From Rhizophagus irregularis (lineage: Eukaryota; Glomeromycota; Glomeromycetes; Glomerales; Glomeraceae), in the NCBI RefSeq assembly GCF_026210795.1, contig NC_089438.1:4547501-4611500 (forward strand): a stretch of DNA of 64,000 nt. Reading direction: 5' to 3'. Below the pieces are notes generated by a model. The model searched no databases. It was not told the DNA's origin and saw nothing but the letters and a program-made list of their open reading frames with translations. Both the position numbers and the translations under genes were made by a program. Positions 1 to 64,000 of this stretch are shown one piece after another. Position 1 is the first letter of the stretch, and the number at the start of each line of letters is the position of its first letter.

Positions 1-1
1 T

Positions 2-2244
2 AGTGCCATAAAAGGATGCCGTACATGTAATGTATCAAAGGATTTTTGGACATCTGAAGGTCTTGATTTATCATTAGTTTCTCGTTATCATCATATTACT
101 AATAACCAATTTGAAGAAATTTCATTAGCAGCAAATATAACAAGAAGTAATGAAATTGCTACAATGTATGGATTACGTCTACAGCCATCAATACTCGATG
201 AATTAAAAAGAGAAAGGCATCTTCAGTCACCACAAGATGTCTATCATCTTACATCTGGCAAAGTGTTAAAATTTCTCAAGATAACAATTGAAGCACTTTC
301 ACTGGAAGGAAAATCTGAATTCATCAAGTTTTGGAAATCATTTGAATATCCAAGAATATGGCAAAAACAGGACCCAGAAATATATATATAGGGGTCAGGT
401 GGCGAAAAATTTTTTTACTATGAGCTGTACGCAGAGACTTTTTATATGAGTAGTATGCATAATTGACACCTGATATTGAAAATCCTGCAAAAATACGCAA
501 ATAAAATTTCAGACATTAAGTTATTAATTATTTTATCATGGCTTCTATATTATAAATACTAATGTGAAAAATAGAATTTACCATTTTTTTAATAATATTT
601 TTCTAAAATTTCACTTTTTAACCCTTAGAAATTTCTTACAATTCGGTTAATTAAATAAGTACGTACAGTAAATATATTATATATATAAGATTAGCCAAAT
701 TTAGGTCAAAAATACGCAAACTAATTTTTTACATATAAAAAAATTGATAAAAAATACGCAATCTTGATGACCTAACTATAGATGAAAAATTCTAAAATTG
801 TACGCAAATCAAAACTTTACTCCGTCTAATTCCACTATGATGGCGACGCATCTGTGTACCCTACCCCTGTATATATATTTCTGGGTCCTGCAAAAACTAC
901 CAAATCCGATTTCTCATATTGATAGTTTTATGATGTCAGATTGCTTACATTTGGCCATGATGATACCATTTATTCTTAATAGATTCTTAAAGCCCACACA
1001 CTTCAAAAAACTTGAACTTGCTTTATTTCAACGACAAACAGGAGTTTCCCGAAGTGATTTAGCTGTGAACTTTTGGATAAAATGTTGGGTATTGATGGCA
1101 AGAACAATGACAATAGCATTTAAACATTCTTTTACAGAAGAGGATTATATTCAATTGCATGAATGTTTAGATAGTGAAAGAAAATTATTTTCGCAGGTAA
1201 TTAATAAATGTTGGAATTACGCAATGATTATGAGTTGTATTATTTATGTTGCTTATTACAATAATTACAAACAGGCATTTGAAGATTTCGAGAATCTTCC
1301 AAATTTACATGTTAATTATCATTTATTGCTCCACGCAAGAAATTATGCAACATTGTTAAATACAGGTGTAGGGACAAAAGAAATGGTGCACCGCATATTC
1401 AAAAATATTGTAATACGAATAAATCGAAAGAATATTGAACTTGACTTATTAAAACGATATACAACATTATTTGCAATACGCCATCTATTTGATGGAGGTA
1501 TTGATAAACGATTTTCTTCTACAAATAATGCTTTAACAAACCTTCCATATCACTTAAAACGGTTGATGAATGACTGGTTCATTGTTGAAAAACCCTTTGA
1601 TCCTGAAGAAGATATAAGCAATGGTTTGGTTAAAGTTTCTTTATTGAATTATATGAATTTTTTAATTAATAATCTTATGTTAGATATTTACTATTTCTTC
1701 ACTAGATGAATATATTTCAAATATAGTTTTAAAGAAGCGTATACCAAAAAAATATGCTGAAAAAATTGTGCCAAACGATTCTGGCTTTCGTAGAGAATTG
1801 GCATCAGTATACCAAGAAATGGGCTATGAAGCGGCATTTTTTGAAAGTTCATGTCGATACTATGAACTTATTTGTTTTTCAGTAGAAGATAATGGAATTA
1901 ATACACAATATCGTCTGCATGTCGGTGATGTTGTTACCACTATTTCCGAAGAAGAAGGTGAAACTTTTGCACTTCTGCAATCAATTTTTAGCCATAAAAG
2001 GAATAATCAACGTTTTGCCTTTATTGTCATTGATAAGTTCGAAATTACTAATCAAAAGAAGTTAGAATGTCCAGTTTATAGGCTTCGGGATACACAAAGG
2101 ATCCGTCCTATAAGCGAACTTGATACAAATAGCACAGCGCATTTTATTCATTATTGTAATGATGATGAATGTATCAGCGGTAGTTGTCACGATTTTGGGA
2201 ATGATTTATATATAAAAAACATGTATTTCTTCAAAGCTATATAA
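2..2244 (+). pseudogene. Transposase-like (Tnp2/KDZ-type?) gene broken by a MITE
   Basis: Partial at the window edge. The reading frame is open from base 2, is interrupted at 369-897 by a MITE plus its target duplication, and resumes in register (IWQK then LPNPIS). A short intron at 1624-1705 (GTTTGG...CACTAG) joins the last exon, 1706-2244, which ends in TAA. The conceptual protein is about 560 residues. It starts with GCRTCNVSKDFW and ends in a domain resembling the C-terminal part of fungal Tnp2/KDZ-type transposase-like proteins, with several Cys near the end (CNDDECISGSC). I recognise the general look of this repetitive fungal family but no catalytic triad, so function is uncertain; it could also be a host multigene family. 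Apart from the MITE no stop or frameshift is needed, so the disruption is probably recent. Confidence 0.55.
369..889. mobile_element. MITE-1, 521 bp, 8-bp target duplication
   Basis: The ends are inverted: AGGACCCAGAAATATATATA at 369 and its near-complement ending GGGTCCT at 889; the arms extend about 40 bp. The element is flanked by the 8-bp direct repeat GCAAAAAC (361-368 and 890-897). Removing element plus one repeat restores the reading frame of the surrounding gene. The interior is AT-rich, with repeated AAAATACGCAA motifs and no coding capacity. A relative lies at 35020-35559. 8-bp duplications fit hAT- or P-type transposases; which superfamily is not decidable here. Confidence 0.85.
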
Positions 2245-4309
2245 TATATTATCACTTCGCTACAAAGTATTATATATTACATGAACAATTAGCAACAAAT
2301 CATTTACTAATTCTTTACGAAGTATTTACTAAATTTTCGTAATAATACTATTAATTTTTGCGATATATTTACTATATATTTACAAAGTATTTACTAAATT
2401 ATATTAATAAATTTATTAATTCTTTGTGACATATTTTCTATATTTTCACTAAACTTTAAACCGTATTTATAAACTATCTACTATACATTTAAAAATTTTA
2501 AACTAATTCGTAACAACTTGTACAATAAATTCTTTATAAACAGTGTCGAGGTCGTGAAATTGCATGTAGACTAATACTGACTACATATTAACTAGTATGA
2601 TACAAAATCGTTTCAAATTTATGGCTAATAACTATATTATTTAGTCACGATTTGGTTACAATATATACACGATTTAAAACATTTCTGTAAAGTAGTTTAC
2701 TATTTATTTACGAATTATTTTCTAAAACTTCACAATTTCAAAATGAATAATTTAATAAATATTTAATAATAGTTTACTATTTATTTACGAATTCGAAAAC
2801 ACAATTTTACATTTATTTACAAATTTCAATAACCCATTTTTACAATTTCGATCAAATCAGCTGACGATCGTCTTAATGTGCAGTTCGATACTAAATTATA
2901 ACTTTATGAGACTAAATCGTGACCAAATCTTGATTAAAGGTTTCACGATAAATTTTCGATATGGTCAATATATGGTTTCGATTTTAAAAGTTTCTGTAAA
3001 GAGATAGAGGAATTTGACGCTAACAATGAGAAAATGAAGAAATATCTTGCGAAAGAAGACAAGAGGGAGGGTTAATTTAATTTTAAGGTTCAACAGTAAA
3101 AAGGCGTAACTGTTAGTTAATGCAATTGCCGAACTAAAAGAGTAGGTCGGTAACATTGTTCTTAGTTGGGAAGAATAACAATGACGTGGTATGGCAGGAG
3201 TGACATCTAATTCGATGGACATAAATGTAGGTTATACGGGTTTTGCCGGTGTAAGTTCTGCATCTTATACTAATAAAATTCGGTAATAAATACCATTTGA
3301 AACAAAAAATATATATATATTCGAAGAAAAATAGTATAGGAACATGAAAATACTAAAAAACCATGAAATTACTAAAAAAAACAATGAGACATAATGCCTG
3401 ACTCAGAAAAATCAGAAAACCGGGGATTTCTTATCATAATCGCGTTATTTTACTCAAAATCTCATAAATTATAATTCAAAATAATGCTTTACATCCATCA
3501 CTATTATGCAAACTTGAGCTGCTTTACGTTTTTAGCACTTTTTACTGCTTTCACTATGACGAATTTTTCAATCACCATTATTAGGATCGATTTTCATTCC
3601 TTTAATGCTATAATTACCAAAAGTTGAGATATTACTATTAAAGGAAACAATATTTTGACATACAAAAAAAATATATAGATAAAAATGAAATGATGACTAT
3701 TATTTACCGGCTTATTTTGTTTCAGAATTCACAAATATATTTTTAAAAGAAATTTAAAGTTTTATAACGCATTTTAATAATGACCTATAATCAGAAAGTT
3801 GAAACTGCGCTAGTAGATGATTAAAATTTTTTTTTTTAAATTTTTTTTATTTTTTTATTTATTTTAAAATGATTTGTCACATTCATAGTAGCGAATATCA
3901 TTATGTCTCTAAATGGACTGGTAAGAAAAGTTAGTATTTACGAAAGATATTATATTATAATTCGAAAAAAAAAAATTTTTCTAGCACAGTGAAATCTTGC
4001 TTTTAATGAAAATAATTAAAAGCATAATAGCATGATGTTGTGATTGTTGTGAGCCGAAAAATAATTAGCCGCAACGTCAGTGATCCGGACCCGGCTCAGG
4101 CGTAGATCGTCGTGGAACTCCAGGAGATTAAACCGGTCCGGATGATCGGCAATCAGCATCATTATTTGTTGAACGTACGTACTAGGTAGTACATTGTTGC
4201 ATATTCATTGTTAGTTTTGATGAATTTCGGAGTTAGGACACCGGCTTAACTTTTTTGTTTCAAATTCATATTTTAAAAAGAATTTTAAAGCTTTATAACG
4301 TATTTTATT
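2245..4309. other. Intergenic; right half is the start of the duplicated segment
   Basis: No convincing gene. 2245-3300 is AT-rich with many TTTACNAATT-like short repeats. From about 3306 onward the sequence is nearly the same as 36847-37808, which marks the left edge of the segmental duplication and serves as the upstream region of the first kinase. Confidence 0.6.
4084..4142. promoter_or_regulatory. GC-rich inverted TCCGGACC motif upstream of kinase A
   Basis: A GC-rich island in otherwise AT-rich DNA about 170-225 bp before the kinase start. TCCGGACC (4084-4091) and its complement GGTCCGGA (4135-4142) face each other. Both arms and much of the island recur at 37586-37644 upstream of kinase B. 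It may be a core promoter or transcription factor site; this is inferred from position and conservation only. Confidence 0.35.
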
Positions 4310-6571
4310 ATGTCATATGGTCAAAATAAATTAATTAATAATGCACTTAGGAGGTCATACGCATTAATAGATTACAATGTTCATAATGATATGCACAAAC
4401 AATATGAATTTCAAAAACAAACACTTCTTGCTGATGAATCACTTACAGAAAATGAAAAATCTGAAGCAATAATAATAATAACTAAAGTTTATGATCTTAA
4501 CAAACTTACTTTCAATGAAGAAACAAAAAGAATTTGTGAAAATTGTAACCAAGAATGTTTAGCTACAACATATTGTGAATATTGTGTTCGAAATTATTTA
4601 AAAGCAAAATTTTCAAGTTGGACATCTGGAAATGATAATATTGATAATTTAATACAAGAATGTCAAATGAAAACACTTGCACCACGTCTAATACCAGAAT
4701 GGATTCCATATAATAATATTAAAAATATTAAATACCTAGCAAAAGGAGGATTCTCAGAAATTTATACAGCAAATTGGATTAATGGACATTTTATTGAATG
4801 GGATTCTAAAAGACAACAATTAAAAAGATTTGGAGAACAAATAGTAGTACTTAAAAAATTAGAAAATGTTGAAAATGCAAGTCAAAATTGGTTTGAAGAG
4901 GTTTGAATTTAAAATATTTTAAATTTCATTAATAATATATATCTTAAATTTTAATTATATTTTTTATTTATAGGCTAGATCACATTTAAATCTAAGTAAT
5001 AAATGGAATGATGTTGTCCAATGTTTTGGATTAACACAAGATCCATCTAACGGGAATTATATGCTCATAATGCAAAATATGAACATAGATTTAAGAAAAT
5101 ATTTACAACAAAATCATAATCAACTTATATGGAAAGAAAAAATTCAAATCACTGCTGAAATAATTGATGCACTATCAAAAATTCATAATGAGAATGCAAT
5201 CCATAGAGATTTGCATTCTGGAAATATATTATCTAAAAGTGGTAGAGTTTTTATTAGTGATCTTGGATTTTGTGGGCCTGCAAATAAACCATTAAAAAGT
5301 ATATATGGAAATCTTCCTTATATAGCACCTGAGGTTATTATTGGAAAAGAACAGACTTTTAAATCTGATGTTTATAGTATTGCAATGCTTATGTGGGAAA
5401 TTTCATCTGGACAACCACCATTTTATAATTATGAACATGATTATGATCTTGCAATGAATATTGTTAATGGTATAAGACCAAAAATTGTACCAGGAACTCC
5501 TTTAGAATATAAAAATTTGATGAAACAATGTTGGGATGCTAATCCATCAAAAAGACCTGACATTTTTACACTTGGGGATAAAATGAGAGAAATTAATTAT
5601 TTTAATCAAACTAAATCAAGCGAATTATCTCAGCTTGAAGAAAATAACAATTTTGAAATGGAAAATTATACTAGCAATAGCAAACTATTTACAAGTAAAC
5701 TTCATCAATTTGACAATTTTCCTGAACCAAGAAATGCAACAGAAGGTATATATAATATTAATCATTATTAATTTTCAAGAGATTGTTAATATATTAAATT
5801 AATAATGTATTATTTTTTAATTTAAATGATGATAGAAGAACAAGAAGGTATAAATTAAGCCATTTCTTATATAATTTTAATTTATAAATATTGATGATTA
5901 TATATATATATATATTTTAAAGCATTTCATAGTAACAAATCATATAATTTTCATATTCCTGATAATAGTAAGTGCAATTAAATTAAATATTATATAACAA
6001 GGCGTTATTTATTGATTTGATTTGCTTTTTTTAGTTGATGATTTTAATAAATCAAATAGTAAGAAAAATAGTACTTCAAAAATAAATAGCTTATTTAAAA
6101 GTAATTGAATTGCATTTTATTTTGACATAATAATCAAATGAATGAATAACTTATATTTAAGGTTTTTTAGTTTGCAGCAAAAAGTTATCCAATATATATA
6201 AAAGAAGCTTAAAAAATGGCAAGTAAAATAATTTAAAATATGTTAATTTTATTATAATATTAAACATAATTTATTATTTAGATTATTATAAGATTGAATC
6301 AATACGAAAGCAAATAAAGAAACTTCATATTAATGATAATGGTATGGTAAAACATTATTTAAATTCTTAAAATAATTATTCTACAGTATTTAATGATTTT
6401 TAATTTTATTTTTGATAGACGAAGATGAAGTACATAACAATCCTAACCTTCACTCAGAAGAACAAGATGAATTGGAACTTCCTGATAGTAAGAATTATTT
6501 TTAAATTTTTAAAATTTACGTTAAATTACTAAATTTAACGTAATACTTTTTTTTTCCATTTAGATATTTAG
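4310..6571 (+). CDS. TKL-like protein kinase, copy A
   Basis: Nine exons: 4310-4900, 4974-5745, 5836-5847, 5923-5967, 6035-6100, 6171-6218, 6282-6341, 6419-6487, 6564-6571; they sum to 557 codons (556 aa). The N-terminus has a small Cys cluster (C76-x2-C79, C89-x2-C92). The kinase domain shows a Gly-rich loop (KGGFSEIY, about 145-152), the VVLKK lysine (K182), catalytic HRDLHSGN (D276, N281), DLG in place of DFG (D293) and the activation-segment APE. The tail is Ser/Asn/Glu-rich and ends LELPDNI. All catalytic residues are present, so an active cytosolic kinase is expected; substrate unknown. This family is strongly expanded in Rhizophagus (established). The intron at 6219-6281 begins GC rather than GT (AATG-GCAAGT), and exon 3 has only 12 bases. 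Both oddities recur in copy B, which supports the model. Confidence 0.85.
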
Positions 6572-7422
6572 ATACGGATGAATTATGTAAATTAGATAAC
6601 ATTATTATACCTGATTTTTTTTTCTTATCATAAATTATTTAAACACTATGACTTGATGAGATTTTTTTCAAGACTTCTTAGTTTGTAATTTGAATAATTT
6701 ATTTTTTTATTTTATTTTTTTCTTTCTTATTATATTATTATACTATTAGTAGCGTAACGCTTTTTTATTTAATAAATCTTAAAGCGTATTTTTAAATTTA
6801 AATTTTATAACATTTCATGCATGGTAATATACTGATATGATATAAATAGCGTATAAAAAAAAATAAGTTAAAGTCACGGTGATCGTTAAAATGAATGAAA
6901 ATTTCTTTGTCGAAATTAGCAGAATATTCATAATTCTGAATCTAAAACACATACAATATCCTTCACGACCGCATCTTCGGTAATATAGAGTTCTCACTAA
7001 CACCCAACATCTATTTATTTTACATTTTTAAAAGGAAAAAGGGTTTAAAATTAAATTAAGTTATATAATATTCGTTTATTTGTCTGTTATATATTTTTTT
7101 TAAATAATTACTTTATATTGATAAAATATTCGCCACTCCGTCTCTTGTTAAATTTATAAATAATCTTATTTTTTTTAAGGGTTTAATGAATAAAAATAAG
7201 TACAATGCGTGATAAATGTTTATATCGTAATATATAATGTTTATATGAACTTTTTTTTTTAATACAAAAAAAGAATGGAAAGAAATTTAAAAAAAAAATA
7301 TCTACAACTAGGAAAATAAAAATAAATAAAAAAAAAAATTTAATAATTTTTTTTTTAAAAAAAAAATAAAATGTAAATAAAAACGAATGAAAAAAATAAT
7401 AAATTAGTTTTGGTTATGATTA
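6572..7422. other. Kinase A / histidine kinase A spacer
   Basis: AT-rich convergent spacer with long A and T runs, homologous to 40079-40925. Nothing coding seen; the short frames here are not shared intact by the two copies. Confidence 0.6.
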
Positions 7423-9001
7423 TCATGTACTTACTCCACTACTATTACTACTACTATTACTACTTCCAACACTACTATTTTCACTTGATTGTTCATTTTT
7501 ATCTGACCATTTTTTTAATACTTTTTCCAACATTTTTAAACTGACAGGTTTGGTTAAAAATCCATCAACTCCACTTTCAAAAGTTAGATCTTTATCTTCT
7601 TCACTAGCTAATCCAGTTAAAGCAAATATTAAAGAACGAGAACGTTTAGTAATAGTATTGATAGTATTATTTTCAATAATAGGAAATGATGGTGATGAAG
7701 GTATTGGTGATGGGGATGGTAAAGGTGATGTTTTGGATTTTGTTGTTGATTTATTAGGTATTTTTATCGATATTTTAGGTTTTAATAATAAACTTGTGAT
7801 CGAAAATGAATTGTTTTGAAAAGAGAATTGATCAGGATTTGATACTCTTCTTTGTAAAAATCTATTCTTTTGAGTAAATGGTTTTAAATGATTATTAGAT
7901 TCTGAAACTGGTGATGAAGGAGTAGTTTTGTTAAATAATGATGATGGAGGGAATTCAAAATTTGTAATTGTAGGTGATGCAGCTGGAGATTTAGTGAGTG
8001 TCGTATTTGTTGTTGTTCTTGCTCTTGATGATAATGAAAATTTCGGATTGTTGAATTCTTCAATTTTACGTATTTCTGCTGTTGCTAGTTGCTACATTAC
8101 CGTTCATTACAGGCATTTGTATGTCTATAAACAAAAAAAAATTTATATATAAATATATATATTTTTTAATTAAATACACGTGTACATAGATTTACTAAAA
8201 AAAAGCATAAAAATTTACTTACTCATTAATACGATATCAAATCCTTTTCGATCAGGAAATTCTCCATCATCATCTTCTAATGCTTTTTTAAATTTTCAAC
8301 TCCAATAGCTCCATTTTCAGCTTCATCGAACCTAATACCACGTTTTTTCAAAAATGTAGCTAAAATCATTTTATTAACTGCATTATCTTCAACCACTAAA
8401 ACTCTAGGTCCTAAATTACAACTCAATGAATTCACTGATTTGGATTTTTTCAATTCATTTAAAGGTGGAGGGTTAATACTGTATTTAGTGATTCTGGCAT
8501 ATTTGGTAACGAAGATGACATTGCAGTAGGCGTTGCACAAGGTGAAGTGAAAAGGGTAAGTGAAAAGGTTGATTTCGGAATAGGTAAAAAATTTGGTTCT
8601 TTATTTTCAGATAGTAAATGAAGATTTAGAAGTGTGGTGGAACGGTTAAAACAAGGTAGTAAGGGTGGTGCAGCGGAAAGTAATGATGAATTACAATCAG
8701 ATTTATCTGAAGGATCATTAATAGTTGGAAAAATTGATGATGTTTTTTCTGAAGAATTATAACTAATATAATCTTTTGAATTATCATCTTCTGATATTGG
8801 TGGTGTCATAATCAATTTTGGAAAATATGAATTTTCCTCTTCCAATAATTTTTCTTCTTGACTTGAAAGTACAGAAACAATAGCTTTCTCTAATTTACGA
8901 GGTCCACATGGACGTGTAAGGATAACAACTTTTCTTCTTTTTCTTTCTATAAGTTGAGTTTCTTCAATTTCTTTCTGTAATTTTTCAACAAAATCTGCTA
9001 T
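7423..9001 (-). pseudogene. Hybrid histidine kinase copy A, C-terminal fragment
   Basis: Homologous to 40926-42500 of the intact copy B. It holds the Ser-rich C-terminus, the receiver-domain TKPVS region, the receiver exon starting with VVEDNAVNKM, and part of the pseudo-receiver region. Frames are broken relative to B: for example the exon around 8277-8845 lies in two frames, and extra bases sit near 8090. It stops at 9001 where gypsy1 entered; CTAT (8998-9001) is repeated at 31460-31463, where the gene resumes. Copy B shows the uninterrupted sequence at that point. Confidence 0.9.
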
Positions 9002-9458
9002 TGTTGTATCAGTTCTTTACGCTTAAAAATATTAAGCAATTTGTATGGTTAGGTAGCAGAAGGTTTATGTAGTGTATAGACAAACAATACATCAAAATTT
9101 ATCCGATCAGACGTGTTGTATAGCGCTGTACGTCGGCATATACTTCCAAACACGAATAAAGGATTTCACTTGATAAAAACTTATCAATTTATAACTTTAA
9201 ATAAAACTTTATTTATTCCCTAACATTACAACAAGAAAATTGACCTATATTTATAATAAATTATACATATACGAAGAAATTTAATATATTTACTACTATG
9301 TATAATATGACTAACATGTTCAATACGTTGATCATAACCAACAGGTTCGACATGTTAATCATGTTCGGCATATTAATTATGTCCGACATGTTAATCATGT
9401 TAAACATTTGCAACATCGATCAATTTCGGAGTGGCACATGATGATCGCCGACATGACA
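9002..9458 (-). repeat. Gypsy1 3' LTR
   Basis: 457 bp, bounded by TG...CA on the plus strand. It matches 30997-31459 with a few differences: a 3-bp and a roughly 9-bp indel and TATACG versus TATATG. The CATGTT/AACATG-rich right half contains imperfect short repeats. Confidence 0.93.
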
Positions 9459-9473
9459 TCATCCCCTCCCTAA
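9459..9473 (-). other. Gypsy1 polypurine tract
   Basis: Minus-strand TTAGGGAGGGGATGA abuts the 3' LTR and is the expected primer for plus-strand DNA synthesis. It overlaps the last codon area of the small ORF ending at 9470. Confidence 0.75.
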
Positions 9474-9895
9474 TTTTCAACTCCGTTGAAAATTTCCGAA
9501 GCTCGTAGAACTAAACCTTGATATTCTTGAGTGTTAAGTTCTCTCAACAATGTTACGTTGGTCTTTTTAGTTCTCATAATTTGTTTGGCTCCTGGAATTT
9601 CGAAAATATAAAAAATCCTAATAGCAGAGGTCCTGTAATGTGCAGTTAACTGTCGCACAAAGTAACTGCGCTGCACACTAGACTCAGTCTCCTTTTCCAA
9701 AAATCGACCCAAATAATATAAGTGAACAAGAAGCAAAAGTCGATTGTTAAAATGCTTAATCCGATTCAAAGCATTACAAAGAATCTCAAATTTTCTTTCA
9801 GGCTTCATATTAGGTTCATAAGGAAGTGGAAAAGGTGTTACTTCAACTGGAGTTGTTTGTAGTAAATCTTCTAAAATACTTTGATAGGGTTCCAT
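9470..9895 (-). CDS. Gypsy1 accessory ORF between integrase and 3' LTR
   Basis: An intact 141-residue frame with an ATG start, MEPYQSILEDLLQTTPVEVT at its N-terminus, ending at the polypurine tract. It is basic and helical in look (LLLLVHLYYLGRFLEKE), with no signal peptide, zinc motif or clear transmembrane segment, so it does not look like an envelope protein. I recognise no family. It lies just after the integrase frame (ends 9978) in the position where some gypsy elements carry a third ORF. It stays open while pol has gathered stops, which could be chance given the short length. Confidence 0.5.
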   Translation of the reverse strand: MEPYQSILEDLLQTTPVEVTPFPLPYEPNMKPERKFEILCNALNRIKHFNNRLLLLVHLYYLGRFLEKETESSVQRSYFVRQLTAHYRTSAIRIFYIFEIPGAKQIMRTKKTNVTLLRELNTQEYQGLVLRASEIFNGVEN

Positions 9896-9977
9896 ACTAA
9901 TAATAAAAATAATAAAAAAAAAATGATCTTCAGTCTAATTATTTGTAATACATTATGTACATATATGCATTACGTTA

Positions 9978-12900
9978 TCACCGTTGATTGTAAAGTTTCA
10001 AACGTTCCGAATTTACTGGGGTTTTTAAAATATCTCCTTGTAATGTCCTTAATTTGTAAACTCCATTCCCCAAATCCTCGTGAATGTAATAAGGACCCTT
10101 CCAACGGTCTTGCAGCTTTTTCTTTCCCCTCAGCTGACTCTTATATAATAATACAAGATCACCAATCTTGTAAAATATTCTCACAAGATTTTCATCATGA
10201 CGCTGCTTCTGCTGCTGTTGTGCTTTATATATGGCGTCTTGAGTCATCAATCTATCTTCTGTGACTCTTCCAGTAAGCATGCGTATTCTAGCTAATAAAT
10301 CATCTTGTGAATCTCCTTCATGCAGTTCAGCTTGTATAGTCTTTACTGCAAAATCCACAGGTAGAACGGCATCTCTTCCATACATGAGATAGAATGGTTC
10401 GTGATGCGTAGTGCTTTGCTTTCTTACATGATATGCAAACAAAGCAGAGGACACATACATGTCCCAATCATCATGATTTTCATTTGAAAATTTCGCCAAT
10501 GCCTCACACAATGTCCTATTAAAACGCTCCACAAGACCATTTGTTTGGGGGTGATAGGCAGTTGATAATCGATGTTTTACCCCAAGCTCATCACATAATG
10601 AATCTAACATTTCATTAACAAAATGGGACCCACGATCGGTTAGTATTTCTTTTGGGCACCCGTGGCGGCAGATTATGTCTTCATAGAAAAAAGACACAAC
10701 CGAAGAGGCTTTTGCATCAGGAAGGGCTCGTGCCTCGGGCCATTTGGTAAGATATTCAGTGGCAACAACTATATACTTGTTGCCTTTCTTTGTTGTGGGA
10801 AGGGGTCCTACGATATCTATGCCTATCCTGTCAAAAGGCATTCCAACTTTGATCGGGTGTAGAGGTTCTACACGTCGATTTTTCCCCCTTCTTTGGCACT
10901 CGTCGCAAGTTCGTACATATCTACGAACGTCTTCGTACATCTGCGGCCAGTAATAGCGAACTTTTACTCGCCTATAAGTTTCGTCTAATGAAAAGTGTCT
11001 GGCCAGCGGATCCGAATGGGTAAAATGTAAAATTTCTCCAATTTCATTTTCTTTCACAACCTTAATAGGTCTATTTGGGTTGTTTTTATTTCTTTTGTAT
11101 AACTGATCATTCAATACAATAAAATATCGAGCTTTTCATCTTATTGCATCCTGTTGTTTTTTCGTCATGTCTGTTGGTAATGATAAGTCCGTCAAAAATC
11201 GTATTAGTGAATAATATATGGTGGTATCCATTCCGTTAAGTCAATAATGGGAAATCCGTTAAGTGGCGTCAAAAAAGGCGTTAATCCGGTGTGTATATAA
11301 AAAAAATTAAAATATAGGTTGTATTAAACTCTTATTCGGCTTAGTGTATCGACGTTGGTGTGCTGTTTTCCGGGGCGGTTAATTATTTCCAAATCATATC
11401 CGTTAAGAGTCATCAACCATCTTCCGAGCTTACCAACAGGGTTCGACATGTTCATTAAATATCTTAAAGCGGCGTGATCAGTTACAACGGTAAATCGTTA
11501 TCCGTGCAAATAATGATGGAAGTGCTTGACGGCCCATATAACCGCAAGACACTCCAATTCCGTAACACTATAATTCCGTTCATGCTTATTTAGAGTCCGG
11601 CTCGCATAAGTAATGACGCGTTCTTTTTTATCGTCATCCTTTTGGGATAATATTGCACCCAACGCAAAAGTAGAGGCGTCGGTATATAATAAGAACGGTC
11701 TTTCGAAATTAGGATACGCCAATATAGGTGGCGTTGTTAAACAAGTCTTCAATTTCTCAAACGCGGCTTGTTGATCTTTATCCCAAATATATGGGATGTT
11801 TTTCTTTAATAACCTATTCAACGGTTCAACAATAGACGAGAAGTTCTTCATGAACTTTCGGTAATACGAGGCCAGCGCAATGAATTCTCTTAATTGCGTT
11901 AAGTCTTTCGGAATAGGAAATTCGTTGATGGTGCGTAATTTTTCAGGATCGGTATGGATGCCTTTTCGGCTCACCACATGTCCTAGGAAAGGAAGTTCTT
12001 CTTTAAAAAAGAAACACTTCCCAGGACTTAATTTTAAACCGGCCTTCTCTAGACGTGAGAAAACCTATTCCAGATGTACCAAATGCTCTTCGAAGGTTTT
12101 TGATCCTACATTAATGTCGTCGATGTATACTACAGTGAACTGCCACAGGATGTCTCATAACACCATATCCATTAGACGTTGAAAGGTTGCGGGAGCGTTA
12201 CAGAGGCCAAAGGGCATCACGGTAAACTCATACGTCCCGAACCTGGTGATGAACGTTGATTTTTCCCGGTCTTTTGGGTCCAATTCGACCTGCCAAAAGC
12301 CACTGGCAAGGTCTAAGGATGAGAACCATCGAGACCCTGATAATGTTTCCAACATATCGTCTATTCGTGGTAAAGGATAACAATCCTTTTTAATGACCTT
12401 GTTGAGTTTCCAATAATCCACACAAAGGCACTTCTTCCCGTTCTTTTTTTCTACTACAACCACGGGAGAAGTCCATTGACTACTTGATGGCACAATTAGA
12501 CCGACCTCCAAGAGTCGTTGTATTTCCTCTTTGATGAACAACTGATTCTGATGTGACGTCCGGTAGAACCTTTGCTTGATAGGAATCGCACTTCCAGTAT
12601 CAATATTGTGTGTAACCACCGATGTCCGACCAAAACCATTTGAACTCCACGCAAACAGATTATTATATTTTTTTATAAATTCATCAAACTTCTGTTGCTG
12701 GTCTTCATCCAGATTTCCAGTATGGAACTTTCTGATCTCAGTTTCCTTATACTGATAATAATAATCGTTTTCAATCAGAGCCGTTCCCCTTAATCCATCT
12801 TCGATTTCCTGAGCTTCCTTTTGGGTGATGAACTGTGTATGACAATATAGCTGCTCTTGAGTGGTTTCATCTTCACTCTCGTATTCTTCATCAGAATCTT

Positions 12901-13239
12901 CTATAGCTTCATCATCCGGTTCATCGTCTGGTTCCTTATCGGGTTCGATATCCGGTACTTCGATACTGATGATGTGATGTGGCATTTCCCGACATTCGGT
13001 TGATACTTTAATTACATCACCTTTCCATTTGATTGTCATAGTATCATTATCATAATCCAAGACGGCCTTAGTTTTTCGCAACCAGTCATTTCCGACTATC
13101 GCTGCGTAAGAATCAGCATCAGTCACAATAGCATCCATAGGGATGATCTGATCATGTATCTTTAGAGGAATATTCGATACGGCTCCTAGTGGTCTTCGCC
13201 GTTCTCCGTTTATGTTTACCATCACCGTTTTAGATGCTC
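9978..13239 (-). pseudogene. Gypsy1 pol: protease C-part, RT, RNase H, integrase (decayed)
   Basis: Read on the minus strand: the protease C-terminal part (AIVGNDWLRKTKAVLDYD), RT (PLPRIDDML, PFGLCNAPATFQ, YIDDI), RNase H (LLYTDAS, ELECLAVIWA), then integrase with the HHCC zinc motif (HSDPLARH...CDEC), the DDE triad (DIVG, TDRGSHF, PQTNGLVERFN) and a C-terminal KGPYYIH GPY/F module. Stops break it at 12155-12157 (TGA), 12065-12067 (TAG), 11498-11500 (TAA) and 11136-11138 (TGA). The RT motif VDYRKLN reads VDYWKLN. Several of these fit C-to-T at CpG (CGA to TGA, CGG to TGG). The N-terminal half of the protease lies beyond the DNA element at 28659-29337. Confidence 0.92.
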
Positions 13240-13241
13240 TA

Positions 13242-13740
13242 CATCAGGAAATTATATAGTGCGAAAAGTTGCGCAAGTTTACACATCATAATATTTCGTA
13301 AGCTTCCAGACCCGCCGCAAGTTTGCGTAAGCGTAATATTTCGTAACTTTTTAAAATATTTCGAAATATTACGATATGCAAAGCTTCGTAATTTTACGAT
13401 TTGTAATATTCCGTAATTTTGCGGTTCGCAATATTTCGTAATTTTACATAATATTTCGTAAGTTTTCAGACCCGCCGCAAGTTTGCGTAAGCGTAATATT
13501 TTGTAACTTTTTAAAATATTTCGAAATATTACTGTATGCAAGGCTTCGTAATTTTACGATTCGTAATATTCCGTAATTTTACTGCGTAATACTTCGCAAC
13601 TTTTTAAAATATTTCGAAATTCTATGATGCGTAATGTTCCATAATTTGACGATTCGTAATATTCTGTGATTTTACACAACTTAATATTTCGTAATATTTC
13701 AAAATATTTCGATAAATAATACTTCATTTTCTGTACTATA
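13242..13740. repeat. Left subterminal repeats of the TA element
   Basis: Dense CGTAATATTTCG and TTTCGAAATATT motifs. A unit of about 160 bp (GACCCGCCGCAAGTTTGCG near 13309 and 13469) occurs twice. These share the GTAATATT/TTCGAAATA vocabulary with the 50-bp repeats at the other end, as expected for transposase-binding subterminal sites. Confidence 0.7.
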
Positions 13741-14485
13741 AGTTTATATAATGTATGTTTTATTAGATATAATCATAAAAAATTACAAGTATTTATTAAT
13801 ATATACAGAATACATAAAAGTAAAAAAGAGAAAGAGTAGAGTAACAATATTATTAGACGTAAAAAGAAGAGAAACAGCTATAGTAACGTTAGTATTAGAT
13901 ATAAAGATAAAAGAAATATTGTTATTATTGTTAGTATTAAGGTAAAAGAGTTAAAGAAACAGTAAAAGGAGTAAAAGAAACATGGATATTATCGTTAGTA
14001 TTAAAGTACAAGTAAAAAGAAATAAAGGAAACGTAGATAGTATTGTTAGTATTACGACATAAAGTAACAAAGAGGTAAAAAAAAAACGCGTTAATATTAA
14101 AATAATTAGTATTAATAAATAAATATTTCTATACCTGCAAAGTAATTGAACAAAAGAATAAAGAAATAAAGAGAAAGGAAAAAATAAACATGTTGTTAGT
14201 ATTGTTAGTATCGTTAGTATTAAAGTACAAGTAAAAAGGAATAAAGGAAACATGGATATTATTGTTAGTATTACGATACAAAATAACAAAGAGGTAAAAA
14301 AAAATGAAAATAATTAGTATTAATAAACAAATATTTCTATACCTGCAAAGCAATAAATTATGAAATATATGTAAATATATTGTATATAATTAAAGAAATA
14401 ATAGAAAGAAGAGACAAAAAAATTAAAAATATTGAACAAAAGAATAAAGAAATAAGAAACAAAAATAAATAAGACAAAAACGCGT
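13741..14485. repeat. Purine-rich imperfect repeats, left arm of TA element
   Basis: A stretch of about 209 bp recurs (marker CTATACCTGCAAAG at about 14129 and 14338), with GTTAGTATTA-type sub-repeats. No supported gene. It ends at GCGT (14482-14485), the gypsy2 target duplication. Confidence 0.6.
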
Positions 14486-15727
14486 TGAGATCCCCCAATT
14501 CCCTCTGTCATCAATTTACAGAGTTGCCACATCGAACGGGCATTCTCATGGTCGAACGAACGAATAAACGAACGAACGAACAATTAAACGAGCGAACAAT
14601 TAATCAACAACATAATCAAACAACATAATCAACGAACAACATACAACAACATATAACAACAACATTCTTGGTTCACAAAATAAATAGCGTTAGTAATATA
14701 AAACGTCGAACGATATAAAATAAAATTTAACTTCTCTAAATTTTCCCCAAATTATATCCACTTTTACCTTTAATTTCAAACTTCGATAGCTCTCGCTACG
14801 AATTATTACTTTCCAAAAGTGTATATTTAATTCATCTTAAAATTTCCATTTATTCAATTAAAATTAATTAAGCAAACATTAATTAAAGTTTAGGGCGAAC
14901 CTATTACCTTTAATTAACATTAAACTTTACTAACAAATAATTAAAAAATAAAACTTATATTTTTATTGAGTTCTGTGGATGAGAACTGTGGAATTACTTT
15001 GAATTCCGTTCTCTATATATACAATTTTTATGCTACTTTCTATTCTATCTATATACTATCTTTTATGTTCTTTACATATTATCTTTGAACTATCTTTCTA
15101 ATATACTATCTATATTTTAAATACGCTATCTTTTAATATGCTATCTTATTTATTATCTTTTCTATTATTCAAATATTACATCGTAAAGAAATAATTTATA
15201 ACCCATCTTTTATGGCTGTGCTATCTTTTCTTTAAAATAATCTTTCAAATATTATGTCGTAAAGATATAATTCATCTTTTGTGGCTGTGTTATCTTTTAT
15301 ATATGTTCTTCTTAATATGTTATCTTTTATATTCCATCTTTATGCCATCTTTTCATATTATCTTCTATATTATTTTGTGTTCTCCAATCTTTCCGACATT
15401 ATTTTATATATTCTTTTAATCCACTTTATGTGTTTCGCTCATAATCTACCTTTTGTGGCTTATAATTATTCTTTCTTGTCGTTCTCATTGTTAAAGATCG
15501 CTAAGTCGCAAATGATCGACTCTATTTATCCTATTGGTTCTTTGTCAATCATTCAATAAATATTACATCATGTAGATCATTACTCTTCTTAAATGTTTAT
15601 CCTTTTCGGCTAATTATTTATCCATCCACACCAATCCACGATTAATTTGTTCGTTCTTAATACTTGATAATTACATTTGGCGGTTGAATTTTATCATCTT
15701 TTCGTGCTTGATATTCGGCCGTTTACA
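14486..15727 (-). repeat. Gypsy2 3' LTR
   Basis: 1242 bp and TG...CA bounded. The body is rich in CTATCTTTTAT-type repeats and CGAACGAACG tandem motifs near 14550. A 92-residue frame at 15281-15559 repeats unchanged in the other LTR simply because the LTRs match; it is not supported as a gene. Confidence 0.95.
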
Positions 15728-15741
15728 TTATCCCCCTCTTC
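15728..15741 (-). other. Gypsy2 polypurine tract
   Basis: Minus-strand GAAGAGGGGGATAA directly abuts the 3' LTR, 62 bases after the integrase stop. Confidence 0.75.
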
Positions 15742-15803
15742 GCTATTTGTGACCTCACAAATAACTTTAAAAGAATCGAACTCGGGTCTCGTTCATAATA
15801 ATT

Positions 15804-17030
15804 CTAATTGAATCGAACTCGGGTCTTATCGAATACCTCTTTTCCTTTAATTACTATTTTTGGTGTAAATCCCCCTCGATCATAAAATTTCTTTAACCAT
15901 TCTCCATTTTGTGGTGTCTTTAGTATTCTTCCGTCCAATTCTTTAAGTTTATATGCTCCATTTCCAAATTCTTCGTGAATTAAATATGGTCCTTTCCATT
16001 TGTTCTGTAATTTTCCAGACCATTGTTTCTCTCTCCATGCTTCATATAATAATACTTTTTCTCCTATTTCAAATTTAGGTTTTCTAATTCCCCTCTTGTC
16101 GTGTTGTTGTTTTTGTTTCTCTTGAGCTTCTTCCACATTTTCTTTTATTTTTCTTCTTATTACCGGTAACTCTTCAATTAATGTTTTTACCCTGTCAGCT
16201 AATGTTATCTTGTTTTCATCTTTATCTAATGGTAGTTTCGCTCTTCTTCCGTATGTTGCATAGAAAGTTTTAATTCTTGTTGACGACTGCTTCTTTGTTC
16301 TATATGCAAATAATACAGATGGTATATGTTTATCCCAATTTTCTTCTCCTAATTTGGCTAATCCTTCGCATAAAGTTTTATTGAATCTTTCGACCAAACC
16401 ATTTGTTTGTGGCCTATATGGTGTACTTAATCTATGATTTATCCCACATCTTTCTACTAATTCTTCCATCATCTTGTTGTTAAAGTGAGTCCCTCTATCG
16501 CTAATTATTTTCTTTGGACATCCATGTCTACAAATTATGTCTCTCCAAATAAATTCTACTACTTCTTTTGCTGTAGCTTCTTTCAGTGGTGCGGCTTCGG
16601 GCCATTTTGTAAAATAATCCATTGCTACTACAATATACTTATTTCCCTTTTCTGTCTCTTTTAATGGTCCAACTATATCTATTCCAATCATCTCGAATGG
16701 TTCATTTATCTTTATCGGCAATAATTCATTCTTTCCTCTTGGTTTTCCTCTCATTTGACAATTCCAACACGTTTTTACATATTCTTCTACATCTTCTTTC
16801 ATATTTTTCCACCAATAATTTTCTTTTATTCTATCTAATGTCGCTTCCACTCCAAAATGTCCTGATAATTCGTTATCATGCATCATGTACATCAATCCTT
16901 CGTATTCATAATCCCTGATTACTCTAAATTTGTTTTGTCCTTTTACTCTATATAGAATTCCTTCTTTCAATTCATATTTATTCTCCTTTTCGATATTGTC
17001 AATTATTCTCTTGTAATTATTTTCTTCCAT
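15804..17030 (-). CDS. Gypsy2 integrase (separate ORF)
   Basis: 408 residues from its own ATG. The N-terminal zinc motif is HDNELSGH followed by CWNC. The catalytic core is DIVG (first D), SDRGTHF (second D) and PQTNGLVERFN (E). The C-terminal GPY/F module is NKWKGPYLIHEEFGNGAYKL. All catalytic residues are present. It joins the cDNA to chromosomal DNA; the 4-bp GCGT duplication reflects its cut spacing. It lies 60 bases after the RT-kinase stop in the same frame, with a second in-frame TAA between, so simple readthrough does not explain expression. Reinitiation, a spliced RNA or a subgenomic message are options. A separate integrase frame is unusual for Ty3/gypsy, and since the element looks young this is unlikely to be decay. 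Confidence 0.92.
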   Translation of the reverse strand: MEENNYKRIIDNIEKENKYELKEGILYRVKGQNKFRVIRDYEYEGLMYMMHDNELSGHFGVEATLDRIKENYWWKNMKEDVEEYVKTCWNCQMRGKPRGKNELLPIKINEPFEMIGIDIVGPLKETEKGNKYIVVAMDYFTKWPEAAPLKEATAKEVVEFIWRDIICRHGCPKKIISDRGTHFNNKMMEELVERCGINHRLSTPYRPQTNGLVERFNKTLCEGLAKLGEENWDKHIPSVLFAYRTKKQSSTRIKTFYATYGRRAKLPLDKDENKITLADRVKTLIEELPVIRRKIKENVEEAQEKQKQQHDKRGIRKPKFEIGEKVLLYEAWREKQWSGKLQNKWKGPYLIHEEFGNGAYKLKELDGRILKTPQNGEWLKKFYDRGGFTPKIVIKGKEVFDKTRVRFN

Positions 17031-17090
17031 AATATTTCTTTAATTGATTTCGCTTCTAAATTTGTTATTTTCGTTATGTGTTCTGTATTT

Positions 17091-19148
17091 TTAGTTCTGT
17101 GCTCTTCTCCATTTCTCCACCTCTTTAAATACTTTTCTCCAACTACTATTGTCATTTTTAACTTTTACTCGACTGTATCTTTTGGTATCTTTATACACAC
17201 TTTGATTTTCTTCAAACATTTTAACCATGTCCAAATATTCATCCTTCTTTAATGTTGGATATGATGATTTTTCCGTTTTCTTTGTTTCTCTTCCAATGTA
17301 ATTTTTCCAACATACGTCACCATCTTTCTCTAAAAATATCACTATTGATTTATCTATCGTTTCTTTCAGTCTGAATATTTCTTTTTCCATCTCATGATTT
17401 CCATGTGGAGTAATTAATCCTCTGTCAAAACTTTTCGTCTTTTGGTAATAATATTCACAATATGGTGATTTGTCTAAAATTATTATATCTGTATCTTCAT
17501 CATATTCTAACATTCTTCTATTTATTTGTTCTACTACTTCTTTTCTAAATTTCCATTCTGTATCCATCTTTGATTCGTGAAATTCATCTTTATCTTTTCT
17601 TCTTCTTTTAAAAGTATTGAATCTTACTTTTAATCCTTGTTTTTCCCATTCTTTAATTAAATTTTGTACTATACTTGTTTTTCCTAATCCATCTACTCCG
17701 TCGATTATTACTATTTCTGGTTGATCCTCTACTATCTTTAATAATCTACTTAATGCGTCGGCATTCGTGTTTTCTTTTCCCGATCTATGTATTACTTCAA
17801 AATTATATTGCTGTAGTTCCATCACCCATCTTGCTCTTTTTCCTTTTGGTATCTTTGCATTCATTAGTCCTTTTAATGCACTGTGATCTGTTATTACTTT
17901 AAATTTTCTATCGATTAAATATTTATGAAAATGTTGAATTCCCCAAACTATTCCTAAACATTCCAATTCTGTTATCGGATAATTTTCTTCTGCTGGTAAT
18001 AAACTTCTACTTGCATATGCTATTACTACTTCTTTTCCTTTTTCATCTTTTTGACTTAATACTGCGCCTAATCCTTTTCCTGATGCATCTGTTATTAATA
18101 AAAATTCTTTCTTCCAATCTGGATGTCGTAATATCGGATATTGTATTAACTTTTCTTTCAATTTTTCAAACGCTTCTTGTTGTTCTCTTCCCCAAATGAA
18201 AGGTACTCCCTTCTTTCTCAAATCACTTATTGGTCTTGCTATCTTTGAAAAGTTTTTCACAAACTTTCTGTAATATGAACAAAGTCCCAAAAATGATCTT
18301 ACTTCTTTCACCGTTGTTGGTGCCTTCATTTCTTTTATCTTTCCTATCTTTTTATCGTCTGGCCTTAACCCATCATTTCCTACTATATGTCCTAAAAATT
18401 CTATGTTTCTTTCCAAAAATCTACATTTCTTTAATTTTATTATCAAATTATTCTCCTGTAGCTTCTTTAATACTTTTTCCACGTGTTCCATATGATCTTT
18501 CAAATTTTCTGAATATATCATAATATCATCGATATATACTACTACAAAATCGTTTATGTATTCTTCTAATATTTCGTCCATTAATCTTTGAAATGTTGCT
18601 GGTGCATTCGTTAAACCGAACGGCATTACATTATACTCAAATAATCCCTTTGAACATACAAATGCTGTTTTTTCTTTGTCTTCTTCTTTCATTTCTACTT
18701 GATTAAATCCCGCCGCTAAATCTATACTTGAAAACCATTTTGCTTTTCTGTATTTGTCTAACAATTCATCCATTCTTGGTAAAGGAAAACTATCCATTAT
18801 AGTTATCTTGTTTAATTTTCTATAATCAATACAGAATCTATATTTTCCCGTTTTCTTTCCTGCTAACGTAACAGGTGAACTCCATGGACTTTTTGATTTC
18901 CTTATCCTTCCTTGTCTTAACAATTTATCCACTTCTTCGCTTATAAATCTTGCCTTTTCATCTGTTTCTTTGTATCTTCTTTGCTTTATTGGTTCTACCC
19001 CTTCTTTTATCTTTATTTCATGCTGCGCTGCTTTTGTTCTTCCTTCTATTTCCTCGTCATATTCCAAAATATCTTGGTATTCTAATAGTAATTTTACCAT
19101 ATTTTCCCAAATTGGTTCTTCTACTTCCCCTATACTTAGTTTTTGCAT
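17091..19148 (-). CDS. Gypsy2 RT-RNase H fused to a thymidylate-kinase-like domain
   Basis: 685 residues from ATG. RT (about 50-260) shows PLPRMDELL, PFGLTNAPATFQ and YIDD (205-208). RNase H (about 345-465) shows LITDASGKGLG, TELECLG and TDHSALKG. From residue 478 to the end is an extra P-loop domain: IIDGVDGLGKTS (Walker A, G484-T491), the acidic/substrate motif ILDKSPYCEYYYQ (about 557-569), a Lys/Arg/Glu-rich lid-like part (RETKKTEK) and an amphipathic C-terminus. The GxDGxGKT loop and D-x-SPY motif resemble thymidylate kinases and deoxynucleoside kinases. A role in dTMP or dNTP supply for reverse transcription is inference. The frame stays open upstream of the ATG to 19211, in the -1 frame relative to protease. 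Confidence 0.9.
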   Translation of the reverse strand: MQKLSIGEVEEPIWENMVKLLLEYQDILEYDEEIEGRTKAAQHEIKIKEGVEPIKQRRYKETDEKARFISEEVDKLLRQGRIRKSKSPWSSPVTLAGKKTGKYRFCIDYRKLNKITIMDSFPLPRMDELLDKYRKAKWFSSIDLAAGFNQVEMKEEDKEKTAFVCSKGLFEYNVMPFGLTNAPATFQRLMDEILEEYINDFVVVYIDDIMIYSENLKDHMEHVEKVLKKLQENNLIIKLKKCRFLERNIEFLGHIVGNDGLRPDDKKIGKIKEMKAPTTVKEVRSFLGLCSYYRKFVKNFSKIARPISDLRKKGVPFIWGREQQEAFEKLKEKLIQYPILRHPDWKKEFLLITDASGKGLGAVLSQKDEKGKEVVIAYASRSLLPAEENYPITELECLGIVWGIQHFHKYLIDRKFKVITDHSALKGLMNAKIPKGKRARWVMELQQYNFEVIHRSGKENTNADALSRLLKIVEDQPEIVIIDGVDGLGKTSIVQNLIKEWEKQGLKVRFNTFKRRRKDKDEFHESKMDTEWKFRKEVVEQINRRMLEYDEDTDIIILDKSPYCEYYYQKTKSFDRGLITPHGNHEMEKEIFRLKETIDKSIVIFLEKDGDVCWKNYIGRETKKTEKSSYPTLKKDEYLDMVKMFEENQSVYKDTKRYSRVKVKNDNSSWRKVFKEVEKWRRAQN

Positions 19149-19207
19149 AAATTTTTCACTTGGTTCGAGCCTCTTTTCCGTCTCTCTCTCTTCAGAGCCA
19201 AGACTCT

Positions 19208-19717
19208 TTATTTAAAATTCTGATGCATTCTGAATACCTCCCCTTCATCGTTACTTTCATATTCTTCATCGTCTTCGCTCTCCTCACTTTCATATACCTC
19301 CCTTTCGTATCCTACTGGAATTGTTATTATTTCTCCCTGTTCTTCCATTCTTAAGGTATGATCTTCAAAATTTATTTTTGCATTATATAACTTCCATATA
19401 TCATTTCCCAAAATTAGATCCTCTTCTTCTGAATCGATTACTTCAACTTCTCTTAGTATTTCCAATTCATCTTTGTATCTCAAAGTTATATTTGCCTTTC
19501 CTAACGCTGCTATCTTTTGCCCATTTGCTATTGTACATCTAAATTTACTTTTTCCAAATATAGGTATATTCAATCTTCTTCTTAATTTATCTGTTATCAC
19601 GCTTACTGCTGCTCCGGTATCTATTATTACGCTCACTAATTGATCTTCAACTTCTAATTCTGTTCTCATTGCTGTAGTTTTCTTCTCTTCATTTTTCATA
19701 GTTCCCACCGAGTGTAG
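19208..19717 (-). CDS. Gypsy2 aspartic protease (read through from gag)
   Basis: A retropepsin of about 165 residues with VSVIIDTGAAVSVITDKL (DTG active site) and LILGNDIWKLY (ILGND flap-side motif), then an acidic tail. It is in the same frame as gag, separated only by the TGA at 19718-19720; the six codons between that stop and the first ATG (19699) are all sense. Production as a gag-protease readthrough product is therefore likely. It ends at TAA 19208-19210. Confidence 0.85.
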   Translation of the reverse strand, partial: LHSVGTMKNEEKKTTAMRTELEVEDQLVSVIIDTGAAVSVITDKLRRRLNIPIFGKSKFRCTIANGQKIAALGKANITLRYKDELEILREVEVIDSEEEDLILGNDIWKLYNAKINFEDHTLRMEEQGEIITIPVGYEREVYESEESEDDEEYESNDEGEVFRMHQNFK

Positions 19718-19720
19718 TCA
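19715..19720 (-). promoter_or_regulatory. Candidate UGA-CUA stop-codon readthrough site (gag/protease)
   Basis: The gag stop reads TGA CTA on the minus strand. UGA followed by CUA is the best-known leaky stop context in eukaryotes (established, for example in fungal and animal readthrough genes and some RNA viruses). Protease follows in the same frame. Confidence 0.7.
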
Positions 19721-22700
19721 ATTTTTTTCGTTTATACTTCTTGGTCTATATGTTCCTTCTCTCAATTGTTTATGATACTTAACATTCCCATTTATTAATT
19801 GTCCATATGTTATATTCGCTCTACAATTTTTCACGTCTTCCACAATATCATAAGGTGGTATTCCGTCAGTTAATCTTGGTCCATACTCTCTGGGTTTTGT
19901 TGGTCCTCCTGCTTCTCTCCATTTTCTTAGTCCTTCTGTTGGGTCGTAATAAGCTTGTCTTTTATTACTCCATCTCATTCCTTTTGGTCCTATTGGTCTA
20001 CCCCCATTTTGTTCTGTGCGTTCAGGTATATAATTTGGTGCCGTTGTACCACTTGGCATTTCTCTATCATCCATTCTATTTCCTGCTTCCCTTAATTCTT
20101 CTTGTAAATTTCCCTCTTCATTATTATTTTTATATCCCACTATTGGACTCGTTCTTCTTGATTGTCTTCTTCCTTTTACTGCGTCATCTTTTGCGTATAA
20201 TTCATTATGATAATTTAATTCTCCATCTTCATAATCATCGTAATAGCCTTGTGTGTAATATATTCCGTTATATTGTGGTTCCTCGTATCCATATTCATCA
20301 TAATAATATTCTTCTTGATCATCATATTCGTCTATCATATTTACTCTTGCATTCCTTCCTTCGGGACAATTATTCTTGTAATGCCCCACTCTATTACATC
20401 CGAAACACGTTGGTACCCTATTCTGATTTGGTTGATAACTATTCCTATTACCATTATTTAATCTCCTTCCCATATTTGGTCGATACCTATTCCTATTATC
20501 GTCATTTAATCTTCTCTCCATATTTGCTACCATTCTTTCTAATTTACTAATTTTCGCCTTCTCTTTAAACATTTCAGCTAATTCGTCCTCATAATTTTCG
20601 TTCAATGGTTTTGCGAACATATTTTGTCTATTGTCATCTTTTCCGATATCTATCTTCGTACTAATTGGTATTCCTATTGCTTTTCTTAAAAATTCGTCTT
20701 TTGCACCTTCTTCTCTTACTGCTATTTCTATCGCCCCATTTAAGTTCGCTGGATTCTGTCTTCTAACTTGATATCCTATTGTTGGTTCTAATCCTTCGAT
20801 GTAAAAATCTACTTGATATTCATCTGCTAATGCATGTCCTCTAGTTGCTATTCTTAATATTTGTCTAAATCTTCTTGTATATTCTTCAACACTTTCATTT
20901 GTTTCTTGTCGAGTTTTTCTTAATTCTAGCATTTTCTTTCTTCTAACATCCTCTCTGGTAAATCTTCTTTTTATTCTATGCTTTAAATCATTATCATTAT
21001 CTGCATCTGCCCAATTCACTAAGTGACCTGCATTTACTTCTTTCATTTCATTATACCATTGTGCTGCTGCTCCTCTTAAATGTGCTGCTGCGTATACCGC
21101 TTGTCTTACGCCATTAGCTCCCGCTGCTTTTCCGACTGCTGCAAATGCTACCTCGAATTGTCTAACCCAATCAGTAACATCTTCATCTTCTCTTCCATAA
21201 AAGAGTGGTATACTAATTGTTCCTCCTGCTTCATTTCCTGCATTTTCGATCCTATCTATCAAACTTCCTCCTGCTCCTACTGCTGCGTTCAAAGTATTAG
21301 CCGGATAGCCTAAAGCGTTCTCTATCAATCTCTTTACTTGATCCTCGGTTGCCATATTCAATATATTCTCTTGAAATAAATCTTGTAAATTATAATCAGA
21401 TAATTCACTTTCGTTGTCAGAATTTTTAATATTTAATGAACTATTCGTATCTGAATTTTGACTTAAATCGCTATCCCCTCTATTTATACCATTTTCAACT
21501 TCATCTTCAAACTCTTCTTTGTTAAAATTTTCAATATCTTCATCCCATCTTTCATCCGGACTTAGTATTTCTCCAATCTTTTCTGAATCATCTGTATTAT
21601 CTTCTTCTGATTCTTCATTATCGCTTCTTTCGCCACTTTCTTCACTATCTATTATTCCCGCTTGTTCTTTCAACAACTTATCTAATTTTTTCTTCAATTC
21701 TTTTTCCGACTCATCTTTATTTTCTTGAAAGATTTCAATGAATTCTTTATCTAAAATTTCTCCATCTGTATATCCCATACTAGTTAATCTCAACAATTCT
21801 TCTTCGGTTATTATTGTTCCAATATCTTCAAAAATCTTCTGTAATCTTTTTACCCGATCATCAATTTCATCGATATTTTCTTCTTCACAATCTTTGCATA
21901 CCATTCCTCTTACTCTAGACATATCATCCATCCATCCCAATCTAAACATATCATTCATCCATCTTATTTCACATCTTTCACACCAAGTTGTATTCTTGTT
22001 TAACCACTTATGAATTTCTTTTCTTAATTCTTTATCTTCCAAATCTATCATTTCCATATATTCTTCCACAAATTCTTTAGTTACTATTATTCGATTATTT
22101 ACCCCAAAACTCTTCATTCTTTGAATTTCTGACACATCTATTTCATATCCCAATTTTTCTAAGTTGTTTCTTAATTCTATTAGCTCATCTTGTTCATTCT
22201 TCTGCGCTTCTTTAACACATTCCCCGCATTCGCTATCCGCTTCGTCCATTTCGAACCTTCTATTACCACATTTTTCACATCTTATTGTTTCTTTTTCTAA
22301 CCATTCTTTTATCCTCAATTCTTTTTCCCTTTCATCCAATTCCTCTATCTCTTGAATTTTATCCATAAATATTCTCGTTACCAATATATCCATTTCTATC
22401 ATCAACTTTATCCCTATCTTCCAAATGTACCTCAGTTGATCTTCATCCATAACATTTGACCTTCTTCTTAATTCACTAAATTTCCATGATTTATCTCCTA
22501 TTATTATCTCTAATTCTTCCTCGGAATCATTTTCCAATTCGTAACTTGCTGGACTATCTTCACTTTCTGAATCTTCTGGTTCTTTTGTAAATCCCCTAGT
22601 ATCTATAAATATTCTTATTATCTTTTGCATCATATTTTTGTGATATTCGTGAACATTTTCTATATGTATGTTCTCATATTCTATTTCGGACATTAGTTCC

Positions 22701-23311
22701 TTTACTTTTCCCTCATTCATGGCTATTCCTTCTTCTTCATATAGTAATTCCCTAAATGTCTTTATTGCTCCTGTCTCTACTCGTAATGGTCCAATTTCTT
22801 TTGATGTGATTCTATACCATTGCCAAAATTTCTCAAACCTTCTTTCAACATCCCAATCTTCCAAAATATATTTGTGTTCTATTAATTCAGGATTTCCAAT
22901 TAATCTATCAAATACTTCATTCCCCAGATTTCTTTCAATACAGTCTCTTACAATTACTAATATAATTGTTCGTAATCCCCTTTCTTTCATTTTTGGTTGT
23001 ATTCTATATCTTATTGATTCCGTTATTCTATCCATTATGTCTCTACATTTCCCTTTATGTATTGTATCTTCCCTTTCTGAATTATTCATACTTAATAAAT
23101 CTAATACTCCCTTAATCGTTACGTCATTGTATATTATTATTGCATCTTCAAATTTAAATAACGCGTCCCAAAATTTCTTGAATACTATTGGTTCATTTAC
23201 TATTGGATAACATAATTCACAATTTAAACATTCATCCAATTCTTCCGTTCCTAATTCGTGTTCCTCTTTATGTGTTCTATATTCGCTTTCCCATTGATGG
23301 TACCATTCCAT
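19718..23311 (-). CDS. Gypsy2 giant Gag with N-terminal Cys-rich extension
   Basis: 1197 residues from ATG. About 640 N-terminal residues are acidic and contain three CxxC-type clusters (CLNCELC; CEKC...CGEC; CERC...CKDC), separated by repeat-like EE/LTSMG segments that look internally duplicated. The capsid-like part follows (GTISIPLFYGREDEDVTDW, RLTREDVRRKKM-type helices, then EEYTRRFRQILR). Near residue 1010 is one CCHC knuckle, CFGCNRVGHYKNNC, for RNA binding. The C-terminus is Tyr/Asp-rich. A normal Ty3/gypsy gag is 300-500 residues, so the extension is unusual. The paired CxxC units suggest metal-binding modules; their role is unknown. Confidence 0.88.
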   Translation of the reverse strand: MEWYHQWESEYRTHKEEHELGTEELDECLNCELCYPIVNEPIVFKKFWDALFKFEDAIIIYNDVTIKGVLDLLSMNNSEREDTIHKGKCRDIMDRITESIRYRIQPKMKERGLRTIILVIVRDCIERNLGNEVFDRLIGNPELIEHKYILEDWDVERRFEKFWQWYRITSKEIGPLRVETGAIKTFRELLYEEEGIAMNEGKVKELMSEIEYENIHIENVHEYHKNMMQKIIRIFIDTRGFTKEPEDSESEDSPASYELENDSEEELEIIIGDKSWKFSELRRRSNVMDEDQLRYIWKIGIKLMIEMDILVTRIFMDKIQEIEELDEREKELRIKEWLEKETIRCEKCGNRRFEMDEADSECGECVKEAQKNEQDELIELRNNLEKLGYEIDVSEIQRMKSFGVNNRIIVTKEFVEEYMEMIDLEDKELRKEIHKWLNKNTTWCERCEIRWMNDMFRLGWMDDMSRVRGMVCKDCEEENIDEIDDRVKRLQKIFEDIGTIITEEELLRLTSMGYTDGEILDKEFIEIFQENKDESEKELKKKLDKLLKEQAGIIDSEESGERSDNEESEEDNTDDSEKIGEILSPDERWDEDIENFNKEEFEDEVENGINRGDSDLSQNSDTNSSLNIKNSDNESELSDYNLQDLFQENILNMATEDQVKRLIENALGYPANTLNAAVGAGGSLIDRIENAGNEAGGTISIPLFYGREDEDVTDWVRQFEVAFAAVGKAAGANGVRQAVYAAAHLRGAAAQWYNEMKEVNAGHLVNWADADNDNDLKHRIKRRFTREDVRRKKMLELRKTRQETNESVEEYTRRFRQILRIATRGHALADEYQVDFYIEGLEPTIGYQVRRQNPANLNGAIEIAVREEGAKDEFLRKAIGIPISTKIDIGKDDNRQNMFAKPLNENYEDELAEMFKEKAKISKLERMVANMERRLNDDNRNRYRPNMGRRLNNGNRNSYQPNQNRVPTCFGCNRVGHYKNNCPEGRNARVNMIDEYDDQEEYYYDEYGYEEPQYNGIYYTQGYYDDYEDGELNYHNELYAKDDAVKGRRQSRRTSPIVGYKNNNEEGNLQEELREAGNRMDDREMPSGTTAPNYIPERTEQNGGRPIGPKGMRWSNKRQAYYDPTEGLRKWREAGGPTKPREYGPRLTDGIPPYDIVEDVKNCRANITYGQLINGNVKYHKQLREGTYRPRSINEKN

Positions 23312-24933
23312 TATATGCTTTAGTTAAATTGCTATGAATATCCATCCAGAATCTCAATCAGATTCCTCTCTCTATATATATATATTTCACTCTTATCATT
23401 TCTATTTTTGATCTTCTAAACATTCTTTTATCTTTAAATAGGTTGCTTCTTTCAATCTTTAGATTCCATCCTTCAATTTTTATGTATTCGCTACGCCATA
23501 TTTTACTATTAATTTTTACTGCGCCTCAAAATTTCAAAAATTATTCTAAGTCCACGATCTCCTCAGACTGCGGAGGTTGTTACTGTGCCACAAAGTTTAT
23601 CTTTTGTCACCAAGGTCCATAATCTCACATATCACATTCTAAAATTTATCCCCTATCACCGTGATTCATAATTTCACATATCACATTCTAAAATTTATCT
23701 TTTATCGCCGAGATTCATAATTTCACATATCACATATCACAAACTTTATGAAAATTTTGAAGTTTTAAGGTTTGCAAATTTCCAATCTTTCTTATCATCC
23801 ATATAAATCTTTCTTATTATATATTCTATATTATATAAATTAATCTATAACACACAAAATGTCGTTCTTTTCAGATAAATGTCTTTCTTTTCAAATAAAT
23901 GTTCTTTTTCAAATAAATATTCTTTTTTAAATAAATGTTCTTCTTTTAAATAAATGTCCTTCTTTTCGGATTTTACTCTATTATTAAATACTGCACGTAG
24001 TGTTCATTATACGGCTCGTTAATGTGTAAATATCCTTCTATTTTTTCTTCTTTTAACGGAACATTGTAATGAGAGCGTGAACTAGGACACTACACCAGGA
24101 ACCTTCATCTGAAATGTAGCCTAGGACCTGTAACAATACAACGTATCCATTTTTCCTCCTTCGTTGGCCGACTTGTCTCTTAACGGGTGAATCTAACCTT
24201 CCAAAATCCAGTTTCAAAAGTCATCAGCTATCCATAAAACTCATCTAAACCAACTTATCTTTCCTCAAATTGGTGGACCTATACTGGGCTTATCTCTATC
24301 TTTTTCCCATTGGGTAAAAGCATGATAGTTTACAGGTTTGTCCCATTTTATCCATTCAATGTTTCTTGATAGTAGGTGTCTTTACAATCTTCATTCCCCG
24401 TCCCCAAAGCAATTTGCGCATTATTGAGCTGGGTATCCAGATTTGACGTAACCCATACGTTATAATCTTTAATGTCGAAGAATAAAAATTTTCCAATCTC
24501 GAACATTTATCCAAAATTCAAACTCAGAGGTAACCCATACCACACAGATGAACCCCAGATAATGCATTGGTGTTCTCCCATTATTAATCTTTATTCCAAA
24601 ATTCATCTTTCACTTCCCCATCTCCTTATGAAATTTCTCAGGTACTCTATTCCCGAAAGAAATATTCTTGTGCTTTCTATCGATTAAGTGATTACTTGCA
24701 CAACGACAAACTTCAATCTTTCACCTTTTCAAGTTTTTAACTCAATTAAATCCTTATTGATTTATTGGTTCCCTTTGAACTCGTCAAAACCTGAAATCTA
24801 AAAATAAATTCTAAAATAAAATATTGATTAATAATACCTATCAGTGACTTACTAACGAAATTAAATTTTCATATTCATTATAATAATAATCATGTGATGA
24901 TGATCATTTCCTTTCTTGCGAGCATGCACCATA
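23312..24933 (-). other. Gypsy2 untranslated leader with primer-binding site
   Basis: 1.6 kb between the 5' LTR and gag. The primer site TGGTGCATGCTCGCAAG is at 24931-24915, complementary to a tRNA 3' end ...GCACCA (tRNA not identified). Imperfect repeats of ATTTCACATATCACATTC (23620-23740) and AATAAATGTTCTT (23870-23970) are visible. No supported gene. Confidence 0.75.
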
Positions 24934-26175
24934 TGAGATCCCCCAATTCCCTCTGTCATCAATTTACAGAGTTGCCACATCGAACGGGCATTCTCATGGT
25001 CGAACGAACGAATAAACGAACGAACGAACAATTAAACGAGCGAACAATTAATCAACAACATAATCAAACAACATAATCAACGAACAACATACAACAACAT
25101 ATAACAACAACATTCTTGGTTCACAAAATAAATAGCGTTAGTAATATAAAACGTCGAACGATATAAAATAAAATTTAACTTCTCTAAATTTTCCCCAAAT
25201 TATATCCACTTTTACCTTTAATTTCAAACTTCGATAGCTCTCGCTACGAATTATTACTTTCCAAAAGTGTATATTTAATTCATCTTAAAATTTCCATTTA
25301 TTCAATTAAAATTAATTAAGCAAACATTAATTAAAGTTTAGGGCGAACCTATTACCTTTAATTAACATTAAACTTTACTAACAAATAATTAAAAAATAAA
25401 ACTTATATTTTTATTGAGTTCTGTGGATGAGAACTGTGGAATTACTTTGAATTCCGTTCTCTATATATACAATTTTTATGCTACTTTCTATTCTATCTAT
25501 ATACTATCTTTTATGTTCTTTACATATTATCTTTGAACTATCTTTCTAATATACTATCTATATTTTAAATACGCTATCTTTTAATATGCTATCTTATTTA
25601 TTATCTTTTCTATTATTCAAATATTACATCGTAAAGAAATAATTTATAACCCATCTTTTATGGCTGTGCTATCTTTTCTTTAAAATAATCTTTCAAATAT
25701 TATGTCGTAAAGATATAATTCATCTTTTGTGGCTGTGTTATCTTTTATATATGTTCTTCTTAATATGTTATCTTTTATATTCCATCTTTATGCCATCTTT
25801 TCATATTATCTTCTATATTATTTTGTGTTCTCCAATCTTTCCGACATTATTTTATATATTCTTTTAATCCACTTTATGTGTTTCGCTCATAATCTACCTT
25901 TTGTGGCTTATAATTATTCTTTCTTGTCGTTCTCATTGTTAAAGATCGCTAAGTCGCAAATGATCGACTCTATTTATCCTATTGGTTCTTTGTCAATCAT
26001 TCAATAAATATTACATCATGTAGATCATTACTCTTCTTAAATGTTTATCCTTTTCGGCTAATTATTTATCCATCCACACCAATCCACGATTAATTTGTTC
26101 GTTCTTAATACTTGATAATTACATTTGGCGGTTGAATTTTATCATCTTTTCGTGCTTGATATTCGGCCGTTTACA
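24934..26175 (-). repeat. Gypsy2 5' LTR
   Basis: 1242 bp, same length and sequence as 14486-15727 as far as compared. Followed on the plus strand by GCGT, the target duplication. Confidence 0.95.
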
Positions 26176-27032
26176 GCGTGCATGATTAAATGATTAAATG
26201 ATTAAATCACATGCAAGGATCAGCCTAATTTGATTGGCCAGAAAATACGATATCGTAAAATTACGGAAATCCGCATTTTAAAAAATTATGTATATTGTAC
26301 AGCGGGTGTGACATAAATAAATCGTGACTGAAATTTGTGTTCAATTTGTGTTCAATTTGTGTTCAATTTGTGTTGATAATTCTGGTAAAAAATTATTAAT
26401 TTTGGCCAAATTTCGTTAAATTTGTTAAATTTGTGTTGAGTTTGTGTTGAATTTGTGTTGCGTAATTTTTTATTTATCACAAGGGGATGATATTTAGTAA
26501 TTGCATGTACGACGTACAAGATTTTTTTTTATGATTTTTTTAAGAAATGTACGCAAAATATTTAATCAGAATATAATTGTTTTATTTTTAAATATGATAT
26601 ATTGATTTTTTTTTAAAAAAAAAATTGATTTTTTTAAAATTCAATAGAATGTGCTAATAATAAATTGGTTTATTTTTAAATATAATATATTGATATTTAT
26701 ATTTAAATAACCAAAACATGTACATGATTTTTAATTATTTTTAATTGAAATCAAACTAAGATTTTTTTTAAAAAAAAATTAAAATAAATTAAGTGATTTA
26801 TATTTATATTTAGAATCATGATATTTATATTTAGATAATCCATATCCGCATGAGATTTAATTAATATGTTTAATGATGAAAAGTCTAATAAATTAAATTT
26901 TAATTGAAACGAGAAATAAAATCAAACCAAAGAGGTATTGTTCAAATTTTATTTAAAGTGACATTTTACGACTTTCTTTCAAATTTTTACTCATCCCAAA
27001 ATCAAATTATAAAAATAAAATCAAATCTAATA
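26176..27032. other. Right arm of TA element, upstream of DNA-binding gene
   Basis: AT-rich. ATGATTAAATG is repeated three times near 26185 and an 11-bp unit TTCAATTTGTG about four times at 26338-26375. Presumed promoter region of the gene at 27033; no specific site can be named. Confidence 0.5.
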
Positions 27033-27673
27033 ATGCCTCGCCAAACACGTCGTCGTTCCTATAACGTCCATTGGAACTGGGCTATGATGGACGAACTTGT
27101 CGACATACGCCGCGACAGAAACCGCGCCTACCATAATATTAATGGTAGAAGCCGCCATGATTTTTGGGACTCTGTTGCCAATAGGTTCATATGACTAATA
27201 TCTATAATTTTCTTTAAGAAAGAATTTAAATTCAAATTAACCAATCCATTTAATTGAATCAGAATAAATAGAATATTTCGAACGAGGGTTTCCGGGCAAC
27301 AGTGCAGCCAAAAGTGGAGGAACCTCGTCAGGGATTACCATGTAAGTAAATAAATAAAATTACATTCATTTAAATTAAATGTATTTACCGAATATTCAAA
27401 CTGATTTTGATATTTAGAACTATGTCCTTTATCGTAATGGTACCCCTGATCGGCCTGGGCGGCGGCTGTGGACGCGTACCGGCCAAAGATATTATCGCGA
27501 ATTTAGAACGAGATTTTGGGAGAGGCCGGGTAATTATACTATAATAAAATTTTATAATTAATATTACATTCTATTTTACGTTCACATTTTAAATTTGATA
27601 AATTTGATCAATTTTAGATACGCGTGACGATCGTAGGAGAAGGAGAAACTTACCTACGTATCGTAGAAGATAA
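27033..27673 (+). CDS. Trihelix/MADF-like (Myb-SANT) DNA-binding protein of the TA element
   Basis: Four exons (27033-27184, 27272-27341, 27418-27529, 27618-27673) give 129 residues; phases agree and the sum is 130 codons. Splice sites are GTTCAT, GTAAGT, GTAATT and AG acceptors. The domain has the tryptophan pattern of trihelix/MADF proteins: HWNWAMMDELVDI, HDFWDSVANRI, then SGQQCSQKWRNLVRDYHNYV. Arg-rich ends (RQTRRR; RRRRRN...YRRR) suit DNA binding and nuclear import. The codons are much richer in C and G than the surroundings, which suggests separate origin or selection. Likely role: binding the element's own subterminal repeats, or a domesticated regulator; both are inference. Exon 1's GTTCAT donor is the weakest splice call. 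Confidence 0.7.
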
Positions 27674-28055
27674 TTATTTTTATTTTTTTATTTATTAAGT
27701 GAGTAGCTAGGCCCAGTCCGTACCAAATATCGGCTGGAGACTCACGTTTTTTTTGGGCTGTGACTGATACTGACGTCCACGCCGTACAGCCTGGGTACTA
27801 TTTTATAAAATAGTAGCGAACAAGTATCAAATGTATATTTTTTTATTAAGTTATAATAAAAATTAGAATTTACTTTAATTTTTAACATAAAAATTGTAAA
27901 TAATAAAAAATTCGTAAATAAAAATAAATTTGCTTTCCCAAACTTAAAAAAAAAGGTGTTTATATAAAAGAAAAGGTGTTTATATTATTTTTGATTATTC
28001 AATAGTATCACATGCCCCTTGTATACGTTCTACTGCATACGCAGTTTACAATCTC
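27674..28055. other. 3' region of the DNA-binding gene
   Basis: 27700-27830 is GC-richer than its surroundings and can fold: GGCTGT (about 27755) pairs with ACAGCC (about 27787), and CTATTTTATAAAATAG (about 27799-27814) is a perfect palindrome. It may be a 3' UTR structure or terminator; nothing else is seen. Confidence 0.35.
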
Positions 28056-28510
28056 GTAAATTTTCGAAACGGAATATTACGCAGGTTTACAGTCTCGTAA
28101 ATTTTCGAAATATTTCAACCGTAATATTACGCAGGTTTACAGTTTCGTAAATTTTCAAAATATTTTAACCGTAATATTACGCAGGTTTACAGTCTCGTAA
28201 ATTTTCGAAATATTTCAACCGTAATATTACGCAGGTTTACAGTCTCGTAAATTTTCGAAATATTTTAACCGTAATATTACGCAGATTTACAGTCTCGTAA
28301 ATTTTCGAAATATTTCAACCGTAATATTACGCAGGTTTACAGTTTCGTAAATTTTCGAAATATTTCAACCGTAATATTACGCAGGTTTACAGTTTCGTAA
28401 ATTTTCAAAATATTTCAACCGTAATATTACGCAGGTTTACAGTTTCGTAAATTTGCAGAATATTTTGACCGTAATATTGCGTAAATCTTACGATATTGTA
28501 AACTTACGTA
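28056..28510. repeat. 50-bp subterminal tandem repeats (about nine units)
   Basis: Exact 50-bp spacing of GCAGGTTTACAGT (28081, 28131, 28181, 28231, 28281, 28331, 28381, 28431), each with CGTAATATTACG and TTTTCGAAATATTT palindromic cores and one or two base changes. More degenerate units reach toward 28620. Likely transposase or DNA-binding-protein sites of the TA element. Confidence 0.85.
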
Positions 28511-28658
28511 ATATTTTAACCGTAATATCACATAAATCTTACGAAATTGTAAACTTACGTAATATTTTGAAATTTTTCGAAATATTATGCCATAAACTTT
28601 CATAAACTTACAAAATCGTAAACTTACGCAATTTTTCGCGCTATAAAATTTCCTGATG

Positions 28659-29337
28659 TAGTTATCTCCATATCTAGATCTTTTAACAAGGACAGGGAGA
28701 TAATACTACCAGCTGATCCTGAATCCAAGATCAACGGAAATTGTATATGTTTGATCAAAGCATCACAATACAAGGCGGAAGACTTGCTAGCACTTGATGT
28801 GTTCGCCTGCATCAAATCTTGTAGTTCCGCTATACCTCCATCTTCTGGCATCTCGTTATTAACAGTGTTCCTGGTTTGAATTTTCTCAGGATCCTCATCC
28901 TTTTTTCGTATAACCAGTTTTCGTAGCTGTTTTGCTATCGTTAGACCGAACTTAGGATTCATCGCCAACAATTGTCCATTCGTGATGTTGGCTACCTGGT
29001 CGAAAAACTGTTGCAGGGTATAGGGTTCAACCATCTTATTGATCGGAGCGGTAGTGGTGGATTTCTTTTTGGTATTTTTTTGTAATACCGTTTTTCTGGG
29101 TTCCGCAGTTTTTACGGGTTGTTTCTTCTTCGGATAAAATTGTGTAGCCCATATCTGAGCTTCATTCTCTTCTACCGTTTTATCCTTTGCTATTCCTTCT
29201 AAAGGATTTAACCTGGTTTTGCTTCTCGTAGTTCTCGTAGCGGGATAAGTTTCTAATAATGTAAGGTTTGAGGGAATTGTATATTGGCTTGTACTCTCAC
29301 CCTCATGAGGTACACCTCCTAGTTTAAAGATTGATCC
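28659..29337 (-). pseudogene. Gypsy1 protease N-terminal part (pol frame start)
   Basis: The pol frame is open from 29337, overlapping gag by 19 bases, and runs into the protease active site LILDSGSAGSIISLSLL (DSG form). It is cut at 28660 by the TA element after MEIT; the remainder is at 13239. A Lys/Thr-rich linker of about 95 residues precedes the protease. No stop lies within this half. Confidence 0.88.
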
Positions 29338-30395
29338 TTATCAGTTTCTTGTGGGACTAATTGGGCTAGTAATTGTTGTATTTGGGCGAGTTGATTATTA
29401 TTGGAATTGCCTACACTAGTTGGTTGAGGATTAGATCTTCCTTCACCATTGTTTGCGACTGATGTCGTATTGTTATTTCGGTCAGGGCAATTCCTTACTA
29501 TGTGCCCAGGCTGTCCACAGGAGTAACAAACGATCCTTCTATTTAACGATTGTTGAGGCTGCGGCGTCACTTGCTGCGGATTTCGATAATTGTTTCCCCT
29601 ATATCCCTTATTTCCAGTACTCAACTGTTGCACCTGTCTAGTCAAATCTTGAATGGCTTTGTATAGGTCTTCCATCTGAGTATTAGTGCCTGCAGGAGCG
29701 AATTTATTAAGATATGCGTTTACCGCATGTTGGTCTTGATGGGTTAACTCATAGGCCTTCGCTCGGTCTACTGCGGCATTCCAAGTCTGATCGTTATGGG
29801 GCTTTACGGTGACGTACAAGTCAGGCAACAGCCCGTTAACAAATTTACGAGCTTTAATAGCTTCTGGATATGCGAAGGCGTTAGTTTCCACCCTTCTATA
29901 CAATTCTTGTAGAGCAGCGACGTATGTGTTTACGTCTTCGCCAGGCTGCTGTCTTCTTTGTTCCAATTCTGTGGTCCAGATTTTGATCAAGGTTTGCATT
30001 CTGAAGGCAGCGGGGAAATTCACTATAAAATCGGTATTGTTATTGTTGCCAGTCCATGCAACAATCTTATTCGGATTATTATTTGGTAATGCTTGATTGG
30101 CATTCCACCAAGTAGAGGCAGCTCCTTTTAGGTATGCTGGTACGACTTCTAATTTTCGTACATTTGCAATACCATTTGCATTACAGGATCTGGTGAAATC
30201 CTCTAACCACGCAACTGGGTCCTGGTTGCTGCCATAGAAATATGGCAACTCGGCCACCTTTCCTTCTCGTCTAGGCGGGTTGGCAATGGCCTGTGTGTTT
30301 CCGGCCAAAGCATTGTTGGTGTTAGGTAATGCTTGGGTCAATGCAGCAATTGCTGCGCGTAATTGCTGAAAGTCCTGTTGGTTAGGTTGTGCCAT
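29319..30395 (-). CDS. Gypsy1 Gag
   Basis: 358 residues from the ATG at 30395. It has Ty3/gypsy capsid features (VAELPYFYGSNQDPVAWLEDF, AYLKGAASTWW, EDVNTYVAALQELYRRV) and one CCHC knuckle, CYSCGQPGHIVRNC, near residue 305. An in-frame TGA at 30468-30470 separates it from a further upstream in-frame ORF. The codons between are all sense, so the original Gag may have been longer. It ends at TAG 29319-29321, right after a slippery heptamer. Confidence 0.9.
   Translation of the reverse strand: MAQPNQQDFQQLRAAIAALTQALPNTNNALAGNTQAIANPPRREGKVAELPYFYGSNQDPVAWLEDFTRSCNANGIANVRKLEVVPAYLKGAASTWWNANQALPNNNPNKIVAWTGNNNNTDFIVNFPAAFRMQTLIKIWTTELEQRRQQPGEDVNTYVAALQELYRRVETNAFAYPEAIKARKFVNGLLPDLYVTVKPHNDQTWNAAVDRAKAYELTHQDQHAVNAYLNKFAPAGTNTQMEDLYKAIQDLTRQVQQLSTGNKGYRGNNYRNPQQVTPQPQQSLNRRIVCYSCGQPGHIVRNCPDRNNNTTSVANNGEGRSNPQPTSVGNSNNNQLAQIQQLLAQLVPQETDKDQSLN
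29322..29328 (-). promoter_or_regulatory. -1 ribosomal frameshift site U UUA AAC (gag/pol)
   Basis: On the minus strand gag reads T TTA AAC TAG. TTTAAAC is a canonical X XXY YYZ slippery heptamer. A -1 slip avoids the TAG and enters the pol frame exactly. The gag/pol overlap is only 19 bases and contains this site, so the match is unlikely to be chance. A CCTCATGAGG palindrome lies shortly downstream, but I cannot show a stimulatory structure. Confidence 0.8.
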
Positions 30396-30467
30396 GTTAA
30401 TCACCGGTAGGGCTACTGGAGCTGGGTTATTTGGTGTATCGTATATAGGTGGTAATGGAATGTGAAA

Positions 30468-30944
30468 TCAGGGAATATCTTCCTCGGAATTTTCAGTTTC
30501 GGTGTCACTTAAAACTTCAGGTTCTGGTGAGGTGGTAGTTTCACTAACTTGATAAAGGACTTCGTTAGGGTCCTGTTGAAATCCGTTAGTTAGGTTATAG
30601 GCTTTGATAAGGTCCTGACGCAATAGAGTATAATCTATTGTTGGTTCTATATCAGCGTATCGGATGCTGAACAATAGGTTATGTATAGCGTTATCGATAT
30701 CTGTGTTAGTAATCGAATACGCAACCTCTTCAAAATATTGTTGAGTGTATCGGGTGTATTCTACAACCGGATAGTTGGAGGAAATCCAATCCAAAAACTG
30801 CTGAAAAGTGGGTGTTAAGGGAATTTCTGATGGGTAACAGTTATTACACGAAAGGTCACGATGATAGGCGGTTACGTTATCTAGCCCTAACTGTCTATGT
30901 ATAGCGTCGTGTATAGTATTATGATCAAAATGATTTTGGAACAT
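30468..30944 (-). pseudogene. Gypsy1 5' ORF, in frame with gag
   Basis: 158 residues from the first ATG (the open frame extends to 31034 inside the LTR without ATG). It carries CNNCYPSE, a QQFLDWISSNYP segment and an acidic Thr/Ser/Glu tail. It shares the reading frame of gag and is separated only by TGA; if that was CGA, the two formed one Gag of about 540 residues. No family recognised. Confidence 0.55.
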
Positions 30945-30979
30945 AAAAAGGGGATTAAAGGTAGGGATCGGAAATTTCT

Positions 30980-30993
30980 GGCAGAAGGCACCA
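30980..30993 (-). other. Gypsy1 primer-binding site
   Basis: Minus-strand TGGTGCCTTCTGCC begins three bases inside the 5' LTR; complementary to a tRNA 3' end in GCACCA. tRNA not identified. Confidence 0.6.
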
Positions 30994-30996
30994 ATT

Positions 30997-31459
30997 TGTT
31001 GTATCAGTTCTTTACGCTTAAAAATATTAAGCAATTTGTATGGTTAGGTAGCAGAAGGTTTATGTAGTGTATAGACAAACAATACATCAAAATTTATCCG
31101 ATCAGACGTGTTGTATAGCGCTGTACGTCGGCATATACTTCCAAACACGAATAAAGGATTTCACTTGATAAAAACTTATCAATTTATAACTTTAAATAAA
31201 ACTTTATTTATTCCCTAACATTACAACAAGAAAATTGACCTATATTTATAATAAATTATACATATATGAAGAAATTTAATATATTTACTATGTATAATAT
31301 GACTAACATGTTCAATACGTTGATCATAACCAACATGTTAATCAGGTTCGACATGTTAATCATGTTCGGCATATTAATTATGTCCGACATGTTAATCATG
31401 TTAAACATTTGCAACATCGATCAATTTCGGAGTGGCACATGATGATCGCCGACATGACA
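30997..31459 (-). repeat. Gypsy1 5' LTR
   Basis: 463 bp, near-identical to 9002-9458. Followed by CTAT (31460-31463), the target duplication. Confidence 0.93.
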
Positions 31460-34075
31460 CTATTTTACCATGTTTTGCTAAAGTAGTAGTAAATACTATA
31501 GGAGCTTGTTAGTATCAACTTTAGAAATAATTTTTTTCAGTTGACCAATATCATAATTAATAATATAATATCGCCATCTAAATTACTATCAGTAACATTT
31601 TCTTTATCTTCACAAATAAGTTCTTTAACTTTAAGCCATCCTTTAAAATATCTTTCAACAACTTCTTTTAATTTACCATAAACAATCCGTTATATCTGTT
31701 ATTGTTACACTTATTTTGATATGTGCACACTAATTTTCGTGTAATTTTGGTAAAATCCAAAATTATACTTCACAAGCTTATCCTCATATAAGGTCAATAA
31801 CTGATAAACTACGATTGACACAAACTCAAATAATAAATTTAACCGAAAATCTAAATAATCAAATTATAAATTAATTTAAACAGATTTTTTTTTCTTTTGA
31901 AAAGTAATGTTTTATTTTCATAATTTACATTCATTTAATAATTGTTTTAATGCACCATCAACCCACCAAATCATAAGTAAAACATCATCAGCTTGTTGAT
32001 GATAAGATTGATTAGGATGTAATAAATCATATACACGTTTTCCTTGCTTGTGTTATAGCAGTATTATTATTCTTCTCCATTAATAAATTTTCTTCATCAT
32101 CATTGTTTTTATTCATAGAATTGGCTATTTTATTATTTTCATTATATAAAGCGGTAACCACCTGTTGGCCCACGAAACAAGCTTCAAATACTTTTTCTAA
32201 TAATCTGTTCTTTTTTTCTTTTTATTATTCCTATTCACTATTTTATTATCATTGTCTTTTTCACCTAATTTCTTTTGGTTGATTGGATCTTCAACGTAAT
32301 CTTGTTTTTTTCATTTTCTAATTTCGCAAAATCTAATACAATTTTAATAATATTCATTAAAGAAGTTCCACAAACCTTGTATTGTTTTAACCAATTCAGC
32401 TTGAGCTTCACTTAACTTGCTTTCTTCCATTAATTCACAATTAGCTAAAATACTATGAAGAGGAGTTCTTAATTCGTGAGAGATAGAAAAGATGAATGCA
32501 CCTTTTTGCTCTATCAGCGACGATAACTCTTCTTTTAATACTTCACTAACGACATTTATACCAAAATTACTCAAATAAACACGCTCTTCATTTTTAAATT
32601 GTCTTGGATCTTTGTCATAGCGATTAAGAAACCAAAAGCATTTGTGTACCATCATAAATCGGTACAACAATACCGGAATGAACATAATCAGGAAAGAGGT
32701 CGGCAATGGAGGTAAAGAATTTTGATAAATGCAAACCTTGTGAATGAGCTTGCACTAAATAGGCGAAATAAAGAAGCTTTTACAGCAGCTTCAGAAGATA
32801 ATTAAACTTCACCAGCGGAAGTGAGAGATCTTAAATGATTTGATGATACATCAGGAAGTGGAGCATCTACTTGAAGTACGAGAAGTTATAGATAAAGGAC
32901 GAAAATAAAAACAAGGCATCTCTAATAAATAAACTGAATCTACGTATAAAGTGTCCCTCATTAATTTAACTGTCATATTAAAGCATAAAATCACCAAAAG
33001 TAGATTTATTTTATTTTCATTATTATTAGAATTATTGGCTAACTCACCTAACTGAATTTCCAAACAAAATCTACCAAATTCAGCTATACTCTCTTGTATC
33101 TTATTTCTTACACGTAAATGTAAAGTATCAGTCCATAAATCTAATTCTCGCATGAAACTTTAGCAATTTCCCTTAAACTTTAACGATCCTTTTTGAAAAA
33201 CTATCCCTAGGTTCACGATCGATCACACATATCGTATCACCATCATCTGTTCGTAAAGGGAGCACCAGTATAAAAATCTTATTAAGGAGAATCAGTAACT
33301 AAAGGATTATTACGAAATCTCCAATCCTTAGTAGCAATCAAGTTCTACGAATAGTTCATCATTTTCTTATAAGGATAAATCTAATTGTAACAGCCTGTTA
33401 CGCGTCTTATTTGTAACAACCCCCAATTTTATCCAATTAAAATTTAAAATCAGGCGTAATGTAAACAAAAACAAAAGATCAGTCGTGTAACCAAGACAAA
33501 AGAATTTTTTAAAAAATTTCAAGAAACTGCTTATAACTTGAAATTTTGTCTATGAAACTGTCTTAAGTACATTAAGTAAAAGTTTTCCAAATTAAATTTT
33601 GCATATAAAAATTTTATTTGTAAACCACATACTAAATTTATTATTAAAAAAAAATAAAAAAGGATGTTACAAATAAGATATGTAACAGGCTGTTAAAAAT
33701 ACATTTATTCTTCTTATAATAATACAAAAACTTATCTCGCTAATAGTTTCACTGCATCTCATACCATCTTCAGCTTTAAACCATTGATGATCATATTTAA
33801 AAGCGGTAGTATCATTGGTTATTGATGCTTTAAGATGTTCTTTTGATAGTAATACAGTTACAATACGAGCAAAATTAACATCATCATTTGATTTATTAAG
33901 TATTTGACATCTCATAACGCTCTTCTACGTTAAACTTCATTAGGAAACGTGGGAGAAGGAAAGTAATGATTATCATCTAATCATCATCTTAGCAGTTATT
34001 TTCGTAATTACCGTCTACTTCATTTTCTTAGATAAACATATATTTTTGTTCATCTTCAAGTTCAATTCTTAAGTT
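31460..34075 (-). pseudogene. Hybrid histidine kinase copy A, N-terminal and kinase remnants
   Basis: Continues the fragment at 7423-9001. Recognisable pieces with broken frames: the pseudo-receiver region (31460-31680), a deletion that removes most of the ATPase domain, the 8-base microexon remnant at 31843-31850 with its donor changed from GT to TT, the H-box (SISHELRTPLHSILANCELM, about 32440-32500), GAF pieces (32560-33915) and the conserved KAEDGMRC region. A MITE lies at 33367-33719. Homology to copy B stops near 34075, so about 230 N-terminal residues are missing. Clearly non-functional. Confidence 0.92.
33367..33719. mobile_element. MITE in histidine kinase pseudogene (about 350 bp)
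   Basis: Inverted ends TAACAGCCTGTTAC...CTTATTTGTAACA (from about 33388) and the complement near 33662-33695. The similarity extends outward through AATAAAT to TTATAA on both sides (33367-33372 and 33714-33719). Copy B lacks the sequence at the matching point (TTTTCTTGTAATATAGC near 45324). TTATAA may be the target or part of the ends. No coding capacity. Confidence 0.7.
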
Positions 34076-36846
34076 ATTAAACTAGGAAAACGGAAATCGT
34101 TGAAAGTCTATAACAACTGAGACTAAGTTCGACTGAAAATTTTCAAATTTTAATTGTAAAAAAAATACTAAAACTTTCTTTTTTTTTAAAAAAAAAAAGA
34201 AAAAAAGAAAAGAAAAATGATTATGATTCGTATTATTCATTTCAAAGACAATTATTTTTAGGGGTTCAAAAGGAAATGACACGATTGTCAAAAAAGGAAA
34301 CAGTGGTGAATTTTGTGGAATGACGTTTTGCCAATCAAATTATTAACCAGGGGATAACCAAAATTTACAATTTCGTCTCCAGAGAAGTCCTTCGCTTTGC
34401 TCCGATTCGATATAAAAAAGATAAATTAAAAAGTAACGAAGGAATTACTTATATTTTCCTCCTTTTAAGTATCAAAACATCATTTTACGTAACATCACTT
34501 TATATTTTTTCTGTAGGATTATGGTAAAATTGTTTATTAAGTTCCATTACGAGACGTAATATTGAATTTTGAAACAGAACGAAAGAGAAAAGATAGAATT
34601 TAGAAAAAGTTTATTCGAACAAATTTATACAAAATAATTTGTTGTGTAACATGGAAGCACATGATATGTCTGCGCCTGATTATTCTGGATAATACAGTTC
34701 CGGTTAATGAAATTTCATTATTAGCCGTTCCCTTTGCAAACCGGAAATTTATTTTTTTTTTCAAATACTTTTTTTTCGGTTCTTATCAAACCGAAAGAAC
34801 TTTTTAATTGGTTTGTTATATTATATAAAAATATTAATCGGTCTCGGTTGATTGGCTTTTTCTAAAACTAATTTTTCTTTTGATATAAAAAATTTCTTAG
34901 ACAAATTTTTTTAAAAAATCACACATAAAAAATTTAATAATCAATAAAACTTTTTTTTAAAAAAAATATTTAAAATAAATAGAATTTTAAAAAAAAATGA
35001 AAAAATTAAATGATCAGTAAGGACCCCGAGCAATATATATATAGGTAACAAGAAAGGTCAAAATTTTTATAATAGCTCTACGCAAGGTTTTTATTAAGAT
35101 AAATAAGCAAACTCAACATGTGACTTCACAAATTGCCCAAAAATAAGCAATCTAACCATATGACTTTATAATATTATATTTTACAAAAATTATTTGATCA
35201 AATTTTCTCGCATTTATGATTTACAATTTCACTTTTTTCAACAGTAATATCATCTTAGCTAAAATATCTGTCTTAAAATTTTTTTCATCTCCTATTAACT
35301 TTTGCATATTAGTATAATACCATCGCTTATATAGTTAAATGTTATATAATGCATTATTAAATAATACCAAATTTACTCAAAAAATAAGCAATTGTAATAT
35401 ATGACTTTTCAAAAATTCTGTGAAAATAAGCAAATGAAAAATATGACATTGGCAAAAAATATCATTAATTTTACGCAAATCTAACCTCTAACTGTGGCTA
35501 AAATAGCATGTGACTAAGCAAACGATATTGTTACCTATACATATATTGCTCGGGGTCCTGATCAGTAGATAGTAGTTTAACGAATGATCTGACCGATAGT
35601 TTTAAGAGATGAAAAATGGATGTAAATGTCCTTTCATTTATTATAATATTTGCATGTAAAAATTAATATATTAAATCAATAAATAGTGTAGTTAGTACTA
35701 GTTTGGATTAGAAATTTTTTTCTGGTAATATTTATTCCAATACGTGAATAACGTGATAGGACGACCTATATCATGTTAATTAAATCTTATATGTGCTGTA
35801 TCATCAGTTTTTATTACAATTTACAAATATATTTTCATTTAAATCATTCTTTCATAGAATCAAATATCACTACAGTATATCCGTTGTTATACTGTAATTA
35901 TTTCAATACCAAATAAAGTTTTTAATTACGAAAAAAGTTTTTTTAATATATTTTCAAAAAAAAAATTTTTTTTTTTTGCATTTTTCAAACCTTCAGTTAA
36001 AATGCAACTTTACATGTTAAAGAAGATAGCTGATCGGTGAATTAATTATTTTAAGTCTAATTTTCCTTAAATAAACTTATTTACATCTTATAAATAGACT
36101 TTTTTAATATTTATGTCAATATATTACTAGTATAAAGTTTATTAATAAATTATAAAAAGCGTATTTTATAATAATCATTCCACCAACAATTGACTTTATT
36201 GATGATGTGACAATTGCTGTTTTAGCACCACATGATTTCGAAGATCTTAACGTTACATAAGGAACTACGTCGCAACTACAGTATATTGTCTAAATTAAAC
36301 GATTTCAGCAAAGTATTATTCCTTTATTTTTATTAAAATACTGATTTTTTAAAACAAATAAAATAAAAATTGCTTATCTTAGACCAAACTAATAATCTAA
36401 AAATACTGCGTCTAATTTTTTCACAGAATATTAATTGTCTATACAATTTAATGTATTGGTTTGAGCTGATCCTCTAATAGAAAATTTGTAATGTATATAT
36501 ATACTATACATAAAATAAATGAAAATGCAGAGAAGAAAAAAAAAATTTTTTTTTTTTAACAATAATAACTTAATGATTAATAATATAAACTAGTAGAATA
36601 TAAGTCTCAGTGGACTTCATCTTCATTTTTGGTTAGTATTATTTTATTTCTTTGTTAAAATCCTAGTACTTAGTTAGTACTTACCAAATTATCCTAATAA
36701 ACAATCGATTTTTTTTAAGGAAACCGGAAGACCGACCTTTTTTTTTATTAAATCGGTTTTTTTAATGAAGTTCGTTAAAATGAATTAAACTCTAAATATT
36801 TGTTCTTTCTATTTAATAAATATTACACCTTGCTACAACATTACAA
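34076..36846. other. Spacer between duplicated segments
   Basis: 34420-34490 resembles the upstream region of histidine kinase B (46855-46920), a leftover promoter of copy A. The rest is AT-rich, with T-run/A-run palindromes (34172-34210, 35950, 36540) and the MITE at 35020-35559. No gene seen. Confidence 0.6.
35020..35559. mobile_element. MITE-2, 540 bp, 8-bp target duplication
   Basis: Ends AGGACCCCGAGCAATATATA at 35020 and the complement ending GGGGTCCT at 35559. Flanked by GATCAGTA on both sides (35012-35019 and 35560-35567). Interior with AAAATAAGCAA repeats. Same terminal heptamer AGGACCC, size and interior style as MITE-1 at 369-889. Confidence 0.9.
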
Positions 36847-37585
36847 ATATATATATATATATATTCGAAGAAAAATAGTACGGGAACATGAAAATATGAA
36901 ATTACTAAAAAAACCATGAGACATAATGCCGGACTCAGAAAAATCAGAATATTTTAATTGACTCAAAATCTCATATAAATTATAATTCAAATTATACTTT
37001 ACACCCATCACTATTATGCAAACTTGAGCTGCTTTACGTTTTTAGCACTTTTTGCTGCTTTCACTATGGCGAATTTTTCAATCACCATTATTAGGATCGA
37101 TTTTCATTCCTTTAATGCTATAATTACCAAAAGTTGAGATATTACTATTAAAGGAAACAATATTTTGACATACAAAAAAAATATATAGATAAAAATGAAA
37201 TGATGACTATTATTTACCGGCTCATTTTGTTTCAGAATTCACAAATATATTTTTAAAAGAAATTTAAAGTTTTATAACGCATTTAATAATGACCTATAAT
37301 CAGAAACTGCGCTAGTAGAATAAAATTTTTTTTTTTAAATTTTTTTTATTTTTTTTATTTATTTTAAAATGATTTGTCACATTCATAGTAGCGAATATGA
37401 TCATTATGTCTCTAAATGGACTGGTAAGAAAAGTTAGTATTTACGAAAGATATTATATTATAATTCGAAAAAAAAATTTTTTTCTAACACAGTGAAATCT
37501 TGCTTTTAATGAAAATAATTACAAGCATAATAGCATGATGTTGTTGTGAAGTTAGCCGAAAAATAATTAGCCGCAACGTCAGTGA

Positions 37586-37644
37586 TCCGGACCCTAAATC
37601 GTCGTGGAACTCCAGGAGATTTTCTGCGATTAAACCGGTCCGGA
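37586..37644. promoter_or_regulatory. GC-rich inverted TCCGGACC motif upstream of kinase B
   Basis: TCCGGACC at 37586-37593 and GGTCCGGA at 37637-37644, same layout as upstream of kinase A although spacer bases differ by small indels. Function inferred only. Confidence 0.35.
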
Positions 37645-37808
37645 TGATCGGCAATCGGCATCATTATTTGTTGACGTACATAGGTAGTACATTGTTGCAT
37701 ATTCATTTAGTTAGTTTGATGAATTTCGGAGTTAGGACACCGGCTTAACTTTTTTGTTTCAAATTCATATTTTAAAAAGAATTTTAAAGCTTTATAACGT
37801 ATTTTATT

Positions 37809-40078
37809 ATGTCATATGGTAAAAATAAATTAATTAATAATGCACTTAGGAGGTCATACGCATTAATAGATTACAATGTTCATAATGATACACACAAACG
37901 ATATAAATTTCAAAAACAAACACTTCTTGATGATGAATCACTTACAAAAAAAGAAAAATCTGAAGCAATAAGAATAATAACTAAAAGTTATGATGAAGAA
38001 AAGATTGTTCATAACAAAGGAACAAAAAGAATTTGTGAAAATTGTAACCAAGAATGTTTAGCTATAACATATTGTGAACTTTGTGTTCGAAATTATTTAA
38101 AAGCAAAATTTTCAAGTTGGACATCTGGAAATGATAATATTGATAATTTAATACAAGAATGTCAAATGAAAACACTTGCACCACGTCTAATACCAGAATG
38201 GATTCCATACAATAATTTACAAAATATTAAATACCTAGCAAAGGGAGGATTTTCAGAAATTTATACAGCAGTTTGGATTGAAGGAACATATGAAGAATGG
38301 GATTCTAAGGAACAACAATTAAAAAGATTTGGAAGTCAAATAATAGTACTTAAAAAATTAGAAAATGTTGAAAATGCAAATCAAAATTGGTTTGAAGAGG
38401 TTTGAATTTAAAATATTTTAAATTTCATTAATAATATCTTAAATTTTAATTATATTTTTTATTTATAGGCCAGATCACATTTAAATATAAGCAATAAATG
38501 GAATGAAGTTGTCCAATGTTATGGTTTAACACAAGATCCATCAAATGGAAATTACATGCTTGTAATGAATAAACTGGATACAGATTTAAGAAAATATTTA
38601 CAACAAAATCATAATCAACTTACATGGAAAGAAAGAATTCAAATTGCCATTGATATAATTAATGCACTTGAAAAAATTCATTATGAGAATGAAATCCATA
38701 GAGATTTGCATTCCGGAAATATATTATTTAGAAGTAGATTTCGTATTAGTGATCTTGGATTTTGTGGGCCTGCAGCTAAACCATTAAAAAGTATATATGG
38801 AAATCTTCCTTATATAGCACCTGAGGTTATTATTGGAAGAGAACAGACTTTTAAATCTGATATTTATAGTATTGCAATGCTTATGTGGGAAATATCATCT
38901 GGACAACCACCATTTAATAATTTTGAACATGATTACGATCTTGCAATGAATATTGTTAATGGTATAAGACCAAAAATTATACCAGGAACTCCTTTAGAAT
39001 ATAAAAATTTGATGAAGCAATGCTGGGATGCTGATCCATCAAAAAGATCTGACATTTTTACACTTCGGAGAAAAATGGGAGATATTAATTTATTTTATCA
39101 AACTAAATCAAGTGAATTATCTCAGCTTGAAGAAAATAATAATTTTGAGGTAGAAAACCATACCGGCAGTAGCAAACTATTTACAAGTAAACTTCATCAA
39201 TTTGACAATCTTCCTGAACCAAGAAATGCAACAGAAGGTACTATTATATTAATCATTATTAATTGTTTAAAAAGACTAAATTAATAATGTATTTTTTTTT
39301 TAATTTAAATAATAATAGAAGAACAAGAAGGTATAAATTAAGCAATTTCTTATATAATTTTAATTTATAAATAATGATGTTAATTATATATATATTTTTT
39401 TTAGCATTTCATAGTAACAAATCATATAATTTTCATATTCCTGATAATAGTAAGTGCAATTAAATTTAAATATTATATAACAGATAACGGGACGTTATTT
39501 ATTGATTTACTTTGCTTTTTTTAGTTGATGATTTTAATAAATCAAGTAGTAAGAAAAATAGTACTTCGAAAATAAATAGCATATTTAAAGGTAATTGAAT
39601 AACATTTTATTTTAACATAATCAAATGAATGAATAACTTATATTTAAGGTTTTTTAGTTAGCAGCAAAAAGTCATCCAATATATTTAAAAGAAGCTCAAA
39701 AAATGGCAAGTAAAATAATTTAAAGTACTATGTTAAGTTTTATCAATATTAAACATGATTTAATTTATTTATTTAGATATTCAAAATGATTTTAAGATTG
39801 AAACAATGCAACAGCAAGTAAAGAAACTTCATAACAATGATGATGGTATGATGATAAAACAATTATTTAAATTCTTAAAATAATTATTCTACAGTATTTT
39901 ATGATTTTTAATTTTATATTTGATAGACGAAGATGAAGTACATAACAATCTTAACCTTCATTCAAAAGAACAAGATGAATTGGAACTTCCTGATAGTAAG
40001 AATTATTTTTAAATGTTTAAAATTTACGTTAAATTACTAAATTTAACGTAATATTTTTTTTTTCTTTTAGATATTTAG
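37809..40078 (+). CDS. TKL-like protein kinase, copy B
   Basis: Nine exons matching copy A: 37809-38399, 38469-39237, 39319-39330 (12 bases), 39405-39449, 39525-39590, 39658-39705, 39777-39845, 39927-39995, 40071-40078; sum 559 codons (558 aa). Same Cys cluster (CENC, CELC), Gly loop KGGFSEIY, catalytic lysine in IIVLKKL, HRDLHSGN, DLG and APE. Differences from copy A are concentrated before the kinase domain (residues about 28-75) and in the tail; the catalytic part is conserved, so both copies look functional. The GC-AG intron (39706-39776, AATG-GCAAGT) is retained. Convergent with the histidine kinase gene downstream, as in copy A. Confidence 0.87.
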
Positions 40079-40925
40079 ATACGGAGGAATTATATAAATT
40101 AGATAATTTTCTTATCATAAATTATTTAAACACTATGACTTGATGAGATTTTTTTCAAGACTTCTTAGTTTGTAATTTGAATAATTTATTTTTTTTATTT
40201 TTATTTTTTTCTTTCTTATTATATTATTATATTAGTAGCGTAAACTGAACGCGTTTTTATTAAATAAATTTTAAAGTATATTTTTAAATTTAAATTTTAT
40301 GATACAAAAATATATATATAAATATAAATATAAATAGCGTATAAAAAAATAAAGTCACGATGATCGTTAAAATGAATGAAAATTTCTTTGCCGAAATTAT
40401 CAGAATCATTCATAATTCTGGATCTAAAACACATACAATATCCTTCACGACCGCATCTCGGTGAAATAGCGTTCTCACTAACACCCGACATATATTTATT
40501 TACATTTTTAAAAGGGAAAAGTGTTTAAAATTAAATTAAGTTATATAATGTTCGTTTATTTGTCTGTTGAAATATTTAATTTAGATATAAATTTTTTTTT
40601 AAAAAAAATAATTAATTTATATTGATAAAATATTCGCCACTCCGTCTCTTGTTAAATTTATAAATAATCTTTTTTTTTCTTATTTTTTTTTAAAGGGTTT
40701 AATGAATAAAAATTAAGTACAATGCGTGATAAATGTTTATATAGTAATATATAATGTTTATATGAACTTTTTTTTTTTAATACAAAAAAAGAATGGAAAG
40801 AAATTTAAAAAAAATATCTACAACTAGAAAATAAAAATAAATAAATAAAAAAAAATTAATAATTTTTTTTTAAAAAAAAAAATAAAAACGAATGAAAAAA
40901 CAATAAATTAGTTTGGTTATGATTA
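40079..40925. other. Kinase B / histidine kinase B convergent spacer
   Basis: AT-rich 3' regions of both genes with long homopolymers. Homologous to 6572-7422. No gene. Confidence 0.6.
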
Positions 40926-43900
40926 TCATGTACTTCCTCCACTACTACTATTACTACTACTATTACTACTTCCAACACTACTATTTTCACTTGATTGTTC
41001 ATTTTTTTCTGACCATTTTTTTAATACTTTTTCCAACATTTTTAAACTAACAGGTTTAGTTAAAAATCCATCAACTCCACTTTCAAAAGCTATATCTTTA
41101 TCTTCTTCACTAGCTAATCCAGTTAAAGCAAATATTAAAGAACGAGAACGTTTAGTAATAGTATTGATAGTATTATTTTCAATAATAGGAAATGATGGTG
41201 ATGAAGGTATTGGTGATGGGGATGGTAAAGGTGATGTTTTGGATTTTGTTGTTGATTTAGTAGGTATTTTTATCGATATTTTAGGTTTTAATAATAAACT
41301 TGTGATTGAAAATGAATTGTTTTGAAAAGAGAATTGATCAGGATTTGATACTCTTCTTTGTAAAAATCTATTCTTTTGAGTAAATGGTTTTAAATGATTA
41401 TTAGATTCTGAAACTGGTGATGAAGAAGTAGTTTTGTTAAATAATGATGATGGAGGAAATTCAAAATTTGTAATTGTAGGTGATGCAGCTGGAGATTTAG
41501 TGAGTGTCGTATTTGTTGTTGTTCTTGCTGTCGATAATAATGAAAATTTCGGATTGTTGAATTCTTCTTCAATTTTACGTATTTCTGCTGTTGCTACATT
41601 GCCGTTCATTACAGGCATTTGTATGTCTACAAATAAAAAAAATTTATATATATATTTAAATACATATTTTTTTTTAATTAAATACACGTGTACATAGATT
41701 TACTATAAAAATTTACTTACCCATTAATACGATATCAAATCCTTTTCGATTAGGAAATTCTCCATCATCATCTTCTAATGCTTTTTTAAATTTTTCAACT
41801 CCAATAGCTCCATTTTCAGCTTCATCAAACCTAATACCACGTTTTTTCAAAAATGTAGCTAAAATCATTCTATTGACTGCATTATCTTCAACCACTAAAA
41901 CTCTAGGACCTAAATTACAACTCAATGAATTCACTGATTTAGATTTTTTCAATTCATTTAAAGGTGGAGGGTTAATATTTAGTGATTCTGACATATTTGG
42001 TAACGAAGTTGACATTGCGGTAGGCGTTGCACAAGGTGAAGTGGAAGGGGTAAGTAAAAAAGTTGATTTCGGAATAGGTAAAAATTTTGGTTCTTTATTT
42101 CCAGACGGTAAATGAAGATTTGGAAGTGTGGTGGAACGGTTAAAACAAGGTCGTAAGGGTGGTGCAACGGAAAGTAATGATGAATCACGATCAGATTTAT
42201 TTAAAGGATCGTTAATATTTGGAGAAATTGATGATGATTTTTCTGAAGAATTATAACTAATATAATCTTTTGAATTATCATCTTCTGAAATTGGTGGTGT
42301 CATAATCAATTTTGGAAAATATGAATTTTCCTCTTCTAATAATTTTTCATCATCTTGTTGACTTGAAAGTACAGAAACAATAGCTTTCTCTAATTTACGA
42401 GGTCCACATGGTCGTGTAAGGATGACAACTTTTCTTCTTTTTCTTTTTATAAGTTGAGTTTCTTCAATTTCTTTCTGTAATTTTTCAACAAAATCAGCTA
42501 TTTTACCATGTTTTGCTAAAGTAGTAGTAAATACTATAGGAGCTTGTTTAGTATCAACTTTAGAAATGATTTTTTTAAGTTGACCAATATCATCAATAAT
42601 AAATATAATATCACCATCTAAAGTACTATCAGTAACATTTTCTTTATCTTCACAAATAAGTTCTTTAACTTTAAGCCATCCTTTAAAATATCTTTCAACA
42701 ACTTCTTTTAATTTACCATCAACACATTTAACTACAATTCTTTTTTGTTTGACCTTTTCAAGAATAATTTTTCGTTGTTTTTCTTCAAAATCTTTAATTA
42801 AATTATCATTTTCATTATTAAAAGAATCAAAAGTATTACTAAAATCTCCTAAATCATCATTTTTATTATAATTCATTTTAATTTCTTCATTTGCTTGATC
42901 AAGATCTAACCAAATTCTAAATCTTGTACCAACTCCTACTTCACTTTCAACATCTAATTTACCTCCCATTTTTTCTACTAATAATTTTACTATAGATAAT
43001 CCTAATCCTGTACCAACTTGTAAAGAATTTTCTTGAGAAAATGGTTGAAACATATTCGTTGATAAAAATGATGGTGATATACCACATCCTGTATCAGTTA
43101 TTGTTATTAACGCGTGAATTTTATTTGATGATGATGATGATGATGATGATGTATCCGTTGTTGTTGTTGTTGTATCTTGTACTCCTGCATGTTTCTTATA
43201 TTGATCACTTAATGATGAATACGATAATGATGCTAATGAAATTAAGACATATCCTTTCTTCGTAAATTTCATGGAATTCCTATTTTAAAAAAAATATAAT
43301 ATATATTAATAAACTCGAATAACGTTTAATTAAGACCGTTCCAATTTAACTATTTGCTTAACGTCTCATTTTTTTTTTAAAAAAAAAATTGGGAAAAAAT
43401 GTTGTTACGCTCGTACAAACAGGTGAAAAGGGAACAAATGAAGGGAACAAGAGAAAAGGGATAGACATTAAACAAACAACTAAGTTGGAACGGGGTTGTG
43501 TCAATCCGTTATATCTGTTAATGTTACACTTATTTCGATATGTGCGCTCTAATTTTCGTGTAATTCGAATAAAATCCAGAATTATACTTAAGCTTATCCT
43601 CATATAAGGTCAATAACTGATAAATAACGGTTGACACAAATTCAAAAAAATAAATAAATAAATAAATAAATAATAAATTTACCCGATAATCTAAATAATC
43701 AAATCAAAAAATTAGTTTAACGAGATTTTTTTTTTTTTAAAAAAAAAATTAAATATCATATATAACTTACATTCATTAATAATTGTTTTAATGCACCATC
43801 TTCAGCCATTACCCACCAACCAGCATCTCTTGGTTCAACATCAATCATAAGTAAAACATCATCAGCTTGTTGATGATGAGATTGATTAGGATGTAATAAA

Positions 43901-43935
43901 TCATATACACGTTTTTTCCTTGCTTGTGTTATAGC

Positions 43936-43968
<33 letters not shown>

Positions 43969-46353
43969 TTCCATTAATAAATTTTCTTCATCATTATTTT
44001 TATTAATAGAATTGGTTATTTTATTATTATCATTATATATAGCTGTAACCATTTGTTGACCCACAAAACAAGCTTCAGATACTTCTTCTAATAATTTAAC
44101 TAAATCAATTCGCTCCTTTTGTTCTTTTTTCCTTTTATTATTATTATTATTTCTATTCATTAATTTATTATTATTGTCTTTTTCGGATAATTTCTTTTGA
44201 TTAATTGGATCATCAACGTAATCTTGTTTTTCACTTTCTAATTTCGCGAAATCTAATACACTATTAATAATACTTATTAAAGAAGTTCCACAACCTTGTA
44301 TTGTTTTAACCAATTCAGCTTGAGATTCATTTAATTTACTTTCTTCCATTAATTCACAACTTGCTAAAATACCATGAAGAGGAGTTCTTAATTCATGAGA
44401 TATAGAAGAAATGAAAGCACCTTTTGCTCTATCAGCAACGATAACTCTTCTTTTTAATACTTCACTAACAACATTTACACCAAAATTACTTAAATAAACA
44501 CGTTCTTCATCTTCAAATTGTCTTTGTGGATCTTTTGTCATAGCTATCAAGAAACCAAAAGCATTCTGTGTATCATCGTAAATGGGTACAACAATACCGG
44601 AATGTACATCATCAGGAAAGAGGGTCGGTAATGGAGGTAAAGAATTTTGATAAATACAACCTTGTGATTGAGTTTGCATTAAATAAGTGAAATAAGAAGT
44701 AATTATAGAAGCTTTTAAAGCTTCAGTAGATAATTCAATTTCACCAACAGAAGCTAAAGATCTTAAATGACTTGATGGTACATCAGGAGGAGGACCGGTT
44801 AAAAAGAAATTATTTGAATTACGAGAAGTTATAGATAAAGGACGAGAATAAAGACAAGGCATTTCTAATAAATAAACAGAATCTACATTTAAAGTGTCTC
44901 TCATTAATTTAACAGCCATATTAAAACATTGTTTCATAATAGGATCACAAATAGTAGATTTTTTCTTATTTTCATCATTATTAGAATTATTATTAGCCAA
45001 TTGAATTTCCAAACAAAATTTACTAAATTCAGCTATACTTTCTTGCATTTTATTTCTTACACGTAAACGTAAAGTATCAGTCCATAATTCTAATTCTCTC
45101 ATGACAACTCTAGCATATTCTTTTAAATTTTCACGATCCTTTTTTGAAAAACTATCTCTAGGTTCACGATCGATCACACATATCGTACCAATATTATAAC
45201 CATCATCAGTTCGTAAAGGAGCACCAGCATAAAATCTTATAAAAGGAGCATCAGTAACTAAAGGATTATTACAAAATCTCCAATCTTTAGTAGCATCAAG
45301 TACTACAAAAGGTTCACCATTTTCTTGTAATATAGCATGACCACAAAAACTTATTTCTCTAGTAGTTCCACTACATCCCATACCATCTTCAGCTTTAAAC
45401 CATTGATGAGTCGTATTAAGAAGTGATATCATTGATATTGAAGTTTTAAAATGTTCTTTTGATAATGCTACTATACGAGTAAAATTAACATCATTTGATG
45501 TATTAAGTATTTGAAATCTCCATAACGCTCTTCTACGTTCAACTTCATTAGGAGGCATGGGAGGAGGAAGGTAATGATTATCATCTAAATCATCATCTAA
45601 ATCATCATCATCATAAATACTTTCATAATTACCATCTACTTCAATATTATAATCAACAAAACATTTACTTTGTTCACAATCATCTTCAAGACCTTTAATA
45701 AAAGAAGTTATGGCATCAGCTTCAGCAGTAGAATTTAATTCACAGACAATTTTACTTCTACGACAATCAACAGTTTTACTTCTTCTAAGAGAATTTGGTT
45801 TTTTTGGAGTAGCCATAGGATTAAATTTTCCTTGAGCATAATTATAAAGGAATTCTTTCCATTCATCAGTATTATATTGATCAAATTGTATATCGGAATC
45901 AGGGGAGGTAGCTAATAATGAAATATCAACTTCACCACTATTAGGAGATGATAATACTTTATCAATAGAAGAAACTTGTTTTGGAGAAGGTTTAAAACGA
46001 AATAACGCACTGTTACGACGAGAAGATACATTGTTGTTAATATTATTGTTATTATTATTATTATTATTCGTGATAGGAAATTTTTCTTTTATTAAAGTTT
46101 TCCATTCCACATCTTTATAATATTTACTTGGATTCGATAATAAAATCGGTATCGCTATAGATTTTCTACGAATAATATTGTTATTATTATTAATATCATT
46201 ATTATTATTAATTCCTTGTATAGAATTTGAAATTTCTTTATCAAATTTATAAGATTTAAATATAGAAGTATCCAAGAATTTTTTTCGTACAAAAGATTTT
46301 ATCGGATTTGGTTTTGAGGATGAGGATGAAGAATTTGGAGGAGATGATGGCAT
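40926..46353 (-). CDS. GAF hybrid histidine kinase, copy B
   Basis: Exons 46353-43771, 43690-43683 (8 bases), 43279-41721 and 41626-40926 sum to 1617 codons (1616 aa). Order: low-complexity N-terminus (1-270); GAF domain (about 275-420, KAEDGMGCSGTTREISFCGHAIL); a second GAF-like domain (about 470-640); HisKA with H-box SISHELRTPLHG (H653); ATPase with N-box NIIGNSMKFT (861-870), DTGCG (926-930) and GTGLGLSIV; a degenerate receiver-like region (IIFIIDD); and a receiver with VVEDN (D1329), phosphoacceptor D1384 in VLMDIQMPVMNG and K1574 in TKPVS. A cytosolic sensor passing phosphate from His to Asp; signal unknown. No transmembrane segment seen. Long Asn and Ser runs are present. A Ser/Thr/Pro-rich insert of about 140 residues splits the receiver. 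Confidence 0.88.
43683..43690 (-). other. 8-base microexon of histidine kinase B
   Basis: Minus-strand GATTATTTAG, then ATTATCGG, then GTAAAT. It supplies Ile-Ile-Gly and is required both to keep the frame and to complete the ATPase N-box (N, IIG, NSMKFT). Joining the flanking exons directly would shift the frame. The pseudogene copy at 31843-31850 keeps ATTTTCGG after the same acceptor but has TT for the donor GT. Confidence 0.85.
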
Positions 46354-48474
46354 TTTAATTGGAATAGGATATGTTTATTATGTTTGTTGGTAATGTAATT
46401 GTTAAATGTGATTGATGGTTTAATGTGATGGTTTTTATGTGATTTGTTATTTCGACTGCGGCAAAAATATGATTGTAAATGCCTTTTTGATTTTTTTGAA
46501 AAAAAAAAGAAAGAAATAGGATTTGTTGTGTAACAAAAAATAATCCTATATATATATATGTACGTTATGTATGTATGTATTTTTTTAATCTATATTTTAA
46601 AAAAAAAAATTTTTTTTTTTTTCTCCTCGTATAAAAATTCTCGTATAAAAAAATGCGAATTTGAAAAAAAAATGAATAATTTTTTTTAGTTTGAAAAAAT
46701 TGAAAAAAAACAAAAAAAAGAAAGAAATTTATATATATATAAAGTGGTGTGTGTAGTGGTTGTATATGTATGTATATATATATATATATATAAGTAAAAA
46801 AGTTTGTTCAAATGTTATGTATATATTAAAAAAATAAAAAAAGATAAAACGTGAATAAAAAAGGAACGGAGGTCATTATTTATAATTTCCCCCTTTTTAA
46901 GTATCAAAACATTCAGTTGTATAATAAAAAAAAAAAGTATGTAATATGTAATATATAATTTTATTTATTTTATAATAATTATTATTTATTTTATTTTATT
47001 TTATTTTATTTTCATTTTATTTTATTTTTTTTTGTTGTTTATTGTTTATTTTTGTAATACAAACCAATTAATAGTTAGTAGGCGGGAAATTTTGTGTTAG
47101 TAAATAATAAATAAATAAGTAAATAAATGAATATACTAAAAAAGAAAAAATTTAATTTTTTAACGCCCATAAAAAATTAAAATTATTTAAAAGGGTTAAT
47201 CGAAGGAAAATCTATGAAGATACGCCATATATAAAATAAAAAAAAAATGCGAAAAAAAAATGCAAAAAAAATGCAAAAAATGCAAAAAAAAAAAAAAAAT
47301 AATTTTAATATAAATAAAGAAACTCAATTGTTTGCCTAAAAAAAAAATACTAGATTTTTTAAAAGTTATATTCATTAGTAATTTCCAATTTTATATGTTA
47401 TCAATTAAAATTAAATACATTTTTTTTTTTGATGATAAACGAAATTGGTTAATAAAAAAGATTTTTTTTTTGAGACTAACCAATAAAAAAACAAAATGTT
47501 ATTTTAACAATGGGTAACTTTGATTATTACTGATAAAAAGAATATATATATATATATGTTTATATAAGTTCAATTTATAATATTTATAATAAATTATTAT
47601 TCAATTAATTATAAAGTAATTATTTTGGTTTAGTGAAAATCTGGAGAAAGGCTCCGATAAATTCAAAAAAAGATTATAATTTTTTATGTGTTATATAATA
47701 TATAAATTAATAATCATCACTAATCATTTTTTATTTCTTGAAATTAAATTTATATTTTGTGTAAAATTAAAACCAAATTTGTTTAATATATGATTTTTTT
47801 TAAAAAAAGATGTACAAGTTAAAAAATTTATACGATGATACGATGAATGATTGTTACCAAACACTTAATGGGGTATTACTAATAATCGAACCATTTATAT
47901 TCAAATCCAGAATTCTGGGATTAATTCAAAATCAAACACAACATTTTATGCATTATAACATTATCAGTTATAAAGTTATTTAAAATCCATAAACCTGTTC
48001 ATTCAACGCCAAGACAAAGTGACAAACAATGTGTTTAATTCCCCAAGATTAAACTAACATATGACACACGACATATAAACTCTAAAAAAAACGCCACCCT
48101 TATATGAATTGGGTAACAAACATTTTTTTGGATTATACTAATAATTATTTATCCGATTAATAAGTTGGCATTAATTAAACAGATCATTCACCTGAAGGAA
48201 AAGTCATGTCAATCAAGTTAATCAAGTTTTTCTCCTTAAAGCTTGAATAAATTGTTTGCTTACATTATATAAAATTGTATATACGGGCGTAGTATTGTAT
48301 ATATTTTTTATTTTTCGTAAAAGTGAAATTTTTCCGAACATGAATTCCAATATATTATTCGTATTATTTGTATACTGATATGGAACAAAAGGAGGAGTAA
48401 AAGGCGTAAAATATTACTAGTATTAAAATAGTAATAATAGTTTAATATTTTACAATATATTTTATAATATTTTT

Positions 48475-48650
48475 ATTACTTTTATACTTTTTAATATACT
48501 TTTTATACTTTTTAATATACTTTTTATACTTTTAATATAGTTTTTATACTTTTAATATAGTTTTTATACTTTTAATATGCTTTTTATACTTTTAATATGC
48601 TTTTTATACTTTTAAATACTTTTTATACTTTTAAATACTTTTGATATACC
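48475..48650. repeat. About 20-bp tandem repeat
   Basis: About eight to nine units of ACTTTTTATACTTTTAATAT with small variants. Confidence 0.8.
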
Positions 48651-51042
48651 TAAATTTACTCTAAAATCTCTACTTTATCAGATGAAACATGTTCGTTCGT
48701 TATACGATGTGACAAACAAATTTTCACGCATAAATGGATTAATTCGCACATGATACCTTAAATAAAAAATATTGATTTTAATAGTTATTTAATCCTTCTT
48801 TTTTGAGATTTGGAAAAAAAAATATCCTTACATGCATCGGAATAACCTTTGAAGTATTCACTCTTTGTTTTCAACGAAAATGCAAATTTTTTTATCCAAT
48901 TATTTGTTTTTTATGAAGCAACTTTTATTATTACATATATACATATATATGTGAACTAAGGGATTTTAAATAAATATCTTGTGAATTAAATGCATGCATT
49001 GTTTTTTTTAGCGTGGTTTCCTATACCCTTGAATTACTCGAAAATTTTTTTTTTTTAAAAAAAAAATAAGCTTTTCTTTAATATAAAATGTGAGTTACAT
49101 TATATCGATAAAAATAAAATGTTAAATGTAATTAATATAGTTTAATGCAAAATTCTATCATAATTTTTGGGGAGTACAAATAAAAGATCGTAATTTTACA
49201 CAAAAATATTTAAATTTTTTTTTGATGATGATCACTTTTTTTTATAAAGAATTTATTGGTTAATATTATAGTTATAATTTGGTATCATCATATTTCTTTT
49301 TGGGTAATCTTATTTTTTTTTTGTTTATTTTCTATTAGAAAAACTCAGAGAAATCATATCTTACTTTTTAATTTAAAAGAATATTCGAAATAATAACATA
49401 AAACCAGTATAAAACTTGACCCTCGGGTTTCAATAATGTTGTGATCATATATTTACATTTATACAAAACTTTAATTGGTGCTTTGATGGTTGATCAAATT
49501 TTTTTTTTCTCTTGTGTAAAAAAAGAAAAAAAAAAACGAAAATCGAATTCGTTTTTTCAAAAAAATTTGAAAAAGAATGGAAAAAAAGAAAAATTATACA
49601 TTTTTATACATTTATAGTAATTTTAAATGATCCGATTGGTAGTACAAAAAATGTTTTTTTTATAGTTTCCCATACTAATGCAACATATTATAATCTCGAT
49701 AACGTAATTGCACTGACAAACATGCCTCGACGCCCAGACATAATCTCTTAAATATAAATGATTATCTCTTTCCGATAAACTTTGAACCATACATTCAAGG
49801 AAAGAATTGATTTAAAGTTTATACATACAGCAGTATTATTATTTTTATGTATATTTTGTACAGTATATGTATCGAAAATTCGAATATTTTAATAATAAGC
49901 AATATGACAATATGATGATAATTTTTTTTTATAAATTAAAATGTAAGTTTAGAATGAAATGCGTTTTTATTGTTCACATCCAAAATTTTACTTTTCTATT
50001 TCGTAAATTTAGAATTTTTTATTTGCTTGTTATGTGTTATGCCATATAATTAGTATATATAAAATATTATAATTGGTATATATAAAATATTAATAGTATA
50101 CAATTATATTAATTATATTAATAGTATAATTAGTATAACAGTTAATCAATTAATAAATTAATAATAGTAATAATCAGTATAACATAACGCAAAAATGTTG
50201 TGATCTACTTTATGTGAATTATGACCTGCTGAAAATTTGTTGAGATCCACTCATATCATGATTTTTTTCAATAATAAATATCGGGTTATCCGAGAGTTAC
50301 TATTATTTCTAAAATGTGAGGATAAATATTATTTTTTTTACAAACAGGTGTAAATTCAGGGATTCAGGGTTGTTTTTTTTTTAAAGTGAATATCTTTTAA
50401 AAAATCGGCAGATTATACGATTATACAAAATTTTTTTTCATTCCAATATTTCCCCATTTAATATAATGATATTTCCATATTTCCATAACTCCCTGAAAAA
50501 AATCTACTGATCAGCAAATAGCCACCAAGCAAAAAAAACTACTAATTTTAACAATGTTTAACAATGATTTTAGTTTAGTGAATTTTTTAAATATTAAATA
50601 AAAAGGAGGAACTATAATAACAAATCATGGAATATGTTATATACCGGATCAACATGAACATTTATTTTTAAACACTTTCATGAGATTACCATACAAATCA
50701 TACAAATTCTAAGGGGGTTCATCTTTAATTTCTATTTATGTAAATACATACAGTATATAATTTCAGTTTTTTTTTTTTAAACAATTTAATGTGGTTATTT
50801 AAGTTTAGAAAGGATATAATTATGGTAAAATTGCTTATAAATCGTTTTTTATAATAATAATAATAATAAACTTTTAGTTCCGATGTTCCGATTTTCGGAT
50901 TTGGATAATCTCGGCCTCGGAATTATCATGGAGTAAATTTCATTTTTCATTATTAAAAATTTATTTATTAAAGTTCGTGTAAAAAAAAAATCAATGATTA
51001 ATAATTAAAATTTATTTATTATTTATTATTATTTTTTTTTTT

Positions 51043-51100
51043 ATCTATTACATCTATTACATCTATTACATCTATTATATCTCTATTATATCTATTACAG
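51043..51100. repeat. 10-bp tandem repeat ATCTATTAC
   Basis: Repeated CATCTATTA/TATCTATTA units, about five to six copies, imperfect at the right end. Confidence 0.7.
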
Positions 51101-52768
51101 AAATCAAAAAAAAAAAAAACTCAAATAATAGGTATCTTCAAGTCTTACAATTATAAATTGACAAAAGATCTTCTTTCTTTTAACAGTTAAAAAAACTCTT
51201 TTTTAATGCCAAAATTTACTTCACATGGTAACAATAGAAATTAGATTTTTTTTTTTTGTACAACTTAATTAATTACGGAATAATAAAATTATAAATTATT
51301 TATTTATTGATTTTCGGAGCATCCCTTGTAATTAATCCTATTAAATTTTTTTTTTCGCCGTGCATTTTTAAATTTTTAAACTAGTTTTTTTTTGTAAAAG
51401 TTTCTTGATTCTTATTTGTACAATTGATTTTTTTTTTTTAAAAAAAAAAAAGTCAATTTATTCAAAAAAAAAAATAAATAAATTATACTGTAATATAATA
51501 AATTATACTAGATATACAAAATTACATTATGTACATATATATATATCACATGGTAACATGGTAAAAGTGTTGTTCCCCGTAGAGTACAATATTAAATGTT
51601 AATATTGTAAAAAAAAAATGTTTAAACTTTAAATGACATTTTATGAGTTAATTATAATTTATAATTATTTTATGAATACGTAAGCACAGTGTTGTTTACT
51701 TTATTAGTCAAATAGTGTTATAAATCGGATAAGGTTGGACCATATTGAGAAATTATAAAAATCCAACAATCTAATGGATTGGTCCATTAAAACACTTGGG
51801 ATATATAAAGTCAGTGCTTCTTTTTCTAATAATAAAAATTTTAAATATAGAAAATATATCTGGAGATATACTTTTCTTTATAAATTAGTAAAACGACGAC
51901 TGTGAATTCAAATTATATAATACTGTATAACGAGAAGGAGATGGTTATATACTTGTGTACTTATGACATTATGCACTTATGTACTTTTTTACTTTCCATA
52001 AGTAACTAGATTTTAACAAATGATACAATTTACAAAATCCTTTTGTTTTTTCAACCGAAAAAATCCCAAAAAACGTAAAAAGAATTATAACTTCACAGGG
52101 GGCGTGGTATGAAATATGATTCGTCAAAAAAAATATTTCCTTTTTGGAAAATTCTGGCTGGAGTTATGTAATCACCTGACCATACTACAGTGTTCAAAAT
52201 TTAAGTGCTCAGACACGGTAATTTTTGATTGTGTGAGAATTTTTATAGATGATGTGCGCTATATACTTTGCCATATTACTAAGCAAATTGAATAATGTGC
52301 GCTACTGTGAAATTAAAGTTAGATGTAAAATTATTGTGGCAATCAGAATTTATAACCAGTGTTATAAATTCAAAAAATTCTTATACGCGCAAAGCGCATA
52401 TCATTAGTAAAATTCATATGCGCTTTATATAATGATAGGCGCTACTAAGAAAAATGCCGCCTAATATTTTCAACGAAATACGCGGGAAATAAAAGTATTG
52501 TACGCTGCGCCTACTACGCGAATCCAATTTACATCACTGTTTATAACTATAAATAAGTATGGGATCAAGGTTCGTCCGCATAACGATCGCGACAATATCA
52601 TAAATCAAGTCACGAGAGTTAATATATTATACACCCATTATTTATTTAATAAATTAATTATAATACATCATACATACAGTACATAAATTAATAAGGATAT
52701 AATTGACGTACATGCAATCTACAACTCCGAATAAAAGCGGGTACTATCTACGTCTTCAAGTGGCACAC

Positions 52769-55700
52769 TTAAATGACTCTCGCTTTACTAATTATATCAT
52801 CATCAATAGGAGTCGCAGATGGACCCAAGTTCATTCGACTTTTCCATAATACCATATCATTAATGATTTCATTATAACCTTTCAATTCCAATTCTAACTC
52901 TTCGGATTTCACTTCCTCATCATCACCTTTTTTCTCTCCGTTTACAATATCATTTGATTTATTCAACTTTTGTGACCTTAAATGTACCGAAAGTTTTTTA
53001 TGACGTGGTGAATCTGGACTAATAAATTTCTTATAAAATTCAAAAAGATCTTGTTTTGAGACTTTACGTATCTCTTCTACATCCTTAACATCTAAAATTA
53101 GAAAGCCGGAAGAAAAGAATTTTTTTTAGGTATCAGATTTAGATCCCGGTAAGGTGCAAAGATTCAAAGATTCTTGTTTACCTTGTTCAAAATCATAATA
53201 TCCGGATTTAATTTGACCCCAATGTCTAGAAGTTTCTTGTGATAAATTTTTAGGTTTTTCTAGTTTCCTATCAATTAATGCTTGAACTCTCGTTTGATAT
53301 TCTTGTTCTGACATATCTTCAATTATTTTCTGATAACAAAATGGGTTTTAAAAATAAATAAAAAAAAAAATAATAAATGATTACAAAGAAGAAAACAAGT
53401 CGTTATTATACCTGTAATCCATACAAGAAATTTTCGATTCTATTTTCCAAATGAACAGTATCTTTTATACTTTGTACTCTAATTCTTAATCCAGTAGATC
53501 CTGATTCAAGTCTTAATCCACTAGAAACTAAATAACCTAAAATTAAAGAAAAAATTCGTTAAAAAATTAAACCACAAATTTCCAAAAATCTCCTCATTTT
53601 AACCTACCTAATTGTTCTTTTGTTCTCAATTGATCAAAACAAGGCTCATGAGCGAGTTTAGACATTATATTTGATCTTATCCTTAACTCTCTATTTTTAA
53701 AATCACAAATTTGTATATAATATTCAACAGCAGAATTAACGTTGTCTGAATCAAAAACATCTCTTTGATATGTAAATTTTTTTCCTTTTGGAATCATTAT
53801 TGATCTTGATCTAATTGATTGTGATGGTAAAAGAGCTTTTGGTTGAAGAATCTCTTCAATTTTTTGGGATATTTTAATTGCATTATCCTTTAATATATTA
53901 CCATGAATTAATATTTCAATATATAATTGATCAAGTAATTTTGCATAAAATATTTCTATATCTTCATATTTAATACTTTCTAATGCTTCTAACTTTTCCT
54001 CATTTAACCAAAGACGATCAATCGTTAAATAATCTAAATAGTATTCTGAATGTTGAGATGGAGAATTCAATAGAAAATTTTTATATGATCTCTGAACTTT
54101 TTCTTTGATTAATGAAAATCTTTCAGGATCAACCTTGAGATTTTTCATTTTATTTACAACTTTTTCTAATAAAACCGGTAATTTATCATTATATCCGCTT
54201 ATTGATAATGATAACCCTTGAGGCCGATAACTAATACCATAATATACACCTGCCATTTGAGCATTGTATAAATATTCATTTAAAGCATCTTTAATTAATT
54301 CGGAATAAAGCCGAGTTTTAACGTGATATAATGGTGTGGCATAAGCAAGTGGGCTGTTAAAAAGGAAATAAAGAAAGATGTTAACATGTTATAAATTATA
54401 TTAATATGTTATAAAATATGTTAATATGTTATAAAATATACCTATTCAACAAAACATAAATATTGGCTTTTGGAACCCAAAATGTATCGTCTTTTTTATA
54501 CCATAATCGACTAATTTGCGTATCTTTGATTATATCTGGTCTTTTGGCAGGCTAATTTCATTTAAATAAATTAAATTAAAAAGTATTAAATAATTAAATT
54601 CGAATTATATCATCTAGCTAAAAACTTACCGTCGAAATTTCTTTCTTGTATGTTTCAAAATCGGTTGGAATGAATTCATTAATTTCCGGTAATTTCAATT
54701 CAGAATGTGTCGTGATATTCTTCAAAGCCTATAGGTAATAATAAAGAAAAAGAATAAACAAAAGAAATAATTATAAAAAATGAGAAAAATAATAATTTTA
54801 CCTGAATAAGTTTATCACTTAAAGGTTCTACTTTATATTCAGTTCCATACCACTTCTCTTTTTGATCTAATCCAGTAAAAGATTGACTGGATAATCTAAG
54901 AACAAAATTATCATGTCGAAGTAAATCAAGTAATTCATTAATTAATTTTGAATCAAATTCTCTGATCAAAGATGTACTAAGAATCCATTCTCTCGGGTAA
55001 GGCTTTTGCATCATCATAGATAAATTTGTAGTATATCCTGTTGGTGCATATTTTTCCCTGAATCTAAATGAAATTTCTCGTATTTTTTTAATCTAAAAAT
55101 TCAATTATATTGATAAGATATTACGCGTGATAAATAAATATTATTATTAAAGAATTTACTTCATGATAAGTCCATTCTTGAATTCCAACTTGTTTCAACA
55201 TCTCAATATATTGAAATATGTGCACTACTACATCTTCATAATTAGCTATTGAAAATATAATAAATATGTTAGACGTGTTAAACATGATGAACAGTAAATG
55301 AATTGGAATTAAATTAAAATAATTACCCAATCCAGATTCAGTAAGATCTATTGAAACTATGAAAAATCCAAATCCAATATCTCCTTGGTAATAGGCGCCT
55401 AAAGAATTTACCCATCCTTTCTTTTTCAACAAAGTAAATAACGATCCGCTTCCTTCATGTCCAATCAAATGACTCAAATATCTTTCAGGCTATTTATATA
55501 TATATATATATATATATATTATAAAATTTATATATTAAACTTTTTTTAGAAAAATGAATGAGCTTATTTTACGCACGTACCATAAAGCGATATAATGAAC
55601 TTAGGTCTGGGAACGGAAACTTTATTTTTAAGCTGCGATTATCTTTTACGGGTTTAGCAAAAACTTGTTTCTATAAAATTTAGATACATAAATATTATTA

Positions 55701-56734
55701 TTTGTTTCATATACTTTTTTTTAAAAAAAATATTTATATAATTTGACGTATTTGACGTACCAATAATTCATTCTCAGTTAACGGATGTCCATCAAAAGTA
55801 GGTATTGGAACATTTTTATTTTTAATAGCAGAAAATTTCTCAATAACCCATTGAGTAAGTTGATCTAATGATTCTTTACCAAGTACGACCAATTTCATAA
55901 TATTTGCTGAATAATATTTTTCATGAAATTTTAATAATTCATCTCTAATATTTAATCCTTGTTTAATTGGATTTTCTTTAAGTGTTTCCAAATTTCCTGT
56001 ACCGAATCTTGAATAAGGATGTTTTGAGTTTGATAATGACTTTTCTAATTGATATAATCTCCAACCATCTAATTGCAAATTCTTATTGTTCTCTAAAATC
56101 AGGAAAATTATAAGTAAATTATCTAAAGAAAAGATGTTGAGCACCCCAAAAAAAAAATTTTAATACCGGAATCAACCGCGCAGATTTCTCTATCAACACA
56201 ATTTGGATCAAATAACGGTGCTATAAAAAATTGAGCAAACCTATCCAAAGCACCTTCCAAAAATTCAGGTCCAACACCAAAATGATAATTAGTGTCATTG
56301 GTACTAGTAAAAGCATTTGCATTTCCATTATGTTGTGATAGATAATCTAAATATTCATTTTCTTTTGGGTATTTTTCAGTTCCCATAAATAATAAATGTT
56401 CACAAAAATGTGCAAGTCCTGATAAACTTTCCTAGAAAAAAAACAATAACCTTTTTTAGAATCATACTAGAATCGGTGGAAATTCTTTATTCCAAAATAC
56501 TGTACTTACAGGGTCACAGAAATAACCGACATTAACGTCCAAAGAAGCACTTGATTTATCAGTATTAGCATCATGAATAAGTAATGCTTCTAGTTCATTA
56601 CTTAATCTAATAAGTTTATAAGATCTATCATCATTATCCGATTGTTCAATGGGAACCGATAATACTGCATGACTTTTGTCTTCTGAAATTGTAAAGTTTG
56701 ATGGAAGATTTTTGAAGATTGAAGTCGTTGCCAT
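52769..56734 (-). CDS. Insulysin-type M16 zinc metalloprotease
   Basis: Thirteen exons on the minus strand: 56734-56510, 56431-56167, 56092-55761, 55670-55581, 55489-55327, 55245-55160, 55092-54802, 54728-54630, 54551-54442, 54353-53608, 53536-53412, 53329-53182, 53091-52769. They sum to 1001 codons, giving 1000 aa, the usual insulin-degrading enzyme length. The inverted zinc motif is HFCEH (H83, E86, H87), with the third ligand E164 (DSENNKN), 77 residues after H87 as in human IDE. The C-terminal half has RTKEQLGY, carrying the conserved Arg and Tyr that bind substrate. Role: degradation of peptides of roughly 20-80 residues inside the clamshell; in yeasts also pheromone processing. No signal peptide; the end (SKARVI) is not a peroxisomal signal. 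Neighbour of the divergent lipase gene with 1.2 kb between. Confidence 0.93.
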
Positions 56735-57916
56735 TATCTAATTATACGTGAAGGGTCGCAGATCATATATATGCATAAGTATTAGTCTAATTTTGGTATC
56801 TGTTAATGTGATTTTTTTCGATTTGAACATCCTCCTGATTTTTTTAACAAAAAAAAACTTACTTCTTTTTAACTTGATAAAGAAATAATTTTGATGTAAA
56901 AAAAAAAAATTCGGGATTTTTTTTTCTTATTTATAATAATTATTCACTTATCATTTCAATCTTTTGGTATCAAAAAAATAATAAATGACATTACCTAAAA
57001 TTTAACAATTAAAAACCGGTTTAGTTTTCCCATAAATGGGGGTCATAGATTATCATTAATATTGTTTGTTTTAAAAAAAAAACTAAGGTACCACAATAAT
57101 AAACGACCAAAATAATTAATTCATTTGAAAAAAAAATTTTTTTTTTTCATAAAAATCCGATTTTCATTTGATTGTGTTTCAAAAAGCTTTGTTATATTAT
57201 CTTGATTAAGAAAATCAATACAAAGGGAAGAATTTCAGTCTTCAGTTTACGACACTACCAAATTAAGCTCATTTTAATTATAATAATGCGTGCCCAAACT
57301 TTTCATTGAACAGTAGTTATAATTTATCCGTTTCGGAACAAATGAACGTATAAAAACAGAAAGATATTTATCGGTTTTGGAGAAAGATATTTATCCGTTT
57401 CGAAAATGAGTGTATAGAGAAAGGTACCGTAGATCTGATTTACTTACATTAGCATACATTTATTTAATCCCTTAATCCTCCTTTTTTCCTCCAATTTTAA
57501 CAATTCCATTATTAAAGTTAATTTTTTCAAATAATCAATACCAGATACCAGTTTTCGATGGCACTTTTATGCTTTGAACTTTTCATGCTTCAACAATCAT
57601 TTGTTTTGTGAAAGTAGGTTCCAATTTTTTTTATTAGAATCTTTTTTGGGCTTTATAGGGGATGAACTGATCTATCACTGAAGGAGAGAGAAGGAGAGAA
57701 GGATTTCATAGTGTAACGATCACTTGACCACATGTTTTAGTGAGTTCCTGCGTCAAAATGAGGAATTTTTAAATAAGGATTAGTTGATTATCGCATTATC
57801 GCCCTAAATCACATGAACAACTTGTGAACAATTTTGTACCACTGTAGATCGTAAACAAAAACCTATTTAAACTGTTAAGGAATTTCAAATTTCAGAGATC
57901 ATTATAAAGATAAAAC
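56735..57916. other. Divergent intergenic region (protease / lipase)
   Basis: Shared upstream region of two divergent genes. AT-rich; a TTTATCGGTTT/TTTATCCGTTTCG motif repeats near 57327-57400. No RNA gene or further CDS seen. Confidence 0.5.
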
Positions 57917-59764
57917 ATGGCGAATGGACTGAATAGGTTATATTGGAGTATAGTGTTTATGATATCAATTTTACCAATTTTAGCAGCAGCAATTTATGGA
58001 AATAAATATTATTTTTGGAGTAGTATAATTTTATTTAAAACAATATTGTTAGTGGGATTTATAATATTCTTTTGGATACATTTTCTTAAATGTTGTGTTA
58101 TAATATTTTTGAAATTATTAAGTGGAACTAGTAAATCTCTATCACCGATAGCAAATTATTTGAATCAATCAAAAGTAATAGGACCAATAATATCATGGTA
58201 TATTAGAGCAGTATTCTTTTTTTGGTTTTTAGTATTATTGATAAGTGATGTATTGATAAGGACGATTTTATCCAGAGCAAGCGGTATTCATGAAGGGACG
58301 GGTTTTCATTATACTCCTATTAATGCTTCTGATACAGATTTTCAACCATTAGGATTATTTGAAAAAGATGAGGAAGTAGAAGAGAAAAAGAAATTATATG
58401 GTGATGATTTTCCGGAATATAATAAGAAATTAGCATTGTCATTAGCTATTGCATCTAAAATTGCTTATGAGGACGTTCCAATTATTAAATACGAATTAGA
58501 AAAAGCTGGCTATGATATGAACTCATTTAAACCCATAGCTTATAAGAATGTTTGTGGATACATAGTTGAAAAAGATGACAATATTATTTTAGTATTTAGA
58601 GGTACGAACCCCTTTAATATACAAAATTGTTTAACTGACATAAGAGCTCTCCTTTGTAATATTGAATCATCTAGTCGAGGTCTAATTGGATTAGTACATG
58701 AAGGATTTTTTGAAGCGATCGGAGAAGATTCATCAATGGATGAATTACCTCGTTCTCAATCACAAACTATTATAGAATTATCAAATACTTCTTTGGTTAA
58801 AACCATTGAAACTATATTTAGCGCATTGAAAACATTGGTATTCTTTGCATTTCAAAGTTTGATCACTCATGTACATGATCCCGTTGATCATAGATATTTA
58901 GGTGAAGATGCGAGATTCGTTAGTGCGTATAGTCAGGCTGCAAGATGGATATCCAAATTATGTAATAATGATTCAGAAAATGGAAATGAAGGTCTGAATA
59001 ATATTAGACAACAAAAATCAAAAAAACATTTATACATCACGGGACACAGTTTGGGTGGTGGATTGGCTACTGTCTTCTTGGCTAAATTATTAAAAGATGA
59101 TAGTCCATTACTTGATATCTTTGCTGGTATATATACCTATGGTCAGCCGAATGTAGGAGATATAAATTTTGCAAAAGCATTTGGCCCTGAACTCGGAAAG
59201 AAAATGTTTCATCACGCTTACAATAACGGTATTATATTTATATTTGATAAATTATTTTGTAATTTATTTATTGAAATTTCATTTATAATAAATTTTTTTT
59301 TAACAGATGTGGTTCCAAGGATTCCAAGGTGGCATCCTTATTCAAGTCCGCCTGGAAATTTGGTGTTTATTGACGCATCATTTTCAATATATTTGTATCC
59401 TCCTGATCCTGTTACGAATATTCCTATCCCTATACGTAGAATTTCTTATTTACATCTTTCTGGTCTCCTAAATCTTCAAGTAATCAGAAGAATGAGAAAT
59501 GAATATTGGCTTAGGATTTTCTACAGAATAATGTAGGTTAAATAATTTTTAAAGAGAATTTTTGTTATGTTTAATAATGCTTAAAAAATTATATTTAATG
59601 ATATTTTAATATATACCATATTTACCTTTTTTTTTAGATTTCCATTTTTCATTAATGATCATTTCCCTGGTGATTATGTACGTGCCATTCGTGAAGGTAC
59701 TATTGAACGTGTTATTGTTGGTTCACCAGGTCAAATTGGTGGTTTAGAAAAAACAAAAAATTAA
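57917..59764 (+). CDS. Membrane-anchored class 3 lipase
   Basis: Exons 57917-59228, 59307-59532, 59638-59764 sum to 555 codons (554 aa). The N-terminus has two adjacent hydrophobic segments (about 8-27 and 33-56) and a third near 94-113. The alpha/beta-hydrolase core has the nucleophile elbow ITGHSLGGG (S378), GQPNVGD with likely catalytic D415, then DVVPRIPRWHP, and a candidate His in SYLHLSG. The C-terminal DHFPGDYVRAI motif is typical of fungal class 3 lipases. Likely hydrolyses triacylglycerol or other glycerolipids at a membrane or lipid droplet. Intron 1 (78 bp) is a multiple of three without stops, so unspliced RNA would encode a longer hydrophobic insert; splicing restores the family sequence across NNDVVPR. 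Confidence 0.9.
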
Positions 59765-62316
59765 AAAAAAATCATAATTGACAATTTCTATAGAATTTTA
59801 TATTTTATATTTACCAACTTGATGTGTTTGTTACTATTTATTAAATAAAATTGACGAGTTAATTAAATTATTGATTTTTGAAAATTTAATGATCAGAATC
59901 TTGCGCGATCGAAATCGCGAGATTGTATTGTTGAATTGTTGACCAATGTTATTATTTGTCTAACGTAAATTTGAAATCGGTTTATGATCAAAGTAATCAA
60001 TCATATTAATCAGTCATCGCTGCCGTATTTGCAGATAAATATTATAAATAAATTAATCACCTGATGCTAATATTCATACTTTTCTTCAAAATATTTATAA
60101 GATGAATACAGGATTAGTCCTTATTTACCTCAGAATAAAGAGAAAATTAACTTATTGACGGTAGAGTTACGATCCGGATGAATTCGAAAAGGCACATTTG
60201 GCAATTATACACAGATTTTAATTAATAAAAATTAAATCTTTTTTTTATATATTATAAGACCGATCCCAATGCACAATATAGTAGTTTAAAAAATTACTAT
60301 TTAATACAAAAAAAAAAATAATAAATAAAAATGTATTGATTTTTCATCCGATCCGGATGAATTTCAATCCGGTTTGATTTTTTCTCTACTTTTATTTTTT
60401 GAAGACAATTTTTTTTTATTATATTATGTATTAATAGAATTCATAAGATATCTCAAAAAAAAAAATTCTTTTTATTGACTTAATATTTATAAAATGGCTG
60501 AAATGTGTTTATTTACGGATTGACGGATCGCAACTCTATATTGACTCCTGACACAGAAATTCAATCGAAACTTTTTGTTAACTTTTGATAGCCATTGTTA
60601 CATTTTCATTTACGCTGTGCTATGATTAATTTTAAATATTTTAAATCTTACCTTTCTTAACATACTTTAACAGACAATGCACCATCAAAAAATTGTCACA
60701 GATCGATCAAAAATATTTCATGATCAATTTCGTGATGCCTATCTTCTGTATCCAAACAAAATATTAATACAATTAATATCTCACTTTTAACCACTAGTGA
60801 GGATTAAGGATCATGTGTCGAGGGAATTTCTGATCATTTTGGACTCCAGACGGAAGTGTAATTAAACGTGCCCCATCGATCAATCACTCTATATCAAAAA
60901 GTTCTATTTACGTCGTTTTATTCTATTTTAACCATTCTTAAGGTATTCGTGACTTTTAAGTATCTAAATAGATACGGAACTGATGGCAGATGATCCCACA
61001 AAGAGACCTAGAATTGGAACGAATAAGAAAATTGTCTCCGCTTAGTAAATTCATTGGAATAAATCAGGAAAATAGCAGATTGATGAATAATCATTCGTAT
61101 ACAAAAGAGCTTACAAAAGGATTAAAAATTTGGAACTTTTAATCATACAGGTTCTAAATAATAATAATTAAACTAAAAATAGAAAATTTTGATAGACTTT
61201 TATTCATTATATATATTCATTATATATTAGGAAAAGTTTTATTTTTTGCACTATGAAAAATATAACGCACGTGCGATTTTTTTCATTACTGAATTTTTAG
61301 ACATTTAAGTTTCACCGAAATGGAATATCTTCGATTTCCAGAATTTACTATATGTGTGAGTATTATTGGATAGATAAATAGATGTCGCGAAATTCTCTCA
61401 AATCATAATATCAAATGGGTTTGCATCATATAAATGCATAATCTCATCAATATTCAATATGGCTAAAAACACATGATCATGTGTTGCAGCGGTACTACAG
61501 ATGATCATATTTTATGGAAATTTATAATTGCTTTGGAATTTTATTATTTTTGTCTTTGTCTTATTTATGATGAAATTATGCAGGAAAATTGTCATAAACC
61601 AGTCAAAATTTTTTATTAATTGCTTGTTAAAGTTAAATATTGGTTAGATTAAGGTTGATTTATTATTACTTTTAATAGAAATGATAAAAGCAAAACAATT
61701 ATAATAACACAATATATCTTTCTTAATAGCACAATAGTTAATAACCCTAACACAACATGATTTTATTGGGTATTACCATAAAAATAACGATTGTATGTTT
61801 TTTTGCTTAATGAACTTTTATGAGTTTTTAAATCAAACAATGAAAAAATTTATACGAAATAATTATTCAAATGAAGTAATTAAACAATCAAAGGTGGTTA
61901 AACCATAAATTATTAATTTAGCCTTTTAGCCCAAACGTTCTCTGTATAGAAGTGAGTACAATCGAACTTATTTTTAGATTTGAAAATCAGTTGATAATTA
62001 GTTTTTAATTTATTAATAAGGGAATTTTTTGTTTCCAAATTAGTAAATTGTAATCATGGGTCCTTTTTAATTTATCTGTTTTTGAATTTTGTAACTAAAA
62101 TTAACTTAAATTATCGTAAGGTCACCGTAATATCGCTCGTAAGTGCTTTTGTTTCCAAATTTGTATTTTAGAACGGAATCTTATCTCCTTGTTCATTTTG
62201 TCACTCGTCGTACCCGTGACCTTCCTTTATTTATAAAAAAATTGCGAAAAACAAAAAAAAATAAAAATAAAAATAAAAATATTTTTTTACCCTAAATATT
62301 CTACATCATCTCAATA
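59765..62316. other. Intergenic, no gene seen
   Basis: 2.5 kb of AT-rich DNA. GATCCGGATGAATT occurs twice (about 60172 and 60350), perhaps a short dispersed repeat. No supported CDS or RNA. Confidence 0.5.
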
Positions 62317-63338
62317 ATGTTACCTTTTTTTACATTTTTTGCGCTTATCATAACATACATTGTTTATAATGTTTTTAATAAAAAAAAAACAAAATTCAAT
62401 GTTCCTCAAAGAAAACAGAAAATATTTTGAGTCAAAACAATAAAAAAGTACCATTATCCGTGAATTATCATTTCACACGCAAATGTAATTATGAATGTGG
62501 TTTTTGTTTTCATACCGCAAAAACTTCATATTTGGCTCCAATTGAAGATGCAAAATCTGGTTTAAGAAAACTTGCAGATGAAGGTATGAAGAAGATCAAT
62601 TTTGCTGGTGGAGAACCATTTTTATATCCGAAATATCTTGAAGAATTATTACGTTATTGTAAGCAAGTATTAAAAGTAGAATCAGCCTCTATTGTTAGTA
62701 ATGGGAGTAAAATTAAATACGAATTTTTACAACGAAATAAAGATTATATAGACATTCTCGCAATTTCCTGTGACTCTTTTGATGAATCAGTTAATAAAAA
62801 AATTGGAAGGGGAACTGGAAAGCACGTTGAAAAGTTAAGCGACATATCTCGTTGGTGTCGTGAATTTGGGATTAAATTTAAGTTAAATACGGTAGTAAAT
62901 GCTTACAATAAATCAGAAGATATGAATGAAAATATTTTAAAAATTGCACCATTTCGATGGAAATGCTTTCAAGTGTTAATTTTAGAAAATGAAAATGGTG
63001 GTGAGGGTACATTGAGAGATGCTCGCGAATTTGTAGTAACCGATCAAGAATTTGAGGAATTTATTCAGCGACATTCGAAACAAAAATGTTTAGTACCCGA
63101 ACCAAATAATCTTATGAAGAATTCTTACTTGATTCTTGATGAATATTTACGATTTTTAAATTGTACCAATAACGAAAAGACTCCTAGTGAATCAATATTA
63201 GACGTACCTGTTGAAAAAGCATTGATGCAAGCTGGATGGGATCAAGAAGCATTTATCGGAAGATCTGGAATTTATGATTGGTCAAAACAACCTTCGAATA
63301 TTTGTGGTAACAACCAAGCTAAAGAGCTTGAATGGTGA
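62317..63338 (+). CDS. Viperin-type radical SAM enzyme
   Basis: The confident part is 62427-63338, 303 residues. VPLSVNYHFTRKCNYECGFC holds the radical SAM CxxxCxxC cluster ligands, followed by the viperin-specific CFHTAKTS, NFAGGEPF (SAM binding) and a C-terminus ending ELEW. In animals the terminal Trp recruits the Fe-S delivery factor CIAO1. Viperins convert CTP or other NTPs to 3'-deoxy-3',4'-didehydro nucleotides that terminate RNA chains (established); here the substrate is unknown. The main frame has no ATG near its start. A candidate first exon, 62317-62361 (MLPFFTFFALIITYI), joins at 62412 over a 50-bp GT-AG intron to give 323 aa with a hydrophobic N-terminus, comparable to the membrane helix of animal viperin. 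That junction is uncertain. Confidence 0.88.
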
Positions 63339-63489
63339 AATGTAATTATTACAATTATTGTAAAATTTTTTTTTTATTTAAATGTTTATTATATATATAT
63401 ATATGTTATTTTTATTATTATTTTATCAGTTTATTATTATCATAAGTTTATTATATATTTATTTATAATAAAAATTTTTTTTTTCCTCT

Positions 63490-64000
63490 TTACTTAGTTA
63501 CAACATTATCCAAGGTTTCCGGGAATAATTTTTTCTTAAGCATATTAGAATTATTCATGCATTCCCATTGTTTCTTGTTAAATCTAGAGATATATGCTAA
63601 TAATTTACCCATCACTATACCATCAGTTTCAAAAAACCAATCATGTTCTTTCATAAAAAATGCAATTCTTTTTTCTGCGTCTTGTACCTTGTTCTGAGAT
63701 TCAACTATCAATTCAATTTCACCGACCGAATGTCCAAAGTCTGCGGTATCCAAAACCATAGTAAATTTATTATTAAGAAGATAGTTACGACGTTGAGTAG
63801 TTATCGTACAAATTGGCGTGAGATTGTATTTTTTAAATAAAAAATCTTTAAATTCTTCATTATTATAATGAATATTTTCTGACCGTCTTTTATTAACATC
63901 CAATTTTTTATCAAGAAATTCTTTAATGACATTGGTATCATCAAGTTCATGATATGAATCCATTGAAGCGGTTAAATTTACAGGTGTTTTGCATTCCCAT
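63490..64000 (-). CDS. Thiamine-triphosphatase-like CYTH protein (partial, runs off window)
   Basis: The reading frame continues past base 64000: upstream of the ATG at 63963 it reads WECKTPVNLTAS, matching the WE-x-K start region of thiamine triphosphatases, so that ATG is internal. The visible 170 residues show the tunnel-strand pattern: YHELDDTNVI, then RRNYLL, FTMVLDTADFG and VGEIELIVE with alternating acidic residues, then a helical C-terminus. CYTH proteins hydrolyse a triphosphate (thiamine triphosphate or inorganic triphosphate) with Mg2+. The first EXEXK motif lies outside the window. It is convergent with the viperin gene, 151 bases apart. Confidence 0.8.
   Translation of the reverse strand, partial: WECKTPVNLTASMDSYHELDDTNVIKEFLDKKLDVNKRRSENIHYNNEEFKDFLFKKYNLTPICTITTQRRNYLLNNKFTMVLDTADFGHSVGEIELIVESQNKVQDAEKRIAFFMKEHDWFFETDGIVMGKLLAYISRFNKKQWECMNNSNMLKKKLFPETLDNVVTK

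Follow-up and report, generated by a model that had tools for sequence, protein, structure and literature searches.

A thymidylate/deoxynucleoside-kinase-like domain between RNase H and integrase in Ty3/Gypsy retrotransposons of Rhizophagus irregularis

A kinase-like domain of the thymidylate/deoxynucleoside kinase type is fused to reverse transcriptase (RT) and RNase H in a Ty3/Gypsy LTR retrotransposon of Rhizophagus irregularis, an assignment that is supported by profile matches, a motif alignment, and a predicted fold. The element lies in a 64,000-nt stretch of DNA, here called the window, whose coordinates are used throughout. The reading preferred here, with a probability of roughly two in three, is that a Ty3/Gypsy pol gained a kinase of the thymidylate kinase (TMK)/deoxynucleoside kinase (dNK) fold between RNase H and integrase (IN), where it would aid the supply of precursors for reverse transcription.

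Architecture of the element in the window

The retrotransposon is complete and occupies 14486-26175 on the minus strand, which is also the strand of the frame reported in the initial annotation, where none was given. LTR comparison delimits a 5′ LTR (TG...CA) at 24934..26175 and a 3′ LTR at 14486..15727, both of 1242 bp and on the minus strand, with the purine-rich tract GAAGAGGGGGATAA located just before the latter. The pair differs at 0 of 1241 compared positions, and the flanking sequence ACGC forms a candidate target-site duplication (26176..26179 on the 5′ side, 14482..14485 on the 3′ side). LTRs without differences and ACGC on either flank indicate that the insertion is young.

All protein-coding frames are read from the minus strand. 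The gag frame (19718..23323, 1201 aa) harbors a Retrotrans_gag/Ty3_capsid core inside residues 737-871 of 1201 by Pfam, and a CCHC knuckle can be recognized by eye in its translation. This gag is long, with about 735 residues N-terminal to the capsid-like core. It is followed by the aspartic protease (PR) frame (19208..19717, 169 aa; PF13975, PF13650) and, overlapping it by 4 nt in a different frame, by the RT-RNase H-kinase frame, which spans 706 aa from stop to stop (17091..19211). Counted from the first Met used in the initial annotation (19148), 17091-19148 encodes 685 residues with no internal stop, comprising RT (18381..18857, residues 98-256, PF00078 RVT_1, 6.6e-45), RNase H (17805..18194, residues 319-448, PF17917 at 2.7e-37 and PF17919), and the 209-aa kinase-like domain (17094..17720, residues 477-685). 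The extra P-loop domain that had been noticed behind RNase H thus sits in an uninterrupted frame, and the matching LTRs and open frames of the same annotation are found as well. The integrase frame (15804..17039, 411 aa) contains an H2C2 zinc finger and an rve core and is set off from the kinase frame by stops in the window copy. In the window and in loci L012, L018, L020, L055, and L056, integrase occupies its own frame downstream of the RT-RNase H(-kinase) stop and has a Met close to the beginning; in L030, a kinase-integrase frame with a Met near its start is separate from RT-RNase H.

The Pfam domain order gag, PR, RT, RNase H, IN is that of Ty3/Gypsy elements, with a Ty3_capsid match in gag, and the best sequence match among PDB entries of a kinase-IN relative, P0085, is Ty3 Gag-Pol.

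Gag and PR are separated by TGA-CTA (19715..19720, minus strand, PR frame). By pattern, this stop is found in the window and 19 further loci, to which L030 is added (L010-L015, L020-L023, L025-L027, L030, L041-L045, and L048 in all), and it occurs in each of the families A-D described below. It shares the PR frame in all four elements checked (window, L012, L020, L030). TGA followed by CTA is a leaky stop context, and the conserved arrangement probably reflects programmed read-through between gag and PR.

Two other features share the window. A further RT-RNase H stretch, of a different Gypsy element (11498-13243) and less A-rich with 32.4% A, was recognized by eye on the same strand beyond the 3′ LTR, and a tandem array with a period of 50 nt at 27958-28557 holds nine overlapping copies of a 200-nt reference.

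Fold and motifs of the kinase-like domain

The profile comparison proposed in the initial annotation turned out mixed for the window copy. The thymidylate kinase profile PHROG_761 matches residues 3-204 of the 209 (E 2e-14), whereas Pfam Thymidylate_kin (PF02223) reaches only 19.7-20.1 bits against a cut-off of 27, and for dNK (PF01712) no match is listed up to E 10 in a search whose filters remove most weak matches. The relative P0085 exceeds the PF02223 cut-off with 30.2 bits. Among 51 aligned kinase relatives, chosen down to 52% identity, PHROG_761 matches 51, PF02223 matches 42, and PF01712 matches two at E≤0.001.

The structure of the domain is predicted as a high-confidence fold. In structure comparison it matches the TMK fold, as had been anticipated, and the dNK fold equally well; dGK, dCK, and the kinase AbmG lie less than one Z unit from TMK. 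The proposed thymidylate/deoxynucleoside kinase type is thus supported by PHROG_761 and by the predicted fold, with the qualification that the tie between the two folds does not distinguish dNMP from nucleoside substrates. A sequence search of solved structures with the single domain gives no significant match. When the family profile is used instead, FtsY GTPases come out best (3.7e-6, through linker and P-loop) and yeast thymidylate kinase follows at 0.029; an identity as FtsY GTPase was rejected, given that the predicted fold in its entirety matches TMK and dNK.

Three motifs stand out in the alignment of 51. The Walker A motif GVDGLGKT (domain residues 8-15, 17676..17699), a P-loop of the form GxxGxGK[TS], has G8, D10, and K14 invariant. 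The acceptor-site motif DKSPYCEYYYQ (residues 83-93, 17442..17474) has D83, K84, Y87, Y92, and Q93 invariant, and R144 is invariant in the candidate lid RETKKTEK (17268..17291). Database matches outside this alignment include P0053 and P0055 with a changed Walker A, P0054 with D83 changed, and P0086 with G8 changed. The window kinase resembles thymidylate kinases (PF02223, PHROG_761) in fold, in Walker A, and in the location of its D-[RK]-...-YQ motif. It differs from them in that the domain is fused to RNase H or integrase, in its score under the Pfam cut-off, and in carrying DK before YQ in place of the DR of the phage and E. coli Tmk used for comparison; profile alignments with these two span the first half only.

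The tie of the folds leaves some room for an active kinase with another substrate or purpose, such as deoxynucleoside salvage or, as a 5′-end polynucleotide kinase, action on primer or cDNA ends. Deoxynucleoside kinases carry an E-R-S motif, to which D-K-S-x-Y-S/C is similar, and this likeness, the proximity of dGK, dCK, and AbmG to TMK, and the two PF01712 matches point in that direction. A phage protein annotated as thymidylate kinase, however, has DRSAYSGLAYQ at the equivalent place, and the far more frequent PHROG_761 and PF02223 matches favor thymidylate kinase. No polynucleotide kinase is found among the best 50 structure matches. Overall, a different substrate or purpose is judged a minority possibility, of perhaps one chance in five.

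Copies, selection, and exchange between families

The genome that was searched comprises 146.7 Mb in 32 contigs, and since 150 of 172 candidates were scored, the counts are lower bounds. The kinase domain has at least 151 matches, which makes it more than a chance frame. Together with records from other species and sources and the high-confidence fold, this number argues against an artefact in the form of an assembly chimera, a chance frame, or a nested insertion, for which no supporting point was found and which can practically be dismissed.

The copies fall into families. Family A has at least 37 matches in stop-free frames of 704-708 aa (counted from the match listing), family B at least 15 in 779-aa frames at 86-89% identity, each terminated at residue 208 by a TAA of its own, and family D at least 20 in 600-aa frames. 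Kinases of family C are approximately 58-67% identical to those of A, and those of family D approximately 54-58%; L017 (84%) and L048 (75%) are intermediate. In family A about eight residues separate RNase H from the kinase, and a linker of about 80 residues takes this place in families B and C. In family D, RT-RNase H is closed by its own stop and a kinase with its own Met begins the integrase frame. Two fusion topologies can therefore be differentiated, with the kinase on the RNase H side (A, B, C) or on the integrase side (D).

Forty-eight loci were read, namely the eight best matches (L001 being the window copy) and 40 picked by hand across the identity range with full-length copies favored. 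Walker A is intact in 45 of them and changed in three, DKSPY[CS]EY[FY]YQ is kept in 46, and three have a stop inside the first 195 kinase residues; seven show at least one of these defects. The domain thus recurs in other copies with its motifs kept in 45/48 and 46/48, and its fold matches nucleotide kinases, so that the initial annotation holds on the points it had named as decisive.

It is improbable, though conceivable, that the fold is retained noncatalytically, so that the module between RNase H and integrase serves as a spacer, for dimerization, or for binding nucleic acids. Such a role would fit the observation that the gap between the two enzymes is occupied whichever frame the kinase joins, as well as the three changed Walker A motifs, which may simply belong to dead copies. 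A scaffold would nevertheless be expected to lose the catalytic-type residues K14, D10, D83, and R144, which the 51 chosen relatives keep without exception.

The proposed survey of Glomeromycotina for RT-RNase H-kinase fusions was positive. Two database searches returned 79 and 119 related proteins, and those named to species come from R. irregularis, R. clarus, R. diaphanus, and Glomus cerebriforme; the kinase thus occurs in two genera, Rhizophagus and Glomus, both Glomeraceae. One R. irregularis protein is 100% identical to the window kinase over the whole domain, and relatives without an organism name are presumably of environmental source. Fusion to RNase H is found in P0081-P0084 and P0064, and fusion to integrase in P0085, P0089, and P0090. 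P0086 is fused to both, in a gene prediction whose join may be a splicing guess.

The element family keeps the kinase domain under selection, with pairwise dN/dS far below 1. Nei-Gojobori values range from 0.04 to 0.23 over 18 pairs, those with dS above about 1 being saturated and indicative only. In 15 pairs, dN/dS is 0.04-0.18 for the kinase, 0.03-0.27 for RT (the top value from a single pair with dS 0.026), and 0.07-0.36 for integrase. The kinase value is higher than that of RT in 12 of the 15, which suggests weaker constraint than on RT, and lower than that of integrase in 10 of the 15, where some integrase rows contain stops; stops or shifted ends in some RT, integrase, and kinase rows inflate the integrase values most.

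The kinase has also been exchanged between element families as a cassette. L012 of family B shares 98% identity with the C-type L026 in RT, 91% in integrase, and only 61% in the kinase; compared with the window, L012 is 89% identical in the kinase and only 67% in RT. At the DNA level, L012 is 89-100% identical to L026 through RT, RNase H, and linker, and 97-100% from position 1001 on. Over the kinase, identity is 58-81% to L026 versus 84-91% to the window, and over most of the integrase it is 80-99% to L026 versus 48-78% to the window. On the 5′ side the switch can be placed a few codons upstream of the P-loop; on the 3′ side it is blurred by about 400 nt downstream of the kinase that show poor alignment with all other copies. 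Synonymous divergence between L012 and L026 is in agreement, with 0.026 in RT, 1.58 in the kinase, and 0.41 in integrase. The RNase H tree groups L012 with L026 (99/97), and the kinase tree groups L012 with the window (SH-aLRT 99). Most simply, an intact kinase appears to have replaced another in family B with the flanking enzymes unchanged.

Related elements may also manage without it. A search with the window RNase H finds family E at 67-70% identity in at least 22 places without a listed kinase match (150 of 271 candidates scored), and no kinase is present from RNase H onward in the two of these 22 that were read. In both loci, a stop closes RNase H, and 193-195 nt further on the integrase frame begins. 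The kinase is therefore not generally required. The RNase H tree, in which the wrongly cut row P0091 is to be disregarded, gives no order for A, D, E, and C and hence does not decide between loss and original absence in E. Downstream of one family E element, two long frames (L056:2745-4499) resemble, by eye, Maverick/Polinton-type DNA polymerase B.

Family E and the weaker constraint relative to RT would also suit a passenger, i.e., a captured gene without benefit that rides in successful elements. The low dN/dS of the kinase, its presence in two genera, and the intact kinase that stands in for another in family B speak against this explanation and make it very improbable.

Origin and proposed role of the kinase

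Among relatives that lack RT and integrase, the closest (P0096, P0106) begin with a NUDIX domain that scores above the Pfam cut-off. They belong to a two-domain NUDIX-kinase family of presumably environmental source that also includes P0121 and P0122, the latter named thymidylate kinase/ADP-ribose pyrophosphatase YjhB by one source. The window kinase is 46% identical to P0096 and 37% to P0106, and a short segment before the P-loop of the NUDIX-kinases can be aligned with the linker of families B and C. The difference is that NUDIX takes the place of RNase H in a protein without RT or integrase. With 115 of 167 candidates scored, P0106 matches this genome over the kinase alone or over the kinase and about 28 preceding residues, and never over its NUDIX part. 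In a quick kinase tree, from which P0086 was omitted because its P-loop falls outside the search pattern, the NUDIX-kinases form one set (SH-aLRT 96), and outgroup branches of about seven changes per column leave the root unsure. Judged by these sequence relationships, the nearest relatives suggest that the kinase was captured from a nucleotide-pool enzyme.

No kinase relative was confirmed in viral contigs, in prokaryote genome contigs, or in phage records (tblastn, E≤1e-3). At E≤5, P0085 matches 45 phage records, the best 15 of which comprise one thymidylate kinase (E 4) and otherwise transposases and DNA-binding proteins; these latter matches were set aside as due to the integrase part.

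In the preferred reading, precursor supply for reverse transcription, the kinase would be synthesized within the RT-RNase H protein (within the integrase protein in family D) and by virtue of this fusion may be carried into the virus-like particle. There it would phosphorylate dTMP or another dNMP in or near the particle, so that the precursor pool would not limit first-strand synthesis on a template of 44% A. The sense strand between the LTRs of the window element has this composition; first-strand cDNA consequently needs about 44% dT, which would make dTTP the likeliest limiting precursor. Family E, in which no kinase was found, is equally A-rich (48.8% A in the part read). A-richness alone hence does not account for the kinase, the A-rich template is weakened as a reason for it, and limitation by dTTP is a plausibility argument only. 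Since the host genome holds at least two other Thymidylate_kin loci above the cut-off (C13, C24), the enzyme of the element would act by place or timing and not as the only source.

A more far-reaching version, in which the lineage supplies a dNMP kinase from its own genes, derived from a NUDIX-kinase and coupled to reverse transcription in the particle, with families trading cassettes under selection for activity, is held at even odds. If true, this would be the first described retroelement that makes and does not merely clean its dNTP supply, as far as could be searched.

The closest known systems carry dUTPase. As far as the available parts of the cited papers go, it is the nucleotide-metabolism enzyme described for LTR elements (PMC2864245, PMC5408684, PMC4531489). 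Non-primate lentiviruses encode it in pol between RNase H and integrase (PMC4531489, in the part available), which agrees with the parallel drawn in the initial annotation and places a nucleotide-metabolism enzyme in the same pol position of an LTR retroelement. By analogy, the kinase would serve precursor supply as the lentiviral dUTPase serves pool hygiene. The differences are that dUTPase hydrolyzes dUTP and is no P-loop kinase, and that, unlike in lentiviral pol, the integrase here forms a separate frame with the kinase on either side of the break. According to the available text of PMC2864245 and PMC5408684, dUTPase also occurs in fungal Gypsy elements (PosPlaTy3 and others), where its position varies by family, and in the bdelloid rotifer LTR families Juno, Vesta, and TelKA. 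These are likewise LTR elements with an acquired dNTP-pool enzyme, albeit a different one that is located at either terminus of Pol or between PR and RT. Neither paper has the word "kinase" in its main text (0 occurrences), and "thymidylate" occurs 0 times in the accessible text of the R. irregularis transposon papers PMC8647823 and PMC11075540. Complex fungal LTR elements with extra inserted domains are mentioned in PMC3248453, the available text of which has "kinase" 0 times. The best matches in the open-access literature include no described Ty3/Gypsy lineage with a kinase fusion, in line with the initial annotation, and no publication describing a retroelement-borne nucleotide kinase, which does not imply absence from print. 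LTR elements that have captured a nucleotide enzyme are a known kind, and what is new, as far as searched, is the enzyme class, nowhere found described.

The domain accounts for a repeated protein of R. irregularis, a mycorrhizal fungus and important plant symbiont, and this one genome offers families with, apparently without, and with swapped kinases for comparison. With a single small and well-folded domain, the idea that dNTP supply is limiting for reverse transcription would become testable. A kinase in the pol slot of dUTPase would mean that the nucleotide enzymes acquired by retroelements extend to a step in making dNTP precursors.
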